This document shows positions 1 through 64,000 of a stretch of 64,000 bases of DNA, piece after piece. Below the pieces are notes generated by a model, which saw only the letters and a list, made by a program, of their open reading frames with translations, made no database searches and was not told the origin of the DNA. The stretch is from Halorussus caseinilyticus (GTDB lineage: Archaea > Halobacteriota > Halobacteria > Halobacteriales > Haladaptataceae), in the NCBI RefSeq assembly GCF_029338395.1, contig NZ_CP119809.1, forward strand, positions 3,224,001-3,288,000, read 5' to 3'. The position numbers and the translations under genes were made by a program. Positions within the stretch are counted from its first letter, which is position 1. Every line of letters begins with the position of its first letter.

Positions 1-1713
1 CACTACTCGCCCATCACGAGCGAGACGGCCGTCGACGCGGGCGACGAGTACATCTGCCCCGACTGCGCGAAAGAGGAGTTGGAGCGCGAACTCTCGTTCC
101 GGGGGGACCTCACGCGCGAAGCGCAGGACCGACTGGAGGAACTTCTGCTCGACGTGCAGGACTTGGAGCGCATCACGAACCTGCTGAAGGGTCAACTCGA
201 CCCCGACCTCACCAAGTTCGACGAGATAAGCGCGAACGTCGAGGACGTGGACAACATCCGGGTCGATTCGCTCAATCTCCATCCGGGCATCCAGAACCTG
301 CTCGAACCGCGCTTCGAGGAACTGCTCCCGGTCCAGAGCCTCGCGGTCCAGAACGGTCTGCTCGACGGCGATGACCAACTCGTCGTGAGCGCCACCGCGA
401 CCGGCAAGACCCTCGTCGGCGAGATGACCGGCATCGACCGCGTGCTGAACGGGCAGGGCAAGATGCTGTTTCTGGTCCCCCTCGTCGCGCTCGCCAACCA
501 GAAGCACGAGGACTTCGAGGACGAGTACGGTGACCTCGTGGACGTGACCATCCGCGTCGGCGCGAGCCGAGTTCGGGACGACGGCCACGCCTTCGACCCG
601 AACGCCGACGTTATCGTCGGCACCTACGAGGGCATCGACCACGCGCTCCGGACTGGCCGGGACTTGGGCGACATCGGGACCGTCGTCATCGACGAGGTTC
701 ACACCCTCAAAGAACAGGAGCGAGGCCACCGCCTCGACGGACTCATCGCGCGCCTCAAGCACTACTGCGAGACTCGCGCGAGCAGGCGCGAGGAGTACGG
801 CGGCGCGCAGTGGGTCTACCTCTCGGCGACGGTCGGCAACCCCGCCAGTCTCGCCGAGTCGCTGGAGGCCAACCTCGTGGAGTTCGAGGAGCGGCCGGTA
901 CCGCTCGAACGTCACGTCACCTTCGCCGACGGCAAGGAGAAACCCGACATCGAGAACAAACTCGTCAAGCGCGAGTTCGACACCAAGTCCTCGCAGGGCT
1001 ATCGCGGCCAGACCATCATCTTCACCAACTCCCGGCGGCGATGTCACGAGATTTCCCGCCAGTTGGAGTACAGTTCCGCGCCCTACCACGCGGGGCTCGA
1101 CTACGGCCGCCGGAAGAAGGTCGAACGCATGTTCGGGAATCAGGACCTCGCGGCGGTCGTCACGACCGCCGCGCTCGCGGCCGGGGTGGACTTCCCCGCC
1201 TCGCAGGTCATCTTCGACAACTTGGCGATGGGTATCGAGTGGCTCTCGGTTCAGGAGTTCCACCAGATGCTCGGACGGGCGGGGCGGCCGGACTACCACG
1301 ACCGGGGGAAGGTGTACGTTCTCGTGGAACCCGACGCCGCCTACCACAACAGCATGGAGATGTCCGAGGACGAAGTGGCCTTCAAACTCCTGAAAGGCGA
1401 GATGGAGAACGTCCGGACGCTCTACGACGAGAGCGCCGCCGTCGAGGAGACGCTTGCCAACATCACCGTCGCGGGCAAGCAGGCCAAGCGCCTCGGCGAC
1501 CGGATGATTGGCGAGATTCCGACCAAGCACGCCCTCGGCAAACTGCTGGAGTACGGTTTCATCGACGGACTCGAACCCACCGACCTCGGCCGGGTCGTCA
1601 CTACCCACTTCCTCGCGCCGGACGAGGCGTTCAAGATTCTCGACGGGGTTCGCAAGGACAAACATCCCTTCGACATCGCGGCCGAACTCGAACTCCACGG
1701 CGAAGAGGAGTGA
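1..1713 (+). CDS. DEAD/DEAH-box helicase, 5'-truncated by the window edge
   Basis: Superfamily 2 helicase whose reading frame is open from base 1, so its N-terminus lies outside the window. The visible part begins with a half zinc knuckle (CPDC at 52-63), then a charged helical stretch, then the helicase core. The core shows a Walker A variant ATATGKT near 391-411, DEVH Walker B near 694-705, SATVG near 823-837, and QMLGRAGRPD (motif VI) near 1264-1293. The acidic C-terminus follows a short winged-helix-like region. The order resembles haloarchaeal zinc-finger helicases of the Hel308/Ski2-like type (DUF5814 family, number recalled, not checked). It probably acts on DNA or RNA structures in repair or RNA turnover. 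A TTG at 79 could be read as a start but the frame and zinc ligands upstream argue against it. Confidence 0.85.
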   Translation, partial: HYSPITSETAVDAGDEYICPDCAKEELERELSFRGDLTREAQDRLEELLLDVQDLERITNLLKGQLDPDLTKFDEISANVEDVDNIRVDSLNLHPGIQNLLEPRFEELLPVQSLAVQNGLLDGDDQLVVSATATGKTLVGEMTGIDRVLNGQGKMLFLVPLVALANQKHEDFEDEYGDLVDVTIRVGASRVRDDGHAFDPNADVIVGTYEGIDHALRTGRDLGDIGTVVIDEVHTLKEQERGHRLDGLIARLKHYCETRASRREEYGGAQWVYLSATVGNPASLAESLEANLVEFEERPVPLERHVTFADGKEKPDIENKLVKREFDTKSSQGYRGQTIIFTNSRRRCHEISRQLEYSSAPYHAGLDYGRRKKVERMFGNQDLAAVVTTAALAAGVDFPASQVIFDNLAMGIEWLSVQEFHQMLGRAGRPDYHDRGKVYVLVEPDAAYHNSMEMSEDEVAFKLLKGEMENVRTLYDESAAVEETLANITVAGKQAKRLGDRMIGEIPTKHALGKLLEYGFIDGLEPTDLGRVVTTHFLAPDEAFKILDGVRKDKHPFDIAAELELHGEEE

Positions 1714-1788
1714 GAAAAGCTACAATTCCGGCGTCTGACGCTCGTCTGCCGGGTTTTAATGTGGGATAGTGGTAAACTCCCGGTATCG

Positions 1789-2088
1789 ATGGCGACAGCA
1801 GACGGCAATCGGTCGCGGACGGAACGAGACCCCGCCTACGAGACGCGTCACGAGACCGGCGGGGAAGCGTCGCTCAGCGAGACGATTATCGACGCTGTCG
1901 CAACGGCCGAGGACGTTGACCCCACGAGTTGCGACCTCGGTCTGTACGAGGCGGTGGACCTCGAAGCACTCGACACACTGTTCGACCGGCGGTCCGCGGA
2001 CGACCACTGGCGCTTCGAGTTCGCTATCGACGAGTTTCTGGTCACGGTCACGGGCGACGGCCGTGTCACCGTGTGTGAGACTCGATAG
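1789..2088 (+). CDS. HalOD1 output-domain protein
   Basis: A 99-residue acidic protein consisting almost only of a HalOD1 domain, the small haloarchaeal output module seen alone or after receiver and PAS domains. The visible pattern is an amphipathic helix (VATAEDVDP), a 'LYEAVDLEALDTLF' helix, then two strands ending in VTVTGDGRVTV. I chose the ATG at 1789 rather than the in-frame ATG at 1759, because the ten residues between are not domain-like and a TATA-like TTTTAATG lies at 1754-1761. It stands alone between the helicase and a permease. Its function is presumed to be signal output or regulation; no partner is visible nearby. Confidence 0.8.
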   Translation: MATADGNRSRTERDPAYETRHETGGEASLSETIIDAVATAEDVDPTSCDLGLYEAVDLEALDTLFDRRSADDHWRFEFAIDEFLVTVTGDGRVTVCETR

Positions 2089-2145
2089 CCACGACGCCGT
2101 GTCGTAGCGCATCTTTTTTGAGTTCGCCGCGAATTGTAGCCGAAC

Positions 2146-3963
2146 GTGGCACTCTCGCTGACGCCGGGCATCGTCGTCGTCTTCGCCGTCATCCTGATTG
2201 CGCTGGTGCTGTTCGCTACCGAACCCGTCCCCATCGACATCACCGCCATCGGCATCATGGTGGCGCTGATGATTCTGGAACCGTGGACGCAGGTCTCGGC
2301 CGCGGAGGGCGTCTCCGGGTTCGCCAGTTCCGCGACCATCACCGTGCTGGCGATGTTCATCCTCAGCTACGGCGTCCAGCGGACCGGCGCGGTCCAGATT
2401 CTCGGCCGGAAGATTGGGGCGTTCACGGGAGACGACGAGACTCGCCAACTCGGTGCGACCATCGGCGTCGTCGGCTCTATCTCGGGGTTCATCAACAATA
2501 CCGCCGCAGTCGCCATCCTCATGCCGATGGTGACGGACCTCGCTCACGAGGGCAACACCTCCCCCTCGAAACTGCTGCTTCCTCTCTCGTACGCCTCGAT
2601 GTTCGGCGGCACGCTCACACTCATCGGCACTTCGACCAACATTCTGGCGAGTTCGGTCGCCGCCGACCTCGGGGTGGCGGGCGCGCCGTTCTCGATGTTC
2701 GAGTTCACCCAACTCGGCGTCGTGGTCGCTATCGTCGGCACCGTCTACCTGATGACTCTCGGCAGGTGGCTCACCCCCGCGCGCATCCCGCCGGAGGACG
2801 ACCTCACCGAGGAGTTCGAACTCGAGGAGTACCTGACCGAGGTGGTCGTCCGCGAGGACTCGCCGCTGGTCGGCCAGACCGTCAGGGACGCGCTCGCCGA
2901 CACGGACTTCGACGTGGACATCGTTCAACTCATCCGCGGAGAAAAGTCGTTCGCCGAACCGCTCGGCCCGAAGCAGATTCAGGTCGACGACATCTTCGCG
3001 GTCCGGACCGACCGCGACACGCTCTTGAACCTCATCGACGCCGAGGGTCTCGCGCTGGTTCCGAACGTGGACGTGACCGAGGAGGAACTCGAAACCGCCG
3101 ACCAAGAGCGTAACCTCGTGGAGGTCGTCGTCGCTCCCCGGTCGTCGCTGGTCGGCAAGACCTTGGCGACGGCGAGTTTCCGGGAGCGCTACGACGCGAC
3201 GGTGCTGGCGCTCCGGCGCGGCCCGGAGTTCATCCGCAAGCGCATGGACCACGCCGGGTTGCAGGTCGGCGACACCCTGCTCGTCTACGCGACCCCCGAC
3301 AGCATCTCGCGGTTGAACGTCAACCGCGACTTCATCGTGGCACAGGAAATCGAGCGTCCGGACTACCGGGAGTCGAAGATTCCGCTCGCGGTGGGTATCG
3401 TCGCGGCAGTGGTCGCGGTGGCCGCACTCGACGTGCTTCCAATCATGGTCTCGGCGCTCGCCGGTGCGCTGGTGATGGTCGTGACGGGCGTCCTCGAACC
3501 GCCGGAGGTGTACGACGCGGTGGAGTGGGACGTTATCTTCCTGCTCGCGGGCGTGATTCCGCTCGGCATCGCCATGCAGAAGACCGGCGCGGCCGACCTC
3601 ATCGCCGACCTGCTGGTGATGTCCGCGGCCTTCCTGCCCGCAATCGCGGTCCTCGGCACCTTCTACGTCGTGACCGCGGTGCTGACCAACATCGTCAGCA
3701 ACAACGCGAGCGTCGTGCTGATGATTCCGGTCGCCGTCGAAGCGGCCGCGCAACTCGACGCCAACCCCTTCGCGTTCGTGCTGGCGGTGACGTTCGCGGC
3801 ATCGACGGCGTTCATGACGCCGGTGGGCTACCAGACGAACCTCTTCGTCTACGGGCCGGGCGGCTACAAGTTCACCGACTACGTGCGAGTCGGCACGCCG
3901 CTCCAAATCGTCTTTGCCGTCGTCACGACGCTCGGCATCGCGGCGTTCTGGGGTGTGACGTAG
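2146..3963 (+). CDS. SLC13/DASS-type permease with two RCK_C domains
   Basis: A 605-residue integral membrane protein of the ion-transporter superfamily (SLC13, CitMHS-like). About five membrane segments occupy residues 5-210. Two cytoplasmic TrkA-C/RCK_C domains follow at about 225-300 and 320-395, and six or so further segments run to the C-terminus. The two hairpin signatures SGFINNTAAVAILMP (N half) and TNIVSNNASVVLMIP (C half) are the substrate and sodium-binding repeats of this fold. Transport of dicarboxylate, sulfate or another anion is likely, but the substrate cannot be read from sequence. The start is a GTG at 2146, and T-rich DNA (TTTTTTG) lies just upstream. It is a single-gene unit. 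Confidence 0.88.
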   Translation: MALSLTPGIVVVFAVILIALVLFATEPVPIDITAIGIMVALMILEPWTQVSAAEGVSGFASSATITVLAMFILSYGVQRTGAVQILGRKIGAFTGDDETRQLGATIGVVGSISGFINNTAAVAILMPMVTDLAHEGNTSPSKLLLPLSYASMFGGTLTLIGTSTNILASSVAADLGVAGAPFSMFEFTQLGVVVAIVGTVYLMTLGRWLTPARIPPEDDLTEEFELEEYLTEVVVREDSPLVGQTVRDALADTDFDVDIVQLIRGEKSFAEPLGPKQIQVDDIFAVRTDRDTLLNLIDAEGLALVPNVDVTEEELETADQERNLVEVVVAPRSSLVGKTLATASFRERYDATVLALRRGPEFIRKRMDHAGLQVGDTLLVYATPDSISRLNVNRDFIVAQEIERPDYRESKIPLAVGIVAAVVAVAALDVLPIMVSALAGALVMVVTGVLEPPEVYDAVEWDVIFLLAGVIPLGIAMQKTGAADLIADLLVMSAAFLPAIAVLGTFYVVTAVLTNIVSNNASVVLMIPVAVEAAAQLDANPFAFVLAVTFAASTAFMTPVGYQTNLFVYGPGGYKFTDYVRVGTPLQIVFAVVTTLGIAAFWGVT

Positions 3964-3991
3964 ATTTCCCATTCCTTCAGATACGTATAGA

Positions 3992-3999
3992 TTCTTTTT
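3992..3999 (+). terminator. U-rich termination tract after the SLC13 permease
   Basis: A TTCTTTTT run lies about 30 bp past the permease stop in an AT-rich patch with a second TCTTTA run at 4013. Archaeal RNA polymerase terminates at such U-tracts without a hairpin. Assigned by composition and position only. Confidence 0.45.
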
Positions 4000-4101
4000 A
4001 GGAACAAAAATACGTCTTTAGGAATTATTTCTATTTCTCTCTCGCTGGCGGTCGGCACAAACGAAACTCTTTACAGGCACTGCCGCGCTATGAACAGATG
4101 C

Positions 4102-4174
4102 GGGACCGTGGGGTAGCTTGGTATCCTTTCGGCCTTGGGTGCCGATAACCCCGGTTCGAATCCGGGCGGTCCCA
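4102..4174 (+). tRNA. tRNA-Pro(UGG)
   Basis: A complete cloverleaf of 73 nt. Acceptor arms GGGACCG and CGGTCCC pair fully, with discriminator A. The anticodon stem TCGGC/GCCGA (4129-4133/4141-4145) encloses the loop CTTGGGT with anticodon TGG at 4136-4138. The T stem CCCGG/CCGGG encloses TTCGAAT. There is no intron and CCA is not encoded, as usual in archaea. A TTTACA box about 33 bp upstream (4070) may be its promoter. Confidence 0.95.
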
Positions 4175-4273
4175 TACCACTTTTTCCTGCGGTCGGCGCG
4201 TCGCGCCTCCCTTGCAAAAACGTGGGGAAAAGCCGCATCGCTCGCTGACGCTCGCTCGAAACAGCACCGCGAG

Positions 4274-4291
4274 CGCCTCGCGTGCGAGGCG
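4274..4291. repeat. short perfect hairpin between tRNA-Pro and mcm
   Basis: The sequence CGCCTCGC (4274-4281) is followed after two bases by its exact complement GCGAGGCG (4284-4291). It lies between the tRNA and the mcm promoter in the 218-bp gap. It may terminate an upstream transcript or be a degenerate relic of the palindromic repeats seen elsewhere in the window. Confidence 0.4.
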
Positions 4292-4311
4292 TCCGCTCGT
4301 CGCAAACCGCT

Positions 4312-4319
4312 TTATAAGC
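4312..4319 (+). promoter_or_regulatory. TATA box of the mcm transcription unit
   Basis: TTTATAAG lies about 75 bp before the mcm ATG and is a good match to the archaeal TATA consensus. A purine-rich GGAGGAGG sits at about 4366-4373, roughly 20 bp before the start, which is rather far for a ribosome-binding site. Confidence 0.5.
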
Positions 4320-4392
4320 CCCTCGTCGGCGGCTCTACTTCCGGTACGCTTTACGAAGGTTCTTACCGGAGGAGGAACTACGAATTGGGTGA

Positions 4393-7300
4393 ATGGCTCG
4401 CGCGGAGAATACGGAGCTGATTGACGATTTCGAGCAGTTCTACCGGCGGTACTACAGCGACGAAATCGGGGAACTCGCCCAGAACTACCCGAACGAACAG
4501 CGGTCACTCTACGTCGATTGGACCGACCTCTATCGGTACGACGCGGACCTCGCGGACGACTTCATCTCCCAACCCGAACAGCTACAGGAGTACGCCGAGG
4601 AAGCACTCCGACTCTACGACCTCCCGGTGGACGTGAGTCTCGGGCAGGCCCACGTCCGCATCGAGAACTTGGGCCAGCAGACCGACATCCGGGACATCCG
4701 CGCCCGACACGTCAACAACCTCGTCAGCGTGCAGGGCATCGTCCGGAAGGCGACCAACGTCCGGCCCAAGATTCAGGAGGCCGCCTTCGAGTGCCAGCGA
4801 TGTGGCACGCTGACCTACATCCCCCAGAGCGGCGGCGACTTTCAGGAACCCCACGAGTGTCAGGGCTGTGAGCGTCAGGGACCGTTCCAGATAAACTTCG
4901 ACCAGTCGGAGTTCGTGGACTCCCAGAAAATCCGCGTTCAGGAGAGTCCCGAAGGACTCCGCGGCGGCGAGACGCCCCAGAGCATCGACGTTCACATCGA
5001 AGACGACATAACCGGCGAGGTGACGCCCGGCGACCACGTTCGGGTCACGGGCGTTCTCCACCTTGAACAGCAGGGAAGCGGACAGGACAAGTCCGCCGTC
5101 TTCGACGTGTACATGGACGGGATGTCCGTGACCATAGAGGACGAGGAGTTCGAGGACATGGACATCACCGACGAGGACAAGAAGGAAATCGTCGAACTCT
5201 CCCAAGAAGACGACATCTACGAGCAGATGGTCGATTCGATGGCTCCGGCCATCTACGGCTACGAACAGGAGAAGTTGGCGATGATTCTCCAGTTGTTCTC
5301 GGGCGTGACCAAGCACTTGCCCGACGAGTCCCGAATCCGCGGGGACCTCCACATGCTGTTGATAGGCGACCCCGGCACGGGTAAGTGCGTTCGTGGTGAC
5401 ACGAAAGTCACGCTCGCGGATGGCACCGAGAGACCTATCGGCGAAGTCGTCGAGTCGAACCTCACCGACCCCGAACCGATAGACGACGGCGTGTACCAAG
5501 AGGTCGATATTCCGCTCCCGTCGATGGACGACGACGGAACGCTCGTCCAGAAGCGTGCGACGAAAGTCTGGAAGCGGGAAGCGCCCGACAAGATGTATCT
5601 CATTCGGACGACGAGCGGAACTGAACTCGAAGTTACGCCGTCTCATCCGCTGTTCGTGCAGTCTGGCGGTACCTTCGATGCTGTTCGGGCAGAAGACCTT
5701 CGGGAAGATGATTTCGTCGCAACACCCCGAACGCTCCCGATTGAGGAAGACGACACACTCAACGTAGACTACAGACGGTCGAAGTCCCACAACGCCGTCC
5801 GTCTCGAATCTAATCGTAAGTCCGCCAGTGCCGAAGCAGTAGATGAGGGAACGAAAAACACCAACGCTGACGTAATCCCTGCCCTGTCCGACGAACTTCG
5901 GCGTCTTAGAGAGTCGCTCGCGCTTTCCCAGTCCGAGTGTGGACTCGCCCGTTCTACGTACCAACACTACGAACGCGGCGACCGAAACCCGAGTCGGAAG
6001 AGCCTAAAAACTCTCGTGACGGCGTTCGAGAACCGCCTCGAACGACTCCGCGAACTCAGTCAGAAGGTCGAAGAGGGTGACTGGGAAGCCGTCGAAACGG
6101 CGCGCCGAGAACTGCATCTTTCCCAGCAGGAGTTGGCCGACGGTATCGGTGTCTGTCAGCGGTCGGTCAGCCTCTACGAACAGGGTGACGTTGCTCCTGA
6201 CGGTGGCCGTGTGACTGACGCAAAAGGCGTAGTTCTAGACCGGATAGACGAAGCACTTCGCGTCGAGAACGACGTACAGTCACTACGGTCACTTGCTGAT
6301 AGTGACGTTACGTGGGACCAAATCGAATCCATCGAGTCCGTCGAACCGGACTACGACTGGGTGTACGACCTCGAAGTCGCGGATACGCACAACTATCTCA
6401 CGAACAACGTCGTCTCCCACAATTCTCAAATGCTCTCCTACGTACAGAACATCGCGCCGCGGTCGGTCTACACCTCCGGGAAGGGCAGTTCGAGCGCGGG
6501 ACTTACCGCTGCAGCTGTTAGAGACGACTTCGGCGACGGCCAGCAGTGGACCCTCGAAGCGGGTGCGCTCGTCCTCGCCGACAAGGGCGTCGCGGCGGTG
6601 GACGAGTTGGACAAGATGGCACCCGACGACCGCTCGGCGATGCACGAGGGTCTCGAACAGCAGAAGATTTCGGTCTCGAAGGCGGGCATCAACGCCACCC
6701 TCAAGTCGCGTTGCTCGTTGCTCGGCGCGGCAAACCCCAAGTACGGCCGGTTCGACCAGTACGAACCCATCGGCGAGCAAATCGACCTCGAACCCGCACT
6801 CATCTCCCGGTTCGACCTCATCTTCACCGTCACCGACCAACCCGACGAGGAACACGACAAGCGACTGGCCGAACACATCATCCAGACCAACTACGCGGGC
6901 CAACTGAACACCCAGCGCACGGAGATGAGCGCGCCGAACATCTCCGAGGAGGAGGTCCGTAGCCAGACCGAGGAAGTCGCGCCCGCAATCGACGCCGACC
7001 TCCTGCGCAAGTACATCGCCTACTCGAAGCGCAACTGCTTCCCGACGATGACCGAGGAGGCCAAGCGGACCATCGAAGACTTCTACGTGGACCTCCGGAC
7101 GAAAGGTGCCGACGAGGACGCGCCGGTGCCCGTCACGGCCCGGAAACTGGAGGCGCTGGTCCGTCTCTCGGAGGCCAGCGCCCGCGTTCGCCTCTCGGAC
7201 GAGGTTGAGACCGAGGACGCCGAGCGCGCGGTCGAAATCACGCGCTCGTGTCTCCAAGACATCGGCGTGGACCCCGAAACCGGGCAGTTCGACGCCGACG

Positions 7301-7527
7301 TGGTTGAAACTGGGCAATCGAAGTCCCAGCGCGACCGCATCAAGAACCTCAAGCAACTCATCAGCGACATCGAGGAGGACTACGAGGAGGGCGCGCCCGT
7401 AGACGAAGTGATGGCCCGCGCCGACGAAATCGGGATGGAGCAGTCGAAGGCCGAACACGAGATAGACAAACTCAAACAGAAGGGAGAGGTGTACGAACCC
7501 TCGACCGACCACCTGAGGACGACGTAG
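4393..7527 (+). CDS. mcm: MCM replicative helicase precursor with an intein in Walker A
   Basis: The replicative DNA helicase that forms the hexameric motor at the fork. The precursor has 1044 residues; removing the intein (residues 332-677) leaves 698, the normal haloarchaeal MCM length. The N-terminal domain holds the zinc ribbon CQRCG...CQGC (about residues 134-158). The AAA+ core has Walker A GDPGTGK-S split by the intein, Walker B DELDKM, sensor 1 (AANPKYG) and the arginine finger in ISRFDLIF. A C-terminal winged helix follows. Because the intein sits immediately after the catalytic lysine, helicase activity depends on splicing. A short conserved gene follows with one base of spacing, so the two are likely co-transcribed. 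Confidence 0.97.
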   Translation: MARAENTELIDDFEQFYRRYYSDEIGELAQNYPNEQRSLYVDWTDLYRYDADLADDFISQPEQLQEYAEEALRLYDLPVDVSLGQAHVRIENLGQQTDIRDIRARHVNNLVSVQGIVRKATNVRPKIQEAAFECQRCGTLTYIPQSGGDFQEPHECQGCERQGPFQINFDQSEFVDSQKIRVQESPEGLRGGETPQSIDVHIEDDITGEVTPGDHVRVTGVLHLEQQGSGQDKSAVFDVYMDGMSVTIEDEEFEDMDITDEDKKEIVELSQEDDIYEQMVDSMAPAIYGYEQEKLAMILQLFSGVTKHLPDESRIRGDLHMLLIGDPGTGKCVRGDTKVTLADGTERPIGEVVESNLTDPEPIDDGVYQEVDIPLPSMDDDGTLVQKRATKVWKREAPDKMYLIRTTSGTELEVTPSHPLFVQSGGTFDAVRAEDLREDDFVATPRTLPIEEDDTLNVDYRRSKSHNAVRLESNRKSASAEAVDEGTKNTNADVIPALSDELRRLRESLALSQSECGLARSTYQHYERGDRNPSRKSLKTLVTAFENRLERLRELSQKVEEGDWEAVETARRELHLSQQELADGIGVCQRSVSLYEQGDVAPDGGRVTDAKGVVLDRIDEALRVENDVQSLRSLADSDVTWDQIESIESVEPDYDWVYDLEVADTHNYLTNNVVSHNSQMLSYVQNIAPRSVYTSGKGSSSAGLTAAAVRDDFGDGQQWTLEAGALVLADKGVAAVDELDKMAPDDRSAMHEGLEQQKISVSKAGINATLKSRCSLLGAANPKYGRFDQYEPIGEQIDLEPALISRFDLIFTVTDQPDEEHDKRLAEHIIQTNYAGQLNTQRTEMSAPNISEEEVRSQTEEVAPAIDADLLRKYIAYSKRNCFPTMTEEAKRTIEDFYVDLRTKGADEDAPVPVTARKLEALVRLSEASARVRLSDEVETEDAERAVEITRSCLQDIGVDPETGQFDADVVETGQSKSQRDRIKNLKQLISDIEEDYEEGAPVDEVMARADEIGMEQSKAEHEIDKLKQKGEVYEPSTDHLRTT
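5386..6423 (+). mobile_element. MCM intein, 346 residues, with two XRE-type HTH motifs and no visible LAGLIDADG
   Basis: The self-splicing protein element starts at Cys332 (block A, CVRGDTKVTLADG) and ends at His676-Asn677 before extein Ser678. Block B is VTPSHPLF with Thr415 and His418. Blocks F and G are YDLEVADTHNYLTNN and VVSHN. The splicing residues are therefore all present. The region between the splicing halves should hold a homing endonuclease. Instead it holds two Cro/C1-like helix-turn-helix units, at about residues 497-545 (LSQSECGLARSTYQHYERG) and 569-603 (LSQQELADGIG). I found no pair of LAGLIDADG helices. Homing ability is therefore probably lost. The insertion site is the well-known CDC21/MCM P-loop site. 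Confidence 0.93.
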
Positions 7528-7528
7528 G

Positions 7529-7807
7529 ATGGACCGCATCTCCGCCCTCCGGAACGTCGAGGACGCGCTGGCCGACTTCGAGTCCGGCGAGACGGACCTC
7601 GAAGCGACCGAACGCCGCGTCCTGAACGTGCTACGGACCTACGCCACCGAGTTCGAGGACGGCGACCTCACGACCTATCGAGCGACCGGCGGAGAGCGTG
7701 CTGAGGGGATCGTCGTCGTTGCCGAGTCCCAATCGGCGGCCAGAGACCGCGTGACGGACCTCCTCGACGCCGACGAACTGGAGTTCGAGGTCGAACGGAT
7801 GGGTTGA
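7529..7807 (+). CDS. conserved haloarchaeal small protein of unknown function
   Basis: A 92-residue acidic protein beginning one base after the mcm stop, so it is almost certainly in the same transcript. Sequence shows two N-terminal helices (DRISALRNVEDALADFE and LEATERRVLNVLRTYATEF) followed by an alpha/beta segment with IVVVAESQSAARDRVTDLL. There is no zinc, P-loop or membrane motif. It looks like one of the haloarchaea-only families placed beside mcm (DUF7854-type, number not verified). A link to replication is suggested only by position. Confidence 0.7.
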   Translation: MDRISALRNVEDALADFESGETDLEATERRVLNVLRTYATEFEDGDLTTYRATGGERAEGIVVVAESQSAARDRVTDLLDADELEFEVERMG

Positions 7808-7836
7808 CAAGTCACGGACTGGGTAATTCAGAGGGG

Positions 7837-7846
7837 AAAATAAATA
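7837..7846 (+). promoter_or_regulatory. TATA-like box upstream of the KaiC-like gene
   Basis: An A/T block (AAAATAAATA) in otherwise GC-rich DNA lies about 80 bp before the next start codon. It separates the mcm pair from the next transcription unit, whose 5' leader would be about 55 nt. Confidence 0.4.
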
Positions 7847-7927
7847 AGCTAGGTTCCCTTAGAAGGACCCGTTCGGACGTATCACCAATCTGGGGTCGAA
7901 ACGGGACGAAACGGAACGACACTATCG

Positions 7928-8563
7928 ATGCAATCCAAGGGTCACGACGAAAGCGAGTCGCTTACGAACGAAGTCGAGCGAGGGGCCTGCGTCTTGCTAC
8001 TCGCGCCGTCGATTCACGCGACCACCGAGGACGCGTGTCTCGACCTCCTCACGTTCGACGACCCCACCGACGAGAACGTTCTCTGGGTCACGTACACGCG
8101 CTCGCCGGACACCTGTGTCCGCGACTGGTTGACGCGTGCGGGGACGAAATCCCGAAACATGCGGGTCGTCAGCGTCGGCGAGACGACGCGTTCGGCGTCG
8201 GCGAACGCGAGCGGTGACGACGTGCCCGCGCCGGGCGACGACGTGGTAGACACGCTCTCGAACCCCGGCGACCTGACGGGTCTCGGTATCAAACTCAGCG
8301 AAGTTCTCAAGCAGTGGAGCGGCGACGGCGGCCAGACCGTCGCGTGCTTCGACTCGCTGACCGCCCTGCTTCAGTACGCCGACTTACAGACCGTCTACAA
8401 GTTCCTCCACGTCCTGACGGGGCGGTTCGACGCGGCGGACGTGACCGCTCACTTCCACCTCGACCCCGACGCCTGCGACCAGCAGACCGTCAGCACGCTC
8501 ACGTCGCTTTTCGATACCGTCATCGAACTCGACAACGGCGAGTGGACGGTCCGGAGCAGATAG
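7928..8563 (+). CDS. RecA/KaiC-like fold protein without a P-loop (HTR-like family)
   Basis: A 211-residue soluble protein. It has the strand order of a RecA/KaiC ATPase core: ACVLLLAPSIHATTEDAC where the P-loop would be, then VLWVTYTRSPDTCVRDWL, RVVSVGE, QTVACFDSLTALLQYADLQTVYKFL (Walker-B-like with D and S), and a final IELDNGEWTV. No GxxxxGK(S/T) is present, so nucleotide hydrolysis is unlikely. Haloarchaea carry many such degenerate KaiC relatives (HTR-like, DUF7504-type) thought to have regulatory roles. A paralogue lies at 45.8-46.4 kb. It is separated from mcm by its own promoter region. Confidence 0.72.
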   Translation: MQSKGHDESESLTNEVERGACVLLLAPSIHATTEDACLDLLTFDDPTDENVLWVTYTRSPDTCVRDWLTRAGTKSRNMRVVSVGETTRSASANASGDDVPAPGDDVVDTLSNPGDLTGLGIKLSEVLKQWSGDGGQTVACFDSLTALLQYADLQTVYKFLHVLTGRFDAADVTAHFHLDPDACDQQTVSTLTSLFDTVIELDNGEWTVRSR

Positions 8564-8600
8564 CGTACTTTTAAATCCGGCGACGGAGCAACCTACTGCC

Positions 8601-8939
8601 GTGTTACTGGTCGTCACGTACTCGCAGGCCGCGCGCCAGACGCTCCGGAACGTCTGTAACGGACACGACGAGACCGTCGTCCAGCGATTCGGCCGGGCGG
8701 CACTGCTGGAGGCGACCGAACTCGGGGCGTTCCTCGCGCTTCGCCTCCGCGCGAAACACGCTGGCGACGTGCAAGTAGAGCGGACCGCGCCGTTCAACGA
8801 GTTCGAGGACGCTCCCGAGGCGGTTCGGGACGCGGCGGCGGCCTACGAGGACCGCGAGCATCCGAGTACCCCCTACGCGAAGTTCGCTGTCGGCACCGAC
8901 CACCCGGACCTCGACGCGATGCGCGGCGTCGAACTATGA
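8601..8939 (+). CDS. conserved haloarchaeal protein of unknown function (DUF7855-type)
   Basis: A 112-residue protein starting at a GTG. The N-terminus MLLVVTYSQAARQTLRNVC is a strand-helix unit, then VVQRFGRAALLEATELGAFLALRLRAKH, and the C-terminal half ends TPYAKFAVGTDHPDLDAMRG. No catalytic motif is recognisable. Its last codons overlap the next gene by four bases (ATGA), so the two are translationally coupled. A TATA-like ACTTTTAAAT at 8567-8576 lies before it. Confidence 0.7.
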   Translation: MLLVVTYSQAARQTLRNVCNGHDETVVQRFGRAALLEATELGAFLALRLRAKHAGDVQVERTAPFNEFEDAPEAVRDAAAAYEDREHPSTPYAKFAVGTDHPDLDAMRGVEL

Positions 8940-9772
8940 GGGTTCGCGTCGGCGAGGCGACCCGAACCGGCCGGGCCATCGACCTCCGGGGCGTCGATTT
9001 CGAGGGCGTTGGCGTCGATGCGAGCGCAGTCGCCGACGCGATTCGTGCCGGACCCGGAGAAAGTTCCGCCGTCGTTATCGACTGCCCGGACCCCGGCCCT
9101 GCCCACGCTCACGTCGGCGTGATTCGCGCCGAAATGGACGTGTCTCTCCGGGTCGCGCTCGCGGCCGCCGCACGCTCGCGGGGCCACACTGCTCCGCAGG
9201 CCGAGGAACTTGCCGCGGTCAGGGACCGCCTCGACGCCCTCGACGTGCCGGAAATCGACCTCCGGCGCGCCCGCCGCCGGGTCGCCGAGGCGAGCGATGT
9301 CGCCGACGAGTTGCGCGAGCGAGTCGCCACGCTACAGGGCCGGGTGCAGGCGCTCCGCGGGACGCCCGCGGGCGAGGACCTCGACGCGGCCGAGTCCGAC
9401 CTCGAAGACGCGACTCGTCGCCTCTCGGAGGTCGAAACCGAGCGCATCGCGGCCGAACAAGCCTTGTCTCGCGCCCGCGACCGGGCGCGCGCGAACCGCG
9501 CGCGCCGCCGGGAGCGACTCCGGTTGGCCGACCGCGAGAGCAACCTCCGGAGACGGGTCCGCGAGACGCTCGCCGACGAGGTGCGCGAGGCGTTCGAGGG
9601 CGCTCGGTCCCGAGCGCCCTCGAACGCCGTCCGCGAGTCGGTCCGGACGGCGCTCGCCGTCGCGCGCGTGGCCGAACTGGACGCCCCGGTCGTGCTGGTC
9701 TCCGGCGTCGATTGCTTCGAGAGTGCGGAGGCGGCGGCCCGGTGGTTGGACACACCCGTAATTAGCGTCTGA
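8936..9772 (+). CDS. coiled-coil haloarchaeal protein of unknown function (DUF7856-type)
   Basis: A 278-residue protein. A globular N-terminal part (about 1-85) contains VVIDCPDPGPAHAHVGVIRAEMD. A long Arg/Glu/Ala-rich coiled coil (about 90-235) follows with heptads such as LRERVATLQGRVQALR. It ends in an alpha/beta segment with APVVLVSGVDCFESAEAAARWLD. The layout resembles proteins that bridge or clamp nucleic acid, but no known domain is evident. It is translationally coupled to the previous gene, and T-rich DNA (9784-9791) after the stop marks the operon end. Confidence 0.7.
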   Translation: MRVRVGEATRTGRAIDLRGVDFEGVGVDASAVADAIRAGPGESSAVVIDCPDPGPAHAHVGVIRAEMDVSLRVALAAAARSRGHTAPQAEELAAVRDRLDALDVPEIDLRRARRRVAEASDVADELRERVATLQGRVQALRGTPAGEDLDAAESDLEDATRRLSEVETERIAAEQALSRARDRARANRARRRERLRLADRESNLRRRVRETLADEVREAFEGARSRAPSNAVRESVRTALAVARVAELDAPVVLVSGVDCFESAEAAARWLDTPVISV

Positions 9773-9783
9773 GTTACTATCTA

Positions 9784-9791
9784 TTTCTTTT
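9784..9791 (+). terminator. U-rich tract ending the 8.6-9.8 kb operon
   Basis: TTTCTTTT lies 12 bp after the stop codon in a short AT-rich spacer, followed downstream by a new TATA-like AACTTTATC at 9896-9904 for the next unit. Confidence 0.45.
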
Positions 9792-9929
9792 AGCATTGTA
9801 TAGGTTTCTCTAACACGTGCATAGATGGCTCTAGTCTCTCGGTCGTCACGTCGCGGCGCGAGCGGAGCGAGCGCCGCGACGACGCGCCCGCGCCCAACTT
9901 TATCACCGAAGACGGGACGAATCCGGGCC

Positions 9930-10558
9930 ATGGTCGAACTCGACTGGCACGTCGAATCCCGCGCCGGAGTCTCGCTCGTGGAACTCGTCGTCCGTAACCC
10001 GACCGCCACCGCCCGCCGGTTCAGGGTCGGAAACCGCCTCGACGGTCCGGTCCGGCCGCCGCGTCGGGAGGGCGTCCCCGCCGCCGGGTGGGACGACGGC
10101 GGATTCGAGGGCGTCGTCGGACCGGGGGTCGGCGCGCGCTCGGGTACGCCAGTCCCGCCTCGCCCGCCGAACCTCCGGCCGAACTCGTCTGGACCGAGCG
10201 CGCGGGCGAGTCCGAACGCGGAGCGACCCGCGATTCGGACGCGCTCGCCGGTGACGCGACCCCGGAGGGCGTCGTGCGTGCGCTCGGCGACCCCCGGCCG
10301 CCCGCCGATGCGGTGCCCTCCTCAGACGCGATGCACTCCGTCTCGGACTCCGATGTCTCGCTTCCGGAATCCGTCGAGTCGTGGTTCTCGAACGTCGAGA
10401 ACCGGGCCGAGCGGAGCGAGTCGCCTCTCGCGGCACCCGAGGACCGCCCCGCGCTCGCTTCGCTCGCGCGTCGAATCCGGCGACTCCGAGGCGAGGGGTC
10501 GCGCCCACGTCCGTCGAGCGAGTCGCGCGGGCCGCGCGACTCGCGGAGGTCACGGTGA
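9930..10558 (+). pseudogene. frameshifted haloarchaeal gene (DUF7857-type) upstream of parA
   Basis: The frame opens at ATG 9930 with MVELDWHVESRAGVSLVELV and continues with family-like sequence (NRLDGPVRPPRREGVP, WDDGGFEGVV). It then turns into low-complexity arginine/serine sequence. The convincing continuation, GRRALGYASPASPAEPPAELV and so on to a stop at 10556-10558, is in the neighbouring frame. The two frames join if one G is added to the five-G run at 10124-10128, giving VVGPGGRRALGYA. This is either a true single-base deletion or a sequencing error. The far C-terminus (after about 10480) also looks poor in this frame and may hold a second shift. The stop overlaps the parA GTG, so the intact gene was coupled to parA. 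Confidence 0.7.
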
Positions 10559-11217
10559 TTCTGGCCGTCGCGGGCGGGAAGGGCGGCGTCGGCAAGTCCA
10601 CCGTCGCGCTCGAACTCGGCGCGGCGCTCGACGCCGTGGTCGTGGACGCCGACCTCTCGATGGCCGACCTCTCGGCCCGGCGCGGCCCGGACCTCCACGA
10701 CGTGCTGGCCGACCGCGCCGACCCCCTCGAAGCGGTCTGCGAGGACGGACCCGTGCGCTTGCTCCCGTGTGGGCGCACGCTCGCCGGAGCGCGCGCTGGC
10801 GACGTGACCCGCCTCGTCTCGGCAGTCGAAGCGGTCGAAGACGCCTACGAATCGGTCGTCATCGACTGCCCCGCGGGGATGGCCGCCGACGCCGGGATGC
10901 CTCTACTCGCGGCCGACGCCTCGGTTCTCGTCACGACGCCCCGCGAGTTCGCGCTAGCCGACGCCCTCCGGACGCGCGAACTCGCCCGCGAACTCGACGC
11001 GGGACTCGCCGCCGCGACGCTGAATCGGACCGGAGAGAATCCACCGATAGAGGAGGTCCGACGGGCGCTCGGTGCCCCGGTCGTGGCGATTCCCGACGAC
11101 GAGCGGGTCCGGCGAGCGCACCGCCACGGCGCTCCGGTGGCAACAATCGCGCCGGAGACCCGACCGGCCGACCGATTCGCAGTACTCGCGGAAGAAGTCG
11201 GTAGGTCAGTCCCGTAG
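10555..11217 (+). CDS. MinD/ParA-family P-loop ATPase
   Basis: A 220-residue SIMIBI-class ATPase. The deviant Walker A GGKGGVGKST begins at residue 8, VVVDADLSMADL is the A' region, and VVIDCPAGM is Walker B. Members of this family dimerise on ATP and position DNA, membrane complexes or other cargo. The GTG at 10555 is chosen because it places the P-loop at the N-terminus; upstream in-frame sequence to 10381 is shadow of the preceding gene. No ParB or MinE-like partner is adjacent. The end overlaps the convergent TFB gene by 12 bp. Confidence 0.88.
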   Translation: MILAVAGGKGGVGKSTVALELGAALDAVVVDADLSMADLSARRGPDLHDVLADRADPLEAVCEDGPVRLLPCGRTLAGARAGDVTRLVSAVEAVEDAYESVVIDCPAGMAADAGMPLLAADASVLVTTPREFALADALRTRELARELDAGLAAATLNRTGENPPIEEVRRALGAPVVAIPDDERVRRAHRHGAPVATIAPETRPADRFAVLAEEVGRSVP

Positions 11218-12081
11218 GTCCTGATACGCCGACCGGAGCGTCACCGCGGTCACGTCGGCGACTCCGGCGGCTTCCTTCTGGGTCATCCGGTGGCGGGTCT
11301 CGCGCGCCGCGGCGTACAGGCACGCCGCGGCGAACCCGCCGGGATTTCGGCCCGCGACGAGGTTTCGGTCGTGACCGCGCTCGACCAACTGGGCCGCCTC
11401 GCGCTCGATTTCGGTCGGCAGGTCGAGTCTGCTGGCGAACCGCGGCAGGTACTCGCGGGGGTCGATGGGTCCGGTCGGAAGGCCGAGTTCGCGGTTCATC
11501 ACGTCGTAGGCCGTCTTGAGTTCGCTCCGGGTCGCCCGGGCCACGTCCAGAATCTCGTCCAGCGTGCGCGAGACCGAGGCGGTCCGACAGGTCGCGTACA
11601 CCGCGGCGGCCGTGAATCCCTCCAGTGACCGGCCGCGAAGCAGGTCCTCGGACTGGGCCGACTCGAACAGCACGCACGCCCGGTCCCGGACGTTCTTCGA
11701 GAGGTCGAGCGCGCTCACCAACCGCCGAATCTCGGTGAAGGCGTACACCTGATTGCGCTCGGTCTTCGACTTGATGCGGGCGCGCTCGTGGTGTTTCCGC
11801 ATCCGGGCCACCCGCCGACGCTTGCGCCCGGTCAGTCGCAGGTCGCTGTCGTGGCCGATTTCGGTCGTCAGGCCCCGGTCGTGGCGCGACCGAGTGAGGG
11901 GTGCGCCGGTCCGTTCCTTCTCGTTTTCGTCGTCCGCGAACGCCCGCCACTCGGGACCGCGGTCGATTCTGTCTTCGGAGACGACGAGTCCGCAGTCGTC
12001 ACAGACCGTCTCGGCGTCGTCGGGAGTCAGTCGTCCGTCGCACTCCGGGCACGTCCGTTCGGGAGCGTGTGCTTTGCTCAT
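11206..12081 (-). CDS. tfb: transcription initiation factor IIB (TFB)
   Basis: General archaeal transcription factor that binds the TATA/TBP complex and recruits RNA polymerase. The 291-residue protein has an N-terminal zinc ribbon (CPEC...CDDCG), then the B-reader/linker region, including a conserved basic stretch (TGRKRRRVARMRK), then two cyclin-like repeats at about 100-190 and 195-290. The second repeat ends with the helix-turn-helix that reads the BRE. Haloarchaea encode several TFBs, and which promoters this one serves cannot be told. I prefer the ATG at 12081 to the GTG one codon upstream. It is transcribed convergently with the ParA gene. Confidence 0.93.
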   Translation of the reverse strand: MSKAHAPERTCPECDGRLTPDDAETVCDDCGLVVSEDRIDRGPEWRAFADDENEKERTGAPLTRSRHDRGLTTEIGHDSDLRLTGRKRRRVARMRKHHERARIKSKTERNQVYAFTEIRRLVSALDLSKNVRDRACVLFESAQSEDLLRGRSLEGFTAAAVYATCRTASVSRTLDEILDVARATRSELKTAYDVMNRELGLPTGPIDPREYLPRFASRLDLPTEIEREAAQLVERGHDRNLVAGRNPGGFAAACLYAAARETRHRMTQKEAAGVADVTAVTLRSAYQDLRD

Positions 12082-12232
12082 CACAGTCGAAACTTCGCCC
12101 GAAATCGTATTTAAAGGAAGGCCGTGGCGCGGGGAAACGCCCGAGAGCGCGCCGAGGAAGGTACCGGTAAACGGTAGGCTCTTGCCGCCGCGCGATTATC
12201 AGATTCGATACCTGTCGAGGAAGTTTAAGTCG

Positions 12233-12778
12233 ATGACGCGACAACCTCGACGTGTGACGCTCTCGGACATCGCCGACGGACTCGAAGTCACTACCGAGCA
12301 ACGGGACCGCGGAATTGCGTCGGTGGACGCGACGGCGGACGACGAGACCGACCTCCGGGAGCGACTCGCCGACTTCGCCGACGACCTGCCCTGCGACGCC
12401 ACCTCCGCGGCGACGATAGTCGAGGGCCACGCCTCGGGTCAGTCGGTCGGCGACACCGCCCACGACGCCGGAGTCGCGCCGATGACCGCGGCCAAGACGC
12501 TCCACTTGCTCGGGTGCGAGGGCGTCTCGCCGCTGACTCCGCGCGCTCACGAGATTCTGCGCGACTGGCTCTCGGCCGACCTCTCGCGGACCGAGGCCCG
12601 CGAACTCGCGGGTGCGAACGAGACCGAGTTCGCGCTGGCGACGTTCGTCGAGACCCACGACCCGCTTGCTGGCGCGACCGAACTGGTAGAAGGCGCGCTC
12701 GCGCCCGACGGCGACGCCGCCGTCCGGAAGCGCGAGGTGCTGGCCGAGACGATGAGCGGGAGAGGCGAACTGCTGTAA
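12233..12778 (+). CDS. conserved haloarchaeal protein of unknown function (DUF7858-type)
   Basis: A 181-residue, strongly acidic, mostly helical protein. The ATG at 12233 is chosen because a TATA-like AAGTTTAAG lies at 12221-12229 (a leaderless transcript would start very near) and because the N-terminus TLSDIADGLEVTTEQRDRG looks folded. The central stretch GHASGQSVGDTAHDAGVAPMTAAKTLHLLG reads like an HTH. That suggests DNA binding, but no known family is certain. It sits between the TFB and the ParA-like gene, which is convergent with it. Confidence 0.7.
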   Translation: MTRQPRRVTLSDIADGLEVTTEQRDRGIASVDATADDETDLRERLADFADDLPCDATSAATIVEGHASGQSVGDTAHDAGVAPMTAAKTLHLLGCEGVSPLTPRAHEILRDWLSADLSRTEARELAGANETEFALATFVETHDPLAGATELVEGALAPDGDAAVRKREVLAETMSGRGELL

Positions 12779-12785
12779 CCGAAAC

Positions 12786-13568
12786 TCAGGAGAGCGCGTC
12801 GGGCAGGTACTTCTCGGCGTCGAACTCGAGCAGTCCCGATTCCTCGAACTCCAGTTCCAACTCCGCGTCGAAGACGACTTCCGCGGCGTGTGCGACGGCG
12901 GGCGCGAATCCGGACTCGGGGTCCGTGTTCCCGTCGCCGACGCTCGCGGGCACGTTCTCGACGCCCGTGGCCTCGCTCTCCGGGACTGCGGCGTCGGCGC
13001 TCCGGAGCGGTTGGTCCTCGCTCGCGCGGTTGGCGACCACGGCGTCCGCGCTCGCGCCCACGTCCGCGACCCGCCCGCGGGTGCGCTGGAGCGCGTCTAC
13101 GCCGCGTTCGCTCGCGGGCGCGACGACCGCGACTCGCTCGGCCGCGGTCACGGCCGCGACGACTTGGTTCGCGGCGACCGGCGGCGCGTCAACCAGTACG
13201 TGGTCGAACGACTCACCTGCCTCCGCGAGCAGAGTCTCGAACCGCTGGGCGGCGTCGGCGGTCTTGGCGCGGGCCATCCGCTCGAAGGGCGCGCGCGCCG
13301 GGCAGAGTTCGAGTCGCCCCGCGAGGTCCGTGGTCGCGGAATGCTCGCGCAGGCCGTCGGCGAGCGGTCGGTTCTCGGTCAGCACGCTCGTCAGGTCTGG
13401 TTCGACGCGCCCGGAGACGTGACGCGCCAGTCCCTCGGTAGCGAAGGCGGCATCGAGGACGGCGACTTCGCGGCCGTCGCGGGCGAGTGTCGTGCCGACT
13501 TCGACCGCGAGTCGGGTCGTGCCCGCGCCGCCGGTCGCGCCGACCAGCGCGGCAGTCGAGTGGGTCAT
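12786..13568 (-). CDS. ParA-like protein with a degenerate P-loop
   Basis: A 260-residue protein with the ParA/MinD fold. The Walker A equivalent is GATGGAGTTR, which keeps the glycines but has threonine-arginine where the catalytic lysine should be. The switch I-like VAVLDAAFATEG and the Walker B-like HVLVDAPP are recognisable. A 70-residue acidic C-terminal extension ends in ELEFEESGLLEFDAEKYLPDALS. ATP hydrolysis may be lost or altered. It may work with the intact MinD/ParA at 10.6 kb, though that is inference. A TATA-like element (TTTTATATC on its strand) lies at 13591-13599. Confidence 0.75.
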   Translation of the reverse strand: MTHSTAALVGATGGAGTTRLAVEVGTTLARDGREVAVLDAAFATEGLARHVSGRVEPDLTSVLTENRPLADGLREHSATTDLAGRLELCPARAPFERMARAKTADAAQRFETLLAEAGESFDHVLVDAPPVAANQVVAAVTAAERVAVVAPASERGVDALQRTRGRVADVGASADAVVANRASEDQPLRSADAAVPESEATGVENVPASVGDGNTDPESGFAPAVAHAAEVVFDAELELEFEESGLLEFDAEKYLPDALS

Positions 13569-13604
13569 TACTCCGGGGTTGCTCCGGCCTGATATAAAAG
13601 GGTA

Positions 13605-13735
13605 CGCTTGGTCGCCCGGCGGAACCGACCACGGGAAAGCGCCCGGCCGACCAACCGTCGTGGGTGGGATAAAGGGGCCGCCCGCTCGCGGTCACGCGAG
13701 CGGGCGGGGGCTTTTGAAACGTTCATTTCGGCGGT
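13605..13735 (-). repeat. E1 structured repeat, copy 1 (inverted, short form)
   Basis: Reverse-oriented copy of family E1. Reading on the minus strand, the order is the stem GAAACG... AAAAGCCCCCGCCCGCTCGCG with its partner CGCGAGCGGG (plus-strand arms 13681-13690 and 13695-13704, loop of four), then GGCCCCTTTATCCCACCC. Two 26-bp units follow at 13631-13656 and 13605-13630. The inner stem domain found in copies 2 and 3 is absent, as in an internally deleted derivative. It fills the gap between the ParA-like gene and the HIT gene. Confidence 0.8.
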
Positions 13736-13764
13736 TCCTGCGGTCGCACTCACTGCGTTCGCGC

Positions 13765-14196
13765 TCAGTCGCGTTGCGTGTGAATCTCCTCGGCGATGTC
13801 GTCCAGTTCCTCGTCGGTCAGGTCCGGGCGCTGGCCCGCCACGGCGTGGATGGGATTCCCGCCGTCGCCGTCGAAGCGCGGAATGATGTGGCCGTGGACG
13901 TGGGGCACCTCCTGTCCGGCGGCCTCGCCGTTGTTGAACGCGACGTTGGTTCCGTCGGCGTCTACGGCGTGTTCGACCGCGGTGTTGAGGCGGTGGAGCG
14001 CGCCGAAGACGTGGGCCGCAACGTCCTCCGGGGTCTCTTCGAGCGTCTCGTAGTGGTCTTTCGGGATGACGAGCGTGTGGCCCGGCGCGAGGGGGTTCGC
14101 GTCGAGGAACGCCATCGCGGTGTCGTCCTCGAAGACCTTCCGACTCGGGATGTCGCCATCCACGATTTGACAGAAGATGCAGTCGTCGTGACTCAT
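13765..14196 (-). CDS. HIT-family nucleotide hydrolase/transferase
   Basis: A 143-residue histidine-triad protein. The N-terminal CIFCQIVDGDIPS and the catalytic HVHGHIIPR are typical of the HINT/Fhit branch. The middle histidine of the triad makes the covalent nucleotidyl intermediate. The N-terminal Cys pair may bind zinc. Substrates are likely to be adenosine phosphoramidates or dinucleoside polyphosphates. The size and motif spacing are normal for the family. It is monocistronic, flanked by repeat copies E1 downstream and E2 upstream. Confidence 0.93.
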   Translation of the reverse strand: MSHDDCIFCQIVDGDIPSRKVFEDDTAMAFLDANPLAPGHTLVIPKDHYETLEETPEDVAAHVFGALHRLNTAVEHAVDADGTNVAFNNGEAAGQEVPHVHGHIIPRFDGDGGNPIHAVAGQRPDLTDEELDDIAEEIHTQRD

Positions 14197-14427
14197 GGCT
14201 GTGATGGGTGTGTTTGACCGCGCGGCGTATCAAGTTTGAGGCTTCGGGCGTCGCTGGAGCGTTCTTCGGGCGGGCGGTGACCGGGACCGACGAATGTAGA
14301 GGTGTTTTTAGATGGTTCTTGGAAATAGCTATAGCTATTTAGAGAAGCAAAAGATTGCTAAGAAAATTGTAGAAGTTGCTACGATAGTGTAGGAAAGAGA
14401 TGGAGCGAGCGAGAGGCGCGAACGAAT

Positions 14428-14685
14428 CAGACTGCCACCGCACTGCGGACCGTCCCGCACCGCCATTGTACGGCACCACCACTGCACGGCACCGCCACTG
14501 CACCACAACTGCCACCGAACTGCAGTCGATTGCCGACGCCAATCAGGACCGAACCGCAACCGCACCGCGACTGACCTCACGCCTCCCCAACCTCCTGCGG
14601 TCCTCACTTCGTTGCGGTCCTCGTCCCTCGCGCGCGTTGCTCGCGCGCGCCAGTCGAGCGTCCTCGCGTACAGTCCCGACTGCAT
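14428..14685 (+). repeat. E2 repeat, copy A (fills most of a 529-bp gap)
   Basis: A non-coding block between the HIT gene and ileS. It starts with a CCACCGCACTGC-type tract (14434-14560), contains the conserved CCGACGCCAATCAGGACCG (14533-14551), then CTCACGCCTCCCCAACC (14575-14591). It ends with a palindrome built of CGCGCGCG, TTGCT, CGCGCGCG within 14622-14651. The last 30 bases are identical in copy E (45722-45751). Upstream of the block, 14290-14400 is AT-rich with no recognisable feature. Confidence 0.75.
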
Positions 14686-14725
14686 AACCGAACCCAATTT
14701 AACTCAGTAGGAGAACAGAACAGAT

Positions 14726-17700
14726 ATGAGCAGGTTCGACGAGGTAGACGACCAGTACGAACCCGAAGCGGTCGAAGACCGGGTGTTCTCGTACTGGGAC
14801 GACGTTGACGCCTACCGAAAGACCAAGGAGCATCGCGCCGACGAGGAGACGTTCTTCTTCGTGGACGGCCCACCGTACACCTCCGGCGCGGCCCACATGG
14901 GAACGACGTGGAACAAGACGCTGAAGGACGCCTACGTCCGCTATCTGCGGATGCAGGGCTACGACGTGACCGACCGGCCGGGCTACGACATGCACGGCCT
15001 GCCCATCGAGACTCGCGTCGAGGAGCGTCTGGGCTTCGAGAACAAGAAGGACATCGAGGAGTTCGGCGAGGAGAACTTCATCGAGGAGTGCAAGGAGTAC
15101 GCCGAAGAGCAGTTAGAGGGGCTTCAGGAGGACTTTCAGTCGTTCGGCGTCTGGATGGACTGGGACGACCCCTACAAGACGGTCAACCCCGAGTACATGG
15201 AGGCGGCGTGGTGGGGCTTCGAGCAAGCCCACCAGAAGGGACTGGTCGAGCAGGGCCAGCGGTCCATCTCCCAGTGTCCGCGGTGTGAGACCGCCATCGC
15301 CAACAACGAAGTCGAGTACGAGGACGTGGAGGACCCCTCCATCTACGTCAAGTTCCCCCTGCGCGACCGGGAAGGCTATCTCGTCATCTGGACCACGACC
15401 CCGTGGACCATCCCGGCCAACACCTTCGTCGCGGTGGACGGCGACGTGACCTACAAGCAGGTCCGAGCGTACCGAGACGACGGCCCGGAGGACGGCGAAG
15501 TCCTCTACCTCGCCGACGGATGCATCGAGGAAGTCCTGAAGAAGGGCCGGTACTCCGACTACGAAGTCGAAGGCGAGTTCACCGGCGAGGAGATGGTCGG
15601 GTGGGAGTACGACCATCCCCTCCACGAGGAGGTCCCCGACCACGCCAGCGCCGACGACGCGCTACAGGTCTACACCGCCGACTACGTGGAAGTGGACCGC
15701 ACCGGACTCGTCCACTCCGCGCCCGGCCACGGTGAGGAGGACTTCGAGCGCGGCCGCGAACTCGGTCTCGACATCTTCTGTCCGGTCGGCGGCGACGGCG
15801 TGTACGACGACTCGGCCGGGAAATACGCCGGACAGTACGTCAAGGACGCCGACGACGACATCATCGCGGACCTCGAAGACGCTGGCCTGATGCTCTCGTC
15901 GGGCACCACTTCCCACAGTTACGGCCACTGCTGGCGGTGTGACACCGGCATCATCCAAATCGTCACCGACCAGTGGTTCATCACCATCACCGACGTGAAA
16001 GACGACCTCCTCGACAACATCGAGGACAGCGAGTGGCACCCCGACTGGGCGCGGGACAACCGCTTCCGGGACTTCGTGGAGGAAGCGCCCGACTGGAACG
16101 TCTCGCGCCAGCGCTACTGGGGCATCCCCATCCCCATCTGGACTCCGGAAGACTGGTCCGGCGACATGGACGACGCCATCGTCGTCGGCACCCGCGAGGA
16201 ACTCGCCGAGAAGGTGGACCAAGACGTGGACCCCGAGGAAGTTGACCTCCACAAGGGCACGGTGGACGACCTCACCATCACCGAGGACGGCACCACCTAC
16301 ACCCGCGTCCCCGACGTGTTCGACGTGTGGCTCGACTCCTCGGTCGCCTCGTGGGGCACCCTCGACTACCCCGAGAAGGGAGACGACTTCGAGGAACTGT
16401 GGCCCGCCGACCTCATCATGGAGGCCCACGACCAGACCCGCGGTTGGTTCTGGTCGCAACTCGGCATGGGGACCGCCGCGGTCGGCGAGATTCCCTACGA
16501 AGAGGTCCTGATGCACGGCTACGCCAACATGCCCGACGGCCGCGGCATGTCCAAATCGAAGGGCATCTTCGTGGACCCCCACGAAGTCATCGAGAAGCAC
16601 GGCACCGACCCGATGCGGATGTTCCTCCTGTCGGTCAACCCGCAGGGCGAGGACATGCGCTTCTCGTGGGACGAGACCGCCGAGATGCAACGGGACCTCA
16701 ACATCCTCTGGAACGTGTTCCGGTTCCCGCTCCCGTACATGCGTCTCGACGGTTTCGACCCCGACGAGACGACACTGGACGACGTGGACGAGGACCTCGA
16801 ACTCGTGGACGAGTGGGTCCTCGCGTGCCTCCAGTCGGTCGTCGGCGAGATGTCCGACCACTGGGAGGACTACCGGCAGGACAAGGCGCTCCACGCGCTC
16901 CTCGACTTCGTGGTCGAGGACGTGTCGCGGTTCTACATTCAGGTCGTCCGCGAGCGCATGTGGGAAGAGGAAGACAGCGCCTCGAAGTTGGCGGCCTACG
17001 CCACCTTCTACGAGGTGCTGACCACGGTGGTCGCCCTGCTCGCGCCCTACGCGCCCTTCGTCACCGAGACCATCTACGGCACGCTCACCGGCGACGAGGG
17101 CTACGACACGGTTCACATGCTCGACTGGCCCGAGGTCGACGAGTACTGGCAGGACGCCCAACTCGAAACCGACGTGACGCTCCTGCGCGCCATCGAGGAA
17201 GCGGGGTCGAACGCCCGCCAGCAGGCCGAGCGCAAACTCCGCTGGCCGGTCACGCGCATCGTGGTCACTGCCGACGGCGAGCGAACGGTCGAAGCGGTCG
17301 AGCGCCACCGCGACCTGCTGGCCGACCGACTAAACGCCCGCGAAATCGAACTCGTCGCTCCCGGCGAGGACTGGGGCGAACTCCACTACTCCGCCGAGGC
17401 CGACATGAGCGTCCTCGGTCCCGAGTTCGGCGACGACGCCGGGCGAGTCATGCAGGCGCTCAACGACGCTCGCGTCGAGAAACCCACGCTCGCGGCGCTC
17501 GAAACCGCCGTCGAGGAATCGACCGGCATGGACGTGGACCTCACCGACGAGATGGTCGAGTTCGTCACCCAGACGCCCGAGGGCGTCACGGGCGTCGGGT
17601 TCGACACCGACGGCGACCAGCGCGGGGTCGTCTACGTGGACACCGAACTCACCGCGGACATCGAGAGCGAGGGCTACGCCCGAGAGGTCATCCGCCGGGT

Positions 17701-17932
17701 CCAAGAGATGCGCAAGGAGATGGACTTAGACATCGAGGAGCGCGTCCGCCTCGAACTCGACGTGGCCGACGACCGAGTGGCAGACCTCGTGTCCGAGCGC
17801 ATGGACCTCGTGAAAGAGGAAGTCCGCGCAGACGAGGTTGGTGAAGTCGAGGACGGCCACCGTAAGGAGTGGGAAGTCGAAGGCGTCACGATGGAGATTG
17901 CGGTCGTTCCGCTGGCGGAAGTAGAGGCGTAG
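14726..17932 (+). CDS. ileS: isoleucyl-tRNA synthetase
   Basis: Class Ia synthetase that charges tRNA-Ile. It has 1068 residues, the usual archaeal length. The Rossmann core opens with the HIGH-equivalent AAHMGTTWNK near residue 54. The large CP1 editing domain (about 190-410) includes WTTTPWTIPAN and the HSAPGHGEEDF hydrolytic motif. The KMSKS signature is GRGMSKSKGIF, near residue 610. The anticodon-binding helical domain and a C-terminal extension rich in acidic residues follow. The ATG at 14726 gives an N-terminus matching family proteins (DEVDDQYEPEAVEDRVFSYW). A TATA-like CAATTTAA lies at 14695-14702. Single-gene unit. Confidence 0.97.
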   Translation: MSRFDEVDDQYEPEAVEDRVFSYWDDVDAYRKTKEHRADEETFFFVDGPPYTSGAAHMGTTWNKTLKDAYVRYLRMQGYDVTDRPGYDMHGLPIETRVEERLGFENKKDIEEFGEENFIEECKEYAEEQLEGLQEDFQSFGVWMDWDDPYKTVNPEYMEAAWWGFEQAHQKGLVEQGQRSISQCPRCETAIANNEVEYEDVEDPSIYVKFPLRDREGYLVIWTTTPWTIPANTFVAVDGDVTYKQVRAYRDDGPEDGEVLYLADGCIEEVLKKGRYSDYEVEGEFTGEEMVGWEYDHPLHEEVPDHASADDALQVYTADYVEVDRTGLVHSAPGHGEEDFERGRELGLDIFCPVGGDGVYDDSAGKYAGQYVKDADDDIIADLEDAGLMLSSGTTSHSYGHCWRCDTGIIQIVTDQWFITITDVKDDLLDNIEDSEWHPDWARDNRFRDFVEEAPDWNVSRQRYWGIPIPIWTPEDWSGDMDDAIVVGTREELAEKVDQDVDPEEVDLHKGTVDDLTITEDGTTYTRVPDVFDVWLDSSVASWGTLDYPEKGDDFEELWPADLIMEAHDQTRGWFWSQLGMGTAAVGEIPYEEVLMHGYANMPDGRGMSKSKGIFVDPHEVIEKHGTDPMRMFLLSVNPQGEDMRFSWDETAEMQRDLNILWNVFRFPLPYMRLDGFDPDETTLDDVDEDLELVDEWVLACLQSVVGEMSDHWEDYRQDKALHALLDFVVEDVSRFYIQVVRERMWEEEDSASKLAAYATFYEVLTTVVALLAPYAPFVTETIYGTLTGDEGYDTVHMLDWPEVDEYWQDAQLETDVTLLRAIEEAGSNARQQAERKLRWPVTRIVVTADGERTVEAVERHRDLLADRLNAREIELVAPGEDWGELHYSAEADMSVLGPEFGDDAGRVMQALNDARVEKPTLAALETAVEESTGMDVDLTDEMVEFVTQTPEGVTGVGFDTDGDQRGVVYVDTELTADIESEGYAREVIRRVQEMRKEMDLDIEERVRLELDVADDRVADLVSERMDLVKEEVRADEVGEVEDGHRKEWEVEGVTMEIAVVPLAEVEA

Positions 17933-17983
17933 GGCCTTAGCCCCACCGTTCATTTTATATCCGTTCGGTTAATTGTTGTTGAT

Positions 17984-18970
17984 GTGAGCAATTCCACCGA
18001 AATAGAGAAACGAGTACCCGGTTTCGTTTATTTGGATATGAATCGAGTAAAATCGATATCCTCCCGCATCGATCAAGGGTATATAAAGGAGCAAGTTGAA
18101 GAAAAAGAGGAAAGTGAGGAAGTTGCCGCATCTATTTATGGAAGTATCAAAGCACATATTTTCGGTTCAATTGGGCCAAGTGCGGAGACTGGTGCTGAAG
18201 TGAGTGGTAGTTTTGCACAGGGCTCTCGCTCGCAAGAAACAAAGGCACTACATCACTATTATTATAATCTCCTCGAAGATTGGTTAGAACAAGCAGAAGG
18301 AGATTGGTTCCATGATGTGGATTCTATGTCTAGCGAAGTTGGAGGTGCATCTGCTTTACCTAGCCGGTTCCGGAATACGGTAAATGAAGGCGATATTATT
18401 CGAGTATCTGGGGATGTCAACCTCATGGACTTTCAGACAAGTGTTGATTTGATGGACGGCTTTTTCGACGCAATTGATCTACTTGAGGAGTTCCAAACGG
18501 AGACCATCCGTAATCAACTCTCTGGTATGAGTGCGGAGGATATAGATATGAGCGAAATAAGCCAGTTGGAATTTACTGAATTCAGGTCATTAAAACCCCT
18601 TTTTGAGACACTTGAGGCTGTTCTCCCTGATGAGTACCGTGACATGATAATTACGGAACTTGATCTCGCAAATACAGGCAATGATTTCGGGTTCTGGGCC
18701 ACAATAAAACGGGATAAATTGGAAACTAGTCCCGTGGAGTTGATTTCTAAACACCAATCACAAGAAGTCCCCAACTGTACGATGCTTGCACGAGTTGAGA
18801 GTATTACCACTGAACCTAACGAAGACCCTACTGCTGAAGAAATAAATCAGGAAAATGATGATTTCGAGTTCGGTGAGTTACTACACGTTGCTAATGATTT
18901 AGGTTCAGAGTTTGGCTTGAATGTAGAATATCCTAAGGTCTCAGTCTCGCCTATTTCAATCTATAGGTAG
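17984..18970 (+). CDS. AT-rich DUF6414-like protein
   Basis: A 328-residue protein in strikingly AT-rich DNA, with codons (ATA, AGA, TTA) avoided by its neighbours. The N-terminus GFVYLDMNRVKSISSRIDQ followed by a Glu-rich segment, a Gly/Ser strand region (IYGSIKAHIFGSIGPSAETG) and an ALHHYYYNLLEDWL helix matches the pattern I know for DUF6414. The middle is helical, and the C-terminus is a small alpha/beta region. The start is a GTG at 17984. No signal peptide or membrane segment is seen. Function is unknown, and composition argues for recent acquisition. It sits alone between ileS and the convergent prs. Confidence 0.6.
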   Translation: MSNSTEIEKRVPGFVYLDMNRVKSISSRIDQGYIKEQVEEKEESEEVAASIYGSIKAHIFGSIGPSAETGAEVSGSFAQGSRSQETKALHHYYYNLLEDWLEQAEGDWFHDVDSMSSEVGGASALPSRFRNTVNEGDIIRVSGDVNLMDFQTSVDLMDGFFDAIDLLEEFQTETIRNQLSGMSAEDIDMSEISQLEFTEFRSLKPLFETLEAVLPDEYRDMIITELDLANTGNDFGFWATIKRDKLETSPVELISKHQSQEVPNCTMLARVESITTEPNEDPTAEEINQENDDFEFGELLHVANDLGSEFGLNVEYPKVSVSPISIYR

Positions 18971-18999
18971 AGGGAAGCGGAGAGAAGATTGAAAAAGAA

Positions 19000-19857
19000 T
19001 TACAACTTGTCTGCAATCACCGACGCGACCGACACCTCGCTCATCGGACGCTCGATGGTGTCGGTCCCGTAAATCGCCTCGACGCCCGCCTGCGAGAGTT
19101 TCGTCACGGCGTCGGCGGCCAGCATCGGGTGGACGCAGGTCACGAACACGCGACTCGCGCCCTTCTCGTTCAGAATCTCGACCGCGCCCGACATCGTGGA
19201 CCCGGTGGCGATGATGTCGTCGGTCACAATCACGTCGCGGCCCGAAACGTCGGTGTCGCTCGGGGTGAGTTCGACTTCGGTGCCCGAGAGTCGCTTCTTC
19301 TCGAAGTAGTCGGTCTCGCCCGACCCGTAGGCGTCCCGGACCGTCGCGGCGATGTCCAGCGCGCCCTCGTCGGGCGAGAGGAAGACGGGATTCTGGAGGT
19401 CGGCGGGGAGCGGGTCGGCGAGTCGGCCCGCGGCGTCTACGGGTTCGGCGGGGACCTCGAAGAAGTCGCAGACGGCCGTTTCGTGGGGGTTGACCGTCAG
19501 CACGCGGTCGGTGCCCGACGAGATTGCGCGGGCGACTGCGCGGGCCGAGACGGGGTGGCCCGCGTCGAACGCCTCGTCCTGTCGGGCGTAGCCCATATAC
19601 GGCAGGACGGTCACGACTTCTCGGGCACCCCACTCGCGGGCGGCGTCCTGCAACTGGAGGAGTTCGACGTGGGCGTCCGACGAGACGGTCGAAGCGACGA
19701 CGACGGCCCGGTCGTCGTCGGTCTCGGCGAATCCGGGCGCGGCCGCCAGCAGTTCACCGTCGGGGAATCGCTCGTACTCGACGCTTGCGAGTGGTTCGTC
19801 TATCTCGGCCGCGAGTTCGGCCGCCAGAACCTGCGAGGCTGACCCGCTGATAATCAT
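19000..19857 (-). CDS. prs: ribose-phosphate pyrophosphokinase (PRPP synthetase)
   Basis: Makes 5-phosphoribosyl-1-pyrophosphate from ribose 5-phosphate and ATP, the precursor for purines, pyrimidines, NAD and histidine. The 285-residue protein is the compact archaeal class. It shows the flexible-loop region (YARQDEAFDAGHPVSA), the PRPP-binding motif VIVTDDIIATGSTM and FPDGE near the N-terminus. The ATG at 19857 is preferred because MIISGSASQVLAAELA is the family N-terminus; upstream in-frame residues are not conserved-looking. Three histidine genes in this window depend on its product. Confidence 0.93.
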   Translation of the reverse strand: MIISGSASQVLAAELAAEIDEPLASVEYERFPDGELLAAAPGFAETDDDRAVVVASTVSSDAHVELLQLQDAAREWGAREVVTVLPYMGYARQDEAFDAGHPVSARAVARAISSGTDRVLTVNPHETAVCDFFEVPAEPVDAAGRLADPLPADLQNPVFLSPDEGALDIAATVRDAYGSGETDYFEKKRLSGTEVELTPSDTDVSGRDVIVTDDIIATGSTMSGAVEILNEKGASRVFVTCVHPMLAADAVTKLSQAGVEAIYGTDTIERPMSEVSVASVIADKL

Positions 19858-20023
19858 GTGCGAGGGGTGTACGTCGGCGGGTAAATCGGTTTTCAATCCG
19901 CGGTCGGTGTTCGGTCGTCGCGGGTCGTCTCGGACTCGGAGACGCCGACTCCTGTTCTGGGGTGGATTCGTTACTACAGCTACACACATTCACAAATTAC
20001 TCAAACTATATATTAAATACCGT

Positions 20024-21098
20024 ATGAATATCCGCGGACGACGAACGGTTCGTGCGATACTGATACTCTTTCTGGTGGTTCAGTTGGCGGTCGTTTCGAG
20101 CGGACTCGTCACGTCCGAAGTCCGAGACCAGACGACGCGCTACGAGGCGGCCAGTCGGGACGCCCCCGGTGACAAGCCGCAGGTGGTGGCCCCCCGAGAT
20201 AACGTCACTGTCGTCGGGTCGGACGGATGGGGCCAGAGCGGTGCGCGCGCAAGCGGAACTCATCGCGTTCGCGCCGAACGGGACCGTACTCCACTACAAC
20301 GACACGTACGAGGGGTATCTCGACGTGGACCCGAGTCCGCGCGGGGAATCGACGGTCACGTACGTCGCGCACAAGGAACTTCCGAGCGAGGACTGCTATC
20401 AGACGCGCAAGTGTACGGAAATCGCCCTCCAGCGTTCGAATCTCACGACGGGACACACCGAGACGTTCTACCGGACGGTGACGCCTCGCGTCTCGTCGAG
20501 TCGCTGGCACGCCGTTGACCGCATCAACGAGACGCACTTTGTCGTCGCCGACATCTACCTTGACCGCGTGTTCGTCCTGAACGTTTCCAACGGTCGCGTC
20601 GAGTGGGCGTGGCGGGCGAAACAGGAGTTCGACCTGTCGAGCGGCGGCGCGTGGCCCAAAGACTGGACGCACGTCAACGACGTGGAAGCTCTTCCCGACG
20701 GCCGATTCATGGTCGGTCCCCGGAATCAGGACCAAGTGGTGTTTCTCGACCGCCGGAAGGGGATGCTCGAAAACTGGACGCTCGGCGCGGACGACGACCA
20801 CAGCGTCCTCTACGAACATCACAACCCCGACTACATCCCGGCCTCGGAGGGCGGCCCGGCGGCCGCCAGCGCCGAGTTCGGTGGCAAGAACGGGTCGTTC
20901 GTCGCCTCGGCGATTCTCACCGTCAAGAACCTGATTCCGGGTATCGTCGTCAACGGACTCATCTACGTCCTGCCGAGTTGGGTCGGATTCGTGGAACTCG
21001 CGGCGCTGGCTGGGTCGGTGGCGACTGCGCTCGTCTAGTTCGTCGCCGAGTTCTACTGGTCGGCCTTCCGGATTCAGTTGCCAATCGCTCGGCACTGA
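20024..21098 (+). pseudogene. decayed arylsulfotransferase-type (ASST) gene
   Basis: The remains of a secreted or membrane-anchored ASST-family protein. The start MNIRGRRTVRAILILFLVVQ is a typical signal/anchor. The frame changes at about 20230-20250, after which the family body is clear (AELIAFAPNGTVLHYND, WHAVDRINETHFVVADIYLDRVFVLN, DWTHVNDVEALPDGRFMV, GADDDHSVLYEHHNPDYIP). At about 20862 the sequence jumps from the middle of the propeller directly to the C-terminal membrane segment (IPGIVVNGLIYVLPSWVGF), so roughly 100-150 residues are missing. A TAG at 21036 then interrupts a frame that would continue FVAEFYWSAFRIQLPIAR to 21098. Three independent lesions indicate a dead gene. Confidence 0.78.
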
Positions 21099-21148
21099 CC
21101 GCCCCCGAATCTCGCCCGACTGCTCTCTCGCTCGACTGCTTTCACCTG

Positions 21149-22036
21149 CTACGGCGCGGCGACCGCTCGCACGCCGCGCAGTCCGAGAATCTGGTGATTC
21201 CACCCGTCGCCGACCGACAGCAGGAAGGTCCCGTTCTCGGTGACGGCGTAGGTTCCCTCGCCGTCGTCCAGCGCGACCACCCGCTCTTCGACGGGTAACG
21301 CGACTTCGGTCCACGCCTCGCCTTCGCGTGCGAACAGGCCCTCGTCGCTCGCGGCGTGCGCCCGGCCGAGCGTTCCGGAGTTGGCGACTTCGGCGCTGAC
21401 TGCGCCGAAGTCGCCGTCGAGTTCGTCTACCCACCCGTTGGCGAGTCGGTAGAGTCCGTCGCCGGTCGCCGCCAGCGGAACCCCCGCCGCCGACACGTCG
21501 CGGGCGTCTTCGAGGCCGACGTGCCGGAGACCGTCGGCCGTGGCCCGGTAGACGCCCGATGCCGCGACGAGGAAGTCGCCGTCGATGGCCCGCACGTCGT
21601 CAATCTCGCCGAGTTCGGTCCAGTCGCCGTCCGCCCCTCTGACGACCGTCCCGTCCTCGCGCGCCGCGAGGATTCGCCCGGAACGGGCGAATCCGACCGC
21701 CACGGACGGGCCGACGCCGAGTGCTTCGAAGGCGGGGTCTTCGCCCGCTTCGGAAACGTTTTCCTTTCCTTCGGAATTGTTTCCGTTTGTCTTAGAATCG
21801 TTTGGGTTGCTCTGGCCGCCGAAGACCCCGACCAGCACGTCCTCGTCGGTCGCCACCACGAGGCGGCCGTCCGCTCCCGCGGCGTCGCGGGCCGAACACT
21901 GGCGGGCCAGTCCGAACTCGCCCACGAGGTCGTCTGAGGTGTCCACGCGGGCCACGCCGAACTCGCCGACGACGTACACCGGCGTCGGTCCCTCGCTGGC
22001 GTCGTAGACCCGCTTCTCGTCGATGCTGATGCCCAT
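21149..22036 (-). CDS. beta-propeller protein of the HVO_0234 family
   Basis: A 295-residue soluble protein made of short repeating blade-like units of the form 'GVYRATADGLRHVGLEDARDV', 'GLYRLANGWVDELDG', 'GLFAREGEAWTEVALP', 'GTFLLSVGDGWNHQIL'. These are sensor-like propeller blades. A low-complexity Asn/Ser/Lys/Glu insert near residue 80 (NPNDSKTNGNNSEGKENVSE) is out of character and may be a recent expansion. No enzymatic motif is visible. This family is confined to haloarchaea and has no assigned function. Expressed alone, divergent from nothing nearby. Confidence 0.72.
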   Translation of the reverse strand: MGISIDEKRVYDASEGPTPVYVVGEFGVARVDTSDDLVGEFGLARQCSARDAAGADGRLVVATDEDVLVGVFGGQSNPNDSKTNGNNSEGKENVSEAGEDPAFEALGVGPSVAVGFARSGRILAAREDGTVVRGADGDWTELGEIDDVRAIDGDFLVAASGVYRATADGLRHVGLEDARDVSAAGVPLAATGDGLYRLANGWVDELDGDFGAVSAEVANSGTLGRAHAASDEGLFAREGEAWTEVALPVEERVVALDDGEGTYAVTENGTFLLSVGDGWNHQILGLRGVRAVAAP

Positions 22037-22165
22037 GTCTCAACGAGGGTCGCCGGGGAGTGAAAACGTTCGGATTGGGACGTTCGGAATAGTGGGGTTC
22101 GACGGTCATCGGAGTGAGTGAGGTTCGACGTTCCGATTTGCAGGGGGAGGAGAAGCGATAGCTAG

Positions 22166-22345
22166 CTACAGGCTTGAACCGATGAAGACCGCACAGCACC
22201 GCCACTGCACCGCACCGCGACCACACCGCACCGCGCCCCGTTCCTCCCCGCCGCGTTCGCGCGGAACCGCGCGAACGCGGCGCGTCCCGTGGTCTGTGAC
22301 ACCGAGCGCACCCCGTGGTCAGTGACGCCGAGCGCACCCCGTGCC
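22166..22345 (+). repeat. E2 repeat, copy B
   Basis: This block fills the 384-bp gap between the propeller gene and the IMPACT gene. Order: GGCTTGAACCGATGAAGACC, a CCGCACCGC tract (22190-22236), GTTCCTCCCCG, then an inverted repeat of 14 bp arms (22249-22262 and 22269-22282) around the six-base spacer GGAACC. It ends with a 26-bp direct repeat starting CCCCGTGGTC at about 22286 and 22312. The flanks are about 85-90 percent identical to the inverted copy C by eye. Confidence 0.8.
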
Positions 22346-22420
22346 AGTTGCGGAGTGCGCAGTCCCGCGGGTCGTGCCAATCCCCGAAACCGCGGTCCGC
22401 GTCGGGTTTCTCGGGCGTCC

Positions 22421-23053
22421 TCACGCCTCGCCGTCGATGTCGGCCCGGCCGCTGGTCGCGCTTCGGATGCGGTCCCTGAGTCCCTCGGCGTCCTCGACCG
22501 GCACCCGGACCTCGAAGGCGACGTTCTCCTCGTAGGCGGCCTCGAACTCCGCGCTCGCGCTCTCTAAAATCCCGCGTACCGTCCCCGAGTCGTCGTACTC
22601 GACCGCGACCGAGAACCGTTCGTGGGGGCGTTCTTCCACGACTCCGGCGTCCTCGATTGCCTCCTTGACCCCGCGGGAGTACGACCGCGCGAGTCCGCCG
22701 ACCCCGAGGTTGGTCCCGCCGTAGTACCGGGTCACGACCGCCACGACGTTCTCGACGCCCTCCTGCTGGAGGACGTTGAGCGCCGGTTTGCCCGCCGACC
22801 CGGAGGGTTCGCCGTCGTCGTCGCCGTACTCCCGGAGCATCCCGCCGCCCGACCCCGTGCCGCCCGACTCCCGGACCCGGTAGGCGGGCACGTTGTGGGT
22901 CGCGTCGTCGTACTCCGCGCGAATCTCGGCCACGAACGCCTCGGCGTCTTCGCGGTCGGCCGCGGGCGCGGCGTGGCCGACGAACTCCGAGCCACGGACC
23001 TCGAAGGCGGCCCGGCCCCGACCGCCGACCGTTCGGAAGGTGTCCTCGCCCAT
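22421..23053 (-). CDS. IMPACT/YigZ family protein (UPF0029)
   Basis: A 210-residue two-domain protein. The N-terminal UPF0029 domain (about 1-120) contains [44 protein letters not shown] and [20 protein letters not shown]. The C-terminal DUF1949-type ferredoxin-like domain ends the protein. In eukaryotes IMPACT modulates GCN2; the role of prokaryotic members is unknown, possibly linked to translation or nucleotide binding. I chose the ATG at 23053 ([13 protein letters not shown]); upstream in-frame residues are arginine-rich shadow sequence. Confidence 0.9.
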
Positions 23054-23096
23054 TCGTCTCGTCGCCGGATTCGTCCCCCTCGGCCTTCCTTCCGTC

Positions 23097-23131
23097 GGTC
23101 CGCGGGTCGGCCTTTGGACGACCCGCGGACC
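23097..23131 (-). terminator. perfect 13-bp hairpin after the sugar dehydrogenase
   Basis: Arms GGTCCGCGGGTCG (23097-23109) and CGACCCGCGGACC (23119-23131) enclose nine bases. The hairpin lies in the 95-bp gap between two minus-strand genes, 18 bp past the end of the upstream one. It may terminate or protect that transcript, although archaea do not need such hairpins for termination. Confidence 0.5.
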
Positions 23132-23148
23132 GACCCGCGCGCCGGACC

Positions 23149-24510
23149 TCACTCCGCGGGGACGACCCGGTGGAGTCCGCCGCCGTCGTCGCCGCTGGCG
23201 AGGACGTAGATTTCGCCGTCGGCGTCCCGGCCGAACGAGTAGACCCGCCCGACCTTCCCGGCGTCGTCGTCGGCCGCGTCCACGACGCGGGTCGTCCAGA
23301 GACCCCCGTCACCGCCGCCGTCGCCGCCGGAAGGCATCGCGGCGAACAGTCGCCCGCGGGCCGCGAGGTCCGCGAAGAGGTAGGTTCCCGAGAGGTCCGG
23401 GAGCGCGGACCCGCGGTAGACCTGCCCGCCGATGACCGAGACGCCGGTGACGCCCTCGCCGGAGTGTGGGTACTCGATTACCGGGTCGCGGAGTCGCTCG
23501 CCGCCACGAACGTCGTCGGGGGTTCGGTCGGGGCAGTCGTCGGCCGAGTAGCAGTGGGTGCCTTCCCTGACGTTCCATCCGTAGTTGCCGCCCCTCTCGA
23601 CCAGACTCACTTCCTCGTACCCGCTCTGGCCCACGTCGGCGACGAGGAGTCGCCCCCGGTCGAACGCCATCCGCCACGGGTTCCGAAAGCCCCACGCGAA
23701 GTGTTCGGGCAGGCCCGCGCCGTCGCCCGCGAAGGGATTGTCGTCGGGAATCGCGTAGTTGCGGTCGCCCGACGACTCGCCGTCCACGTCGATGCGGAGG
23801 ACGCTCCCGAGCAAGTTCTCGGTCACGTCCTGTCCGTTGCCCCCGCCAACCGCGTCGTACCAGTCCTCGACGTGGCCCGCGCCTCGGTCGCCGCCGGACC
23901 CGCCGTCGCCGACGCCGACGTAGAGGTAGCCGTCGGGACCGAAGACGACGGACCCGGCGTTGTGGTTGCCCTGCGGTTCGGGGATTTCCAGAATCGTCCG
24001 CTCGGAGTCGCGCTTTGCCCGCCTGCCGTCGTCGCCGACCTCGAACTCCGCGAGGACGAAGGTGTGGCTGTAGCCGCCGGGCGTTCCGTCTCGCGGCGGG
24101 GCGCTGTACCGGACGAACGCCCGGCGATTCTCGGCGAAGTCGGGATGGAGCGCGATGCCGAGCAGTCCGGTCTCGCTCCCGACGGTGACGGTATCGCGCA
24201 GGTCCAGAAACGGCTCCTCGCGCAGGCCACCCGACTCGTGGACGAAGACCCGGCCCTGCTGGTCGGCGACGTAGCGACGGTCGGTCTCGGGCGCGAACGC
24301 CACGTCCAGCGGAACGTCGAACCCGGTCGCCAGCGTTTCGAGTCCGACCGATTCGGGGAGGTCGCCCGTAGTTGCCGTCTCGGTTCCGGACGAGTCGGTC
24401 GTCGCCTGCCCGCCCGGTTCGTCGGCGGACTCGGAACACCCGGCGAGACCCGCCGCCGCGCCGACGGCCGCGACCGAGAGGAAGCGCCGTCTGCTGGAAG
24501 TCGGTTGCAT
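23149..24510 (-). CDS. PQQ-type soluble sugar dehydrogenase, Tat lipoprotein
   Basis: A 453-residue exported protein. The N-terminus [20 protein letters not shown] then Cys carries a twin-arginine motif and a lipobox, so it should be folded before export and lipid-anchored outside. After a Ser/Thr/Gly linker (27-47) the rest is a six-bladed propeller of the GDH-B/Asd family: [71 protein letters not shown], and [12 protein letters not shown]. These supply PQQ and calcium contacts. It probably oxidises aldoses. The true start is the ATG at 24510. Confidence 0.9.
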
Positions 24511-24648
24511 ACCGATTGCATAGACGCCGAACGGAAAATAACTGGGTTCGACTGGAGGTTCGGCCGGGACCGGGGTCGGTCCTCGTCGGGAAACACCGCC
24601 GTCCCGCGACACACAAAACATATCGCCGGGAACGCCGAACTGCCTCCA

Positions 24649-25074
24649 ATGAGCGACGCCCACAGCGCCGAGACCGACGCCGATGCGGGTGCCGACGGCG
24701 AAGTCGCCGACTTCGCCGTCGAACTCGACTTCGGCGAGAGCGGTCGCATCCCCGCGATTGCACAGGACGCCGACACCGACGACGTGTTGATGCTCGCGTA
24801 CGTCACCCCCGAGGCCGTCGAACAGACCCGCGAGACGGGACTGGCCCACTACTACTCCCGGAGCAGAGACGAACTCTGGCAGAAGGGCGCGACCAGCGGG
24901 CACGTCCAGCGCGTCCGGGAGGTCCGGGCCGACTGCGACGGCGACTCCCTGCTCTACCTCGTCGAACAGGAGGGCGGCGCGTGTCACACCGGGTACGAGT
25001 CGTGCTTCTACCGGACGCTCGACGGTGAAGTCGTCGGCGAGAAAGCCTTCGACCCCGACGACGTGTACGAGTAA
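24649..25074 (+). CDS. hisI: phosphoribosyl-AMP cyclohydrolase
   Basis: Third step of histidine synthesis: opens the adenine ring of phosphoribosyl-AMP. The 141-residue monofunctional archaeal form has the catalytic/zinc motifs [40 protein letters not shown] and the [14 protein letters not shown] cysteine/histidine cluster. The N-terminal 20 residues are acidic and not conserved-looking. Start ATG 24649. One base separates its stop from the next ATG, so the two genes form an operon. The upstream neighbour is divergent. Confidence 0.95.
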
Positions 25075-25075
25075 G

Positions 25076-26224
25076 ATGAGCGACCAACAGACTGCGGCGG
25101 CCCGGTCGGACCTGTCAGCGTCGCTCGCCGACGCGGACGCCGCCTACCGCGACGTGGACGCCGACATCGCCGACTACGGCGAGGCGACGGTCGAAACCGT
25201 CGCCGACGCCTACGACCGAGCGACCGACCTGCTCGACCGCTACGAGGGGCAGGCGACCGGAACCGGCCGCGAGAACTTCAAGAACTTCATCCAGTTTCAG
25301 GACGCCTTCGCCTCGCTGGTCGAGGACCTCCCCGACGAGATGCCCGGGCGAGACGCGTTCGAGGCCGCCAACGACCGGTTCGACAAGCGCCGACTCAGCG
25401 AGGACGACTTCGAGCGCGCCCGCGCCGACCTCGAACCCGCGGGCGAAGTCGCCGGACTGCTCGCCGAGCGACGAGCCGCGCTCGAACGCTACCGGGAAGT
25501 CCGGCGCGAAGTCGGCCACGCAATCGCGGACCTCCGCGAGGACATCGCCGACGCCGAGCGACTGGTGGAACTCGGGGAGGCAGACCTCGACGCGCCAATC
25601 GAGAAGATTCGGGACCCCATCGAGACCTACAACGACGCCGTGAGCGAGGCGTTCGCCGAGTTCAAGGCCGAGACCGGCGCCCGCGAGGTGCTTTCGTTCG
25701 TGGCCGCGACCCACGACTACTCGCTGGTCGGGTTCCGCGACCCGCCCGAGACCCTCCGGGAGTACGTCGAGACCCGCGAGGCCGGGACCGAGACGATTGG
25801 CGACCTGCTGGAGTACGCCCGCTACTCGAACTCGAAACTCGACCACTACGTCGAGGACCCCGCCGCCCTGAAGCGCGCGGTGGCGACCAACGAGACCTAC
25901 CTCGAACGACTCGACGCCGACCCCCTGCAACTGGCGTGGCCGCCGGAACCCGCCGCGGAGTTGCGGTGGCGCGTCGAGGAGTTGGTCTCGGTCGTCGCGC
26001 GGTTCGCCCCCGAAGCGGTGGTCGCCGACCTGAGGGACGTGCAAGCGGTCGTCCGGGACGCCGAGCGGTTCGAGCGACTGCGGACCGCCGCCGAAGCGAA
26101 GGCGGAGTTGTCCGACGCCGAGCGAGAGCGAGTGGCCAGCGGCGAGGTGGCCGCGGAGTTGGCCGACCTGCGCGAGCAGAAAGAGCGGTTGGAAGACGTG
26201 CGAGAAGAGTATCCCGAGCGGTAG
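25076..26224 (+). CDS. coiled-coil haloarchaeal protein (DUF7118-type)
   Basis: A 382-residue, strongly acidic, almost wholly helical protein. It shows long runs of heptads, for example ADAYDRATDLLDRYEGQ, VAGLLAERRAALERYREVRR, ADLREDIADAERLVELGEA and VAAELADLREQKERLEDV. A middle segment (VLSFVAATHDYSLVGFRDP) breaks the helices and may be a small globular insert. No catalytic motif is seen. It follows hisI with a one-base gap, so expression is shared, but the link to histidine synthesis is only positional. Confidence 0.72.
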   Translation: MSDQQTAAARSDLSASLADADAAYRDVDADIADYGEATVETVADAYDRATDLLDRYEGQATGTGRENFKNFIQFQDAFASLVEDLPDEMPGRDAFEAANDRFDKRRLSEDDFERARADLEPAGEVAGLLAERRAALERYREVRREVGHAIADLREDIADAERLVELGEADLDAPIEKIRDPIETYNDAVSEAFAEFKAETGAREVLSFVAATHDYSLVGFRDPPETLREYVETREAGTETIGDLLEYARYSNSKLDHYVEDPAALKRAVATNETYLERLDADPLQLAWPPEPAAELRWRVEELVSVVARFAPEAVVADLRDVQAVVRDAERFERLRTAAEAKAELSDAERERVASGEVAAELADLREQKERLEDVREEYPER

Positions 26225-26292
26225 TCAGACCTCGAATAAACGACCGACGAAAGAGACGGTCTTAAATACGTATATTAGCTATTGCATTTTAA

Positions 26293-27183
26293 ATGGGGTT
26301 ACGGTCTGTTCAGGTAAGGGACGACTCCGGGGAACGAAAACGGCTTGACCACGTAGTCGGCGTGGACGAGTCCGGAAATCCCGACGGAAACGGAGGACCG
26401 TTCGTTATCTGTGCGGTTCAGTGTCCGCGAAGTTACGGAGAGCAACTCGCCGAGCATCTAATCGACGCGGGTCTGAACCCGTGGAGGAACAAGTCCAACT
26501 CGTTGTCCGTCGCCGATAGGGCCAAAGCGACTCAGGACAGGCGCGTGAAACGTCTCGTCGCTTCGCTCGATTCGACTCCAGTAACGTGGTGTGCCGCCGT
26601 CGGTTGGGAAGCCTACAATGTCCCCAAGCGTGCGGCGATTGCCTGCACCGTGAGTAGCAAGGCATTGACGACACCCCACGACGACCGGATGCCCGACTTC
26701 GAGGGTGACGCGGTGCTTCTCCACGACGGAAACGCGGAAACGTACGGTGATAACCAGTTCTATCTCCGTAAAAAAGCGAGTGCCCAGTTCAACGCGTCGT
26801 TTCAGTCTGCCATCTGTTCGGTCTACGTCTCGTCACTTCCAGACGCGGACTTGACGTATCCAGAAGTGACTACCGCAGATTACATCGCGGGGTACGTCCG
26901 GAAGACGCTCGCCGACGGCGAGATAGGCATTCGACAGCTACCGAAACAAGTCATTTGGGTGAGTTCCGACTGGACGTGCGAGGACGTTCAACCAGCACCG
27001 CTGTACTGGCTTCGAACGTCGGGGGCCAAGCAAACGGCTACCGAACAGTCACGGGTGATAGCGTGGATAGAAGGGCGGCGACCACCAAAGAGTGGGTTTT
27101 CGTCCGGTAGACGGTTCGAGAGGGTCGTCGAAACCCGACTCGAATCTGAAACGCTAAAGCAGTATCTAACCGAACTCGCGTAG
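26293..27183 (+). CDS. RNase H-like fold protein of unknown function (DUF3800/RNase HII-like)
   Basis: A 296-residue protein with lower GC than its neighbours. The N-terminal strand HVVGVDESGNPDGNGGPFVICAV resembles the first acidic strand of DUF3800 and RNase HII (D-E-x-G then a GPFV turn). Further acidic positions are FEGDAVLLHDGNAE and VTTADYIAGYVRKTL; the last resembles the ADxxAG helix of DUF3800. Three to four carboxylates are thus placed for two-metal nuclease chemistry. The substrate is unknown. An AT-rich promoter (TACGTATATTAGC) precedes the ATG by 15-30 bp. It is not in an operon. Confidence 0.6.
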   Translation: MGLRSVQVRDDSGERKRLDHVVGVDESGNPDGNGGPFVICAVQCPRSYGEQLAEHLIDAGLNPWRNKSNSLSVADRAKATQDRRVKRLVASLDSTPVTWCAAVGWEAYNVPKRAAIACTVSSKALTTPHDDRMPDFEGDAVLLHDGNAETYGDNQFYLRKKASAQFNASFQSAICSVYVSSLPDADLTYPEVTTADYIAGYVRKTLADGEIGIRQLPKQVIWVSSDWTCEDVQPAPLYWLRTSGAKQTATEQSRVIAWIEGRRPPKSGFSSGRRFERVVETRLESETLKQYLTELA

Positions 27184-27332
27184 GTAGAACGGAAGTCATC
27201 GGGGCGTGAGCCATTACCTCGCGCCCCTCACCGGAACACACCCCGCGGTTTGCAAGGGTCTGTTCCGCTTCCTCACGTGTGAATTGCGGACTAAACGTCT
27301 AAAAGGTTACGTCTATTTCGAACGCTATCTGA

Positions 27333-28697
27333 CTACACTTCCGCCTTCGCCGCCCGCAGTTGGCCTTCCATCTCCTCGGCCAACTCCTCGGCGCGGGCCT
27401 CCTCGCGGGCCTCGGCGTAGATTCGGACCATCGGTTCGGTGCCGCTCGGTCGGGCCAGCACCCACGCATCGCCGTAGTCGATGCGATAGCCGTCGAGGGT
27501 CGTGGTGTCGGCAGACGACTCGTCGGCCTCGCGCTCTGCGGCGGCTAACAGGGCCTCGCGCTCGGCGTCGTCGTCGTACTCGATGTTGATGCGGACGTTG
27601 TGGTAGCCGTCGTAGGGCGCGACGACTTCGCTGGCCGGGCGGTCCGCGAGCAGTTCGAGGAACTTCGCGGCGGTGTACGCGCCGTCGCGCGAGAGGCGGT
27701 AGTCGGGGAAGAAGATGCCGCCGTTGCCCTCGCCCGCGACCGGCACGGACTTGTCTTGGGCCTGTAGCTCCCGGATGCGGGTGATGATGTTGGTCGAACC
27801 GATGGGCGTGAGTTCGAGGTAGGCGTCCCGGTCGTCGGCCACGTCCACGAGTCGCTGGGAGACGTTGACCGCCGAGACCACCGAGTCGCCGGGTTCGAGT
27901 TGGGCGGCCGCCAGCGCCGCGAGCGTGGCGTCTCCCTCGACGTACTCGCCGTTCTCGTCGTAGAAGATGGCTCGGTCGGCGTCGCCGTCGTGGGCGATGC
28001 CAACGTCGGCGTCGCTGGCCTCTACGAGTCGGCCCAAGTCGCCGAGGTTCTGCGGGACGGGTTCGGGGTTCCGTCCGGGGAAGTGGCCGTCGGGTTGGCT
28101 GTTGGCGGTGACGACGCGACAGCCGAGTTTTCGGAAGAACTCGGGGCTGGTGAGCGACCCCGCGCCGTGGCCGGGGTCCAGCGCGACGGTGAGGTCGGCG
28201 TCCGAGATAGTCTCGCGGTCCACGGCGTCGAGCAGTCCCTCGACGTACGCCCGGCGCGCGCCCTCGACGCGGCGGGTCTCTCCGGTCTCGCTCCAGCGTA
28301 CCGACTCGAACTTCTCGGCGAGGAACTTCTGTTCGATGCGCTCCAGTTGCTCGACGGCGAGTTCCACCCCGTCGTCGCCGATTAGCTTGACGCCGTTGTA
28401 CTCCGGCGGGTTGTGCGAGGCGGTAATCATCACGACCGGGGTGCCCTCTCGCTCGGCGTACGCCTGCGCGCCCGGCGTGGGGACGATTCCGAGTCGGTCC
28501 ACGTCCGCGCCGACGCTGGCGAGTCCGCTGGCGGCGGCGTCGGCGAGCATCTTTCCGGTCGCGCGGGTGTCCCGGGCGACCGCTACTCGGTCGGCCCGCC
28601 ACACCGTCCCCGCGGCCTCGGCGACTTTGAGTGCGAACTCGGGGGTCAACTCCTCGTTGGCGACCCCGCGAGTGCCACTCGACCCGAACACTTTCAT
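27333..28697 (-). CDS. glmM: phosphoglucosamine mutase / phosphohexomutase
   Basis: An alpha-D-phosphohexomutase of 454 residues. It has the phosphoserine loop TASHNPPEYNG (near 92-102), the metal loop DGDADR, the sugar-binding loop GEGNGG and the phosphate-binding PSGTEPMVR near the C-terminus. Members convert glucosamine-6-P to glucosamine-1-P, or act on mannose/glucose phosphates, for surface polysaccharide and N-glycan precursors. Specificity within the family is not certain. The start MKVFGSSGTRGVAN is family-like. It is monocistronic with an E2 repeat upstream. Confidence 0.9.
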   Translation of the reverse strand: MKVFGSSGTRGVANEELTPEFALKVAEAAGTVWRADRVAVARDTRATGKMLADAAASGLASVGADVDRLGIVPTPGAQAYAEREGTPVVMITASHNPPEYNGVKLIGDDGVELAVEQLERIEQKFLAEKFESVRWSETGETRRVEGARRAYVEGLLDAVDRETISDADLTVALDPGHGAGSLTSPEFFRKLGCRVVTANSQPDGHFPGRNPEPVPQNLGDLGRLVEASDADVGIAHDGDADRAIFYDENGEYVEGDATLAALAAAQLEPGDSVVSAVNVSQRLVDVADDRDAYLELTPIGSTNIITRIRELQAQDKSVPVAGEGNGGIFFPDYRLSRDGAYTAAKFLELLADRPASEVVAPYDGYHNVRINIEYDDDAEREALLAAAEREADESSADTTTLDGYRIDYGDAWVLARPSGTEPMVRIYAEAREEARAEELAEEMEGQLRAAKAEV

Positions 28698-28834
28698 GTC
28701 CCCGAGTCAGTACCCGCGGGCAAAAGTTATTCCGAAGCGCGACGCGGTGAGGGCCGGAGCGAGTCGGTCACGAGTCGCGGACGAGAGTCGATTGCGTTCG
28801 GTGACACTGACCACGAGGTTGCGCGCAGGGGGTC

Positions 28835-28975
28835 TCGGTCCACGGACTCCGCTCGGCGTCACAGACCATGGGACGCGCCGCGTTCGCGCGGAACCGCGCG
28901 AACGCGGCGGGGAGGAACGGGGCGCGGTGTCGTGCGGTGCTGTGCAGTGCGGTCTTCGTCGGTTCAAGCCTGCCG
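28835..28975 (-). repeat. E2 repeat, copy C (inverted)
   Basis: A reverse-oriented near-copy of block B in the 457-bp gap between glmM and Hsp20. On the minus strand it reads GGCTTGAACCGACGAAGACC, then the CCGCACTGC tract, then CCGTTCCTCCCCGCCG and a 14-bp palindrome with a six-base spacer (28876-28909). The spacer still reads GGAACC on the plus strand, as in copy B, although the flanks are inverted. The rest of the gap (29020-29110) is AT-rich with no recognisable feature. Confidence 0.8.
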
Positions 28976-29154
28976 TTCGCTTCTCGCTGTCGGGGTCGTC
29001 GCGGTGTTCTGTCACCGGTGACCGCGACAGCTATCCGTCGGTGACAACGAAATACATTCGTAAAACAATCGAAAAACTGTCTTTAAAGATTGTAGAAGAG
29101 TCTGAGAGACGTACAAGGGTGTCCGTCCACGACGCGCGCGTCGAAAAAGAACGC

Positions 29155-29673
29155 TTACTTGCCGATGTCGATTTTCTTCCCGCCGTCGGCGTCCGCCTCG
29201 GGTTCGACACGCGGCAGGTGGACCTCCAGCACGCCGTTGCGGTACGAGGCCGTAATCTCGTCCTCGACGATTGCCTCGGGAATCGTCACGCGCTCTGCGA
29301 CCCGGCGCGAGCGGGCGATTTCGCCGCGGAGGGCGATGTCGCCTTCCTCGTCGCTGGTCTCCTCGCGCATCTCGCTGGCGGCGTCGAGGGTCAACACGCC
29401 TTCCTCGAACGTGAGGTCGATGTCTTCGCGTTCGAATCCCGGCAGGTCGGCGACGAAGACGAACTTCTCGCCGTGCTTCTTGAGGTCCATGCTGACGCCC
29501 CCGCGCTCGCGGGCGGGCGTCCCGAGTTCGCCGCCGAGCGACCGACCAGCGTTGAGCGACCGGTCAGTGCCGAGCGACCGGTCAGTGCCGAGCGACCGTT
29601 CGGGGGCCCATACGCGGGTGCGGAGTTGTTCGAACATTCGGTCCATCTCTTCGAAGGGGTCGTATCGAGCCAT
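29155..29673 (-). CDS. Hsp20/alpha-crystallin small heat-shock protein
   Basis: A 172-residue ATP-independent holdase chaperone. The N-terminal arm (1-55) holds four tandem six-residue units of the form RSLGTD. The alpha-crystallin domain runs about 60-155, with FVFVADLPGFEREDIDLTFEEGV and the C-terminal strand signature ASYRNGVLEVHLPR. A short basic/acidic tail ends in IDIGK, an IxI-like motif used for oligomer assembly. It is presumably heat-inducible, but no specific promoter element was recognised. Single gene. Confidence 0.93.
   Translation of the reverse strand: MARYDPFEEMDRMFEQLRTRVWAPERSLGTDRSLGTDRSLNAGRSLGGELGTPARERGGVSMDLKKHGEKFVFVADLPGFEREDIDLTFEEGVLTLDAASEMREETSDEEGDIALRGEIARSRRVAERVTIPEAIVEDEITASYRNGVLEVHLPRVEPEADADGGKKIDIGK
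29536..29607. repeat. 18-bp tandem repeat inside the Hsp20 gene
   Basis: Four consecutive 18-bp units, of which the middle two (29554-29571 and 29572-29589) are identical: GAGCGACCGGTCAGTGCC. The unit length keeps the frame and encodes six residues in the N-terminal arm. Such a tract can change copy number by slippage without disrupting the protein. Confidence 0.85.
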
Positions 29674-29799
29674 TCTACTTCACCATCTTCCTATAGGCTC
29701 GGTGAAGAGATAAAGATAGTAGGATACGTGCTATCACGCGGCCGAAATCGGGCGTTTTGGAAGATGGATTCTGTGGTCGCTCGCTTCGAATAGCCTCCA

Positions 29800-30090
29800 C
29801 AGGAACTAGAACTACGGTGACTTCCTCGAAAGCCCCCGCCCGCTCGCTACGCACCGCAGGAACGAGAACTACGATGACTTTCTCGAAAGCCCCCACCCGC
29901 TCGCGGTCGCTCAGCGACATATCCTCGACTCGCTTCGCTCGTCTCGGATAGGGGTCGCTGAGACGACCACAGGCCTGCGGCCGCGAGCGGGCGGCCCCTT
30001 TATCCACCCCTGTCGGTTGGTGGGCCGAGCGCGTCCTGTCGGTTGGTGGGTCGGGCGCGTCCTGTCGGTTGGTGGGTCGGGCGCGGCGTC
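29800..30090 (+). repeat. E1 structured repeat, copy 2 (full length, with 26-bp units)
   Basis: This block fills the gap between Hsp20 and serB. A 48-bp left-end segment occurs twice (29800-29847, 29857-29904). The element proper runs from GAAAGCCCCC at 29885. Outer stem: 29896-29904 with 29983-29991. Second stem: GGTCG 29905-29909 with CGACC 29964-29968. Inner stem: CTCAGCGAC 29910-29918 with GTCGCTGAG 29954-29962, and TATCC 29920-29924 with GGATA 29946-29950. After CCCCTTTATCC come three 26-bp units (30013-30038, 30039-30064, 30065-30090). The last unit reaches the serB stop codon. Confidence 0.85.
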
Positions 30091-30727
30091 AGTCCAGCAG
30101 TCCCTCTTCCTCGAACAGGTCGCGGAGTTTCTCCATCGTGGCGACTACCGTGTCGCAGGCGGGCCGGACCGCGGACTTCGGGAGGAAACCGACCGCGAGA
30201 CCCGCGACTTCCAGCATCGGGAGGTCGTTCGCGCCGTCGCCGACCGCGATGGTGTCGCTCATGGCGATTTCGCGCTCCCCGGCGAGTCGTTCGAGCGCGT
30301 CGTCTTTCGTCCCCTCGATGAGCGGACCCTCGACTTCGCCGGTGAGTTCGCCGTCCTCGACCGGGAGGCGGTTGGCGACGATGGTGTCCACCGAGACGCC
30401 CTCGCGTTCCAGCGCCACCTCGACGCCGCGCTCGAACCCGCCGGTCAGGACCGCCGTGGTCACGCCCGCCTCGTTGAGTTCCCGAATCACCGTCGCGGCG
30501 TCGGGTCGGAGGTACACGTCGTCGAAGGCTTCCTCGGCCTTCGCGTCCGGCAGACCTTCCAGCAGAGCGGCCCGGTCCCGGAGGCTCTTGGCGTAGCTAA
30601 TCTCGTCGTTCATCGCTCGCTCGGTGATGTCGGCCATCTCGTCGGCGACTCCCCGTCGCTCGCCGAGCAGAACCGTCATCTCCGAGTCCGAGAGCGTCCC
30701 GTCGAAGTCGAACGCTACCAGCGTCAT
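30089..30727 (-). CDS. serB: phosphoserine phosphatase (HAD family)
   Basis: The last step of serine synthesis, phosphoserine to serine. The 212-residue HAD hydrolase has motif I DFDGTLSDSE with the nucleophile Asp at residue 6, motif II TGG (near 95), the lysine in the EGTKDDALER region, and motif III GDGANDLPML. The second-position glycine of the usual DxDGT is kept. The ATG at 30727 gives the nucleophile at the canonical position; in-frame sequence upstream of it is non-homologous. Specificity for phosphoserine is by family resemblance. Confidence 0.88.
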   Translation of the reverse strand: MTLVAFDFDGTLSDSEMTVLLGERRGVADEMADITERAMNDEISYAKSLRDRAALLEGLPDAKAEEAFDDVYLRPDAATVIRELNEAGVTTAVLTGGFERGVEVALEREGVSVDTIVANRLPVEDGELTGEVEGPLIEGTKDDALERLAGEREIAMSDTIAVGDGANDLPMLEVAGLAVGFLPKSAVRPACDTVVATMEKLRDLFEEEGLLD

Positions 30728-30783
30728 GGCAGGGGATTCGGATGCCGGGGGCTTGAAACGACCGATAGATGCGGGTGTTGCGG

Positions 30784-30840
30784 GAGCGAGTGCGAGCGAG
30801 AGCGCAAGTGCGGGCGAGAGCGCAAGTGCGGGCGAGCGCG
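30784..30840. repeat. 18-bp tandem repeat in the serB-vapB promoter region
   Basis: Two identical 18-bp copies of GCGAGAGCGCAAGTGCGG at 30796-30813 and 30814-30831, with partial copies on both sides. It lies in the divergent promoter region, 50-100 bp before vapB. It could be an operator for VapB autoregulation or simple slippage repeat. No palindrome is evident within the unit. Confidence 0.75.
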
Positions 30841-30886
30841 AGACGGGACAACGCTTATCTCGTACGCAAACACAAACACAAACGAA

Positions 30887-31153
30887 ATGGCGACGAAGAA
30901 CATCGGCATCCGAGAAGAGGTCTACAAACACCTCAAAGCCCACAAGCAGGGCGACGAGAGCTTCTCGGACACTATCGAGCGACTCCTCGAAGACGCCGAG
31001 GGCGACTGGCGGACGAACTTCGGATTCCTCGACGGCGAAGTCGGCGAGGAGTTCGCCGAGGCCGTCGAAGCCGAACGCGAGCGGTTCGACGCCGACGCGA
31101 CAGCACGCCAGCGCGAAATCTTCGACGCTTTCGACGGGGACGCCGACGGATGA
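30887..31153 (+). CDS. vapB: VapB-type antitoxin
   Basis: An 88-residue antitoxin. The N-terminal ribbon-helix-helix-like part (ATKNIGIREEVYKHLKAHKQGDESFSDTIERLL) is typical of the archaeal VapB family PF02697. The acidic C-terminal half should wrap the PIN toxin active site. Its stop codon overlaps the toxin ATG in ATGA (31150-31153), giving coupled translation. Autoregulation by VapB or VapBC at the 18-bp repeats upstream is likely. A TATA-like GCTTATC lies at 30853-30859. Confidence 0.87.
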   Translation: MATKNIGIREEVYKHLKAHKQGDESFSDTIERLLEDAEGDWRTNFGFLDGEVGEEFAEAVEAERERFDADATARQREIFDAFDGDADG

Positions 31154-31539
31154 AACTGCTCGACGCCTCGGTTCTCGTCGGCTATGCGCAGGGAGAACGA
31201 GCCGCCGCGGACTACCTCGGTCGAAACGATGACACGATTTTCGGCGCACCGACTGTCGTTCTCTCGGAGATGTACACTGGACTGTTTCGGACGACGGACC
31301 TGACCCGCGAAGAAGCGAAAGCGAAGTACGGATGGGTCCGTGCGGTCCCGTTCACCGACGAGGCCGCGGTCGAAACCGCCGAGATTCGCGCCACGCTCAG
31401 CGCGCGCGGAGAGAAAATCAACGCGACCGACACCTACATCGCGGGGACTGCGAGAGCGTTCGACGTACCGCTCGTCACCGCCGACGGTGACTTCGAGAAG
31501 GTCGATGGTCTCGACGTAGAGAACTACCGCGACCACTAA
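31150..31539 (+). CDS. vapC: VapC-type PIN-domain ribonuclease toxin
   Basis: A 129-residue PIN-domain RNase. Conserved acidic residues are Asp5 (MKLLDASVLVGY), a glutamate in VVLSEMYTG, Asp in NATDTYIAGTA and Asp in LVTADGDFEKV. These form the metal-binding quartet. The typical VapC targets are tRNAs or rRNA loops. The protein is complete with all four acidic positions, so the toxin is likely active and restrained by the upstream VapB. Confidence 0.9.
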   Translation: MKLLDASVLVGYAQGERAAADYLGRNDDTIFGAPTVVLSEMYTGLFRTTDLTREEAKAKYGWVRAVPFTDEAAVETAEIRATLSARGEKINATDTYIAGTARAFDVPLVTADGDFEKVDGLDVENYRDH

Positions 31540-31554
31540 CTGGGCGGACGATTC

Positions 31555-31962
31555 CTACCGACCTACGACGGTCTCTACGTCCGGTTCGACCTCGAAGTGT
31601 TCGCCGCCCCGAACCACGTCGTACCCGTAGAACAGTAACGAGAGCGCACCGACCGACGCGACGGCGAACAGCGCGAGTTCCGCCCGACTCGCGGTGCCCG
31701 AAACCACGCTCGACAGGTAGCTACCGGGCAGGAGCAGGCCGAAGAGCGCGTACGTCGCGCCGACGAAGTGACGCCACGAGAGCGCCAGCGGACCGACCGA
31801 CACTTCAGCGACGCTTCCCGCGACGATTGCGGAGACGCCAGCGAGCGCCATCGCTGGGACGACGACGCTCGCCGTGAGCGCACGGACGCCGAAGACGGCG
31901 ACGAACGCCGCGACGAGGAGCAAGTCGAACGCGCCGAGGTACCGGAAGCGGGACTGTTTCAC
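31555..31962 (-). CDS. haloarchaeal membrane protein, four TM segments
   Basis: A 135-residue integral membrane protein. Hydrophobic segments lie at about residues 10-30, 33-55, 67-85 and 92-113. The C-terminal tail is short and acidic (EHFEVEPDVETVVGR). No transporter signature or catalytic residue pair can be seen. It ends 15 bp from the vapC stop and is convergent with it. It begins near the hisA promoter, which is divergent. Function unknown. Confidence 0.65.
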   Translation of the reverse strand: MKQSRFRYLGAFDLLLVAAFVAVFGVRALTASVVVPAMALAGVSAIVAGSVAEVSVGPLALSWRHFVGATYALFGLLLPGSYLSSVVSGTASRAELALFAVASVGALSLLFYGYDVVRGGEHFEVEPDVETVVGR

Positions 31963-32030
31963 GTCGGTTCGTTCGCCGGAAAGGCACTAAAAGAGTGGGC
32001 CTTTAACGCTACTCGTCCTACGACCGTCCG

Positions 32031-32753
32031 ATGACACACTTCCCCGAGTTCGAAGTCGTCCCCGCGGTGGACATGCAGGACGGCGAAGTCGTCCAGTTGG
32101 TCGCGGGCGAACGCGGCACCGAGAAGACCTACGGCGACCCCGTGGCGGCGGCCGAGCAGTGGGTCGAACAGGGCGCCGAGACTCTCCATCTCGTGGACTT
32201 GGACGGCGCGTTCGAGGGCGAACGCGCCAACGCCGAGGCCGTGGACGCCATCCTCGACGCGGTGGACGTGGACGTGCAGTTAGGGGGAGGCATCCGGACC
32301 GTCGCGGACGCGACGGACCTGCTCGACCGCGGCGTGGACCGCGTGATTCTCGGGACCGCGGCGGTCGAGAATCCCGAAATCGTCGAAGAGATTTCGGCGG
32401 AGTACCCCGGTTCCGTGACGGTCAGTCTCGACGCCAAGGACGGCGAAGTCGTCGTCTCGGGATGGACCGAAGGCACGGGACTCGACCCGGCGGAGGCCGC
32501 CGCGCGCTACGAGGAGTTGGGCGCTGGCGCGATTCTGTTCACCGACGTTGACGTGGAGGGCCAACTCGCGGGCGTTCAAACTGACCGCGTGCGCGAGGTG
32601 GTCAAGGCCGTCGATATTCCGGTCGTGGCGTCGGGCGGCGTCGCCACGCTCGCGGACGTGCGCGCGCTCCGCGAGGCGGGGGCCGCGGCGGTGGTCGTCG
32701 GCACCGCGCTCTACGAAGGCGAGTTCACGCTCGAAGAAGCGAAGTCGATTTAG
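32031..32753 (+). CDS. hisA: HisA, ProFAR isomerase
   Basis: Fourth step of histidine synthesis, an Amadori rearrangement of ProFAR to PRFAR. The 240-residue TIM barrel has the catalytic Asp in VVPAVDMQDGEVVQL and the second catalytic Asp in AILFTDVDVEGQ. Phosphate-binding motifs are VQLGGGIR and VVASGGVATL. The N-terminal and C-terminal half-barrels show the usual internal duplication. A TATA-like CCTTTAAC lies at about 32001-32008, so the leader is very short. Its stop overlaps that of the small convergent membrane gene. Confidence 0.96.
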   Translation: MTHFPEFEVVPAVDMQDGEVVQLVAGERGTEKTYGDPVAAAEQWVEQGAETLHLVDLDGAFEGERANAEAVDAILDAVDVDVQLGGGIRTVADATDLLDRGVDRVILGTAAVENPEIVEEISAEYPGSVTVSLDAKDGEVVVSGWTEGTGLDPAEAAARYEELGAGAILFTDVDVEGQLAGVQTDRVREVVKAVDIPVVASGGVATLADVRALREAGAAAVVVGTALYEGEFTLEEAKSI

Positions 32754-32929
32754 TTGGCGAGGTTTCCGACCACTGCGGTCAGATTATCCCGAGTCGGTCT
32801 CGTTCTCGTCGCCGCGAACACGTACGCGCCGACGGCGACCAGCGCCACGCCGAGTATCGCTCCCTTACCGACCGACAGCAGTCCTCCCGTAAGTGCGGCG
32901 AGCGCACCCAAAACGTCCTTCTTCGACAT
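32750..32929 (-). CDS. 59-residue single-span membrane protein
   Basis: The ATG at 32929 opens [16 protein letters not shown] and is followed by one strongly hydrophobic segment ([17 protein letters not shown]), then a basic/polar tail [18 protein letters not shown]. The longer reading from 33469 runs antisense through hisB and is not credible. Its stop codon overlaps the hisA stop in the opposite orientation. An AT-rich stretch (32940-32970) precedes it. Unknown function; the residue pattern is protein-like and haloarchaeal genomes often annotate such genes. Confidence 0.6.
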
Positions 32930-33050
32930 GACTCCCGACTTCGGATACAACGAAGTCGGTGATATAACTTCATCAGACGACTGTCGGATGTCCGCCGACG
33001 CCGCGCTCGGGGAGGACAACGGCCTTGTATCTCCGGGCCAATCCTCGGAC

Positions 33051-33638
33051 ATGAGCGACCGAACCGCCGCGGTGACGCGCGAAACCGCGGAGACGGACAT
33101 CGACGTGACCCTCGACGTGGACGGCGACGGCGACGCCACCGTCGAGACGGGCGTGGGATTCTTCGACCACATGCTCGAAAGCTTCGCCAAACACGGCCTG
33201 TTCGACCTGACGGTCCGGTGCGACGGGGACCTCGAAATCGACGACCACCACACCGTAGAGGACGTGGCCATCACCCTCGGCGAGGCCCTCGAAGAGGCGC
33301 TGGGCGACAAGCGGGGCATCGTGCGCTTCGCCGACCGGAAAGTTCCGCTGGACGAGGCAGTCGCGGGCGTCGTCGTGGACGTGAGCGGGCGGCCCCTCTT
33401 CGAGTTCGACGGCGAGTTTTCCCAAGCCACCGTCGGCGACATGACCAGCCACATGGCCAAGCACTTCATGCGCTCGCTGGCGACGAACGCGGGCCTGACC
33501 CTTCACGTCGAGGTTTCCGGCGAGAACGCTCACCACGAAATCGAGGCGATGTTCAAGTCGCTGGCGCGGGCGCTAGATGATGCTACTCGGATTGACGAGC
33601 GGCGGAGCGACGTTGCGAGTACGAAGGGGCAGTTATAG
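33051..33638 (+). CDS. hisB: imidazoleglycerol-phosphate dehydratase
   Basis: Sixth step of histidine synthesis, dehydrating IGP to imidazole acetol phosphate. The 195-residue monofunctional enzyme carries the manganese ligands in [42 protein letters not shown] and [16 protein letters not shown]. The internal repeat of the two half-domains is plain. The ATG at 33051 gives the right length; longer in-frame reading begins in the promoter region. The gene is 300 bp from hisA in the same direction but separated by a minus-strand gene. Confidence 0.96.
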
Positions 33639-33659
33639 GCTGACGGTGCGATAGCGAGG

Positions 33660-33767
33660 TCAGTCGTCGTCTTTTCCGAAGTAACGAACGATGCGAGCGA
33701 ATATTTTCGGTCCTTTCCGGCCTCGTTGCGGTTCCAACTCCCGACCCGTTTTCGGCGACTTTCCCAT
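33660..33767 (-). CDS. 35-residue basic peptide, MGKSxKTG family (cassette A)
   Basis: The ATG at 33767 reads MGKSPKTGRELEPQRGRKGP then KIFARIVRYFGKDDD, stop TGA at 33660-33662. It was missed by length-limited ORF calling. The start MGKSxKTGxELEP is shared with the peptide at 54497-54652, and both lie just downstream of homologous membrane-protein genes in the same orientation. The peptide is basic with a short amphipathic KIFARIVRYF helix. A conserved position and sequence in two unlinked loci supports it as a real gene. Function unknown. Confidence 0.65.
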   Translation of the reverse strand: MGKSPKTGRELEPQRGRKGPKIFARIVRYFGKDDD

Positions 33768-33811
33768 ATCTAATCTAGATTCGCTATCTCACTTAAGCGT
33801 AAGTGCGTTCG

Positions 33812-34093
33812 CTACGTCGGTGTCGCCACTCCGAAAGCGGTGATAGGGTCAGTAAAGCCGACGATTCCCGATGCGACGCCCAACATGAGCAGGACCAGTC
33901 CCGCTCCGAGCAGAGCTTTCGCGTAAAACAGAACCCGTGTTTCACCGCGGACCATCTCGTTTGCCTCCGAAAGCCAATTGCTGTACTCACGCAACATCCA
34001 TTCGTTCCACTCGCGCTCGGTCCACGACGCTCGTTGGAACTCCGCCACGTACTCCTCGCTCACGCTCACGCCGGGAACTGGTTCCGGTTCCAC
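33812..34093 (-). CDS. membrane protein of cassette A (SLATT-like C-terminal half)
   Basis: A 93-residue protein from a GTG at 34093. A charged amphipathic helix (WTEREWNEWMLREYSNWL) leads into a membrane segment (VLFYAKALLGAGLVLLMLGVA). It aligns with the C-terminal half of the 53.8-kb protein (HDEWFVNMIDEYDEWSEEL then a membrane pair). An ATG at 34137, closer to the TATA-like TTTAAA at 34178-34183, opens a 23-codon frame that runs out of frame into this one. So the gene may be frameshifted or the GTG start may be genuine. It is followed by the micropeptide after 44 bp. Confidence 0.6.
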   Translation of the reverse strand: MEPEPVPGVSVSEEYVAEFQRASWTEREWNEWMLREYSNWLSEANEMVRGETRVLFYAKALLGAGLVLLMLGVASGIVGFTDPITAFGVATPT

Positions 34094-34224
34094 TCCGGAC
34101 TGTCTCGCCGGGCGTCGTTCGAGGGGTCTCGGTCCATTCGTTCGCTCCTCGTGGTCGTCGGTTCCTTCGTTATCCGATTTAAACGTTCGTCCGGCGAACG
34201 CAAGGCTCTACCTTCGCAGTCGGC

Positions 34225-34390
34225 GCGCGCTGGCGCGAGTTCATCTCGCGCCATCCTCGTGCGAGGGATGAGCATCACAGACCGGAGCGAAGCGGAGGCC
34301 GAGAAGCGCAATCGGTTGGGGAGGGGATGGTTCGCGGTGATGTGCGGTGCGGGTTGACCGCTCCGAGGGAGGGGTCATTTATGACCGGCG
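34225..34390 (-). repeat. E2 repeat, copy G (inverted)
   Basis: This block lies in the 376-bp gap upstream of the ACT-domain gene. Read on the minus strand: GCGGTCAACCCGCACCGCAC, then CCCCTCCCCAACCGATTGCG (as in copy F), then a hairpin of nine-base arms TGGCGCGAG (34231-34239) and CTCGCGCCA (34245-34253). Composition and order match the other E2 blocks but the repeat tract is short. Confidence 0.65.
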
Positions 34391-34513
34391 ACAGACTTGA
34401 GCCGTTCCTGTGGCGTACGTCGAGGTGGAGGAGAGCTGTTACGCACGTAACGTCGGCCAAACGCCGAACAACAACACCACTAAACCCTTCGCCGTCCCAT
34501 ACCGAGCCAATAG

Positions 34514-35017
34514 ATGTTCGACGAGATTATGCAGAAGTTCGAGGGGAGTCCCTCCCAGCAGGCCGTCATCAGACTCCTGCTCGAACGGGGCTTCTCGGTC
34601 AGCGACGAGGGGCGGGTCGTCTCCGGGGGCATCGAGATTCCGAACACCCAAATCGCTCGGGAAATCGACGTTGACCGCCGGGTCGTGGACTCGACCACCG
34701 ACGCCATCCTCGCCGACGAGGACCTCCGGCGCATCTTCCAGAACATCTCCTCGATTCCGAGTCTGATGGACCTCGCGCCCGTCCTCGATTTGAACGTCCT
34801 GACCATCGACGTGAGCGACGCCGACCAACCCGGCATCGTGGCGACGGTGACGGGACTGCTCGCGGAGAACGACATCTCGATTCGCCAGACCGTCAGCGAG
34901 GACCCGGAGTTCACCGACGAACCGCGACTGTATCTCGTCACCGACGACGACGTGCCCGGCGACGTGCTGAACGAACTCAAGAACCTCGACTTCGTGCGGA
35001 AACTCGAACTGAAGTAG
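34514..35017 (+). CDS. ACT-domain amino-acid-binding regulator
   Basis: A 167-residue two-part protein. The N-terminal half (about 1-85) is a helical, winged-helix-like region with IEIPNTQIAREIDVDRRVVDSTTDAIL, suggesting DNA binding. The C-terminal half (about 95-167) is an ACT domain, VLTIDVSDADQPGIVATVTGLLAENDISIRQ in outline, with the ligand-loop Asp-x-Pro-Gly. It probably senses an amino acid and regulates metabolic genes. The ligand is not predictable. Start ATG 34514. It is convergent with the acetyltransferase, with no spacing between the stops. Confidence 0.85.
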   Translation: MFDEIMQKFEGSPSQQAVIRLLLERGFSVSDEGRVVSGGIEIPNTQIAREIDVDRRVVDSTTDAILADEDLRRIFQNISSIPSLMDLAPVLDLNVLTIDVSDADQPGIVATVTGLLAENDISIRQTVSEDPEFTDEPRLYLVTDDDVPGDVLNELKNLDFVRKLELK

Positions 35018-35491
35018 CTACTCGCCGAGCGACTTCCGGTAGGTCAGCACCTCGAACCGGCCGCGCTCGCGGGCGTCGGTGCGCTCGTAGCCGTGTTTCT
35101 CGTAGAGTCCCTGCGCGGCCTGCTGGCGGGCGGTGGTTTCGAGCGCGAGTTCGTCGTAGTCGAGCGTCTTGGCGGCCGCTTCGAGTTCGACCAGCACGGC
35201 TTGCCCGAACCCCCGGCGGTGGTGGTCGGGGTCCACCCGCATCCGGGTGATTTCCGCGGTGTCGGCGTCGATGCGCTTCAGGCCGCCCGTGGCGACGATT
35301 TCGCCGTCGAGTTCGCCGACGAGGAACTCGCCGCCCGCGTCGAGATACGTCGTTTCGATGGCGCGTAGGTCGTCGGTCCAGTCCTCGTCGTCGGGTCGGG
35401 CGTCCACTGCTTCGAGTGCTTCGCGCTCCAGCGTCAGTATTCTGTCATCGTCGCCGGGTTCGTACCGGCGCAGTCGGAGGTCCGCAGGCAT
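35018..35491 (-). CDS. GNAT-family N-acetyltransferase
   Basis: A 157-residue acetyltransferase. The acetyl-CoA-binding motif A is seen as ITRMRVDPDHHRRGFGQAVL (R/Q-x-x-G-x-G/A type). Motif B is LYEKHGYERT. Conserved strands GEFLVGELDGEIVATGGLKRI precede it. The substrate is unknown; close relatives act on small molecules or protein N-termini. The ATG at 35491 fits the domain start (LRLRRYEPGDDDRILTLE). It is a single gene. Confidence 0.85.
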   Translation of the reverse strand: MPADLRLRRYEPGDDDRILTLEREALEAVDARPDDEDWTDDLRAIETTYLDAGGEFLVGELDGEIVATGGLKRIDADTAEITRMRVDPDHHRRGFGQAVLVELEAAAKTLDYDELALETTARQQAAQGLYEKHGYERTDARERGRFEVLTYRKSLGE

Positions 35492-35655
35492 GTCCGACGC
35501 GAGGACCGGCACGGGCAAAAGCGGTCGGGGGTCGTTCCGCCTCGGTCGTCCCTCGTCGCTTCCTCGTCTGCTCTCGTCTCCCGTGTAGAACTCTTCAACG
35601 AACTCGGCTACGCGGATTCGAGGGTACATGAGGCTTCGCGTCGTGTGAGAGACGC

Positions 35656-36879
35656 GTGTCACGTCGTCGGGTCGGTGTCGGTCTCCTGTTGGTCGTGCTG
35701 GTCGTCGCGGCGATACCCGTCGCGCCGGTCGTTGCGCAGGGGACCGACGAGAATCGCGGAGTAGTGAACGGTCACGCCGGAGATGACGGCGGCGAGGAAG
35801 CGAGCGAGGGCGGTGTAGAGGGGCTGATTACGGGGTTCGCAGAGGGTCACGGGATGGTCGGCGCGATACTGCTCCTCGTCGCTGGCGGACTCCTGTTGAC
35901 GGCTTGCGTCGAGCGACTCGTCGGCTACCTCACGCGGGCGGCGCTCGGTCTCCGCCTCTCGCTGTTCGCGCTCGCCATTCTCTTCACGGGCGTCGAGTTC
36001 GACGATACCGTTCTCGCGCTGGTCCTCTCGGCGGGGGACCTCGAAGGAGCGGCACTCGGGACCGCGCTCGGGACGAGTCTGGCAATCGTCGGCGTCACGC
36101 TCGCTCTCGCCGCAATCGTCCGACCGTTCGCGGTCGATTTGCCGACCGACTACGTTGTGTTGTTCGCGCTCGCACCGGTCGCGCTGGTCCCGTTCGTCCT
36201 CGTCGGGACGCTGACGTTCGTCCACGGTCTCGCGCTGGTCGGGGTGTTCGCCCTCTCGTTCGGCTACCTCCTCGTCCGCGAATCCCAGCGCGACACGCCC
36301 GTCTTCCGGAACACCGACCTCGGCGCGACGGTGCGCTCGGACGGCGGCCTCGACGTTCCCGCGACGGTCGGCGAAATCCCCGAGGACCGCTTCGTCGCGG
36401 GTCGCCGCGCGGCGGGGTGGATTTGGGTCGCGCTCGCGGTCCTCGCGCTGGCCGGTGTCGTCGTCGCGTCGATGTTACTGGAGGCGGGCGCGGAAGTCGC
36501 CGTCGGGGAGTTCGGCATCGGGGGAACCGTCTTCGGCGCGACGGTGCTGACCGCGATTCTCACCTTCGAGGACGTGCTGTTGACCCTCGAACCGGTCCGG
36601 CGCGGCGTCCCCGAAATCGGCGTCGGCAACGTCGTCGGGAGCGTCCTCTTCTCGCTGACGGGCAACGTCGGGGTCATCGTGTTCCTGAGCGACCTCCGAA
36701 TCTCCCGGTCGGTCCTCGCGTTTCACCTCCCGGCGGTGGTCGCCCTGACCGCGCTCGCGGCGTACTTCCTCCACGGCGGCCGACTAAAGCGGTGGCACGG
36801 CGTCCTGCTCGCCGGGTGCTACGTCGTCTACTGGGTGGTCGCGCTGGTCGCGTTCGGCGGCGTTCCGCTCGGCGGGTAG
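35656..36879 (+). CDS. cation exchanger-like membrane protein (CaCA superfamily) with signal sequence
   Basis: A 407-residue membrane protein. A cleavable signal peptide is likely (RRVGVGLLLVVLVVAAIPVAPVVAQG), followed by a 45-residue extracellular acidic region. Ten or so membrane segments form two inverted repeats. The exchange motifs are GVEFDDTVLALVLSAGDLEG with GTALGTSLAIVG in the first half, and FEDVLLTLEPVRRGVPEIGV with GNVVGSVLFSLTGNVG in the second. These are the alpha repeats of Na+/Ca2+ exchangers, with acidic residues at the expected position. The ion pair is not known. The start is a GTG at 35656. Confidence 0.78.
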   Translation: MSRRRVGVGLLLVVLVVAAIPVAPVVAQGTDENRGVVNGHAGDDGGEEASEGGVEGLITGFAEGHGMVGAILLLVAGGLLLTACVERLVGYLTRAALGLRLSLFALAILFTGVEFDDTVLALVLSAGDLEGAALGTALGTSLAIVGVTLALAAIVRPFAVDLPTDYVVLFALAPVALVPFVLVGTLTFVHGLALVGVFALSFGYLLVRESQRDTPVFRNTDLGATVRSDGGLDVPATVGEIPEDRFVAGRRAAGWIWVALAVLALAGVVVASMLLEAGAEVAVGEFGIGGTVFGATVLTAILTFEDVLLTLEPVRRGVPEIGVGNVVGSVLFSLTGNVGVIVFLSDLRISRSVLAFHLPAVVALTALAAYFLHGGRLKRWHGVLLAGCYVVYWVVALVAFGGVPLGG

Positions 36880-36974
36880 CCGAGAACACTGATTTCCTGC
36901 CCTAAAGCAATCTTTTTATTTTTCTATGAATTGTATTTCTATTCTTAGGGCATCTATATACTGCTTACGTCACG

Positions 36975-37235
36975 GGAGACGGGAGCGCCACTGTGCCGCC
37001 ACCGCACCCGTAACCGCCACCGAACTCGCCGACTGCCCCCACAACTACCACCACCGCACCCGCAACGACCACCGCACCCGCAACTACCACCACCGGACCC
37101 ACAACGACCACTGTACCCGCAACGACCACCGCACCCGCAACGACCACCACCACCGCACCGCCACCGCGCCCCGAACCTCCCCGCCGGGGGCGCGCGATTC
37201 CGCGCGCCCCCGGCGCGTCCCGTGGACTGTGAGGA
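36975..37235 (+). repeat. E2 repeat, copy D with an 18-bp ACC-rich array
   Basis: This block fills most of the 477-bp gap before the FAD oxidoreductase gene. The tract 37041-37170 is built of units of the form CGCAACGACCACCGCACC, exact at 37061-37078 and 37118-37135, with variants of 18, 21 and 24 bp between. It runs into GCGCCCCGAACCTCCCCGCC and a palindrome of 15-bp arms (37182-37196 and 37201-37215) around ATTC. CGTCCCGTGGACTGTGAGG follows, as in copy B. The upstream part (36900-36965) is AT-rich. Confidence 0.8.
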
Positions 37236-37356
37236 CTTCGCTACGCGCCGACCGGTCGACTGCGCCACCGCCCGGCGGATTTTCCGGGCGTCCGGGAGCG
37301 AAGCTCGCCGTCCCGAGGCAAGTACCCTTTTCCCGTCGGACTCCCACGGTTCCACC

Positions 37357-38397
37357 ATGACCCGAATCGCCGTCGTGGGCGCGGGCGTGGCCGGACTCGG
37401 GACTGCGTACGCGCTCCGCGAGGCAGACGCCGAAGTCACCGTCTTCGAGCGCCGCGAGTCGGTCGGCGGCCGGGCCGCGACCCGCCGACACGACGGGTGC
37501 GTCTACGACGCGGGCGCGAACTACCTCAAGGACGACGACCCGCGAGTCGCCGCTCTCGTCGGCGAGGAACTCGCCGACGGACTCGTAGACACCGAGGGTC
37601 CGGTCTGGACCTTCGACGCCGACGGCGAGATTTCGGAGGGCAAAGGCGACGACGCGCGCAAATGGACCTACCGCGAGGGACTGGCGACCCTCGGCCAGCG
37701 ACTCCGCGAGGCCAGCGGCGCGTCCGTCAGGACCGATGCCGAAGTCGAGACCCTCGCCCGCGAGAGCGCCACCGAGTCCCGAGACGCTCGGTGGCGCGTC
37801 GGGACCGCTTCCGACGACTTCCACGCGGACGCCCTCGTCCTGACGCCGCCCGCGCCGACGACGGCCTACCTCCTCGACGGGAGCGACTGGGACGACCCGC
37901 TCTGCGGGGACCTCGTGGACGCCGCGGCCAGCGTGCCCTACCGGACCCTGCTGTCGGTCGCGCTCCACTACCCCTACCGCGCGGACCCGCCCTACTACGC
38001 CCTCGTGAACGCCGACAAGGACCACGACATCGGGTGGGTCTCCCGCGAGGAGTGCAAGCCCGGCCACGTCCCCGACGGCGAGAGTCTACTCGTCGTCCAA
38101 CCCTCGCCCGACTGGTCACGAGAACGCTACGAGGAGGGAAACGACGAAATCGCAGTCGCGGCCGCCGACCGCGCCGCCGAACTGCTGGACGACCCGGACC
38201 GCTACCAGTTCGACTGGGCCGACGTGATTCGCTGGCGGGACGCGCTCCCGGACGCCGGGGCCGACCGCGAGACCCTACGCAGGGGTACCGAGGCCGACCT
38301 CTTCTTCGCGGGCGACTGGGTGGTCGGCGAGGGCCGGATTCACGCCGCGCTTCGGTCGGGGCTAGAGACCGGCGAGCGAGTCGCCGACGCGCTCTGA
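37357..38397 (+). CDS. NAD(P)/FAD-dependent amine-oxidase-like oxidoreductase
   Basis: A 346-residue flavoprotein. The N-terminal Rossmann motif GAGVAGLGTAYAL is followed by FERRESVGGRAATRR, the FAD-binding signature of the amine oxidase/phytoene desaturase superfamily (renalase-like subgroup). The C-terminal FAD-contact region is LFFAGDWVVGEGRIHAALRSG. The middle contains the substrate domain. The substrate is unknown. The ATG at 37357 places the GxGxxG motif at residue 8. It is followed after 3 bp by a convergent membrane gene. Confidence 0.87.
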   Translation: MTRIAVVGAGVAGLGTAYALREADAEVTVFERRESVGGRAATRRHDGCVYDAGANYLKDDDPRVAALVGEELADGLVDTEGPVWTFDADGEISEGKGDDARKWTYREGLATLGQRLREASGASVRTDAEVETLARESATESRDARWRVGTASDDFHADALVLTPPAPTTAYLLDGSDWDDPLCGDLVDAAASVPYRTLLSVALHYPYRADPPYYALVNADKDHDIGWVSREECKPGHVPDGESLLVVQPSPDWSRERYEEGNDEIAVAAADRAAELLDDPDRYQFDWADVIRWRDALPDAGADRETLRRGTEADLFFAGDWVVGEGRIHAALRSGLETGERVADAL

Positions 38398-38400
38398 GGC

Positions 38401-39138
38401 TCAGGACCGTCGGAGCAGGAGCATCGACGCCCCCGAGACCAGCGTCACCGCCGCGACGTGGCCGACGATGGCCGCGACCAACAGCGTCCGACCCCAGACG
38501 AACGGCACCAACACGAGTTGGACCACCGCGAACCCGACGGTCAGCAGGTCGATGCGGAGCAGTCGCGCCCGGGCCTGCGCGTCGAACCGGTCGCCGTACC
38601 GGAGGGTCCGCCAGAGTCCCGTCAGACTCGCCCACCACCCCGTGCCGATGCGGTAGCAGAGGTCCCACAGCACCAGCAGGGTGAGGTAGACCGCGGGCGC
38701 TGGCGGCGACTCGCCGAGCAGAAGCGCGAGCAGTGCCACCCGGCCGCTCCGGGTATCGACCGCGAACAGGTAGGTCAACAACGCGACGAACGACAGCACC
38801 CCAAGGACCACCTCGATGCTCGACGAGAAGAGCAGTCGCCGGTACGCCCGAGGGGTCCGAAGCCGTCGAATCTCCTCGCCAAGCGCCAGCATCAGATAGC
38901 TTCCGGCGGCCGCGACCCCCACCGCGGCGGTCCCGGCGGGCACCGCGCTCCAGAGGTCGTACACCACCGCGAACGCCAGAATCAACCCTTCGAACAGCGC
39001 GAACTGGACGCCGACCGCGACCGGTTGGGAAAGCGACAGGCCGGGAATCGCGCCGACGATGCTCTCGTAGACCCACGTCTCGCCGTACTTCGAGTCGCCC
39101 GGAGGCGAGCCACCTCGGTTCACGTCGCCGCCGGTCAT
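38401..39138 (-). CDS. haloarchaeal membrane protein (DUF7530-type)
   Basis: A 245-residue protein with about five or six membrane segments, at about residues 40-62, 67-88, 105-130, 140-165, 198-218 and 220-240. A soluble N-terminus carries YGETWVYESIVGAIPGLSLS. Cytoplasmic loops are arginine-rich (RRLRTPRAYRRLLF, RTLRYGDRFDAQARARLLR). No transport signature is recognised. Its ATG overlaps the stop of the next minus-strand gene's downstream end by four bases, so it is co-transcribed after the NAD(P)-binding protein. Confidence 0.7.
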   Translation of the reverse strand: MTGGDVNRGGSPPGDSKYGETWVYESIVGAIPGLSLSQPVAVGVQFALFEGLILAFAVVYDLWSAVPAGTAAVGVAAAGSYLMLALGEEIRRLRTPRAYRRLLFSSSIEVVLGVLSFVALLTYLFAVDTRSGRVALLALLLGESPPAPAVYLTLLVLWDLCYRIGTGWWASLTGLWRTLRYGDRFDAQARARLLRIDLLTVGFAVVQLVLVPFVWGRTLLVAAIVGHVAAVTLVSGASMLLLRRS

Positions 39139-40025
39139 TCCTCACCCGCCAGCGCGCGCTCTACGGCCACGTCGAACGGCGTCAACTCGACCGCCACTAA
39201 CTCGCGGATGCGCTCGTCGTCGGCGACGACGGGATTCTTCAGGCCCGCGATGAGCGGATGCGCGATTGACTTGGGAACGTCGGTCACCAAATCCACCCAG
39301 TACGCCGAGAGATTCGGCGTCAGGACCGGAACCGAGAGGATAGTCGGCTCGCTCCCCATCACCCGACCGGTCCGGCGCATCATCTCGGCGTAGGTCAGCA
39401 CCTCGGGACCGCCGATTTCGTAGGTCTCGCCCGCCGTCTCCGGAACGTCGAGGACGCCGACGAGGTAGCCAACCACGTCGGCGATGGCGATTGGCTGGCA
39501 CTCGTTGTCAACCCACCGCGGCGCGACCATCACGGGGAGTTTCGACACTAACTCGCGTACCATCCGGAAACTCGCACTCCCGTCGCCGACGACGATTGCG
39601 GCCCGGAGCGTCGTCAACTCGAACTCCGCACCCTCCGTCAGAATCGTCTCGACTTCCCGCCGGGACTGGAGGTGTTCGGACAGCACGTCGCCGGTCTCGC
39701 CGAGTCCGCCGAGGTAGACCACCCGCCCGAGGTCGGACCCGCGTGCCGCCGCCACGAAGTTCCGGGCCGCGAGTCGGTCGCGTTGCGCGAAGTCCCCGTC
39801 GGTCTGCATCGAGTGGACGAGGTAGTACGCCGCGTCCACGCCCTCGAAGACTCCCTCCATACTCTCGCGGTCCAACAGGTCGGCCTCCACGACGGACACG
39901 CCGTCGGGGGCGTCGTACCGGCTCGCGTCCCTGACGAGCGCGACCACTTCGTGGCCCGCTTCCACCAGTGCCGGGACGAGGTGGCCGCCGACGAACCCGG
40001 TCGCACCAGTTACCAACACGCGCAT
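39135..40025 (-). CDS. NAD(P)-binding, NDUFA9-like atypical SDR
   Basis: A 296-residue extended/atypical short-chain dehydrogenase. The N-terminal VLVTGATGFVGGHLVPALVEAGHEV is the dinucleotide-binding Gly motif, then the acidic pocket VEADLLDRESM. The usual catalytic Tyr-x-x-x-Lys is not evident, as in complex I NDUFA9-like and NmrA-like members, which bind NAD(P)H without classic dehydrogenase chemistry. AAYYLVHSMQ and VVYLGGLG are typical. Possible roles are isoprenoid or membrane-lipid metabolism, or redox sensing. It heads a two-gene operon with the downstream membrane protein. Confidence 0.82.
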   Translation of the reverse strand: MRVLVTGATGFVGGHLVPALVEAGHEVVALVRDASRYDAPDGVSVVEADLLDRESMEGVFEGVDAAYYLVHSMQTDGDFAQRDRLAARNFVAAARGSDLGRVVYLGGLGETGDVLSEHLQSRREVETILTEGAEFELTTLRAAIVVGDGSASFRMVRELVSKLPVMVAPRWVDNECQPIAIADVVGYLVGVLDVPETAGETYEIGGPEVLTYAEMMRRTGRVMGSEPTILSVPVLTPNLSAYWVDLVTDVPKSIAHPLIAGLKNPVVADDERIRELVAVELTPFDVAVERALAGEE

Positions 40026-40087
40026 TTTCCACTATTTCGGACCGAGCGACCATAACTGTCGGCGGCCGAAAAGAACGGGTTCTCGGA

Positions 40088-41197
40088 TTACAACTCCTCG
40101 CCCGGCGGCGGTCGCTCGTCGAGTTCGACTTCGACGCGTCTGCGCTCGCCGTTCCGGAGAACCGTCAGCGTCACCGTCTCGCCGGGTCGGGTCCGGGTGA
40201 GGTAGCTAGAGAGGTCCTCGCCCGAACTGACGTTCTCGCCGTCGATAGCCAGAATCACGTCGCCGCCGACCGGAACCTCGATTCCGCGGACGCGCTCGGT
40301 CCCCCGGTCGCCGCGGAGCACCCCGTCGGCGGGCGAATCCGGGACGACCTGCCGGACGAGGACGCCGCGGGTGACGTTCAGGCCGTTGGCGTCCGCGACG
40401 ATGGGCGACACGTCGACCGACGTGATGCCGAGGAACGAGTGTGCGAACGACCCGTTTGCTATCAGCGACGGGACCACGCGCTCGACCTGACTCGCCGGGA
40501 CCGCGAACCCGGTGTTCTCGCTCCCCGAGAGAGTCGCGGTGTTGACCGCGACGACCCGTCCCTCGCAATCGACCAGCGGTCCGCCGCTATTGCCCGGATT
40601 GATGGCCGCGGTCGTCTGGATGGAGTTCGGGATGGCGAACTGGGGTCCCTGCGGGCCGCCCGCCGGGAGCGACCGGTTCGTCCCGCTGACGATGCCGTTC
40701 GTGATGGTCCCAGACAGGCCCAGCGGACTCCCGAACGCCGCGACCGGTTGACCGGGGTCGGGAACCACCGGTTCGAGGTTCAACGGGTCGGCGTAGTCGG
40801 GCGTGTCGTTCACGTCCAGCACCGCGAGGTCACTGTAGGCGTCCCGGCCGACGACTTCGGCCGTGCGCCACTCGCCGCGGTTGAACTGGATTTCGACGGT
40901 CGAGGCGTTGGCGACGACGTGTTGGTTCGTGACGACGTGGCCCTCGTCGTCGTAGACGAACCCCGACCCGAGTCCTTGCCCGTTCGCGGTCAGCACCTGC
41001 ACCGTGACGACCGACCGTATCGTCTCGTCGTACAGCGACTCGTAGTCGCAGGCGTCCTGCATCGCCGCGGGCGTCTCGGCGCTTGGTTCTCCGCTTTCGA
41101 CCGGTTTCGTCGGCCCCGCTTGGACCGCCCCCACCGGTCCCGTTCCGAGGAGTGCGAGTACCAACACTCCCACGAGCAAGCGTGTCTGTCGGCGCAT
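40088..41197 (-). CDS. DegP/HtrA-type S1C serine protease with PDZ domain
   Basis: An exported, 369-residue trypsin-like protease for surface protein quality control. The signal peptide RRQTRLLVGVLVLALLGTGP is followed by a short linker. The catalytic triad is His in VVTNQHVVAN, Asp in AYSDLAVLDV and Ser in AINPGNSGGPLVD. A single PDZ domain (about 265-355) contains GDVILAIDGENVSSGEDLSSYL. It ends in Glu/Pro-rich residues. It is intact in all catalytic positions. It is not in an operon; a divergent small gene starts 100 bp away. Confidence 0.93.
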   Translation of the reverse strand: MRRQTRLLVGVLVLALLGTGPVGAVQAGPTKPVESGEPSAETPAAMQDACDYESLYDETIRSVVTVQVLTANGQGLGSGFVYDDEGHVVTNQHVVANASTVEIQFNRGEWRTAEVVGRDAYSDLAVLDVNDTPDYADPLNLEPVVPDPGQPVAAFGSPLGLSGTITNGIVSGTNRSLPAGGPQGPQFAIPNSIQTTAAINPGNSGGPLVDCEGRVVAVNTATLSGSENTGFAVPASQVERVVPSLIANGSFAHSFLGITSVDVSPIVADANGLNVTRGVLVRQVVPDSPADGVLRGDRGTERVRGIEVPVGGDVILAIDGENVSSGEDLSSYLTRTRPGETVTLTVLRNGERRRVEVELDERPPPGEEL

Positions 41198-41298
41198 CGA
41201 ACACCGAAACGGGCGGAACGGCCAAGAAAGTGGGGGCCTGTCGGTGCGACTCGCTCCGAATAGCGACCCTTTTTGTGACGGCCCGTCAACCGCCTCCC

Positions 41299-41580
41299 AT
41301 GTCCGAATCGAGCGTCTTGGAGTCGCTACCGGACCGAGCGATGAAGCGGTCGGAGATGGAGGACCTCGGCGACAGCGAGTCCGTCGAGTGGGTCCACGCC
41401 CTCCGAACCGGCAAGAAGGAGCGGCGCAACATGGTGAACGCGTGGATGCTCCAGACCGACGGCACCGCTCACGTCCTGCTGTACGAACTCGACGGGTGGG
41501 TCCCGCAGGGGTCGTTCGACGCCGAGGGGATGACCGACGCCGAGAAGCGCGAACGCGGCGAGGAGATTCTGGACTTCTGA
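41299..41580 (+). CDS. conserved haloarchaeal small protein of unknown function
   Basis: A 93-residue acidic protein. SMART-like or zinc motifs are absent. It shows a pattern of an N-terminal helix (SVLESLPDRAMKRSEMEDL), two strands (WVHALRTGKKERRNMVNAW and AHVLLYELDGWVPQGSF) and a helical acidic tail. The ATG at 41299 is chosen because the in-frame reading upstream runs through the promoter region of the protease gene. A TTTTTGTG T-run lies at 41271-41278. Convergent with the SDR gene. Confidence 0.65.
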   Translation: MSESSVLESLPDRAMKRSEMEDLGDSESVEWVHALRTGKKERRNMVNAWMLQTDGTAHVLLYELDGWVPQGSFDAEGMTDAEKRERGEEILDF

Positions 41581-41591
41581 CTCGGTGCGCT

Positions 41592-42575
41592 TCACTCCGC
41601 GGTCGTCTTCGCTTCGAGGCCGTAGCTCACGCCCGTCGACTCCTCGGAGACCGACCAGAGTCGCTCGGCGCGCGCCCGGTCGTAGGACGAGTCGCTCGAC
41701 TGCTGGACCGCCGGAGACCCACGCATGTTCAACAGACCGCCGGGACCGACGTACTCCCCGCCCTCGATTTCCGGTGCGGTCGCGGCGTACAGCATCGGGA
41801 GCGCGCCGTCCTCGGCCGACTGAGCGAGTAGCGCGTTCGCGGCCTTCATCGCCCAGAGCCGGACGGTCGAACCCCGCATTTCGGGACCCCGGCGCTGGAG
41901 GTTCGTGGCGGCGTAGCCGGGGTGACACGCCACGCTCGCAACCCCGGCGTCCGCGCTCGCGGCGTCGAGGCGGCGCTGGAGTTCGTAGGCGAACAGCACG
42001 TTCGCCAGTTTGCTCTGGGCGTAGGCCTCCCACTCGTCGTAGGACTGTTCGTGCTGGAGGTCCGCGAAGTCGATGTCTCCTCGCTCGTGGACGCCACTGC
42101 TCTGGGTCACGACCCGCGTCTCGCCCGGCGTCTCGCGCAGGGGTTCGAGGAGCAGGCCCGTCAGCGCGAAGTGGCCGAGGTGGTTGACGCCGAACTGCAT
42201 CTCGAAGCCGTCTGCGGTCTCGCGCCGGGGAATCGCCATCACGCCAGCGTTGTTACAGAGGACGTGAAGTTCGTCGTGGGTCTCTCGGAACTCGTCGGCG
42301 AACGACCGGACCGAATCGAGGTCAGCGAGGTCGAGTTCGGCCACTTCGAGCGACCCGCGGTGGCCCCCGCGAGTCTCCTCGTTGCGGATTCGTCGTTTGG
42401 CGTCCTCGCCGCGCTCGTCGCTCCGGCAGGCCATGACGACGTGCGCGCCTTTCCGGGCGAACGCGCGGGTCGCCTCGTAGCCGAGACCGCTGTTCGCGCC
42501 CGTGACGACGACGGTTCGGTCGTCCATCTCGGGCATCGCCGTCGCCGACCACTCGCCGGTCCGGGTTCGAGCCAT
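41592..42575 (-). CDS. short-chain dehydrogenase/reductase (retinol dehydrogenase-like)
   Basis: A 327-residue SDR. The cofactor motif is VVVTGANSGLGYEATRAFA (TGxxxGxG), with NNAGVMAIP as the second motif. The catalytic residues are Ser in VVTQSSGVH and Tyr-x-x-x-Lys in YAQSKLANV. Length and substrate-loop content match the WWOX/RDH-like subfamily common in haloarchaea. The substrate is unknown. An alternative start two codons before the Rossmann strand (MPEMDDRTVVVTG) is possible, at 42536. Confidence 0.9.
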   Translation of the reverse strand: MARTRTGEWSATAMPEMDDRTVVVTGANSGLGYEATRAFARKGAHVVMACRSDERGEDAKRRIRNEETRGGHRGSLEVAELDLADLDSVRSFADEFRETHDELHVLCNNAGVMAIPRRETADGFEMQFGVNHLGHFALTGLLLEPLRETPGETRVVTQSSGVHERGDIDFADLQHEQSYDEWEAYAQSKLANVLFAYELQRRLDAASADAGVASVACHPGYAATNLQRRGPEMRGSTVRLWAMKAANALLAQSAEDGALPMLYAATAPEIEGGEYVGPGGLLNMRGSPAVQQSSDSSYDRARAERLWSVSEESTGVSYGLEAKTTAE

Positions 42576-42642
42576 GGGGCTTCCTTCGCACGCGAGACAC
42601 TGAAAGCCATCGCCGGTCGCAATGCCGCTCGCGGTTCCGGGT

Positions 42643-42789
42643 CTAGTCGTCCTGTGTCACGACGAACCCGCGGCACTTCGGACACACGACCACCGCACGC
42701 TCGTCGAACGTCGCGCCACAGAGCGTGCAGACGTACTTTTTCCCGTCGTTCTCTCGGCGCCGCTCGACGAGTCGGCTGAAGATTCTCAC
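42643..42789 (-). CDS. 48-residue zinc-ribbon microprotein
   Basis: A GTG at 42789 opens VRIFSRLVERRRENDGKKYV and continues with the two knuckles CTLCG and CPKCR, ending FVVTQDD, stop at 42643-42645. Four cysteines in C-x2-C ... C-x2-C arrangement make a classic haloarchaeal small zinc-finger protein. It is below the length cut-off of most ORF callers. It is convergent with nothing and sits between the SDR gene (same strand) and the divergent HTH gene. Probable protein- or nucleic-acid-binding role, unknown target. Confidence 0.75.
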   Translation of the reverse strand: MRIFSRLVERRRENDGKKYVCTLCGATFDERAVVVCPKCRGFVVTQDD

Positions 42790-42949
42790 TGGAGTCACGA
42801 CGCTGGCGACGTGGAAAGCAGTTATCGCCGAGGTCTGACCTATTCGCCGTCTGGCGATTTCGCCCGAACGGAGCGCCGAGTTCTCGGCGGCTCACTCGCC
42901 CGAAATCGGACCCGCGGCTTTTTGACCACCGAGACCCACCGTTCGACCG

Positions 42950-43618
42950 ATGAGCGAAGAGCGAGGGGACGAGGCACCGCCGACCGACCGCGAGTCGCCG
43001 GTCGGCCAACCAGTCGTTCGCGGCGATGCGACCGTCACCGGGCAGGACGCCCAGCAAGCCAAGGCGTTCGACCCGAACGACCCCGAGAGCGTCGCGGAGG
43101 CCGCCGATGTCGTCGCGCGGTTCGCCGACAACACCGCGGGCGGCGAGGACAACGTGTTCATGCTCCGAGGCGCGGCCGCGTGCGCGGCGCTCGTGCGCGG
43201 CGAAGGCTCGTACAAGGCCGCCGCCGAGCGTGCGGGAGGGAACGTGACGGTGGCGTTCATCCGGAAGTGGGCGCGGGTCCACGACCTGCCCCAGTCCATC
43301 CGGCGGTACGTCGCCATGGGTCACGTCGCACCGACCGCCGCCAAGCACATCGCCCGGGTCAGCGGGGAGGACAGGTTCCAACTCGCGTGGGCCGTGCTGG
43401 ACGGCGACCTGACGGTCCGGGAAGTCCGGTCGGTCGCCAGCACGGTCAACGGCGGCACGCCCGTCGAGGAGGCGCTGGCCGACCACGGCGTGACGCCGGG
43501 CGAACTCACCCTGTCGCTCCCGACCGACGTGTACCGGGAACTCCGGCGCACCGCGGCGATGGAGGGCAAACCGCCCGAACAGGTCGTCACCGAGGCGCTG
43601 GACGAGCAGTTCTCCTGA
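42950..43618 (+). CDS. ParB/KorB-like HTH protein (DUF7119-type)
   Basis: A 222-residue protein. After a polar N-terminus (1-45), a helical region includes VAEAADVVARFADNTAGGEDNVFML. The central part (about 85-145) is a ParB/KorB-like HTH with YKAAAERAGGNVTVAFIRKW and RRYVAMGHVAPTAAKHIARV. The C-terminus resembles a ribbon-helix-helix (LSLPTDVYRELRRTAAMEG KPPEQVVTEAL, with a space added here). Two DNA-binding motifs in one small protein imply a regulator. It is not next to a ParA gene. It is convergent with the M20 peptidase gene. Confidence 0.75.
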   Translation: MSEERGDEAPPTDRESPVGQPVVRGDATVTGQDAQQAKAFDPNDPESVAEAADVVARFADNTAGGEDNVFMLRGAAACAALVRGEGSYKAAAERAGGNVTVAFIRKWARVHDLPQSIRRYVAMGHVAPTAAKHIARVSGEDRFQLAWAVLDGDLTVREVRSVASTVNGGTPVEEALADHGVTPGELTLSLPTDVYRELRRTAAMEGKPPEQVVTEALDEQFS

Positions 43619-43633
43619 GCGACTGCGCGCTCG

Positions 43634-44923
43634 CTACGCCAAAAACTCCCTCGCGGCGTCCGAAAGCACCTCGCCAGCGGTCAGCACCTCCGACCACACA
43701 ATCGTCTCGTCCGGGAAGTGGGCCTGTTCGATGCTCCCCGGCCCGAACATCACCGTCGGGACTCCGGCGTCGATGTAGTGGCGGGCGTCTGCGCCGTAGG
43801 TCGCGCCGCGGGGGTCGGTCTCGGCGAGTCCGTTGGCCTCCATCGCGCGCTGGACCGCCGTCACGACCGGTTCGTCGGCGTCGATTTCCGACGGCTCGAA
43901 CTGGACCGAGAACCGCTCGAACTCCGGCGGGTGGTCGGCCAACCACTCGTCGTCGGCGACGAGCTGGGCGAGTCGCCGGTCGAAGACTTCCTCGACTTCC
44001 GCGACCGTCTCGCCCGGCGCGACCCCGATTCGAAGCTCCGCGGTCAACTCCGCGGGGACCGACGACGCCCAGTCGCCCGCCTCGACGCGCCCGACGACCA
44101 CGGGCCACGGCACCGGAAACCGGTCGTAGAGGGGGTGAGTCACCGACTCGCCGCGCTCGGTTTCGAGGTCCCTGAACGCCCGGCGAATCTGCTCGAAGGA
44201 GGGGAGTACGTCCACGCCGCGCCACCGCGTGGCGGCGTGGGCCGACCGCCCCGTGAGTCGCAGGCGCTTCATCAGACTCCCCTCGGAGGCCGTGATTGGC
44301 CGGAGTTCGGTGGGTTCGGCGATTATCGCGGCGTCTCGCTCGAACGGGTAGGGGTTCGAGCGGGCGGCGGCGGCCGCGCCGACGCCGCCCGCCTCCTCGC
44401 CGACGACGCTCTCGACCACGACCCGCCCGTCGAGTCCCCGGACCTCCGGAACCGAACCGTCGGCCGCGCTCTCGTGGAGGTGCTTCGCCGCGAAGACGCA
44501 GGCCGCGAGTCCGGACTTCATGTCGGCCGCGCCGCGGGCCGTGAGGGTCTCCTCGTCGCCCTCGTCGCGCCACGTCGGGTCGAAGGGGTCGCTCGACCAC
44601 GACTCGCGGGCGACCGGCACCACGTCTACGTGGCCGTTCAACACGAGCGTCGGCCCGGCGTCCGGGTCGCCGAATTCGAGGACGCCGCCGACGCTCGGCC
44701 GGTCTTCGACCGGAATCTCGCCGGGGTCGTCGGGAAACGAGGGGTGGTCGGCCAACTCCTCGGCGTCGGCGACCCACTCGTAGGTCTCGAAGCCGAGTTC
44801 GTCCAATCGCTCCCGGACGAAGGCTTGGGCGGGCGCTTCGTTCTCTTCGGTGGTGTCGAATCGCAGGAGACCCTCCGCGAACTCCCGGAGGTCGGCGTCG
44901 CGTTCGCTGGCGAAGTCGTTCAT
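43634..44923 (-). CDS. M20-family metallopeptidase (ArgE/DapE-like)
   Basis: A 429-residue two-zinc amidohydrolase/peptidase. Metal and catalytic residues are His and Asp in [10 protein letters not shown], Asp in [11 protein letters not shown], Glu-Glu in [10 protein letters not shown], and a later His near [14 protein letters not shown] lid/dimerisation domain (about 210-325) is present. The family includes acetylornithine deacetylase, succinyl-diaminopimelate desuccinylase and carboxypeptidases. The precise substrate is unclear, and no arg or dap genes are nearby to decide. ATG at 44923. Confidence 0.87.
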
Positions 44924-45183
44924 GACCGTTTCGACTGAGGACGCGACGGTAAAACTTGCGTCACTCGTCGAGGGGTAGGCTGTGGTGTCGAGACATAATT
45001 AGATGTTCTAAACGTGTCTTATTATTTGCCTAAATAGTGTTCTATTGTTCTAGACAAGGTATTTTATTTGTATTAGCTCTTCTACACGGACCGAGTTGTT
45101 CCTCGACGACGGGAACACAACGACGGGACGCCGTCCGAGAAATAGTAAACGTTTAACTACGCCCGGTGCTATCTGTGAATCGA

Positions 45184-45296
45184 GGGCTGGTAGCTCAGTT
45201 AGGCAGAGCGTCTGGCTTTTAGCACGACACACCCGGAGATTCCGGATGGTCGTGGAAGACACCAGACGGCCAGGGGTTCAAATCCCTTCCAGCCCG
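45184..45296 (+). tRNA. tRNA-Lys(UUU) with a 39-nt intron
   Basis: Acceptor GGGCTGG (45184-45190) pairs with CCAGCCC (45289-45295), discriminator G45296. The anticodon stem TCTGG (45211-45215) pairs with CCAGA (45262-45266). The loop is CTTTTA (45216-45221) plus A45261, with anticodon TTT at 45218-45220. The intron, 45222-45260, lies at the canonical 37/38 position. It can form CACGAC/GTCGTG with an inner CCGG helix, consistent with the bulge-helix-bulge the archaeal endonuclease needs. T arm AGGGG/CCCTT with TTCAAAT. The promoter region upstream is AT-rich. Confidence 0.92.
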
Positions 45297-45298
45297 CT
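45275..45298 (+). other. left copy of a 24-bp tRNA-Lys 3'-end direct repeat (putative att site)
   Basis: The T-loop and acceptor end of tRNA-Lys, from GGTTCAAATCCC to CCAGCCCGCT, recurs exactly at 45485-45508. Integrases of haloarchaeal elements commonly use tRNA 3' ends, leaving such repeats. The sequence between the copies is only 186 bp. Confidence 0.65.
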
Positions 45299-45431
45299 AT
45301 CTTTTGCGACGAGCAACACGGCGAGCGCCTCGTGCGCTCGCCACTCCGCGAGTCGCAAAGTACGATGCTAAAAGGATTCGAACCCTGCAAGTCGCACGCC
45401 CGCGTGGTTCGAGAGCAACGCTCTCGTCATC

Positions 45432-45452
45432 CCGAAAATCTCCGATTTTCGG
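45432..45452. repeat. hairpin inside the putative att interval
   Basis: CCGAAAATC (45432-45440) pairs with GATTTTCGG (45444-45452) across three bases. A second small hairpin CGAGAGC/GCTCTCG is just upstream at about 45410-45426. Neither is associated with a gene. Confidence 0.5.
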
Positions 45453-45484
45453 CGACAACGAAGTGAGCAGGAACGTCTTGCTCC

Positions 45485-45508
45485 GGTTCAAATCCCTTCC
45501 AGCCCGCT
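45485..45508 (+). other. right copy of the 24-bp tRNA-Lys 3'-end repeat (putative att site)
   Basis: Identical in 24 bp to the mature tRNA-Lys 3' end, including discriminator G and one base beyond. The flanking TTCTGCGACGA also resembles the original TATCTTTTGCGACGA flank after a short deletion. It has no 5' half, so it is not a functional tRNA. Confidence 0.65.
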
Positions 45509-45541
45509 TCTGCGACGAACGAAGGTGAGGAGCGAAGCGAC

Positions 45542-45566
45542 GACTCGATAGACGAGTCTGTGTTTT
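45542..45566 (+). terminator. hairpin plus T-run downstream of the att copy
   Basis: GACTCG (45542-45547) pairs with CGAGTC (45553-45558) and is followed by TGTGTTTT. It may end the tRNA-region transcript. Confidence 0.4.
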
Positions 45567-45639
45567 CTAGTCCGTCAGTTACGAGTTGAACCATTCGGGA
45601 CACTACTGCGCCGACGAAAAGGAACAACGAAGCTAGCTA

Positions 45640-45755
45640 CTCCCGACGCCAATCAGGACCGCAACTGCACGGCCCTCGTCCTCCCCACCCTCCTCGTTCG
45701 CTCCCTGCGGTCGCTCTACTTCGTCCCTCGCGCGCGTTGCTCGCGCGCGCCGGGT
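45640..45755 (+). repeat. E2 repeat, copy E
   Basis: This block lies in the 543-bp gap after tRNA-Lys. It holds CCGACGCCAATCAGGACCG (45643-45661, shared with copy A), a very short GCAACTGCACGG tract, TCCTCCCCACCCTCC, and the same 30-bp CGCGCGCG-type palindrome as copy A at 45722-45751. The repeat tract is nearly absent here, so this is a shortened copy. Confidence 0.75.
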
Positions 45756-45839
45756 CGAAAGTCGAGACTGGCGCGCTGTTCCGTCGAAAGAGGTGGCTCT
45801 CACCTCGGTTTCAGGAGAAGAGTCGGGAAGGAGGGCGCC

Positions 45840-46427
45840 TCAGACGCTCTCGAAGTCGGTGTTCACGTCGCCGTCGCGGTCCAAATCGACGATGGCGTCG
45901 AACAGGCCCATGAACTTCTCGACGTGTTCCTCGTCGTGGACGCCCTTCGAGAGGTGGAACAGGCCAACCGCGTCGTGTTCACGCAGGAGGCCCAGAATCT
46001 GGCGCACCACGTCCCGAACGCGGGACTCGTCGGCGTAGTAGGCCATCTCGGTGATGGAGTCGAGACTGATTCGGCGCTTGCCGTCGGTATCTTCGAGGAA
46101 GTTCCGCGTCACGTCCAGAATGCCCTCCAAGTCGTCGGGCGAGGAGACGTAGTGGACGTTCTCGGTGCTTCGGCGCGAGTAGCCGCGTTCGATGCTCAGG
46201 GTGTCCAGAATCTCGGCCTTGCTCTCGTCTACGTCGTAGTGGCTGAGTTTCTGTTTGACTTCTCGCGCGGTGGTTCGGGTCGAGATGACGAGGAAGTGGT
46301 CGGTGTCGGTCTTCAGAAAGTCGGTGTCGATTCGGTCTGTCTCACCGGTACTCGGATGCAGCAGCAGGATACCCGTGCCACCGGGTACCGTCTCGGGGGC
46401 GTTTTCGATGGCAAGTCGATAATCCAT
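45840..46427 (-). CDS. RecA/KaiC-like fold protein without a P-loop (DUF7090/HTR-like)
   Basis: A 195-residue protein with KaiC-like strand order: TGILLLHPSTGETDRID in place of the P-loop, HFLVISTRTTAREVKQKL, ENVHYVSSPDDLEGIL, then RRISLDSITEMAYYADESRVRDVV as a Walker-B-like strand and GLFHLSKGVHDEEHVEKFMGLFD, ending in an acidic tail. No Walker lysine is present. It is similar in build to the 7.9-kb protein, though the sequences are distant. The ATG at 46427 is preferred over a GTG two codons upstream. Probably regulatory, unknown partner. Confidence 0.72.
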   Translation of the reverse strand: MDYRLAIENAPETVPGGTGILLLHPSTGETDRIDTDFLKTDTDHFLVISTRTTAREVKQKLSHYDVDESKAEILDTLSIERGYSRRSTENVHYVSSPDDLEGILDVTRNFLEDTDGKRRISLDSITEMAYYADESRVRDVVRQILGLLREHDAVGLFHLSKGVHDEEHVEKFMGLFDAIVDLDRDGDVNTDFESV

Positions 46428-46508
46428 ATCCACTGGTAATACGTGGCGACGACTTAAGAATGCGGGTCAGACGCGTGTGAGAAACACACCCGTCGCGGAA
46501 CCCCTGAC

Positions 46509-46952
46509 TCAGAACACGCTGTCGGCGGTGGCCGCCCCGACCACGCTGAAGATGGCCCCGACGCTGATGGCCCGGAGCGTGATGGCGACGGTCTCCATCG
46601 TGGGTTCGCCGCCGACGTACGTCGTCTCCGCGAGGAACGTCTCCGGTGCGTCGAACACCAGCGCCAGAATCGCCACGGACCCGAACGAGACCACCATCAG
46701 CGAGATGAACCGCGAGGGGACTCCGGCCACCTCCGACTCGCGGTCGGGGTCCCGGTCGTCGTCAGCCTTGTAGAGCGCCCCGTAACCGATGAGGAAGACG
46801 ATGAGAACCGTCAACACCCCCTGAAAGAGTTCCATGTGACTCGCCAGCACCCACACCTCCTCGGTGACGACGAACGGTCCCGCGAGCAGGAACCCGCCGA
46901 CCACCTGCTGGGCGGTGTCAGCGAGCGCGAAGCGCTTCTTCGGTCCGACCAT
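46509..46952 (-). CDS. DUF2391-family membrane protein
   Basis: A 147-residue membrane protein with four predicted segments (about residues 16-37, 42-65, 85-105 and 125-145). Typical features are TAQQVVGGFLLAGPFVVTEEVW and LFQGVLTVLIVFLIGYGALY. The ATG at 46952 is chosen because MVGPKKRFALADTAQQV matches the family start; longer in-frame reading passes through the methyltransferase promoter. Function of the family is unknown. It is divergent from the methyltransferase gene. Confidence 0.75.
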   Translation of the reverse strand: MVGPKKRFALADTAQQVVGGFLLAGPFVVTEEVWVLASHMELFQGVLTVLIVFLIGYGALYKADDDRDPDRESEVAGVPSRFISLMVVSFGSVAILALVFDAPETFLAETTYVGGEPTMETVAITLRAISVGAIFSVVGAATADSVF

Positions 46953-47084
46953 AGGCGACGTGACACACCGCGAGGGTAAAAGCCCCGTGCCCGCGGACCT
47001 GCCCGGAGACGCCACCCGGCGACGCCACCCGGAGTCGGACGGCGTTCCGAATCGGTTTTGTCCGTGGCACGACTCCCTCCGCGC

Positions 47085-47777
47085 ATGAGCGTACGCGAGG
47101 AGTTCGACGACTGGGCGGCCGACGGCCGCGACAAGGGGATGGAAGACCGCCACTGGCACACCGCCAAGTACGTGCTGGCCCGGATGCCGGTCGAGGCGGG
47201 CGACACCGTGCTGGACCTCGGCACCGGGAGCGGGTACGCCGCTCGCGCGCTCCGGGACACCAAGGACGCGGGCCGGGCCTACGGACTCGACGGGTCGCCG
47301 GAGATGGCGCGCAACGCCACGGAGTACACCGACGACGGCGCGGGCGACGGCGACGTTGGCTTCCTCGTGGGGGACTTCGACCACCTGCCGTTCGCCGACG
47401 ACAGCGTGGACCACGTGTTCACGATGGAGGCGTTCTACTACGCCAACGACCCTCACGAGACCCTGCGCGAAGTCGCCCGCGTCCTGCGGCCCGGCGGCAC
47501 CTTCTTCTGCGCGGTCAACTACTACGAGGAGAACGTCCACTCGCACTCGTGGCAGGACAACATCGACGTGGAGATGACTCGGTGGTCGGCCGCGGAGTAC
47601 CGCGAGGCCTTCCGGGACGCCGGTCTCTACGTCGCCGAACAGGACAACGTGCCCGACCGAGAGACCGAGATTCCCGACGAAAGCGAGTTCCCGACCGAGA
47701 GTTGGGACTCGCGGGAGGCGATGGTCGAACGCTACCGGGAGTTCGGCACCTTACTGACGGTGGGCGTCGCACCCTAA
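47085..47777 (+). CDS. class I SAM-dependent methyltransferase
   Basis: A 230-residue Rossmann-fold methyltransferase (methyltransf_11/25 group). The SAM-binding motif I is VLDLGTGSGYAARAL. Motif II acidic residue is in AYGLDGSPEM. Motif post-II is GDFDHLPFADDSVDHVFTM. Motif III is VLRPGGTFFCAVN. The C-terminal part contains a Trp/Glu-rich substrate cap. Substrate unknown. Start ATG 47085. It stands alone and is convergent with the peroxidase-related gene. Confidence 0.87.
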   Translation: MSVREEFDDWAADGRDKGMEDRHWHTAKYVLARMPVEAGDTVLDLGTGSGYAARALRDTKDAGRAYGLDGSPEMARNATEYTDDGAGDGDVGFLVGDFDHLPFADDSVDHVFTMEAFYYANDPHETLREVARVLRPGGTFFCAVNYYEENVHSHSWQDNIDVEMTRWSAAEYREAFRDAGLYVAEQDNVPDRETEIPDESEFPTESWDSREAMVERYREFGTLLTVGVAP

Positions 47778-47800
47778 CACCCTGCTCCCGGCCTGATTTC

Positions 47801-48424
47801 TCACTCCATCTCCCGAGCGAAGTCGTAAAACTCGTCGTTCGGGCGCATGTCCGCCATCGAGGCCATCCGGTTGCTCAGGTTGAAGAAGGCCGTCACGCTC
47901 CCCACGTCCCAGATTTCCTCGTCGGAGAGACCGGCGTCACGCAACGCCGCCAAGTCGTCGTCGGTCACGCGCCCCGGCTTCTCGGTCAGTTTCACGGCGA
48001 AGTCGAGCATCGCCCGGCGTCGCTCCGAGAGGTCGGCGGCGCGGTGGTTCGTGGCGAGTTGGTCGGCGAGTTTCGGGCGCTCGCTGTAGAACCGACAGAG
48101 CGCGCCGTGGGCGACGACGCAGTAGAGGCAGTCGTTGACGCCGCTGACGGTCACGACTATCATCTCGACCTCCTCGCGGTCGAGCGGCGTGTCCTCCACG
48201 AGGGCGTCGTGGTACTGGAAAAAGGGCCGGAAGTGACTCGGCTTGTAGCCGAACGCGCGGAAGACGTTGGGCGTGAACCCCGCGCGCTCGGTCTCTTCTT
48301 CGATTCGCTCGCGGAGGTCTTCCGGCAGGTCCTCGATGTCAGGGACCGGGAAGTTCGTCATCGGCGGGTCGCCGGTCCGGTCGCCACTCGTCCGGTCGTC
48401 GTCGGTTTCGGGGTCGTCGGACAT
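47801..48424 (-). CDS. carboxymuconolactone decarboxylase/AhpD-like peroxidase-related protein
   Basis: A 207-residue protein of the AhpD-like alpha-helical fold. The redox site is CLYCVVAHG (near residue 103), with the two cysteines and distal histidine of alkylhydroperoxidase. The pattern PLDREEVEMIVVTVSGVND and ALRDAGLSDEEIWDVGSV belongs to the 'uncharacterised peroxidase-related enzyme' group. Likely role: reduction of organic peroxides. I chose the ATG at 48424 rather than a GTG at 48436, since the region is charged and poorly conserved either way. Confidence 0.88.
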   Translation of the reverse strand: MSDDPETDDDRTSGDRTGDPPMTNFPVPDIEDLPEDLRERIEEETERAGFTPNVFRAFGYKPSHFRPFFQYHDALVEDTPLDREEVEMIVVTVSGVNDCLYCVVAHGALCRFYSERPKLADQLATNHRAADLSERRRAMLDFAVKLTEKPGRVTDDDLAALRDAGLSDEEIWDVGSVTAFFNLSNRMASMADMRPNDEFYDFAREME

Positions 48425-48521
48425 GACGGTCGGCACTGACGCGGGGTCGCCAGTTAGTTCTCACTGCGTGGTAGGCGACTCGCGCGGCCCGAGGGCGCGC
48501 GAGTCGCCCAACGAGTCGCTC

Positions 48522-49076
48522 CTACGCCTTCTCCCCGGCGAGAATCTCGGTCTCCAGCCAGTTCTCCTCGGGCGGGAGCGGGCAGGCGAACGTCTCGCTG
48601 TAGGCGCAGAACGGCGAGTACGCGAGGTTGAAGTCCAGCGTTATCTCGTCGCCGTCTTCCAGTTCGCCCTCGGTCTCGAACTCCATGTACCGGCCGTTCT
48701 CGTAGCTCTGCTGTCCGGTCGTCTTGTCGCGGAACGGGACGAACAGGCCGTCGTCGTCGGCCTGCTGGCGGTAGCCCGCGAGTTCGTACGCCTCGCCGTC
48801 GAGTTCGAAGTGGAGCGTGGCGACCCGGAGGTAGCGCTGTGGTCGTCCGGCGCTCACGTCCATCTCCACGGGGTCGGGCCGGTCGTGGACCTCGACGGTC
48901 GCAGTCACGCGGTAGTCGGCGTCGGGGTCGAAGTAGTCGAGACCCGCGAAGTCGTCGCGCTCCTCGGGCGGAATCGGCGACTGGGGGTGGTCCCCGAAGA
49001 AGTCGTCCTTCTCTGCGCGGTGGGACTGGAGTTGCTCGCGCCACTGCGCGGCGTCGAAGTCGTCGGCGTCGGTCAT
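48522..49076 (-). CDS. DUF1684-family protein
   Basis: A 184-residue soluble protein. The family signature occurs as FFGDHPQSPIPPEERDDFAGLDYFDPDADYRV in outline, with later GLFVPFRDKTTGQQSYENGRYMEF and the C-terminal LDFNLAYSPFCAYSETFACPLPPEENWL. The NxAYNPxCAY-type motif is conserved in DUF1684, which is a beta-rich fold of unknown function. The ATG at 49076 fits the domain. It lies in a single-gene unit preceded by an E2 repeat. Confidence 0.87.
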   Translation of the reverse strand: MTDADDFDAAQWREQLQSHRAEKDDFFGDHPQSPIPPEERDDFAGLDYFDPDADYRVTATVEVHDRPDPVEMDVSAGRPQRYLRVATLHFELDGEAYELAGYRQQADDDGLFVPFRDKTTGQQSYENGRYMEFETEGELEDGDEITLDFNLAYSPFCAYSETFACPLPPEENWLETEILAGEKA

Positions 49077-49159
49077 GGTCGGTCGTACTCGTTCGCGCCG
49101 GGTAACGCTTCTTATCACTCTCTGAATTCGTCGGAAGGAGCGCGGAACGAGACGGGACG

Positions 49160-49390
49160 CGGAACGCAGATGACGACTGCCGACGCCTATCAGACCGCAC
49201 CCGCACGGCACCGCGAGGGCCTCACGCCTCCCCAACCGATTGCGTTGCTCACTCCGTTGCGCTACTCATCCACCGTCAGAGGCACGCTCTGACGAGCCTG
49301 CGCTCACGTCCGTTCGCGCAGACCCCGCGCGGTTGGCGCGTCGCCATGGCGACGCGCCAGCACGCGCCGGGGTGACTGTTCAACCCTCTC
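49160..49390 (+). repeat. E2 repeat, copy F, with a 26-bp perfect palindrome
   Basis: This block fills the 382-bp gap before the DUF5807 gene. It contains CCGACGCCTATCAGACCGCAC (49180-49200), ACGGCACCGCGAGGGCCTC, ACGCCTCCCCAACCGATTGCG, and a perfect palindrome TGGCGCGTCGCCA joined to TGGCGACGCGCCA (49334-49359). The flanks CCCCGCGCGG and CACGCGCCGGGG can extend the stem. The CCGCACCGC tract is short. Confidence 0.72.
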
Positions 49391-49458
49391 ACTCGTCCGG
49401 TCTGCTCGCGTGCCGTCGAGAACGCGGGTCTTTTCCCGTCGCCGTCCCTACCGGCGAT

Positions 49459-49884
49459 ATGGACAAACGCGAGCAGTTCCTCGCGGGCGAGCGACCCGAG
49501 GACGTGACGCTGTTTCTCGCCGACTCGTTCGTCGAGGGCGAGGGCGACGGACTGGCCAAGCACGGCGAAGCAGTAGACGGCGGCGTGGTGTTGGTAGTCG
49601 AGGGCGACCAAGGCCGGAGCGTGTTCAAGACCGCGACCGGCATGGACGCGATGGGGTTCGCGAAGCAGGCGATGGGTACCGACGGCGAGATTGCGCGGGA
49701 CCTCGCGGGCGGCGACTGCCCCGACTGCGACGGTGGCAACGTCGAGTTCGTCTTCGCGTTCGCCGAGGAACAGAACGAGGAGGTCGGCGGTCTCTACGCC
49801 GAGGGCGAAGTCATCCACGCCTACGCCTACTGCGACTGCGGCACGGCGTACTCCGAGAAATGGGTCGCCGACGGGTCGGCGTAG
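49459..49884 (+). CDS. DUF5807-family haloarchaeal protein
   Basis: A 141-residue acidic protein. Two zinc-type knuckles CPDCDGG and CDCGTAYSEKW frame a beta region (NVEFVFAFAEEQNEEVGGLYAEGEVIHAYAY in outline). The N-terminal half DKREQFLAGERPEDVTLFLADSF is helical and acidic. Function unknown; the family is restricted to halophilic archaea as far as I recall. The ATG at 49459 gives the expected start. Confidence 0.75.
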   Translation: MDKREQFLAGERPEDVTLFLADSFVEGEGDGLAKHGEAVDGGVVLVVEGDQGRSVFKTATGMDAMGFAKQAMGTDGEIARDLAGGDCPDCDGGNVEFVFAFAEEQNEEVGGLYAEGEVIHAYAYCDCGTAYSEKWVADGSA

Positions 49885-49994
49885 ACGGTTCTTCTGACGC
49901 GCGTGGCGGTCTTCGGGTCGTTGGAGAGTGAATCGACTAAGGCTCGGAAACACCTCGTTTGTTCACTTCGTCTCGTGATAGCGACGTAGAAACT

Positions 49995-50218
49995 GCTTTG
50001 ACGAACGCTCAGAAAGCCCCCACCCGCTCGCGGTCGCTGGCCGACATATCCGTCGTTCGCTTCGCTCACTCCGGATAGAGGTCGGCCAGACGACCACGGT
50101 AAACGCGAGCGGGCGGCCCCTTTCATCCACCCAGACTGGTGGTTTGGTCGGCCGTGGCGTTCCGGCGGTTGATTCACCGGGCGCATCCCGGTGGAAGTTC
50201 CACCGAGCGCGTCCCGGC
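49995..50218 (+). repeat. E1 structured repeat, copy 3 (full length, with 26-bp units)
   Basis: This block fills the 414-bp gap between the DUF5807 gene and the next small gene. Element from GAAAGCCCCC at 50012. Outer stem 50023-50031 with 50105-50113. Second stem GGTCG 50032-50036 with CGACC 50091-50095. Inner stem CTGGCCGAC 50037-50045 with GTCGGCCAG 50081-50089, and TATCC 50047-50051 with GGATA 50073-50077. After CCCCTTTCATCC come three contiguous 26-bp units (50141-50166, 50167-50192, 50193-50218). Confidence 0.85.
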
Positions 50219-50298
50219 GGCCGTCGGCCGCCGGGGTCGCGTCGTCGTCGGGGTTCGCTGGCCCAAGCCGTTTTGCCGGTGACGATTGCACGGCCGTC

Positions 50299-50580
50299 AT
50301 GGAAGACTACGAGCGCGTCCCCGTCGAGGACTGGAACGCCGTCGCGGACCACCTCCGGGAAATCGCCGCCGACGGCGAGGTGTCCGAGAGCGGCGAGGGC
50401 ATCGAAATCACGGTCGGGAGCGCGACCTTCCTCGTCACGAAAGACGGCCGGGTCTCGGCCGGGATGCCCCTCCACGACTTCGAGGATGGCGGCGTCGAAG
50501 CCCTCTACTTCGACCACGACGCCGGTGCCATCCGCGTCGAGGGTGGCGACCTCTCTTACGAGTTCCGAACGCCGTCGTAA
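50299..50580 (+). CDS. conserved haloarchaeal small protein of unknown function
   Basis: A 93-residue acidic protein. The pattern is a helix (VEDWNAVADHLREIAADGEV) followed by alternating strands (GIEITVGSATFLVTKDGRVSAGMPLHDF, VEALYFDHDAGAIRVEGGDLSYEFR). That suggests a small all-beta sandwich after one helix. No catalytic or metal motif is seen. ATG at 50299. It ends 33 bp before the PfkB gene on the same strand, so the two may be co-transcribed. Confidence 0.65.
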   Translation: MEDYERVPVEDWNAVADHLREIAADGEVSESGEGIEITVGSATFLVTKDGRVSAGMPLHDFEDGGVEALYFDHDAGAIRVEGGDLSYEFRTPS

Positions 50581-50613
50581 GGTGTTTCCTCCCGCAGTCC
50601 CTCCACCTCGGCG

Positions 50614-51582
50614 ATGACCGACGCCGACGAACCAGCGCCGACTCGTCTCGACGCAATCGCGGTCGGAAGCGCCGTCGTGGACCGCGTGTACGGCCTGACC
50701 AACCTCCCCGAACCCGACGGGGGCGCGTTCGTCCGGGACGAATCGACCGCAATCGGCGGGGTCGCCGCGAACGTCGCCGCGGCACTCGCCAGACTCGGGC
50801 GCGAAACCGGGGTCGTCTCCCGCGTCGGCGACGACGACGCGGCCGACCGGATTCTGACCGACCTCCGAAATCGGGGCATCGACGCCCGGCGCGTCCGACG
50901 CGGAAATCCTGACGAACAGACCTCCTACTCGCTGATTCTGCGCGACCCCGACGGCAAGCGCATGATTGTCGCTGGCGGCGAGAGCGTCCCGAACCTCCGA
51001 CTGACCGACGCCGACCGCGACTACCTCCGGCGGGCGGACCTCGCGTTCACCAGCGCGTACGCGCCCGACCCGGTGGTCTCGGACCTCGTGGCGGCCGCGA
51101 GCGACCCCGGCGACTTCCCGCCGCTGGTGTTCGACCTCGCCGGACCCCTCTCGGAACTCGAAGACCGGGCCACCCGCCCCGAGACCATCGACGCCCTCCT
51201 GCCGGTCTGCGACTGCTTCGTCGCCAACGAGGTGTCGGCCCGGTCGTACCTCGGCGCGGACCCCCGCGAGGCGGTCGCACAACTCCGCGAGCGAGGCGTC
51301 ACCAGAGCCGCGCTCACCCGCGGAACAGACGGCGCGCTCCTGCTCACCGAGGACGACGAAATCCTCGACATTCCGGCGTTCGAGGTCGAGACGGCCGACA
51401 CCACCGGCGCGGGCGACGCCTTCACCGCCGGACTGGTCCACGGGTGGCTCCTCGGCAATCGCTCCCCCGAGGAGGCCGGACGCTTCGCCGCGGCGACGGC
51501 GGCGCTCAACTGCACCGCCGAGAACGCCCGCGGGGGTCTGCCGACCGTGAGCAAAGTCCAGAGATTCCTCGAACAAAAATAA
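50614..51582 (+). CDS. PfkB-family carbohydrate/nucleoside kinase
   Basis: A 322-residue ribokinase-like kinase. The N-terminal signature region is IAVGSAVVDRVYGL and GGVAANVAAALARLG. The C-terminal PfkB motif DTTGAGDAFTAGLVHG carries the catalytic Asp and anion hole. The substrate could be a sugar (ribose, KDG) or nucleoside and is undetermined. In the window its probable partner, a BtpA/SgcQ protein, lies 1.4 kb away on the other strand, separated by AT-rich DNA. ATG at 50614. Confidence 0.88.
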   Translation: MTDADEPAPTRLDAIAVGSAVVDRVYGLTNLPEPDGGAFVRDESTAIGGVAANVAAALARLGRETGVVSRVGDDDAADRILTDLRNRGIDARRVRRGNPDEQTSYSLILRDPDGKRMIVAGGESVPNLRLTDADRDYLRRADLAFTSAYAPDPVVSDLVAAASDPGDFPPLVFDLAGPLSELEDRATRPETIDALLPVCDCFVANEVSARSYLGADPREAVAQLRERGVTRAALTRGTDGALLLTEDDEILDIPAFEVETADTTGAGDAFTAGLVHGWLLGNRSPEEAGRFAAATAALNCTAENARGGLPTVSKVQRFLEQK

Positions 51583-51597
51583 GGATTTCAAACAAAC

Positions 51598-52128
51598 TCA
51601 ATATAATGTTCCTACTTCTCTAATTTCTTCTGATATATATGAGTCTCTAGATGGAGACGTGATATAATTCGATACGAATACAAATAATCGAACTATAACC
51701 ATGGCTGTTATTCCTCCGATGGAGAAAAGTAGATGATGTTCTGCTATCCGTCGGTCTATTAACGGGAAAAACACAGCTATCGGAATAACCAAAAGTGCAG
51801 AGCCACCCGTCAAAAATTGAGCCAATATAAGAACTGTACTCAGTTGTGCAGTCACCATTATGAAGGTGGAAAGAATCAGTAACGAAACGAAAAAGCCCCT
51901 CTTGTTCTCTGGTATTTCTTCAATCTCGGAGCCAACTTCTTCCTCTTGGTTCACACGCTGTGCAGAAACGTATAGTACCATTGCTACCGTGGATATCAAC
52001 AGATACCCGACATCATTTGGAGAGAAATAGAAGGCTAGTCCGATTCCGGGAAGGGCAAACAACGCTCCGATTATTGTGTTAGTACGAACAGCACTAACAA
52101 ACCGAAAGAGAGCGTTTTTCATGTGCAT
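51598..52128 (-). CDS. AT-rich membrane protein of unknown function (island gene 2)
   Basis: A 176-residue protein with four to five membrane segments (about residues 20-38, 42-58, 80-100, 105-125 and 133-155) and a polar interhelix loop (QRVNQEEEVGSEIEEIPENKRG). AT content is far above its neighbours, with frequent ATA and TTA codons. No family is recognised. It follows the 52.2-kb gene on the same strand with a 53-bp gap, suggesting a two-gene unit. Its end is 15 bp after the PfkB stop on the opposite strand. Confidence 0.6.
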   Translation of the reverse strand: MHMKNALFRFVSAVRTNTIIGALFALPGIGLAFYFSPNDVGYLLISTVAMVLYVSAQRVNQEEEVGSEIEEIPENKRGFFVSLLILSTFIMVTAQLSTVLILAQFLTGGSALLVIPIAVFFPLIDRRIAEHHLLFSIGGITAMVIVRLFVFVSNYITSPSRDSYISEEIREVGTLY

Positions 52129-52181
52129 ATCCCTCCTAGTGGCATATCGTACCTCAAACGTCTTGTACTTAAGGCCAGCAT

Positions 52182-52919
52182 TTATATCTGTATGTTTTGC
52201 CGAAATTGCTCTCCCTGTTGCGCTGTGACTCTATCTAAATAAAACTCAAGGACTACATACGTTATCCAATCTTCTTCTATCTCACTTCTTATCTTTGTAA
52301 AGATTAATCCGGAAGACAGAACAACAATATCGGAAGCTAAAATTACTATTTCACTCCTTAAATCGTCCATATTTAGATTAACAAGCTCAAGTGATTGTGG
52401 AGAAATGTACTCAAACCGGATAGAGACCGTTAGGACAAGGAACCAAAGAAAGAGTAGCCACGAGCTTACCCATATTCCACGCGAGAACAGATATAATGCC
52501 TGCATTCGAAGGGCTCGTGAGCGTCCCGAATATTCAAGATACGCCAGAAGCAACTTAAAAAGCCGATAATAGTCGTTGAAATTTGACGGAAGTCTGAAGG
52601 TTGTACTGCAGAGTAGCAGAAATGTCTCATCAATACTTGATACTTCAAACCTTGATTTCGATTCTTCGTTCAGAATGTCTTTTATGAAGCGTGGAAATCC
52701 ATGATCTCCATCTGCCCATCCTCCTATTGCTTGTAGAGTCTGGCCCAGAACGAATGAGAAGAGAATAAAAAGGAGAATATTTGTTATTGAGACTGTATTT
52801 CCACCGAGTATATTCTGTAGTTTAAAAGGAAACGTGAAGCCGATTAGAAATACAACCCCCGGTACAATATTAGCGAATATGTCGTAAATATTGAACGAGC
52901 TAAGTGGGTTCTTTGTCAC
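52182..52919 (-). CDS. AT-rich membrane protein of unknown function (island gene 1)
   Basis: A 245-residue protein. The N-terminus FNIYDIFANIVPGVVFLIGFTFPF and a second segment (ITNILLFILFSFVLGQTLQ) form a membrane hairpin. A cytosolic stretch (about 65-155) follows, then a second hairpin near 150-170 and 190-215, and a soluble tail. The 'DIFANIVPG' N-terminus recurs in uncharacterised bacterial and archaeal membrane proteins of variable islands, from memory. The codon use is clearly foreign. It probably heads the island pair. Function unknown. Confidence 0.6.
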   Translation of the reverse strand: MTKNPLSSFNIYDIFANIVPGVVFLIGFTFPFKLQNILGGNTVSITNILLFILFSFVLGQTLQAIGGWADGDHGFPRFIKDILNEESKSRFEVSSIDETFLLLCSTTFRLPSNFNDYYRLFKLLLAYLEYSGRSRALRMQALYLFSRGIWVSSWLLFLWFLVLTVSIRFEYISPQSLELVNLNMDDLRSEIVILASDIVVLSSGLIFTKIRSEIEEDWITYVVLEFYLDRVTAQQGEQFRQNIQI

Positions 52920-52958
52920 AATCGACTATCTTTACTTATCAATAATAAAGGCATCTCT

Positions 52959-53765
52959 TCATCGCACTTCGTCGGCGGCCGCAACCAGTCGCTCGACTCG
53001 TTCCACAGAGACGGGGTTCGTCGTCTCGCCGCCCTCCTTGAGCGCGGTCCCCACGATAACGCCGTCGGCGACCCCGAGCAGGTCGCCGATGTTCTCGGGC
53101 GTCGTGCCGCTTCCGACGAAAATCGGCGCGTCGAGTCCCGCCTCGTCGCGGGCCGAGGCGACCGCCCGGAGGTGGTCGCCGCCGACCTCGTGGCCGGTTC
53201 CCGCGCCGGAGACGACGACGCCCTCGGCCAGTCCGCGCTCGACCGGTTCGGCGACCGCTTCGGCGTCGAGCGGTCGGTCCGCGAGCGCGGCCGAGTGTTT
53301 CACGTCCAAATCCGCGAGGATGGCGGCGTCGGAGTCGAGACGGTCGCGCAGGCGGACCGTCTCGTGGGCCTGCCCCTCCACGACTCCTTGGTCGGTCACG
53401 CGCGCGCCTACGTGAACGTTCACGCGTACGAACGCGCTCTCGGTCGCGGCCGCGACCGAGAGCGCGGCCGCGGCGTCGTTCCGAAGGACGTTGACGCCTA
53501 TCGGGAGGTCCACTTCGTCCTCGATTTCGGCGACGACGCGGGTCATCGACGCGACGACGTGCTTGGGCACGTCGTCGGGGTAGAACGGCGCGTCCCCGAA
53601 GTTTTCGACCATCAGCGCGTCCACGCCGCCCGCCTCGAGTCGCCGGGCGTCTCGGAGGGCGGTCTCTCGGACCTCTTCGAGGTCACCCGAGAACTTCGGC
53701 GCGCCGGGCAGGGCCGGGAGGTGAACCATGCCGACGACGGGTTTCTCGGCGTCGATAGCGTTCAT
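52959..53765 (-). CDS. BtpA/SgcQ-family protein
   Basis: A 268-residue TIM-barrel protein of the BtpA family (PF03437). Characteristic strings are KPVVGMVHLPALPGAPKF, GGVDALMVENFGDAPFYP, LPIGVNVLRNDAAAALSVA and VFVGSGTTP-like IFVGSGTTPENIGDLLGVAD, with phosphate-binding GSGTT. BtpA proteins were linked to photosystem I biogenesis in cyanobacteria, but the archaeal role is probably sugar-phosphate or nucleoside metabolism. It is possibly a partner of the PfkB kinase. Confidence 0.9.
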   Translation of the reverse strand: MNAIDAEKPVVGMVHLPALPGAPKFSGDLEEVRETALRDARRLEAGGVDALMVENFGDAPFYPDDVPKHVVASMTRVVAEIEDEVDLPIGVNVLRNDAAAALSVAAATESAFVRVNVHVGARVTDQGVVEGQAHETVRLRDRLDSDAAILADLDVKHSAALADRPLDAEAVAEPVERGLAEGVVVSGAGTGHEVGGDHLRAVASARDEAGLDAPIFVGSGTTPENIGDLLGVADGVIVGTALKEGGETTNPVSVERVERLVAAADEVR

Positions 53766-53842
53766 GGTTGGAGATGGGCCGGTCGGCGGTTAAGCGGTTC
53801 GTTCGTGCTGGGATGGTCGAGTCGTGCGGAGATTCAAACGTG

Positions 53843-54487
53843 ATGAGGCAGAACGCCCGGTCCGTGAACGGTGGTCCGAATACGTCGGACGCACTCCCGC
53901 CGGACGCGTCGGCGACCGAGGCGCTGGAGAACGCGGTCGAGGAGTCCCGCCGGGAGTACGACAAGAGGGTCGAAACGATGGAGGAAATCGACGACAAGGC
54001 GATGCGAAGCGTCCGGACCGCGGTGATTCTGGTCGGGTTGGTCGTGTCGGGGGTCAGCGTCGGTGGTCCGGGTGCCATTAGTGGGTTTTCGTTACTTCCG
54101 GTTGTCCTCGGCGCACTCGGCGTCGTCTCGCTCGTCGTCTCGATACTCTTCGGAGTCGGTGCGTACTCTGCCACGCAGTATCCGACGGGAATCGGGGAAA
54201 CTCATCGAAACGACGTGATTACCGGCGCGTACAGCCACGACGAATGGTTCGTCAACATGATAGACGAGTACGACGAGTGGTCGGAGGAACTCGCTGAAGA
54301 GACAGCAAAGAACCTCCGGTATCTCGAAGTCGTACAGCTCTTGCTTTCGATTGGAGTTGTCTCTCTCCTCGTTTCTGCAGGGATGATAGTAGTACATCGG
54401 GCATACGGAATTCGACCGTTAGGTACTTTCGTCGGTTCCCTCGTCATCGTGTTTGCCGCCCGAATCTATTTAGGTAATAATGACTAA
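53843..54487 (+). CDS. SLATT-like membrane protein of cassette B
   Basis: A 214-residue protein. An acidic coiled-coil-like N-terminus (TEALENAVEESRREYDKRVETM) leads to a membrane pair (AVILVGLVVSGVSV, LLPVVLGALGVVSLVVSILFG). A central cytoplasmic helix (HDEWFVNMIDEYDEWSEELAEE) precedes a second membrane pair (VVQLLLSIGVVSLLVSAGM and LGTFVGSLVIVFAARIY). This two-pair layout is reminiscent of SLATT domains, which act as membrane effectors in nucleotide-signal defence systems. The resemblance is by architecture only. The central and last parts align with the 33.8-kb protein. Followed after 9 bp by the micropeptide gene. Confidence 0.62.
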   Translation: MRQNARSVNGGPNTSDALPPDASATEALENAVEESRREYDKRVETMEEIDDKAMRSVRTAVILVGLVVSGVSVGGPGAISGFSLLPVVLGALGVVSLVVSILFGVGAYSATQYPTGIGETHRNDVITGAYSHDEWFVNMIDEYDEWSEELAEETAKNLRYLEVVQLLLSIGVVSLLVSAGMIVVHRAYGIRPLGTFVGSLVIVFAARIYLGNND

Positions 54488-54496
54488 AACCGGTAC

Positions 54497-54652
54497 ATGG
54501 GCAAATCACGGAAAACGGGAAACGAACTCGAACCGTCACGCATTCAAAAAGGAACGCCGCTCGCACGCAAACTGTTCGCCAAAATCGGAATCACGTCGGC
54601 CCAGTACGACCGCCAGCAGAGGGAAGAAGGGAAAGAGTCCGAAGACCGGTAG
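54497..54652 (+). CDS. 51-residue basic peptide, MGKSxKTG family (cassette B)
   Basis: The ATG at 54497 reads MGKSRKTGNELEPSRIQKGT and then PLARKLFAKIGITSAQYDRQ and a Glu/Ser-rich end, stop TAG at 54650-54652. It is too short for common ORF cut-offs. It shares MGKSxKTGxELEPxR and a following basic amphipathic helix with the 35-residue peptide at 33660-33767. It starts 9 bp after the membrane-protein stop, so the two are almost surely co-translated. The stop directly abuts the convergent DHH gene. Function unknown. Confidence 0.72.
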   Translation: MGKSRKTGNELEPSRIQKGTPLARKLFAKIGITSAQYDRQQREEGKESEDR

Positions 54653-55762
54653 TCAGTTCTCGTCTTCGGTCTCGCCGTCGTCTTCTCCCGCCTCCTCGTC
54701 CCAGTCCAGATTGTAGAACGCCTCGATAATCACCTGCTTGGCCGTCGCGCCGCGGGTCGTCCAGTGGTGGGCGTAGTCGAGCATGTCGTCGTAGATGCAG
54801 GGCTTGCACCCCGCGGCCTTCGGGTGGCCGCCGCCGTTGACCTGCCGGGCGACCTCGTGGGCGCGTTCGAAGTTGTCGGTGCCGCGGATGGACGCGCTTC
54901 CGGAGGGCTTGACGACGACTGCGGCGTCGGTCCCCTGCTGGCGGAGTTCTTCGGCGACCTCGTTCTGGGAACACCGGCCGTAGGTCACGCCGACGGTCCA
55001 CGGCCCGACTTCCTCGATGTCGGCGCGGGCGACCGCCTTCTCGATGAGTGCCTCCTTCTCGACGCGCATCTCGGCGAGGAACTCCTGTACGTCCTCGGGG
55101 AGGTCCGCGCCGTGTTCGGCGACGGCCTCGATGTACTCCTCGGGTTCGGCCCAGTAGGAGAAGTCCGCGAGGTCGTCGCTCCGCGGGTCGTCGCGTATCC
55201 AGAGGTCGTGGTCGCGGGTGACGGCCGCGAGTTCCGCGAGGTAGTCGGGGAAGTCGTAGTCGATGGCCCGGACCGCAACGTCGGCGGTACACTCCTCGTC
55301 GCTGTCGCCGACGACGAGGTTCACCCCGGCGTCCCGGACCGCCTCGGCCACGGGGTCGGTCCACTGGTGGTGGTCGAACCAGTGGAAGTCGCCCGCTTGG
55401 TCGGCCAGCACTTCCAGCGCTTCGCCCACTTCGTCGTAGGTGTCGGGACAGAGGTCGCAGACGAAGACGGTCGCGCCGGGTTCGCTGTAGTCGGCGACTC
55501 GCTCCAGCGCGTCTTCGAGGTCGTGGGGACCGGCGTCGATGAGGGCGGCCTCGCCGTAGACTTCCCGGACCAGCGCGGTGCAGGCGAGTCCGTCGGCGTC
55601 GGGGTCAGCGACGACCGCAACGTCCGCGCCCGTCAGTTCCGCTTCGGCCTCGGCCTCTTCTTTCGCTTCCTCTACGGAGTCGGGGACGAAGAATCCCTCT
55701 CCGGGGAGGATGGACTTTCGCTCGACGGAGAGGTTGTCGTCGTCGATGACCCAATCTTTCAT
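54653..55762 (-). CDS. DHH-family phosphoesterase (RecJ/Nrn-like)
   Basis: A 369-residue metal-dependent phosphoesterase. N-terminal DHH domain: VAVVADPDADGLACTALV, FVCDLCPDTYDE, WFDHHQWTDP and the later Asp in VTRDHDLWIRDDP. C-terminal DHHA1 domain: VEKEALIEKAVARADIEEVG and the GGGHPKAAGC substrate motif near residue 320. Haloarchaeal members act as 5'-3' exonucleases or on nano-RNA and cyclic dinucleotides. Which one applies here is not determinable. An acidic tail follows. Convergent with cassette B. Confidence 0.9.
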   Translation of the reverse strand: MKDWVIDDDNLSVERKSILPGEGFFVPDSVEEAKEEAEAEAELTGADVAVVADPDADGLACTALVREVYGEAALIDAGPHDLEDALERVADYSEPGATVFVCDLCPDTYDEVGEALEVLADQAGDFHWFDHHQWTDPVAEAVRDAGVNLVVGDSDEECTADVAVRAIDYDFPDYLAELAAVTRDHDLWIRDDPRSDDLADFSYWAEPEEYIEAVAEHGADLPEDVQEFLAEMRVEKEALIEKAVARADIEEVGPWTVGVTYGRCSQNEVAEELRQQGTDAAVVVKPSGSASIRGTDNFERAHEVARQVNGGGHPKAAGCKPCIYDDMLDYAHHWTTRGATAKQVIIEAFYNLDWDEEAGEDDGETEDEN

Positions 55763-55957
55763 ACCCTTCCCTCGGGGTGGGTCGGGGAAGAATCCTCGGT
55801 TGTGCGACGGGGCGATGGGGACGCCGCGGCGGGCCGTCGGACCGCAGGGACGCGCCCGGCGACACCTCCGATTTCCGGCGCGTGGAGCGCGACCGAACGA
55901 GCGCCGATGTCACGATGCGTAGCGAGCAGTGTCACCGAAATAGAGTCAACTAAAAAT

Positions 55958-55977
55958 TGCTCGAAGCAATAATTATA
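55958..55977 (-). terminator. AT-rich hairpin downstream of the zinc-finger protein gene
   Basis: ATTGCT and AGCAAT pair across CGA (around 55958-55972), embedded in AT-rich DNA just after the 56.0-kb gene's stop on the minus strand. The rest of the 250-bp gap (55763-56012) shows no gene; it is GC-rich near 55800-55920. Confidence 0.35.
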
Positions 55978-56012
55978 TTGCTTAGATAAACTCGAATGTG
56001 TCTATAACCGGT

Positions 56013-56840
56013 TCATCTCTCGTCTTCCGCGAGCGACCGAATCGCGTCGTCCAACCGCTCGAACTGCTCGCGCCGCCGCTGGTCGTTCGAGTCGGAGATG
56101 CGTATCTGGGCGCGTTCGTCCACGTCGAACACCGCGTCCTCGTCGAGGTGGGTCTCCTCGACTGCTTCCCGGAGTTTCGACTTGTCGAAACTCCGAACAG
56201 ACTCGGGGTCCACGCCCGCGGCGGCGAGCGCACGCTCGACGGTCGTCTCGTCGCGCAACTGTCGGTACTCGTAGGTTCGACGGCTGACGCTCCCCAAGTC
56301 GGCAGAGACGGTCGTGTCCCGCTGGAGTTCGTCCAAGAGCGCGTCCCGGACTTCCTTGCGGGCGTCCTCGGCGGAGTTCTTCAGGTCGGCCAGAAGCGAG
56401 TAGAGGTCGGCCAACTGGCCGACGCCGAGGTCCTCCAGCGACGACAGGTCGTACTGGCTGGCGATGCGCAGGAGGACCAGCGCGTCTCGCTCGAACCCGA
56501 GTTCGAAGTCGGTCTCTCCCTCGCTTCCCTCGAACTCGCCCGACTGCCGGGTGAACTCGCCCGCGTCGTCGCTCGCGCGGGTGGTCGGAGAGGTGTCAGT
56601 GGTCGGGTTCGCGCCGTCGGAGACAGTCGAACTGCCGGACTGCCCGCCGTCGTCGGCCTGTTGCTGGCGGCGCTTCTCGGTCTCCACGAAGTCGCGCGCC
56701 CCGCCGTACCCGAGTCGGTCCCACGAGTGGCCGTCGTCGTCCGACCGGCCGACGTGGGCGGCGACCGGGCGAATCGCGTCCCGGTAGGTGCAGTCGCTCA
56801 CGGGGCACTCGACCGGTTCGTAGTCGCTCGCGTCGGTCAT
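56013..56840 (-). CDS. haloarchaeal protein with N-terminal zinc-finger-like motif, unknown function
   Basis: A 275-residue protein. Residues 11-36 hold C-x4-C followed by two spaced histidines (CPVSDCTYRDAIRPVAAHVG, then H in DDDGHSWDRLGYGG), a C2H2-like arrangement. A disordered, Ser/Thr/Gly-rich linker (about 58-95) follows. The C-terminal part is helical and acidic (DALVLLRIASQYDLSSLEDLGVG, then ADLYSLLADLKNSAEDARKEVRDALLDEL in outline), and it ends in a charged DNA-binding-like segment. Possibly a regulator; no known family is certain. Confidence 0.65.
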   Translation of the reverse strand: MTDASDYEPVECPVSDCTYRDAIRPVAAHVGRSDDDGHSWDRLGYGGARDFVETEKRRQQQADDGGQSGSSTVSDGANPTTDTSPTTRASDDAGEFTRQSGEFEGSEGETDFELGFERDALVLLRIASQYDLSSLEDLGVGQLADLYSLLADLKNSAEDARKEVRDALLDELQRDTTVSADLGSVSRRTYEYRQLRDETTVERALAAAGVDPESVRSFDKSKLREAVEETHLDEDAVFDVDERAQIRISDSNDQRRREQFERLDDAIRSLAEDER

Positions 56841-56924
56841 CTACTCTGCGTTGGTTCGTGACGCGGGATAAAGCTTCGTCGCTCGCTCCGCACCGTGACG
56901 GTGACCACCGGAGTCGCTCCGACG

Positions 56925-57068
56925 GGCGTCTCGAAAGCCCCCGCCCGCTCGCAGGACCGAGAGCGGGCGGGGGCTTTCTCCCATCCGGCGATTGGTCGGC
57001 CGAGCGTTCGCGGTGGTTCGGTCGGCCGAGCGTTCGCGGTGGCCTGTTCCGCCGAGTGCGTCCCCTCC
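56925..57068 (+). repeat. E1 structured repeat, copy 4 (short form, with 26-bp units)
   Basis: This block fills the gap before the deaminase gene. A perfect 18-bp stem runs from GAAAGCCCCCGCCCGCTC (56933-56950) to its exact complement (56961-56978), loop GCAGGACCGA. It is followed by TCCCATCCGGCG and three 26-bp units (56991-57016, 57017-57042, 57043-57068); 24 of 26 positions agree between the first two. The inner domain of copies 2 and 3 is missing. Confidence 0.85.
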
Positions 57069-57166
57069 GCGTCTCACCGGGCGACCGGTCCCCGATTCGG
57101 CGTCACGACGGCGACCGTCGGGAAATCAACAGGTATTTTTCCGACTCCGGACTTAGAGGCTCCGGG

Positions 57167-58468
57167 ATGTTACTTCAGGGAACGGTCGTCGCCGACTCCG
57201 AGACGGTCATCGAAGACGGCGCGGTCGTCGTGGAGGGCGAGGAAATCGCCGCCGTCGGCGACCGCACCGAACTGGTCGAGTCCTACCCCGACCACGAGCG
57301 CAAAGAGTACGACCTGCTCACGCCGGGCGTGGTCGGCGGGCACGTCCACTCCGTCCAGTCGCTCGGCCGGGGCATCGCCGACGACACGGCCCTGCTGGAC
57401 TGGTTGTTCGACTACGTGTTGCCGATGGAGTCGTCGCTCGACCCCGAAGGGATGGCCATCGCCGCGGAACTGGGCTACCTCGAACTGCTCGAATCCGGCG
57501 TCACCACCGCCATCGACCACCTGTCGGTCCGCCACGCGGACGAGGCGTTCGAGGCCGCGGGCGAGCTGGGCGTCCGCGCCCGGATGGGCAAGGTCCTGAT
57601 GGACACCGAATCCCCCGACGGCTTGCTGGAGGACACCCGAGAGGGCTTGGACGAGACCGAGCGCCTGATTGAAAAGTACCACGACACTCACGGCGGGCGC
57701 ATCCGGTACGCCGTGACGCCCCGATTCGCCGTGAGTTGCACCGAGGAGTGTCTCCGCGGTGCGCGCGAACTCGCGGACGCCTACGAGGGCGTGCGCATCC
57801 ACACCCACGCGAGCGAGAACCGCGACGAGGTGGCCACCGTCGAGGAACGGACCGGCCAGCGCAACATCCACTGGTTGGACGAGGTGGGTCTGACCGGCGA
57901 GGACGTGGTGCTGGCTCACTGCATCTGGACCGACGAGGACGAGCGCGAAGTCCTCGAAGAGACCGGCACGCACGTCACCTACTGCCCCTCCTCGAACATG
58001 AAACTCGCCTCGGGTATCGCCCCAATCGTGGACTACGTGGACCGGGGCATCAACGTCGCACTCGGCAACGACGGCCCGCCGTGCAACAACACCCTCGACC
58101 CCTTCACCGAGATGCGCCAAGCCAGTCTCCTCCAGAAGGTCGAACACTTGGACCCGACGACGACACCCGCCCGACTCGTCTTCGAGATGGCGACCGAGAA
58201 CGGCGCGAAGGCCGCGGGGTTCGAGAACGTCGGGCGACTCCGACCGGGATGGAAGGCCGACATCGTGGGCCTGACGACCGACGTGACCCGTGCGGTCCCC
58301 CTCCACGACGTGTTCTCTCACCTCGTGTTCTCCGCGCACGGCGACGACGTGGACTTCACGATGGTCGATGGCCGAGTCGTCTACGAGGACGGCGAGTTGC
58401 AGACGGCCGACGCCGACGAGATTCGCCGCCGCGCGCGAGAGTACGACCTGCCGGTCGCGCCGGAGTGA
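57167..58468 (+). CDS. dadD: 5'-deoxyadenosine deaminase-type amidohydrolase
   Basis: A 433-residue metal-dependent aminohydrolase. The metal-binding motif is GVVGGHVHSVQSLGRG, then VRIHTHASENRDEV, VVLAHCIWTDE and a late Asp in VALGNDGPPCNN. This is the arrangement of the SAH/MTA/5'-deoxyadenosine deaminase family. Enzymes of this group deaminate 5'-deoxyadenosine, SAH and MTA, helping recycle the products of SAM radical chemistry. The ATG at 57167 gives the family N-terminus. TATA-like TTTTTCC lies near 57136. Length is normal. Confidence 0.88.
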   Translation: MLLQGTVVADSETVIEDGAVVVEGEEIAAVGDRTELVESYPDHERKEYDLLTPGVVGGHVHSVQSLGRGIADDTALLDWLFDYVLPMESSLDPEGMAIAAELGYLELLESGVTTAIDHLSVRHADEAFEAAGELGVRARMGKVLMDTESPDGLLEDTREGLDETERLIEKYHDTHGGRIRYAVTPRFAVSCTEECLRGARELADAYEGVRIHTHASENRDEVATVEERTGQRNIHWLDEVGLTGEDVVLAHCIWTDEDEREVLEETGTHVTYCPSSNMKLASGIAPIVDYVDRGINVALGNDGPPCNNTLDPFTEMRQASLLQKVEHLDPTTTPARLVFEMATENGAKAAGFENVGRLRPGWKADIVGLTTDVTRAVPLHDVFSHLVFSAHGDDVDFTMVDGRVVYEDGELQTADADEIRRRAREYDLPVAPE

Positions 58469-58645
58469 GTCGCCGGGGGCGGGCGGCGACCGTCGCCCGC
58501 ACTCTAAAATTTCCACTTCTGTCAATTAATATCGCAATTAGACTAATTTTAACTACTCTATAGTGCTAAAAGACAAATAATGGTCGATATTCGGCGGCGA
58601 TAGACAAGTAACGTTATATGCCGGTAGTTACTCCTACCCAGTATA

Positions 58646-59953
58646 ATGCGACACGATGGCAAGGAGCAGGCGAATCGGCGGACGTTTCTCAAGTTCGCGG
58701 GCGCGGGTGGACTGGCGGCAACTGCTGGCTGTCTCGGACTCGGTGGTAGCGGTGGCGGCGGTGACGGTCCCGACAAGATAGTGTTCGGCCAGCCAGCGGC
58801 CCAGACCGGCCAGTGGGACTTCCTCCAACCGGGCGTCTCGCAGGCGACCGACGCCGCGGTCAAGCACATCAACGACGCTGGCGGACCGCTCGACGCGGAC
58901 TTCGAAGTCGTCCGACGCGACACCGCCGTCAAGCCACAGGAGGCCCGGTCGGTCGTCACGCAACTCGTGGAGAACGACGACGCGCTGGCGCTGTTGGGTC
59001 TGTTCTCCAGCGAAATCAACCCCCTCTTCGACTTCCTGCAGGAACAGAAGACGCCCGTCGTAACGCCGTGGCCGGGGTCGAACTTCCTCGACACCCGCGG
59101 CGGCGACCACGGGACGCCCGAGAACCTCGACGACGACGAGTGGGTCTGGCGGACCGTCATCAGCGACACGGTTCACACCGCGGGCGCGGCCAAGCGCGCG
59201 CTCGACCAAGGCCACAGTAGGGTCGGCGTCATCAACGGCAACACCGAAGGCGCGCGCAGTTGGGCCGACGGCTTCGTCAACGCCTACGAGGAGGGCGGCG
59301 GCACCGTCGCCGAACAGGTCGAAGTCAGTCAGGGCAGTTCGAGCTACCAGTCGGCGCTCAGCCGCCTCTTCGAGGCAGACTTCGACGCGTTCGCGGTGAG
59401 CATCCCGCTCGAAGACGCCATCACCCTGTTGGGCGACTGGGCCGACGGCGGCTACGGCCGCCAGCCCATCCTCTCTGACCCCCTCGCGCAGGACGAACTC
59501 CCCAAGCAGGTCGGGAGCGCCCTCGACGGCGCGTGGGCCGCCAGCCCCGGCGACGCCGGACCGAGCTACGACACCTTCGAGAGCGAGTACAACAGCGTGG
59601 ACGGGGACGCCGAGATAAACGGCTGGACCGCCCCGGCGTGGGACGCGACGCAGGTGGCCGCTCTCGCAATCGAGCGCGCCGGAGAAGCGAGCAGAGAGGC
59701 CGTCGAGAAGAATCTCGGGCCGGTCACGCGAGGCGAGGGCACGGAAGTCGCCTCGTTCGAGGAGGGCAAGGAGGCGCTGGCCGACGGCGACGAAATCGTC
59801 TACCGAGGCGCGGCGACGGCGGCGACGTTCACGAACTTCGGCAACGTCTTCGGTTCCGTGACCATCAACGAGGCGAACGGCGGGTCGTTCTCGACCATCG
59901 AGACCATCCCGGCCGAGGAACTGCGCCAGTTCGTCAGCGAAGACGAGTACTGA
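58646..59953 (+). CDS. substrate-binding protein of a branched-chain amino-acid-type ABC transporter
   Basis: A 435-residue exported receptor. The N-terminus NRRTFLKFAGAGGLAATAG then Cys gives a Tat motif and a lipobox, so it is a surface lipoprotein. A GlySer-rich linker (31-41) follows, and the rest is a periplasmic-binding fold type I with LVENDDALALLGLFSSEINP and DGAWAASPGDAG. Ligands of this class are branched-chain amino acids, urea or amides; which one here is unclear. It heads the operon, followed by livH after 3 bp. The AT-rich region 58505-58645 presumably holds its promoter. Confidence 0.9.
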   Translation: MRHDGKEQANRRTFLKFAGAGGLAATAGCLGLGGSGGGGDGPDKIVFGQPAAQTGQWDFLQPGVSQATDAAVKHINDAGGPLDADFEVVRRDTAVKPQEARSVVTQLVENDDALALLGLFSSEINPLFDFLQEQKTPVVTPWPGSNFLDTRGGDHGTPENLDDDEWVWRTVISDTVHTAGAAKRALDQGHSRVGVINGNTEGARSWADGFVNAYEEGGGTVAEQVEVSQGSSSYQSALSRLFEADFDAFAVSIPLEDAITLLGDWADGGYGRQPILSDPLAQDELPKQVGSALDGAWAASPGDAGPSYDTFESEYNSVDGDAEINGWTAPAWDATQVAALAIERAGEASREAVEKNLGPVTRGEGTEVASFEEGKEALADGDEIVYRGAATAATFTNFGNVFGSVTINEANGGSFSTIETIPAEELRQFVSEDEY

Positions 59954-59956
59954 GAT

Positions 59957-60871
59957 ATGGGGTTGGCTCAGAACGTCGTCTTCGGTCTCGTCACGGGTTC
60001 GTACATCGCTATCGCCGCCATCGGGTTCACGCTCATCTACGGCATCGTGAACATGATAAACTTCGCGTACGGCGAGTATCTCACCATCGGCGCGTTCGTC
60101 GGCGTCCTCTCGGCCGGGATGCTCCCGTTGCCTCTGCCGGTCGCGGCGCTCGTGGCGATGGCCGGGGGCGGCGTCGCCAGTCTCGTCCTCGCGCGGGCGT
60201 TCTTCACGCCCATCAACGACACCGGTCCCGTGCCGATGCTCCTCACGTCCATCGGTCTCGGGTTAGCACTCCGGAACCTCATCCGACTCACCGGCGGGCG
60301 GAGCGCGCGCTACTTCGACACCGAGACAGCGACCTACCGATTCGACGGCCTGCCGGACCTCGCGGTCGGTCCGGTGGACCTGCTTGGCGACCTGTTCGTC
60401 ACCTCCGAGCAACTCGTCGTCGTCGGGAGCGCGGTCGCGGTCTTCGTCGTCCTGCACGCGATGCTGACCCGGACCGACGTGGGCATCGCCATGCGCGCGA
60501 TGGGCGACGACGAGAGTCTGGCCCGCGTCCGGGGCATCGACACGCAGTTCATCCGCGACAGCGTTTGGGTGGTGGCTGGCGTGTTGGCGGGACTCGCGGG
60601 CGTCCTCATCGGCATCCAGACGAACGTCAGTTCCAGCACCGGCTTCAGCCACATCCTACAGATTCTCGCCGCCGCCATCCTCGGCGGGGCCGGGAGTCCG
60701 TACGGGGCCATCGCGGGAGCCTACGTCATCGGTCTCGTGCTGGCGCTCTCGACGGCGTTCCTCCCCGCGGGGATGACGGGCATCTCGACGGCGGTGGCCT
60801 TTTTCATCCTCGTCGTCGTCCTGCTGGTCAAGCCGAGCGGTATCGCCGGACAGGAGGTGCGTGAGGCGTGA
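59957..60871 (+). CDS. livH: LivH-type ABC permease
   Basis: A 304-residue membrane permease of the high-affinity branched-chain amino-acid class. Around eight to nine segments. The family features include FGLVTGSYIAIAAIGFTLIYGIVNMINFAYG at the N-terminus (quoted in part) and ILGGAGSPYGAIAGAYVIG in the EAA-like loop region that contacts the ATPase. Start ATG 59957, three bases after the receptor stop. Its last codons overlap the livM GTG by four bases (GTGA), a sign of coupling. Acts in the cytoplasmic membrane. Confidence 0.92.
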   Translation: MGLAQNVVFGLVTGSYIAIAAIGFTLIYGIVNMINFAYGEYLTIGAFVGVLSAGMLPLPLPVAALVAMAGGGVASLVLARAFFTPINDTGPVPMLLTSIGLGLALRNLIRLTGGRSARYFDTETATYRFDGLPDLAVGPVDLLGDLFVTSEQLVVVGSAVAVFVVLHAMLTRTDVGIAMRAMGDDESLARVRGIDTQFIRDSVWVVAGVLAGLAGVLIGIQTNVSSSTGFSHILQILAAAILGGAGSPYGAIAGAYVIGLVLALSTAFLPAGMTGISTAVAFFILVVVLLVKPSGIAGQEVREA

Positions 60872-61935
60872 GCGTCGGCGACCGCCTCCCGGAGAGCATC
60901 GGCGACCGCCTCCCCGACCGGAGCGGCGACTCGGCGCTCGCCCTCGGCGGCGTGCTAGTCGTGCTGGCGGCGCTGTTTGTGCTGACTCCCATCAGTGCGA
61001 CGCTCCCCGGCGCGCTCTACGTCTTCCTCGAAGTCGCCATCCTGTTCGCCGTCTACGGCATCCTCGTGTTGGGGTTGGACCTCCAGTACGGCCACACCGG
61101 GCTGGTCAACTTCGGCCACGTCGTCTTCTTCGCCGTCGGTGGCTACACCGTGGCGATGCTGTCGGCAGAAGACCCCTTCGCGGGTATCGGTCTCGGCCTG
61201 CCGTGGCCGCTGGCGCTCGTGGCCGGAATCGTCGTCGCCGGAGTCCTCGGTGCGGTCGTCGGCGCGACTTCGCTCCGCCTCCGGGACGACTTTCTGGCCA
61301 TCGCTACGCTGGCGACCGCCGAAATCTTCCACTCGCTGTTCGTCAACTTCCGCGGCGTCTTCGGCGGGAACACCGGCATCCTCGGGGTGCCACAGCCGGT
61401 GAAGGCTCTCGCGGGCGACACCGACACCACGCTACTGGCGACTCTGTTGCTGTTCGGCGGTGCCTGCGCTATCACCTTCGCCGTCGTGACGCGCCTGACC
61501 GACTCGCCGTACGGCCGCGTCCTGCGGGCGATTCGGGCCGACGAACTCGTCACGCGGTCGGTCGGCAAGTCCACGTTCACCTACAAGATGCAGGCGTTCG
61601 TCTACGGCGCGGCGCTCGCCGGACTCGCTGGCGGTCTGTTCGCGCTGTACAACGGTGCGGTCGCGCCGGGCTACTTCACGATTCAGGTGACGGTGACGGT
61701 CTGGATAGGCATGTTGCTCGGCGGCGCGTCGAACCACCGCGCGGTGCTGGCGGGTCTCGCGGTCATCATGGGCCTGCGACTCCTGTCTCGGTTCGCGCTC
61801 GGGGTCGCACCGGTCTCGGCCGACGCGTTCGCGTCCATCCGACTCATCTTCGTCGGTCTGGTCCTCGTCGGCGTCATCCGGTACCGACCGGCGGGAATCT
61901 GGGGCGACGAGAAGGAACTGGGGGTGGACTCGTGA
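60868..61935 (+). CDS. livM: LivM-type ABC permease
   Basis: A 355-residue membrane permease with about ten segments. It contains the LivM-class strings GLDLQYGHTGLVNFGHVVFFAVGGY and FVYGAALAGLAGGLFALYNG, and the ATPase-contact loop WIGMLLGGASNHRAVLAG. The first 30 residues are polar and contain two near-identical segments (DRLPESIG and DRLPDRSG). The start is a GTG at 60868. Its end overlaps the next ORF's GTG by four bases. It forms the channel with LivH. Confidence 0.92.
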   Translation: MSVGDRLPESIGDRLPDRSGDSALALGGVLVVLAALFVLTPISATLPGALYVFLEVAILFAVYGILVLGLDLQYGHTGLVNFGHVVFFAVGGYTVAMLSAEDPFAGIGLGLPWPLALVAGIVVAGVLGAVVGATSLRLRDDFLAIATLATAEIFHSLFVNFRGVFGGNTGILGVPQPVKALAGDTDTTLLATLLLFGGACAITFAVVTRLTDSPYGRVLRAIRADELVTRSVGKSTFTYKMQAFVYGAALAGLAGGLFALYNGAVAPGYFTIQVTVTVWIGMLLGGASNHRAVLAGLAVIMGLRLLSRFALGVAPVSADAFASIRLIFVGLVLVGVIRYRPAGIWGDEKELGVDS

Positions 61936-62687
61936 GCCTCCTCGACGTGGACGGCATCGTCAAGGAGTTCGGCGGTCTCCGGGCCATCGACAGGCTCTCG
62001 ATGTCGGTCGAGAAGGGCGAACTCGTCGGCGTGATGGGTCCCAACGGCGCGGGTAAGTCCACGTTCTTCAACTGCGTCAGCGGCGTGCTGACGCCCGACG
62101 ACGGGCAGGTCCGGTTCGACGGCCGCGACGTGACCGGCGACTCCCCCGAGGAGTTAGCCCGGACGGGACTGGTCCGGACGTTCCAGCGGACCCGCGAGCT
62201 GGAGACGATGACGGTCCGGGACAACGTGAGACTCGCCGCGCCCGACCAGCCCGGCGAGCGCACCCTGCCCGCGCTCCTGCGCACGGACGGGATGCAGACC
62301 ACCGAGCGCGAGGTCCGCGAGCGCGCGGACGAACTCATCGAGGCGTTCGAGTTGGACCACCTCGAAGACGAGTACAGCAGTAACCTCTCGGGCGGCCAGC
62401 GCAAACTGTTGGAACTCGCGCGGGTGCTGATGCTCGAACCGGACCTACTGATGCTGGACGAACCGTTCGCGGGGGTCAACCCCTCGCTGACCCGCGACAT
62501 CGCCGCGCGCATCCGCGAGTTGAACGACGACGGGATGACGGTCGTCATCATCGAACACGAGTTGGAGACGCTGACCGAACTCGTGGACCGCCTCGTCGTC
62601 CTCCAGCAGGGGAGCCTCCTCGTGGAGGGCGACCCAGAGGAGGTACTGGCGGACGAGCGCGTCATCGAGGCGTACCTCGGAGAGTGA
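61932..62687 (+). CDS. livG: LivG-type ABC ATPase
   Basis: A 251-residue ATPase. Walker A GPNGAGKST, Q-loop region, the signature LSGGQRKLLELARVLM, Walker B LLMLDEPFAGVNP and the H-loop IIEHELETL are all intact. The start is a GTG at 61932 overlapping livM by four bases. The downstream small ORF begins two bases after its stop. LivG and LivF form the heterodimeric motor. Confidence 0.94.
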   Translation: MSLLDVDGIVKEFGGLRAIDRLSMSVEKGELVGVMGPNGAGKSTFFNCVSGVLTPDDGQVRFDGRDVTGDSPEELARTGLVRTFQRTRELETMTVRDNVRLAAPDQPGERTLPALLRTDGMQTTEREVRERADELIEAFELDHLEDEYSSNLSGGQRKLLELARVLMLEPDLLMLDEPFAGVNPSLTRDIAARIRELNDDGMTVVIIEHELETLTELVDRLVVLQQGSLLVEGDPEEVLADERVIEAYLGE

Positions 62688-62689
62688 CC

Positions 62690-62809
62690 ATGGACCAAGG
62701 ACACAGCTACGAGCAGTTGGACGGAGACGAGACGGCCCGCGAGCGACTGGCGGTCTCCGGCGACGAGTCGCCGGAGACCGCCGACCGACCGACGGAGGTG
62801 GTCGCGTGA
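62690..62809 (+). CDS. 39-residue acidic ORF between livG and livF
   Basis: ATG at 62690, two bases after the livG stop. The peptide reads MDQGHSYEQLDGDETARERL and then AVSGDESPETADRPTEVVA, stop TGA at 62807-62809, overlapping the livF GTG at 62806 by four bases. It is acidic and probably unstructured, with no membrane or metal motif. Overlap at both ends shows coupled translation through it. Either a small subunit or a spacer ORF. Confidence 0.6.
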   Translation: MDQGHSYEQLDGDETARERLAVSGDESPETADRPTEVVA

Positions 62810-63510
62810 GCCTCCTCGACGTGTCGGCCCTCGACGCGGGCTACGGCGAGTTACAGGTCCTCTCGGACGTGGACCTCCACGTCGAAGCGGGCGAGTACGT
62901 CACCATCGTCGGCCCGAACGGGGCTGGCAAGTCCACGGCGATGAAGGCCGTGTTCGGCATCGCAGACCGACTGGGCGGCTCTATCACCTTCGACGGGAGC
63001 GACATCGGCGACTTACCCCCCGAGGAGGTCATCCACGAGGGACTGAGCTACGTCCCGCAGGTGGACAACGTTTTCCCGTCGCTGACGGTCGCGGAGAACC
63101 TGCGACTCGGCGCGTACATCCTCGACGAGACGCCCGACGAGCGCCGACGGGCCGTCTTCGAGCGATTCCCGGTCCTCGAAGAGCGACTCGACGCGAACGC
63201 CGGGACGCTCTCGGGCGGCCAGCAACAGATGCTGGCGATGGGCGCGGCGCTGATGCTCGACCCGGACTTGCTGTTGCTGGACGAACCGTCGGCCGGACTC
63301 GCGCCCGACCTCGTGACCGAGATGTTCGACCGCGTGGACGCGGTTAACGACTCGGGCACGGCCGTCCTGATGGTCGAACAGAACGCGAAGGAGGCCCTGC
63401 GGCGGTGTGACCGCGGCTACGTGCTGGCCCAAGGCGAGAACCGCTACGAGGGGTCGGGCGACGAACTACTGGGCGACGAGGAAGTCCGCAGGCAGTTCCT
63501 CGGCGGCTGA
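62806..63510 (+). CDS. livF: LivF-type ABC ATPase
   Basis: A 234-residue ATPase. Walker A GPNGAGKSTAM, signature LSGGQQQMLAMGAALM, Walker B LLLLDEPSAGLAP, D-loop and the H-loop VEQNAKEALRRC are intact. GTG start at 62806. It ends the liv-type operon. Downstream is a 97-bp gap with a TATA-like TTATTTAG (63578-63585) before an oxidoreductase gene. Confidence 0.94.
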   Translation: MSLLDVSALDAGYGELQVLSDVDLHVEAGEYVTIVGPNGAGKSTAMKAVFGIADRLGGSITFDGSDIGDLPPEEVIHEGLSYVPQVDNVFPSLTVAENLRLGAYILDETPDERRRAVFERFPVLEERLDANAGTLSGGQQQMLAMGAALMLDPDLLLLDEPSAGLAPDLVTEMFDRVDAVNDSGTAVLMVEQNAKEALRRCDRGYVLAQGENRYEGSGDELLGDEEVRRQFLGG

Positions 63511-63606
63511 CGAGTTCGAACCGACCGTCGGCGTCTGCCTGCGTATCTCTTCTCGTTTCGTGGTAACAGTACACTTATTTAGCCGTAGCGTCGAGTGTGT
63601 GTTCAT

Positions 63607-64000
63607 ATGGACGTTGTCGTGGTCGGCGGCGGAATCGTCGGACTCTCCTCGGCGTACTCGCTCGCAACAGCTGGTGCGAACGTCACGCTGGTCGAGAAGG
63701 GGTCGCTCGGGATGGGAAGCACCGCGCGGTCGGCGGGCGGCATCAGGATGCAGTTCTCGACGGAAGTCAACGTCAGGCTTTCGCTGGCGAGCGTGGAAGT
63801 CTGGGACGACTTCGCCGACGAGTTCGGCGTGGACATCGAACATCGGCGACCGGGCTACCTCTTTCTCGCGCGGAGCGACGAGACGGCCGACCGATTCCGG
63901 GCGGACGTGGCGATGCAGAACGACCTCGGGGTCGGAAGCGAGTTCCTCTCGCCCGAGGAGGCGCGCGACCACTGCCCCGGACTCCGAGACGAGCAGTTCG
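63607..64000 (+). CDS. FAD-dependent oxidoreductase (DAO family), 3'-truncated by the window edge
   Basis: The first 131 residues of a DAO-type flavoenzyme. The N-terminal dinucleotide fold VVVVGGGIVGLSSAYSLATAG and the GMGSTARSAGGIRMQFS segment (FAD contact) are typical of glycine/sarcosine/D-amino acid oxidases and related dehydrogenases. The next part (WDDFADEFGVDIEHRRPGYLFL) fits too. The substrate and C-terminal domain lie outside the window. ATG at 63607, with its own TATA-like box 20-30 bp upstream. It may act on the compound imported by the liv-type system, as position suggests only. Confidence 0.85.
   Translation, partial: MDVVVVGGGIVGLSSAYSLATAGANVTLVEKGSLGMGSTARSAGGIRMQFSTEVNVRLSLASVEVWDDFADEFGVDIEHRRPGYLFLARSDETADRFRADVAMQNDLGVGSEFLSPEEARDHCPGLRDEQF

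Follow-up and report, generated by a model that had tools for sequence, protein, structure and literature searches.

A nuclease-less MCM-a intein of Halorussus caseinilyticus that keeps a tandem HTH accessory domain

According to the homing-cycle model, inteins decay after fixation, and to our knowledge the intermediate forms of this decay have rarely been described. One insertion site in the replicative helicase MCM, immediately following the Walker A lysine, is known in the haloarchaeal literature as MCM-a (CDC21-a; PMC10643990). Full-length haloarchaeal inteins at this site (PMC10643990, PMC4071816; also those of the congeneric genomes G074 and G102) hold a LAGLIDADG core of 183 aa. The 346-aa intein of Halorussus caseinilyticus described here shares with them the site, a homologous Hint domain and the same HTH pair joined to the C-terminal Hint half, but is without the core. 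At the other end stand the mini-inteins without a homing endonuclease (HEN-less), namely bare haloarchaeal forms of 173-206 aa and the inteins PabCDC21-1 (6rpp) and PhoCDC21-1 (6rpq). Here the site, the absence of a nuclease and the Hint fold are common to both; the mini-inteins, however, have no HTH pair, whereas the 346-aa intein keeps ~145 residues of it and is thus more than a Hint with a short linker. HTH-like accessory domains have also been described in the TliVMA (7qss) and PI-TkoII (PI-PkoII; 2cw7) inteins, in TliVMA between the nuclease and the C-terminal Hint half, and the isolated domain of TliVMA reportedly does not raise the overall affinity for DNA (PMC8966425). These inteins keep the nuclease, unlike the present one, in which two Cro/C1 HTH units occur without it. 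The PhoVMA intein is likewise archaeal and past the homing stage (PMC8966425), but there the nuclease fold is kept and the catalytic residues are lost, whereas here the whole nuclease is deleted. No description of nuclease-less inteins that retain HTH units was found in the literature searched, which leaves out most subscription journals.

The window, that is, the whole stretch of 64,000 nucleotides that was analysed, contains mcm as a single ORF encoding a precursor of 1044 aa (Table 1). The intein occupies residues 332-677 of this precursor, with the junctions GDPGTGK/CVRGD and VVSHN/SQML, and its removal leaves 698 aa, the size of MCM in intein-free congeners. The Intein_splicing model (PF14890) extends over residues 8-346 of the intein in the Pfam scan, and by inspection the splicing residues are intact: C1, T84-P-S-H87 in block B, D328 and H335 in block F, H345-N346, and the serine at +1. 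Together with the Hint fold of the AlphaFold2 (AF2) model, which matches PhoCDC21-1 (6rpq) with a Z score of 26.4 over 159 residues, these features identify a class 1 intein at the level of sequence and fold, while the GDPGTGK/C site and the homology of the Hint in tree and alignments assign it to the MCM-a allele. A tRNA-Pro gene (TGG) is located directly upstream of mcm, at positions 4102-4174.

Table 1. Features of the mcm intein locus in the window, and nuclease-less MCM-a inteins that keep HTH units
Feature	Genome	Position	Strand	Basis
mcm gene (replicative helicase) with in-frame intein	Halorussus caseinilyticus	4393..7527	+	ORF translation; Pfam MCM, MCM_OB, MCM_lid, MCM_WH_arc
MCM-a intein, 346 aa, directly after Walker A lysine	Halorussus caseinilyticus	5386..6423	+	PF14890 E 5.8e-25; AF2 pLDDT 85.8
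N-terminal half of Hint, residues 1-118 (C1, TPSH block B)	Halorussus caseinilyticus	5386..5739	+	alignment; AF2 pLDDT mostly >90; 6rpq/6rpp Z 26/25
Residual linker once flanking the putative nuclease, residues 119-159	Halorussus caseinilyticus	5740..5862	+	alignment; AF2 pLDDT <50 at 124-158
Putative deletion scar, residues 141-143, ESN	Halorussus caseinilyticus	5806..5814	+	alignment with L005/L006; LAGLIDADG_3 in L005
HTH1, residues 162-222, Cro/C1 type, recognition helix ~189-197 (RSTYQHYER)	Halorussus caseinilyticus	5869..6051	+	HTH_3/HTH_31; AF2
HTH2, residues 233-275, Cro/C1 type, resembles P22 C2 repressor	Halorussus caseinilyticus	6082..6210	+	second HTH_3 stretch; P22 C2 match
Tail helices, residues 276-305, linking HTH2 to C-terminal splicing half	Halorussus caseinilyticus	6211..6300	+	AF2 helices 273-291, 294-305
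C-terminal half of Hint, residues 306-346 (blocks F and G, HN/S)	Halorussus caseinilyticus	6301..6423	+	alignment; AF2
HTH-keeping nuclease-less intein, 346 aa	Halorussus caseinilyticus			
HTH-keeping nuclease-less intein, 339 aa	G148			
HTH-keeping nuclease-less inteins, 315 aa	Halorhabdus G119 and G270			
HTH-keeping nuclease-less intein, 321 aa	Halovenus salina G342			
HTH-keeping nuclease-less intein, 321 aa	G368			
HTH-keeping nuclease-less inteins, 306 aa	G012 and G039			
HTH-keeping nuclease-less intein, 268 aa, one HTH as in 471-aa relatives	Natronorubrum halalkaliphilum			

Profile searches matched HTH_3 (PF01381) to two stretches of the intein (E 4.1e-15), and HTH2 additionally matched the P22 C2 repressor (E 2.4e-4). 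Fold matches are weak but consistently of the XRE type (Z 7-8 over 53-63 aa) and, with the HTH_3 profile, place both units in the Cro/C1 (XRE, HTH_3) class. Both are well preserved, with no deviation at any of the near-invariant columns, 17 in HTH1 and 10 in HTH2 (0/27 in total). Pfam, AF2 and the alignment agree on the position typical of an HTH accessory domain (ACD), between the nuclease site and the C-terminal Hint half.

By contrast with the HTH pair, no LAGLIDADG model reached E<=1 in the Pfam scan of the 346-aa intein, and no other nuclease matched the interval. This negative is meaningful because the 529-aa intein of a congener (L005) returned LAGLIDADG_3 at E 6.3e-33 when scanned in the same way; with this positive control, the idea of a nuclease hidden in the interval was rejected. 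The preliminary description, made from the letters of the window, had reported a 346-residue intein in the Walker A motif of MCM with intact splicing residues, two Cro/C1-like HTH units and no LAGLIDADG pair, and Pfam and inspection bear this out. Nuclease-bearing relatives of the intein are not of the same length: in the congeners G074 and G102 the same MCM-a intein measures 529 aa, and the extra 183 residues, which include both LAGLIDADG motifs, map between residues 140 and 144 of the shorter form, that is, at the tripeptide ESN. Identity to these two inteins is 74-79% in the N-terminal Hint and 72-80% in the HTH and C-terminal part. The simplest reading is an in-frame loss of ~549 bp that removed the catalytic core and left the HTH accessory domain in place, because the 529-aa congeners have the LAGLIDADG pair at the scar. 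The earlier proposal that the catalytic core was lost while the DNA-binding units survived is thereby strengthened by two congeners.

The AF2 model, made with an alignment of 43 inteins, depicts a Hint fold and a folded HTH pair, both confident, and a disordered stretch at residues 124-158, around the scar. The HTH module modelled alone reached a pLDDT of 93.4. Superposed on the nuclease-bearing PI-PkoII (2cw7) and TliVMA (7qss), the model aligns over 225 and 219 residues, respectively, compared to 157-159 for the Hint alone.

MCM-a inteins fall into several size classes: ~529 aa (nuclease and two HTH units), ~471 aa (nuclease and one HTH unit), 173-206 aa (bare forms), and a class with HTH units but no nuclease. 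Members of the last class were found in nine genomes representing ~7 lineages, including that of H. caseinilyticus (Table 1). Their junctions differ between lineages, all lying a short way upstream of HTH1, and in Halorhabdus the junction is marked by a CGCGA repeat, which occurs at both ends of the deletion in a full-length congener. On a Hint-only tree, seven changes are needed to explain the HTH-keeping label, of which well-supported branches make at least four unavoidable, and HTH-keeping forms sit at the tips, in at most two species each. The differing junctions and the nesting among full inteins rule out a single common origin of all HTH-keeping forms; comparison of the sequences suggests instead that the same nuclease loss took place independently in about six other lineages.

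Most nuclease-less forms at the site are without the HTH pair too, the bare inteins amounting to 54 distinct sequences. Some of the surveyed inteins were collected by HTH-based searching, so that the numbers of HTH-keeping and bare forms can be compared reliably only within family f8 (28 full, 28 bare and one HTH-keeping intein) and within the genus of the window, in which the MCM-a site is empty in 11 of 18 genomes, full in two, bare in four and HTH-keeping in one, the 346-aa intein. No HTH-keeping nuclease-less sister of this intein was found in its genus. Since the genus also has bare forms, and many more are known outside it, the HTH pair is not generally needed at the MCM-a site. The site displays every state: empty, occupied by a full intein, by one with HTH units but no nuclease, or by a bare one. 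All four are represented in one genus.

With regard to the history of the site within the genus, dS between congeners is ~1.0-1.5 for the intein and ~0.65-0.7 for the flanking MCM exteins (L001, L005, L006), and this excess suggests separate acquisitions of the MCM-a intein. One congener and Halorussus halobius have an identical 182-aa MCM-a intein.

The sequences establish the missing core, the intact splicing residues, the intact HTH pair and the recurrence in other lineages. What they amount to is best captured, with modest confidence on our part, by a splicing-only, non-mobile intein in which the HTH pair is kept most likely for its fold and not for reading DNA. A homing intein at MCM-a would have lost its LAGLIDADG endonuclease through the ~549 bp in-frame deletion, while keeping the tandem HTH accessory domain that separates the scar from the C-terminal splicing half; the product would still splice out of MCM but would no longer home. 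In the predicted fold, the HTH pair remains a folded module, and helices connect it to the C-terminal Hint half. Any segment inserted into an essential precursor presumably has to fold without impairing splicing, in which case the HTH fold would be under selection, and the pair may brace the Hint halves.

Data on selection come from Halorhabdus, in which the two HTH-keeping inteins share their junction and are mutually closest. Their HTH region has a dN/dS of 0.13 (16 nonsynonymous and 34 synonymous differences, dS 0.39; computed by NG86, which is rough on near-saturated pairs), similar to the 0.145 of the Hint, and full-length congeners are alike in this respect. At least there, the HTH module appears to have been constrained after the loss of the nuclease, unless the two species lost the latter in separate events at the CGCGA repeat; the estimate of post-loss purifying selection is from this one species pair. 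The pair L149/L150 is too close for a useful dN/dS. The 346-aa intein and its nearest full relatives are near saturation (dS ~1 or more), and a three-point estimate gives its HTH branch no higher rate than the branch of a nuclease-bearing congener (dN ~0.04 vs 0.09). The constraint seems to act on the HTH fold. In the recognition helix of HTH1, states unseen elsewhere among 105 full inteins were found in four of eight nuclease-less HTH-keeping inteins (H194Q twice, S190E/T191K and E196K) against 8/105 full ones (Fisher p 0.004), a post hoc comparison on few and partly related sequences; the same comparison revealed no excess of unprecedented states in the Hint.

Alternatively, the HTH pair could be a passive relic, the nuclease having been lost recently and the HTH units awaiting deletion, so that the intein would represent a transient step towards the bare form of 173-206 aa. 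We regard this as possible, although less likely than retention for the fold. The intact HTH pair of the 346-aa intein may reflect merely a recent loss, and the confinement of HTH-keeping forms to the tips, their small number beside the bare forms, both overall and in family f8, the decay of HTH2 in L004 and the changes in half of the recognition helices are all consistent with decay in progress. However, a dN/dS of 0.13 after a shared loss in Halorhabdus is far below the neutral value, and HTH units have been kept in seven lineages, with the junctions falling shortly before HTH1, which also speaks against a relic. The preliminary description had suggested that the leftover HTH is more than a passive relic; this holds up in part, for Halorhabdus, in which the module is under purifying selection after the loss, whereas in the 346-aa intein the loss may be recent.

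The preferred reading, a pair kept for its fold, also has to be weighed against a role in DNA binding. It had been proposed that the leftover HTH may go on binding mcm DNA or may control splicing; in that case mcm expression or splicing would be regulated through the pair, by the excised intein or by the precursor. Conditional splicing is known for other archaeal inteins, and both HTH units of the 346-aa intein are intact, the recognition helix of HTH1 included, and confidently predicted to fold. Nevertheless, we obtained no positive evidence for this proposal and consider it unlikely: the recognition helix is the very part that drifts in nuclease-less relatives, insertion of the intein splits the full homing site, bare forms are present in the same genus, and the isolated TliVMA domain is reported to add no overall affinity for DNA (PMC8966425). 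Even less probable, in our judgment, is an exaptation in which the pair would bind the mcm locus or replication DNA, couple splicing, and with it helicase supply, to the state of the DNA, an arrangement that selection would maintain in several lineages of haloarchaea. Continued homing of the 346-aa intein, by an undetected nuclease in the interval or by another nuclease of the cell, is very improbable, for although the genome has other inteins with LAGLIDADG-like segments, the closest relatives of the core in it are only 26-33% identical and lie in other ORFs, MCM with its 698-aa extein has no second intein that could carry the 346-aa intein along, no nuclease model matches the interval in spite of a strongly matching control, and AF2 fills the interval with two HTH units and a disordered linker only. 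A viral or plasmid origin was likewise rejected, with no match in phages or plasmids and only weak partial matches in viral contigs.

The nuclease has been lost repeatedly while the DNA-recognition domain stayed, and at least one species pair shows purifying selection on that domain; the role of an accessory domain after homing, whether in splicing, in DNA binding or in nothing, is thereby directly testable.

Two other inteins of the genome lie in ORFs whose host genes were judged by eye: L003 (G000:C1:99356-102874), in an RNA polymerase A''-like ORF, has a C-terminal part 34% identical to the HTH/Hint-C part of the 346-aa intein, and L002 (G000:C1:3020889-3024212) is in an ORF resembling the DNA polymerase II large subunit. 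MCM ORFs of ~1521 aa in three genomes (G058, G156 and G118; L034, L035 and L036) combine a bare MCM-a intein with a further insert, which matches the HTH part at 33-38% and is probably a second, nuclease-bearing MCM intein. Finally, the tripeptide DGG is present in 53 of the 54 distinct bare inteins (e.g., L033-L036, L232-L259, L264-L291), within an otherwise unalignable linker, compared to 1.35 expected by shuffling; it is mostly preceded by Ala or Thr and is written in 21 different codon spellings. DGG is also found just after HTH2 in most HTH-bearing forms, and in the 346-aa intein it corresponds to residues 272-274 (positions 6199-6207).

What the first reader, a model, noticed from the sequence alone, without database searches (positions are those of the whole stretch)
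45275..45508. tRNA-Lys 3' end duplicated 210 bp downstream: scar of an integrated element
Seen: a 24-bp exact repeat of the tRNA 3' end at 45275-45298 and 45485-45508, with similar GCGACGA flanks beyond both. Only 186 bp lie between, containing two hairpins and no integrase. Known: integrative elements recombine at tRNA 3' ends and regenerate the tRNA. Inferred: a vestige of an element whose interior was deleted, or a very small satellite-like insertion. It also marks an insertion hot spot.
Basis: partly seen in the sequence, partly recalled or inferred. Interest (0 to 1): 0.6.

Follow-up and report, generated by a model that had tools for sequence, protein, structure and literature searches.

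The report
Shuffling tRNA-tail repeat units in haloarchaea
The repeated tRNA end is one example of a small hairpin-bearing repeat unit that sits behind many tRNA genes in almost all salt-loving archaea examined, each unit carrying a copy of the end of the tRNA it follows; it looks like a DNA module that can recombine at tRNA genes rather than the scar of one lost element.

Summary
The repeat is real: 24 bp, 45275-45298 and 45485-45508, 186 bp apart, behind an intron-containing tRNA-Lys(UUU) of a Halorussus-type haloarchaeon. It is not a private scar. In this genome 15 of 46 tRNA genes carry such a unit. A covariance model of the unit hits 374 of 391 Halobacteria genomes and none of about 241 genomes of other classes. 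The hits examined lie just behind a tRNA on the same strand (43/45, 20/20 and 48/52 loci or hits), each followed by a copy of that tRNA's own end. The copied block is sharply bounded: T-loop base 54 to discriminator base 73, in 28 isoacceptor types. Before the copy stands a hairpin: an arm complementary to the tRNA end, a covarying stem with invariant AG/CT and a T.T mismatch, and a variable tip. Its mismatches do not follow RNA wobble rules (GT:AC 9:6, against 50:1 in tRNA stems). Units occur singly, in tandem, and in permuted order in related species. No large element lies between copies in 23 related tRNA-Lys loci. I favour recombining tRNA-tail cassettes with a folded DNA site, integron-like in form but without integron integrase. 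Structure and distribution are shown; recombination is inferred. An RNA-trailer role and passive duplication remain open.

The parts
45184..45296 (+). tRNA-Lys(UUU) gene with a 39-nt intron (45222-45260 by my reading; anticodon 45218-45220)
   Evidence: RF00005 57.8 bits; ARAGORN intron mode gives tRNA-Lys(ttt)
45277..45296 (+). identity block, first copy: tRNA bases T54 to discriminator 73
   Evidence: exact repeat; block boundaries from 86 units and a second set of 45
45297..45365 (+). trailer with hairpin H1 (stem TTTTGCGAC/GTCGCAAAG, 45302-45360)
   Evidence: inverted repeat I2; DNA fold z -3.4; same trailer stands behind copy 1 in relative G015
45364..45508 (+). hairpin unit H2: inverted T-arm, closing stem, variable tip and tRNA-end copy
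   Evidence: model R1 hit G000:C1:3269364-3269508, 64.5 bits, E 3.8e-15; DNA fold z -3.0
45372..45384 (+). antisense arm AAGGATTCGAACC, complementary (with mismatches) to the tRNA T-arm/acceptor end and to its copy
45387..45394 (+). closing stem 5' side GCAAG, T of the T.T mismatch, then CG
   Evidence: covariation in 113 distinct units
45389..45479 (+). core plus variable tip; 90-98% identical to 9 dispersed copies of this genome away from tRNAs
45474..45481 (+). closing stem 3' side CG, T, CTTGC
45487..45506 (+). identity block, second copy (non-functional tRNA 3' end)
45507..45540 (+). trailer of the type that stands directly behind tRNA-Lys in relatives G007 and G015

Best explanation
The feature is one unit of a class-wide haloarchaeal repeat family. 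Unit = tRNA 3' end (bases 54-73) + trailer + hairpin H2, closed by a second copy of the same 54-73 block. Shown: occurrence, close linkage to tRNA 3' ends, sharp block, covarying hairpin with invariant AG/CT and T.T mismatch, tandem arrays, gain/loss and permuted order. Inferred: units recombine as DNA cassettes. H2, extruded or single-stranded, is the recognition site; exchange happens at the G53/T54 boundary at the start of the T-loop; a trailer travels with the 3' end it is attached to. Any copy can become the working tRNA end, so purifying selection keeps all copies identical down to base 73 but not beyond. The enzyme is unknown; a tyrosine recombinase is the natural candidate.
For: Linkage: 43 of 45 best loci, 20 of 20 low-scoring loci, 48 of 52 further hits lie behind an ARAGORN tRNA on the same strand; own-end copy without mismatch in 36/43, 16/20 and 28/48. 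Block: identity 0.95-1.00 at bases +1 to +20, 0.34 three bases upstream, 0.69 then background after the discriminator (86 units); repeated on a second set (45 of 48). Permutation: tRNA-Lys trailers beta|alpha here, alpha|beta in G015, alpha|alpha in G007; tRNA-Arg(GCG) delta|gamma in G014, gamma|delta in G009, five tandem units in G005. Hairpin: two closing pairs Watson-Crick in 108 and 111 of 113 units against 40 and 66 expected; inner pair 113/113 as C-G, G-C or T-A; AG/CT invariant; T.T in 94. DNA not RNA: GT:AC in H2 core 9:6 against 50:1 in tRNA acceptor and T stems (p 3e-4). Copy number 2-37 per genome inside one family.
Against: No recombinase was identified: integron integrase 0 of 40 genomes over cut-off, and no virus or plasmid was found to carry the unit (the single hit was not examined). 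No excision product was seen. Units of 106-240 bp are very short for double-stranded circles. Order of gain was not resolved: mismatches do not rise steadily away from the tRNA. The wobble test counts related sequences as independent and the core counts are small. In-block identity is inflated because copies were accepted at <=3 or <=6 mismatches. Homologous or slippage recombination could also permute trailers.
Confidence: 0.45

Rival explanations
1. RNA-level trailer element: the unit is co-transcribed with the tRNA and H2 plus the second 3' end act as a back-up processing or termination signal, or are released as a small RNA, much as recalled for the E. coli tyrT repeats and rtT RNA.
For: Always downstream and on the tRNA strand where a tRNA was found; conserved structure with covariation; copies end exactly at the discriminator, where 3' processing cuts; a T-rich stretch often follows tRNA and copy.
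Against: H2 stems lack the GT-over-AC excess of real RNA stems; the copy lacks the 5' T-stem strand, so it cannot form a T-arm; only 15 of 46 tRNA genes here have a unit, and orthologous tRNAs differ in having it. No expression data were available.
Confidence: 0.25
2. Passive product: local tandem duplication of tRNA 3' ends, template switching that corrects imperfect palindromes, and homologous exchange between direct repeats, without dedicated enzyme or function.
For: Long direct repeats running into the trailer at some tRNAs (81 bp at L052, 80 at L066); identical neighbouring units in G005; arms that are Watson-Crick with few wobble pairs fit palindrome correction.
Against: The same sharp 54-73 block at 28 isoacceptor types; the same invariant AG/CT and T.T hairpin core in unrelated loci across the class; absence outside the class.
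Confidence: 0.2
3. One reading: scar of a larger integrated element that lost its interior.
For: tRNA 3'-end direct repeat; haloarchaeal integrated elements do leave such repeats (43 nt at tRNA-His in Haloquadratum, PMC3119063, passages read).
Against: Recurrence behind 28 isoacceptor types and in 374 of 391 genomes with one conserved interior; no large element at the orthologous tRNA-Lys of 23 relatives; no hit in plasmids or phages.
Confidence: 0.04

Closest known systems
E. coli tyrT 178-bp repeats / rtT RNA (recalled, no paper read)
   Same: Tandem units downstream of a tRNA gene, each carrying about 19 nt of that tRNA's 3' end.
   Different: One locus in enterics against 28 isoacceptor types across an archaeal class; no Rfam family matches here; no inverted tRNA arm is recalled for tyrT.
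Integron cassette arrays with attC sites (PMC8946536, passages read; PMC9668308, passages read)
   Same: Array of units with an imperfect palindrome that has an unpaired spacer and a variable terminal part, little sequence conservation, order that changes.
   Different: No gene cassettes and no integron integrase; anchor is a tRNA T-loop; the arms are copies of the host tRNA. The archaeal integron paper has no 'Halobacter' in its main text.
tRNA-targeted integrative elements of archaeal tyrosine recombinases (PMC8371274, passages read)
   Same: Identity block that restores the tRNA 3' end; T stem-loop is a known target region.
   Different: No integrase, no cargo, 100-200 bp, many tRNAs with one shared hairpin.
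MITE/REP-type hairpin repeats (recalled)
   Same: Short, multi-copy, palindromic, non-coding.
   Different: Units are tied to tRNA ends and their arms are tRNA-specific; the dispersed B repeats of this genome fit this label better.

Membership tests
tRNA-integrated mobile element or its scar | direct repeat of the tRNA 3' end | tested here: met
tRNA-integrated mobile element or its scar | integrase or cargo between the repeats | tested here: not met
   no plausible gene in 45299-45484
tRNA-integrated mobile element or its scar | larger version at the orthologous tRNA of relatives | tested here: not met
   0 of 23 relative tRNA-Lys loci, searched to 1.5 kb downstream
tRNA-integrated mobile element or its scar | same site on a virus or plasmid | tested here: not met
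   (80 of the 102 stretches); L630 not examined
Integron cassette array | folded imperfect palindrome with unpaired spacer and variable tip | tested here: met
   in form only:
Integron cassette array | integron integrase | tested here: not met
   TIGR02249 over cut-off in 0 of 40 genomes
Integron cassette array | gene cassettes | tested here: not met
   units of 106-240 bp without visible genes
Integron cassette array | demonstrated excision and insertion at one point | not testable with these tools
   only indirect: sharp boundary, permuted order
tyrT/rtT repeats | repeat units carrying the tRNA 3' end | tested here: met
tyrT/rtT repeats | homology to the curated RNA family | tested here: not met
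   no Rfam match but tRNA at gathering score; none but tRNA and one sub-threshold Plastid-ycf2 at E<=1
tyrT/rtT repeats | released RNA | not testable with these tools
   no expression data
structured non-coding RNA | stems that tolerate G-U but not A-C | tested here: not met
   GT:AC 9:6 against 50:1 in tRNA stems
MITE/REP repeat | dispersed insertion independent of tRNA genes | tested here: not met
   43/45, 20/20 and 48/52 directly behind tRNAs

The most novel reading that the evidence does not exclude
Nearly all haloarchaea carry a tRNA-anchored, integron-like cassette system. A tRNA T-loop serves as the fixed insertion point, a folded DNA hairpin with an invariant AG/CT and T.T core as the mobile site, and an unidentified recombinase swaps tRNA 3' ends together with their trailers, so that tRNA genes are continually rebuilt from interchangeable tails.
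Probability: 0.2. Interest if true: 0.9.

Novelty: new variant of a known kind. Interest (0 to 1): 0.74.

Why it matters
A conserved hairpin unit behind a large share of tRNA genes in a whole archaeal class would be a new class of repeat. It could explain how tRNA trailers turn over, and it offers a natural test of how recombinases came to use tRNA genes. It also warns that a short tRNA-end repeat in haloarchaea is not by itself evidence of a lost element.

Tried and rejected
Scar of a deleted element: rejected on recurrence, conserved interior and lack of larger versions.

Whole spacer as a MITE: the 91-bp tip matches dispersed repeats, but the rest of the unit is tRNA-linked, so this is exchange of the tip, not insertion of a MITE at the tRNA. 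B repeats show no direct repeat of 11 bp or more across them in 10 of 10 loci checked.

RNA switch (inverted arm pairing with either tRNA or copy): possible in sequence, but the wobble test argues against an RNA helix.

Polarity of unit gain (youngest next to the tRNA): no consistent trend. Large insertions displacing arrays: in G012 a 1.4-kb stretch encoding what I read as a transcription factor B lies between tRNA-Leu and a displaced unit; in G077 and G075 no intact tRNA with that end within 40 kb.

The closing-stem counts were misregistered by my pattern and are replaced; its outer-arm counts may be off by a few bases. Searches of the paper library for tRNA-linked repeats or trailers of haloarchaea and for tyrT/rtT listed nothing on such units; most subscription papers are not in that library.

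Full report
OBSERVATION. The 24-bp direct repeat is at 45275-45298 and 45485-45508, behind a tRNA gene at 45184-45296. The gene is tRNA-Lys(UUU) with an intron, which is why plain ARAGORN missed it. By my reading the intron is 45222-45260. No plausible gene lies in the 186 bp between.

IT RECURS IN THE GENOME. I searched the own genome for tRNA genes (45 by Rfam) and read 1.5 kb behind each. Of 45, 12 have a copy of their own last 20 nt with at most 1 mismatch within 300 nt downstream; shuffled flanks gave 0 per genome in 200 repeats, and upstream and 5'-end controls gave 0 of 45. Weaker or shifted copies exist at others. A 46th gene, tRNA-Trp with a long intron, also carries a unit (L226; the tRNA-Trp name is my reading). 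With the model described below, 16 hairpin units stand behind 15 of the 46 tRNA genes. tRNA-Leu(GAG) (L080) has a 238-bp duplication without the hairpin.

ANATOMY. After the tRNA come a trailer, usually with its own hairpin (H1), then a short arm complementary to the T-arm and acceptor end of the same tRNA, then a stem, a variable tip, the other side of the stem, and a second copy of the tRNA end, after which a trailer follows again. The inverted arm fits its own tRNA better than others: mean score 10.7 against 7.7, mean rank 0.13, 39 units. Over 113 distinct units the two closing pairs are Watson-Crick in 108 and 111 (40 and 66 expected from column composition), the next A-T and G-C pairs are invariant, a T.T mismatch is kept in 94, and the pair behind it is Watson-Crick in 113 as C-G, G-C or T-A. 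The units are related sequences, and relatedness was not corrected for.

DISTRIBUTION. Model R1 (33 units) hits 28 of 28 genomes of the family, 2 to 37 matches each. Named hits place the family with Halorussus. It hits 374 of 391 genomes of the class at E<=1e-6 (at most 10 candidates scored per genome). In a phylum-wide draw 50 of 294 genomes hit, all 50 in the own order; by subtraction about 241 genomes of other classes have none. Among 45 best loci, 43 have an ARAGORN tRNA on the same strand just upstream, with 0 mismatches in the 20-nt copy in 36 of the 43; the other two (L204, L205) lie beside tRNA fragments. To avoid relying on the best hits I took 20 low-scoring loci: 20 of 20 behind a tRNA, 16 with a perfect copy. 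A further 40 loci with 52 hits gave 48 of 52, 28 of the 48 perfect; the other four lie beside tRNA fragments or masked sequence. In four relatives, 20 loci chosen by an exact core motif were checked: 19 have an ARAGORN tRNA, and the 20th (L145) shows a tRNA-Glu-like 3' half by eye.

THE BLOCK. Aligning 86 first copies with their tRNAs (28 isoacceptor types, one of them an unassigned ARAGORN call) shows identity of 0.95-1.00 at each of the 20 positions from T54 to base 73. G53 is 0.99, the next base upstream 0.78 and the one before 0.34. After base 73 identity is 0.69 and then falls to background. Copies were accepted at <=3 mismatches, so the level inside is inflated; the edges are not. The second set (45 of 48, accepted at <=6) shows the same edges.

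RNA OR DNA. In tRNA acceptor and T stems of 104 tRNAs G-T pairs outnumber A-C 50 to 1. In the H2 core they are 5:4 plus 4:2 in the second set, 9:6 together, p 3e-4. In the outer arms they are 11:34 and 12:9. The hairpin is therefore not kept as an RNA helix of the tRNA strand; a DNA palindrome or folded single strand fits better. The core numbers are small.

DYNAMICS. At tRNA-Lys the trailer behind the tRNA and the one behind the copy change places between species: beta then alpha here, alpha then beta in G015, alpha twice in G007. At tRNA-Arg(GCG), G014 has delta then gamma, G009 gamma then delta, G005 five tandem units, and this genome none. Some relatives have no copy at tRNA-Lys (G009, G016, G021, G022 among them). 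Trailers thus move with the tRNA end they are joined to, as expected for exchange at the start of the T-loop.

THE WINDOW'S OWN UNIT is long because its tip (45389-45479) matches, at 90-98% identity, 9 dispersed repeats of this genome away from tRNA genes: tips are exchanged too.

MECHANISM. I commit to recombining tRNA-tail cassettes with a folded DNA site (0.45). The steps from occurrence to permutation are shown; the enzyme, the site of strand exchange and the single-stranded state are inferred. The likeness to attC sites rests on passages of PMC8946536. No genome of 40 has an integron integrase above the curated cut-off, so membership is not claimed. No plasmid or phage record matches the region, and 80 of 102 viral stretches sharing the core motif show nothing convincing under the model (best E 0.056).

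LITERATURE. Haloarchaeal integrated elements with tRNA-end repeats are known (PMC3119063, passages), and archaeal recombinases target the T stem-loop (PMC8371274, passages). In Haloferax volcanii two RNA 3' ends were mapped behind one tRNA-Pro (PMC7237163, passage); whether that gene has a unit I could not check. My searches listed no description of these units. The E. coli tyrT repeats are recalled, not read.

Noticed in passing
L084-L086, L088, L089, L091, L092, L094-L097, L099, L100, L104 (own genome): A dispersed repeat of about 200 bp (GGATAAAGGGGCCGCCCGCTCGC ... GCGAGCGGGCGGGGGCTTT, some copies partial), four-way-junction-like by eye, carrying the same AGTCGCACGCCCG core away from tRNAs. 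Matches in 25 of 28 family genomes, up to 33 each; no Rfam match in the copies scanned.
   Followed up: partly
L226 (G000:C1:1376898-1376992): A tRNA read as tRNA-Trp with a long intron, missed by the Rfam tRNA search, carries a unit too.
   Followed up: no
L685+L686 (G012:C1:632800-672600): A 1.4-kb stretch with an open frame that I read as a transcription factor B lies between tRNA-Leu(TAG) and a displaced unit beside a decayed second tRNA-Leu.
   Followed up: partly
L666, L662, L651: Units behind tRNA 3' fragments without a recognised 5' part; for L666 (G077) and L662 (G075) no intact tRNA of that end within 40 kb upstream.
   Followed up: partly
window 4102-4174: The other tRNA of the window, tRNA-Pro(TGG), has no copy of its end downstream.
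   Followed up: yes
L080 (own genome, tRNA-Leu GAG): A 238-bp tandem duplication of the tRNA end and trailer without the H2 core; its spacer holds a second piece of tRNA-Leu variable arm.
   Followed up: no
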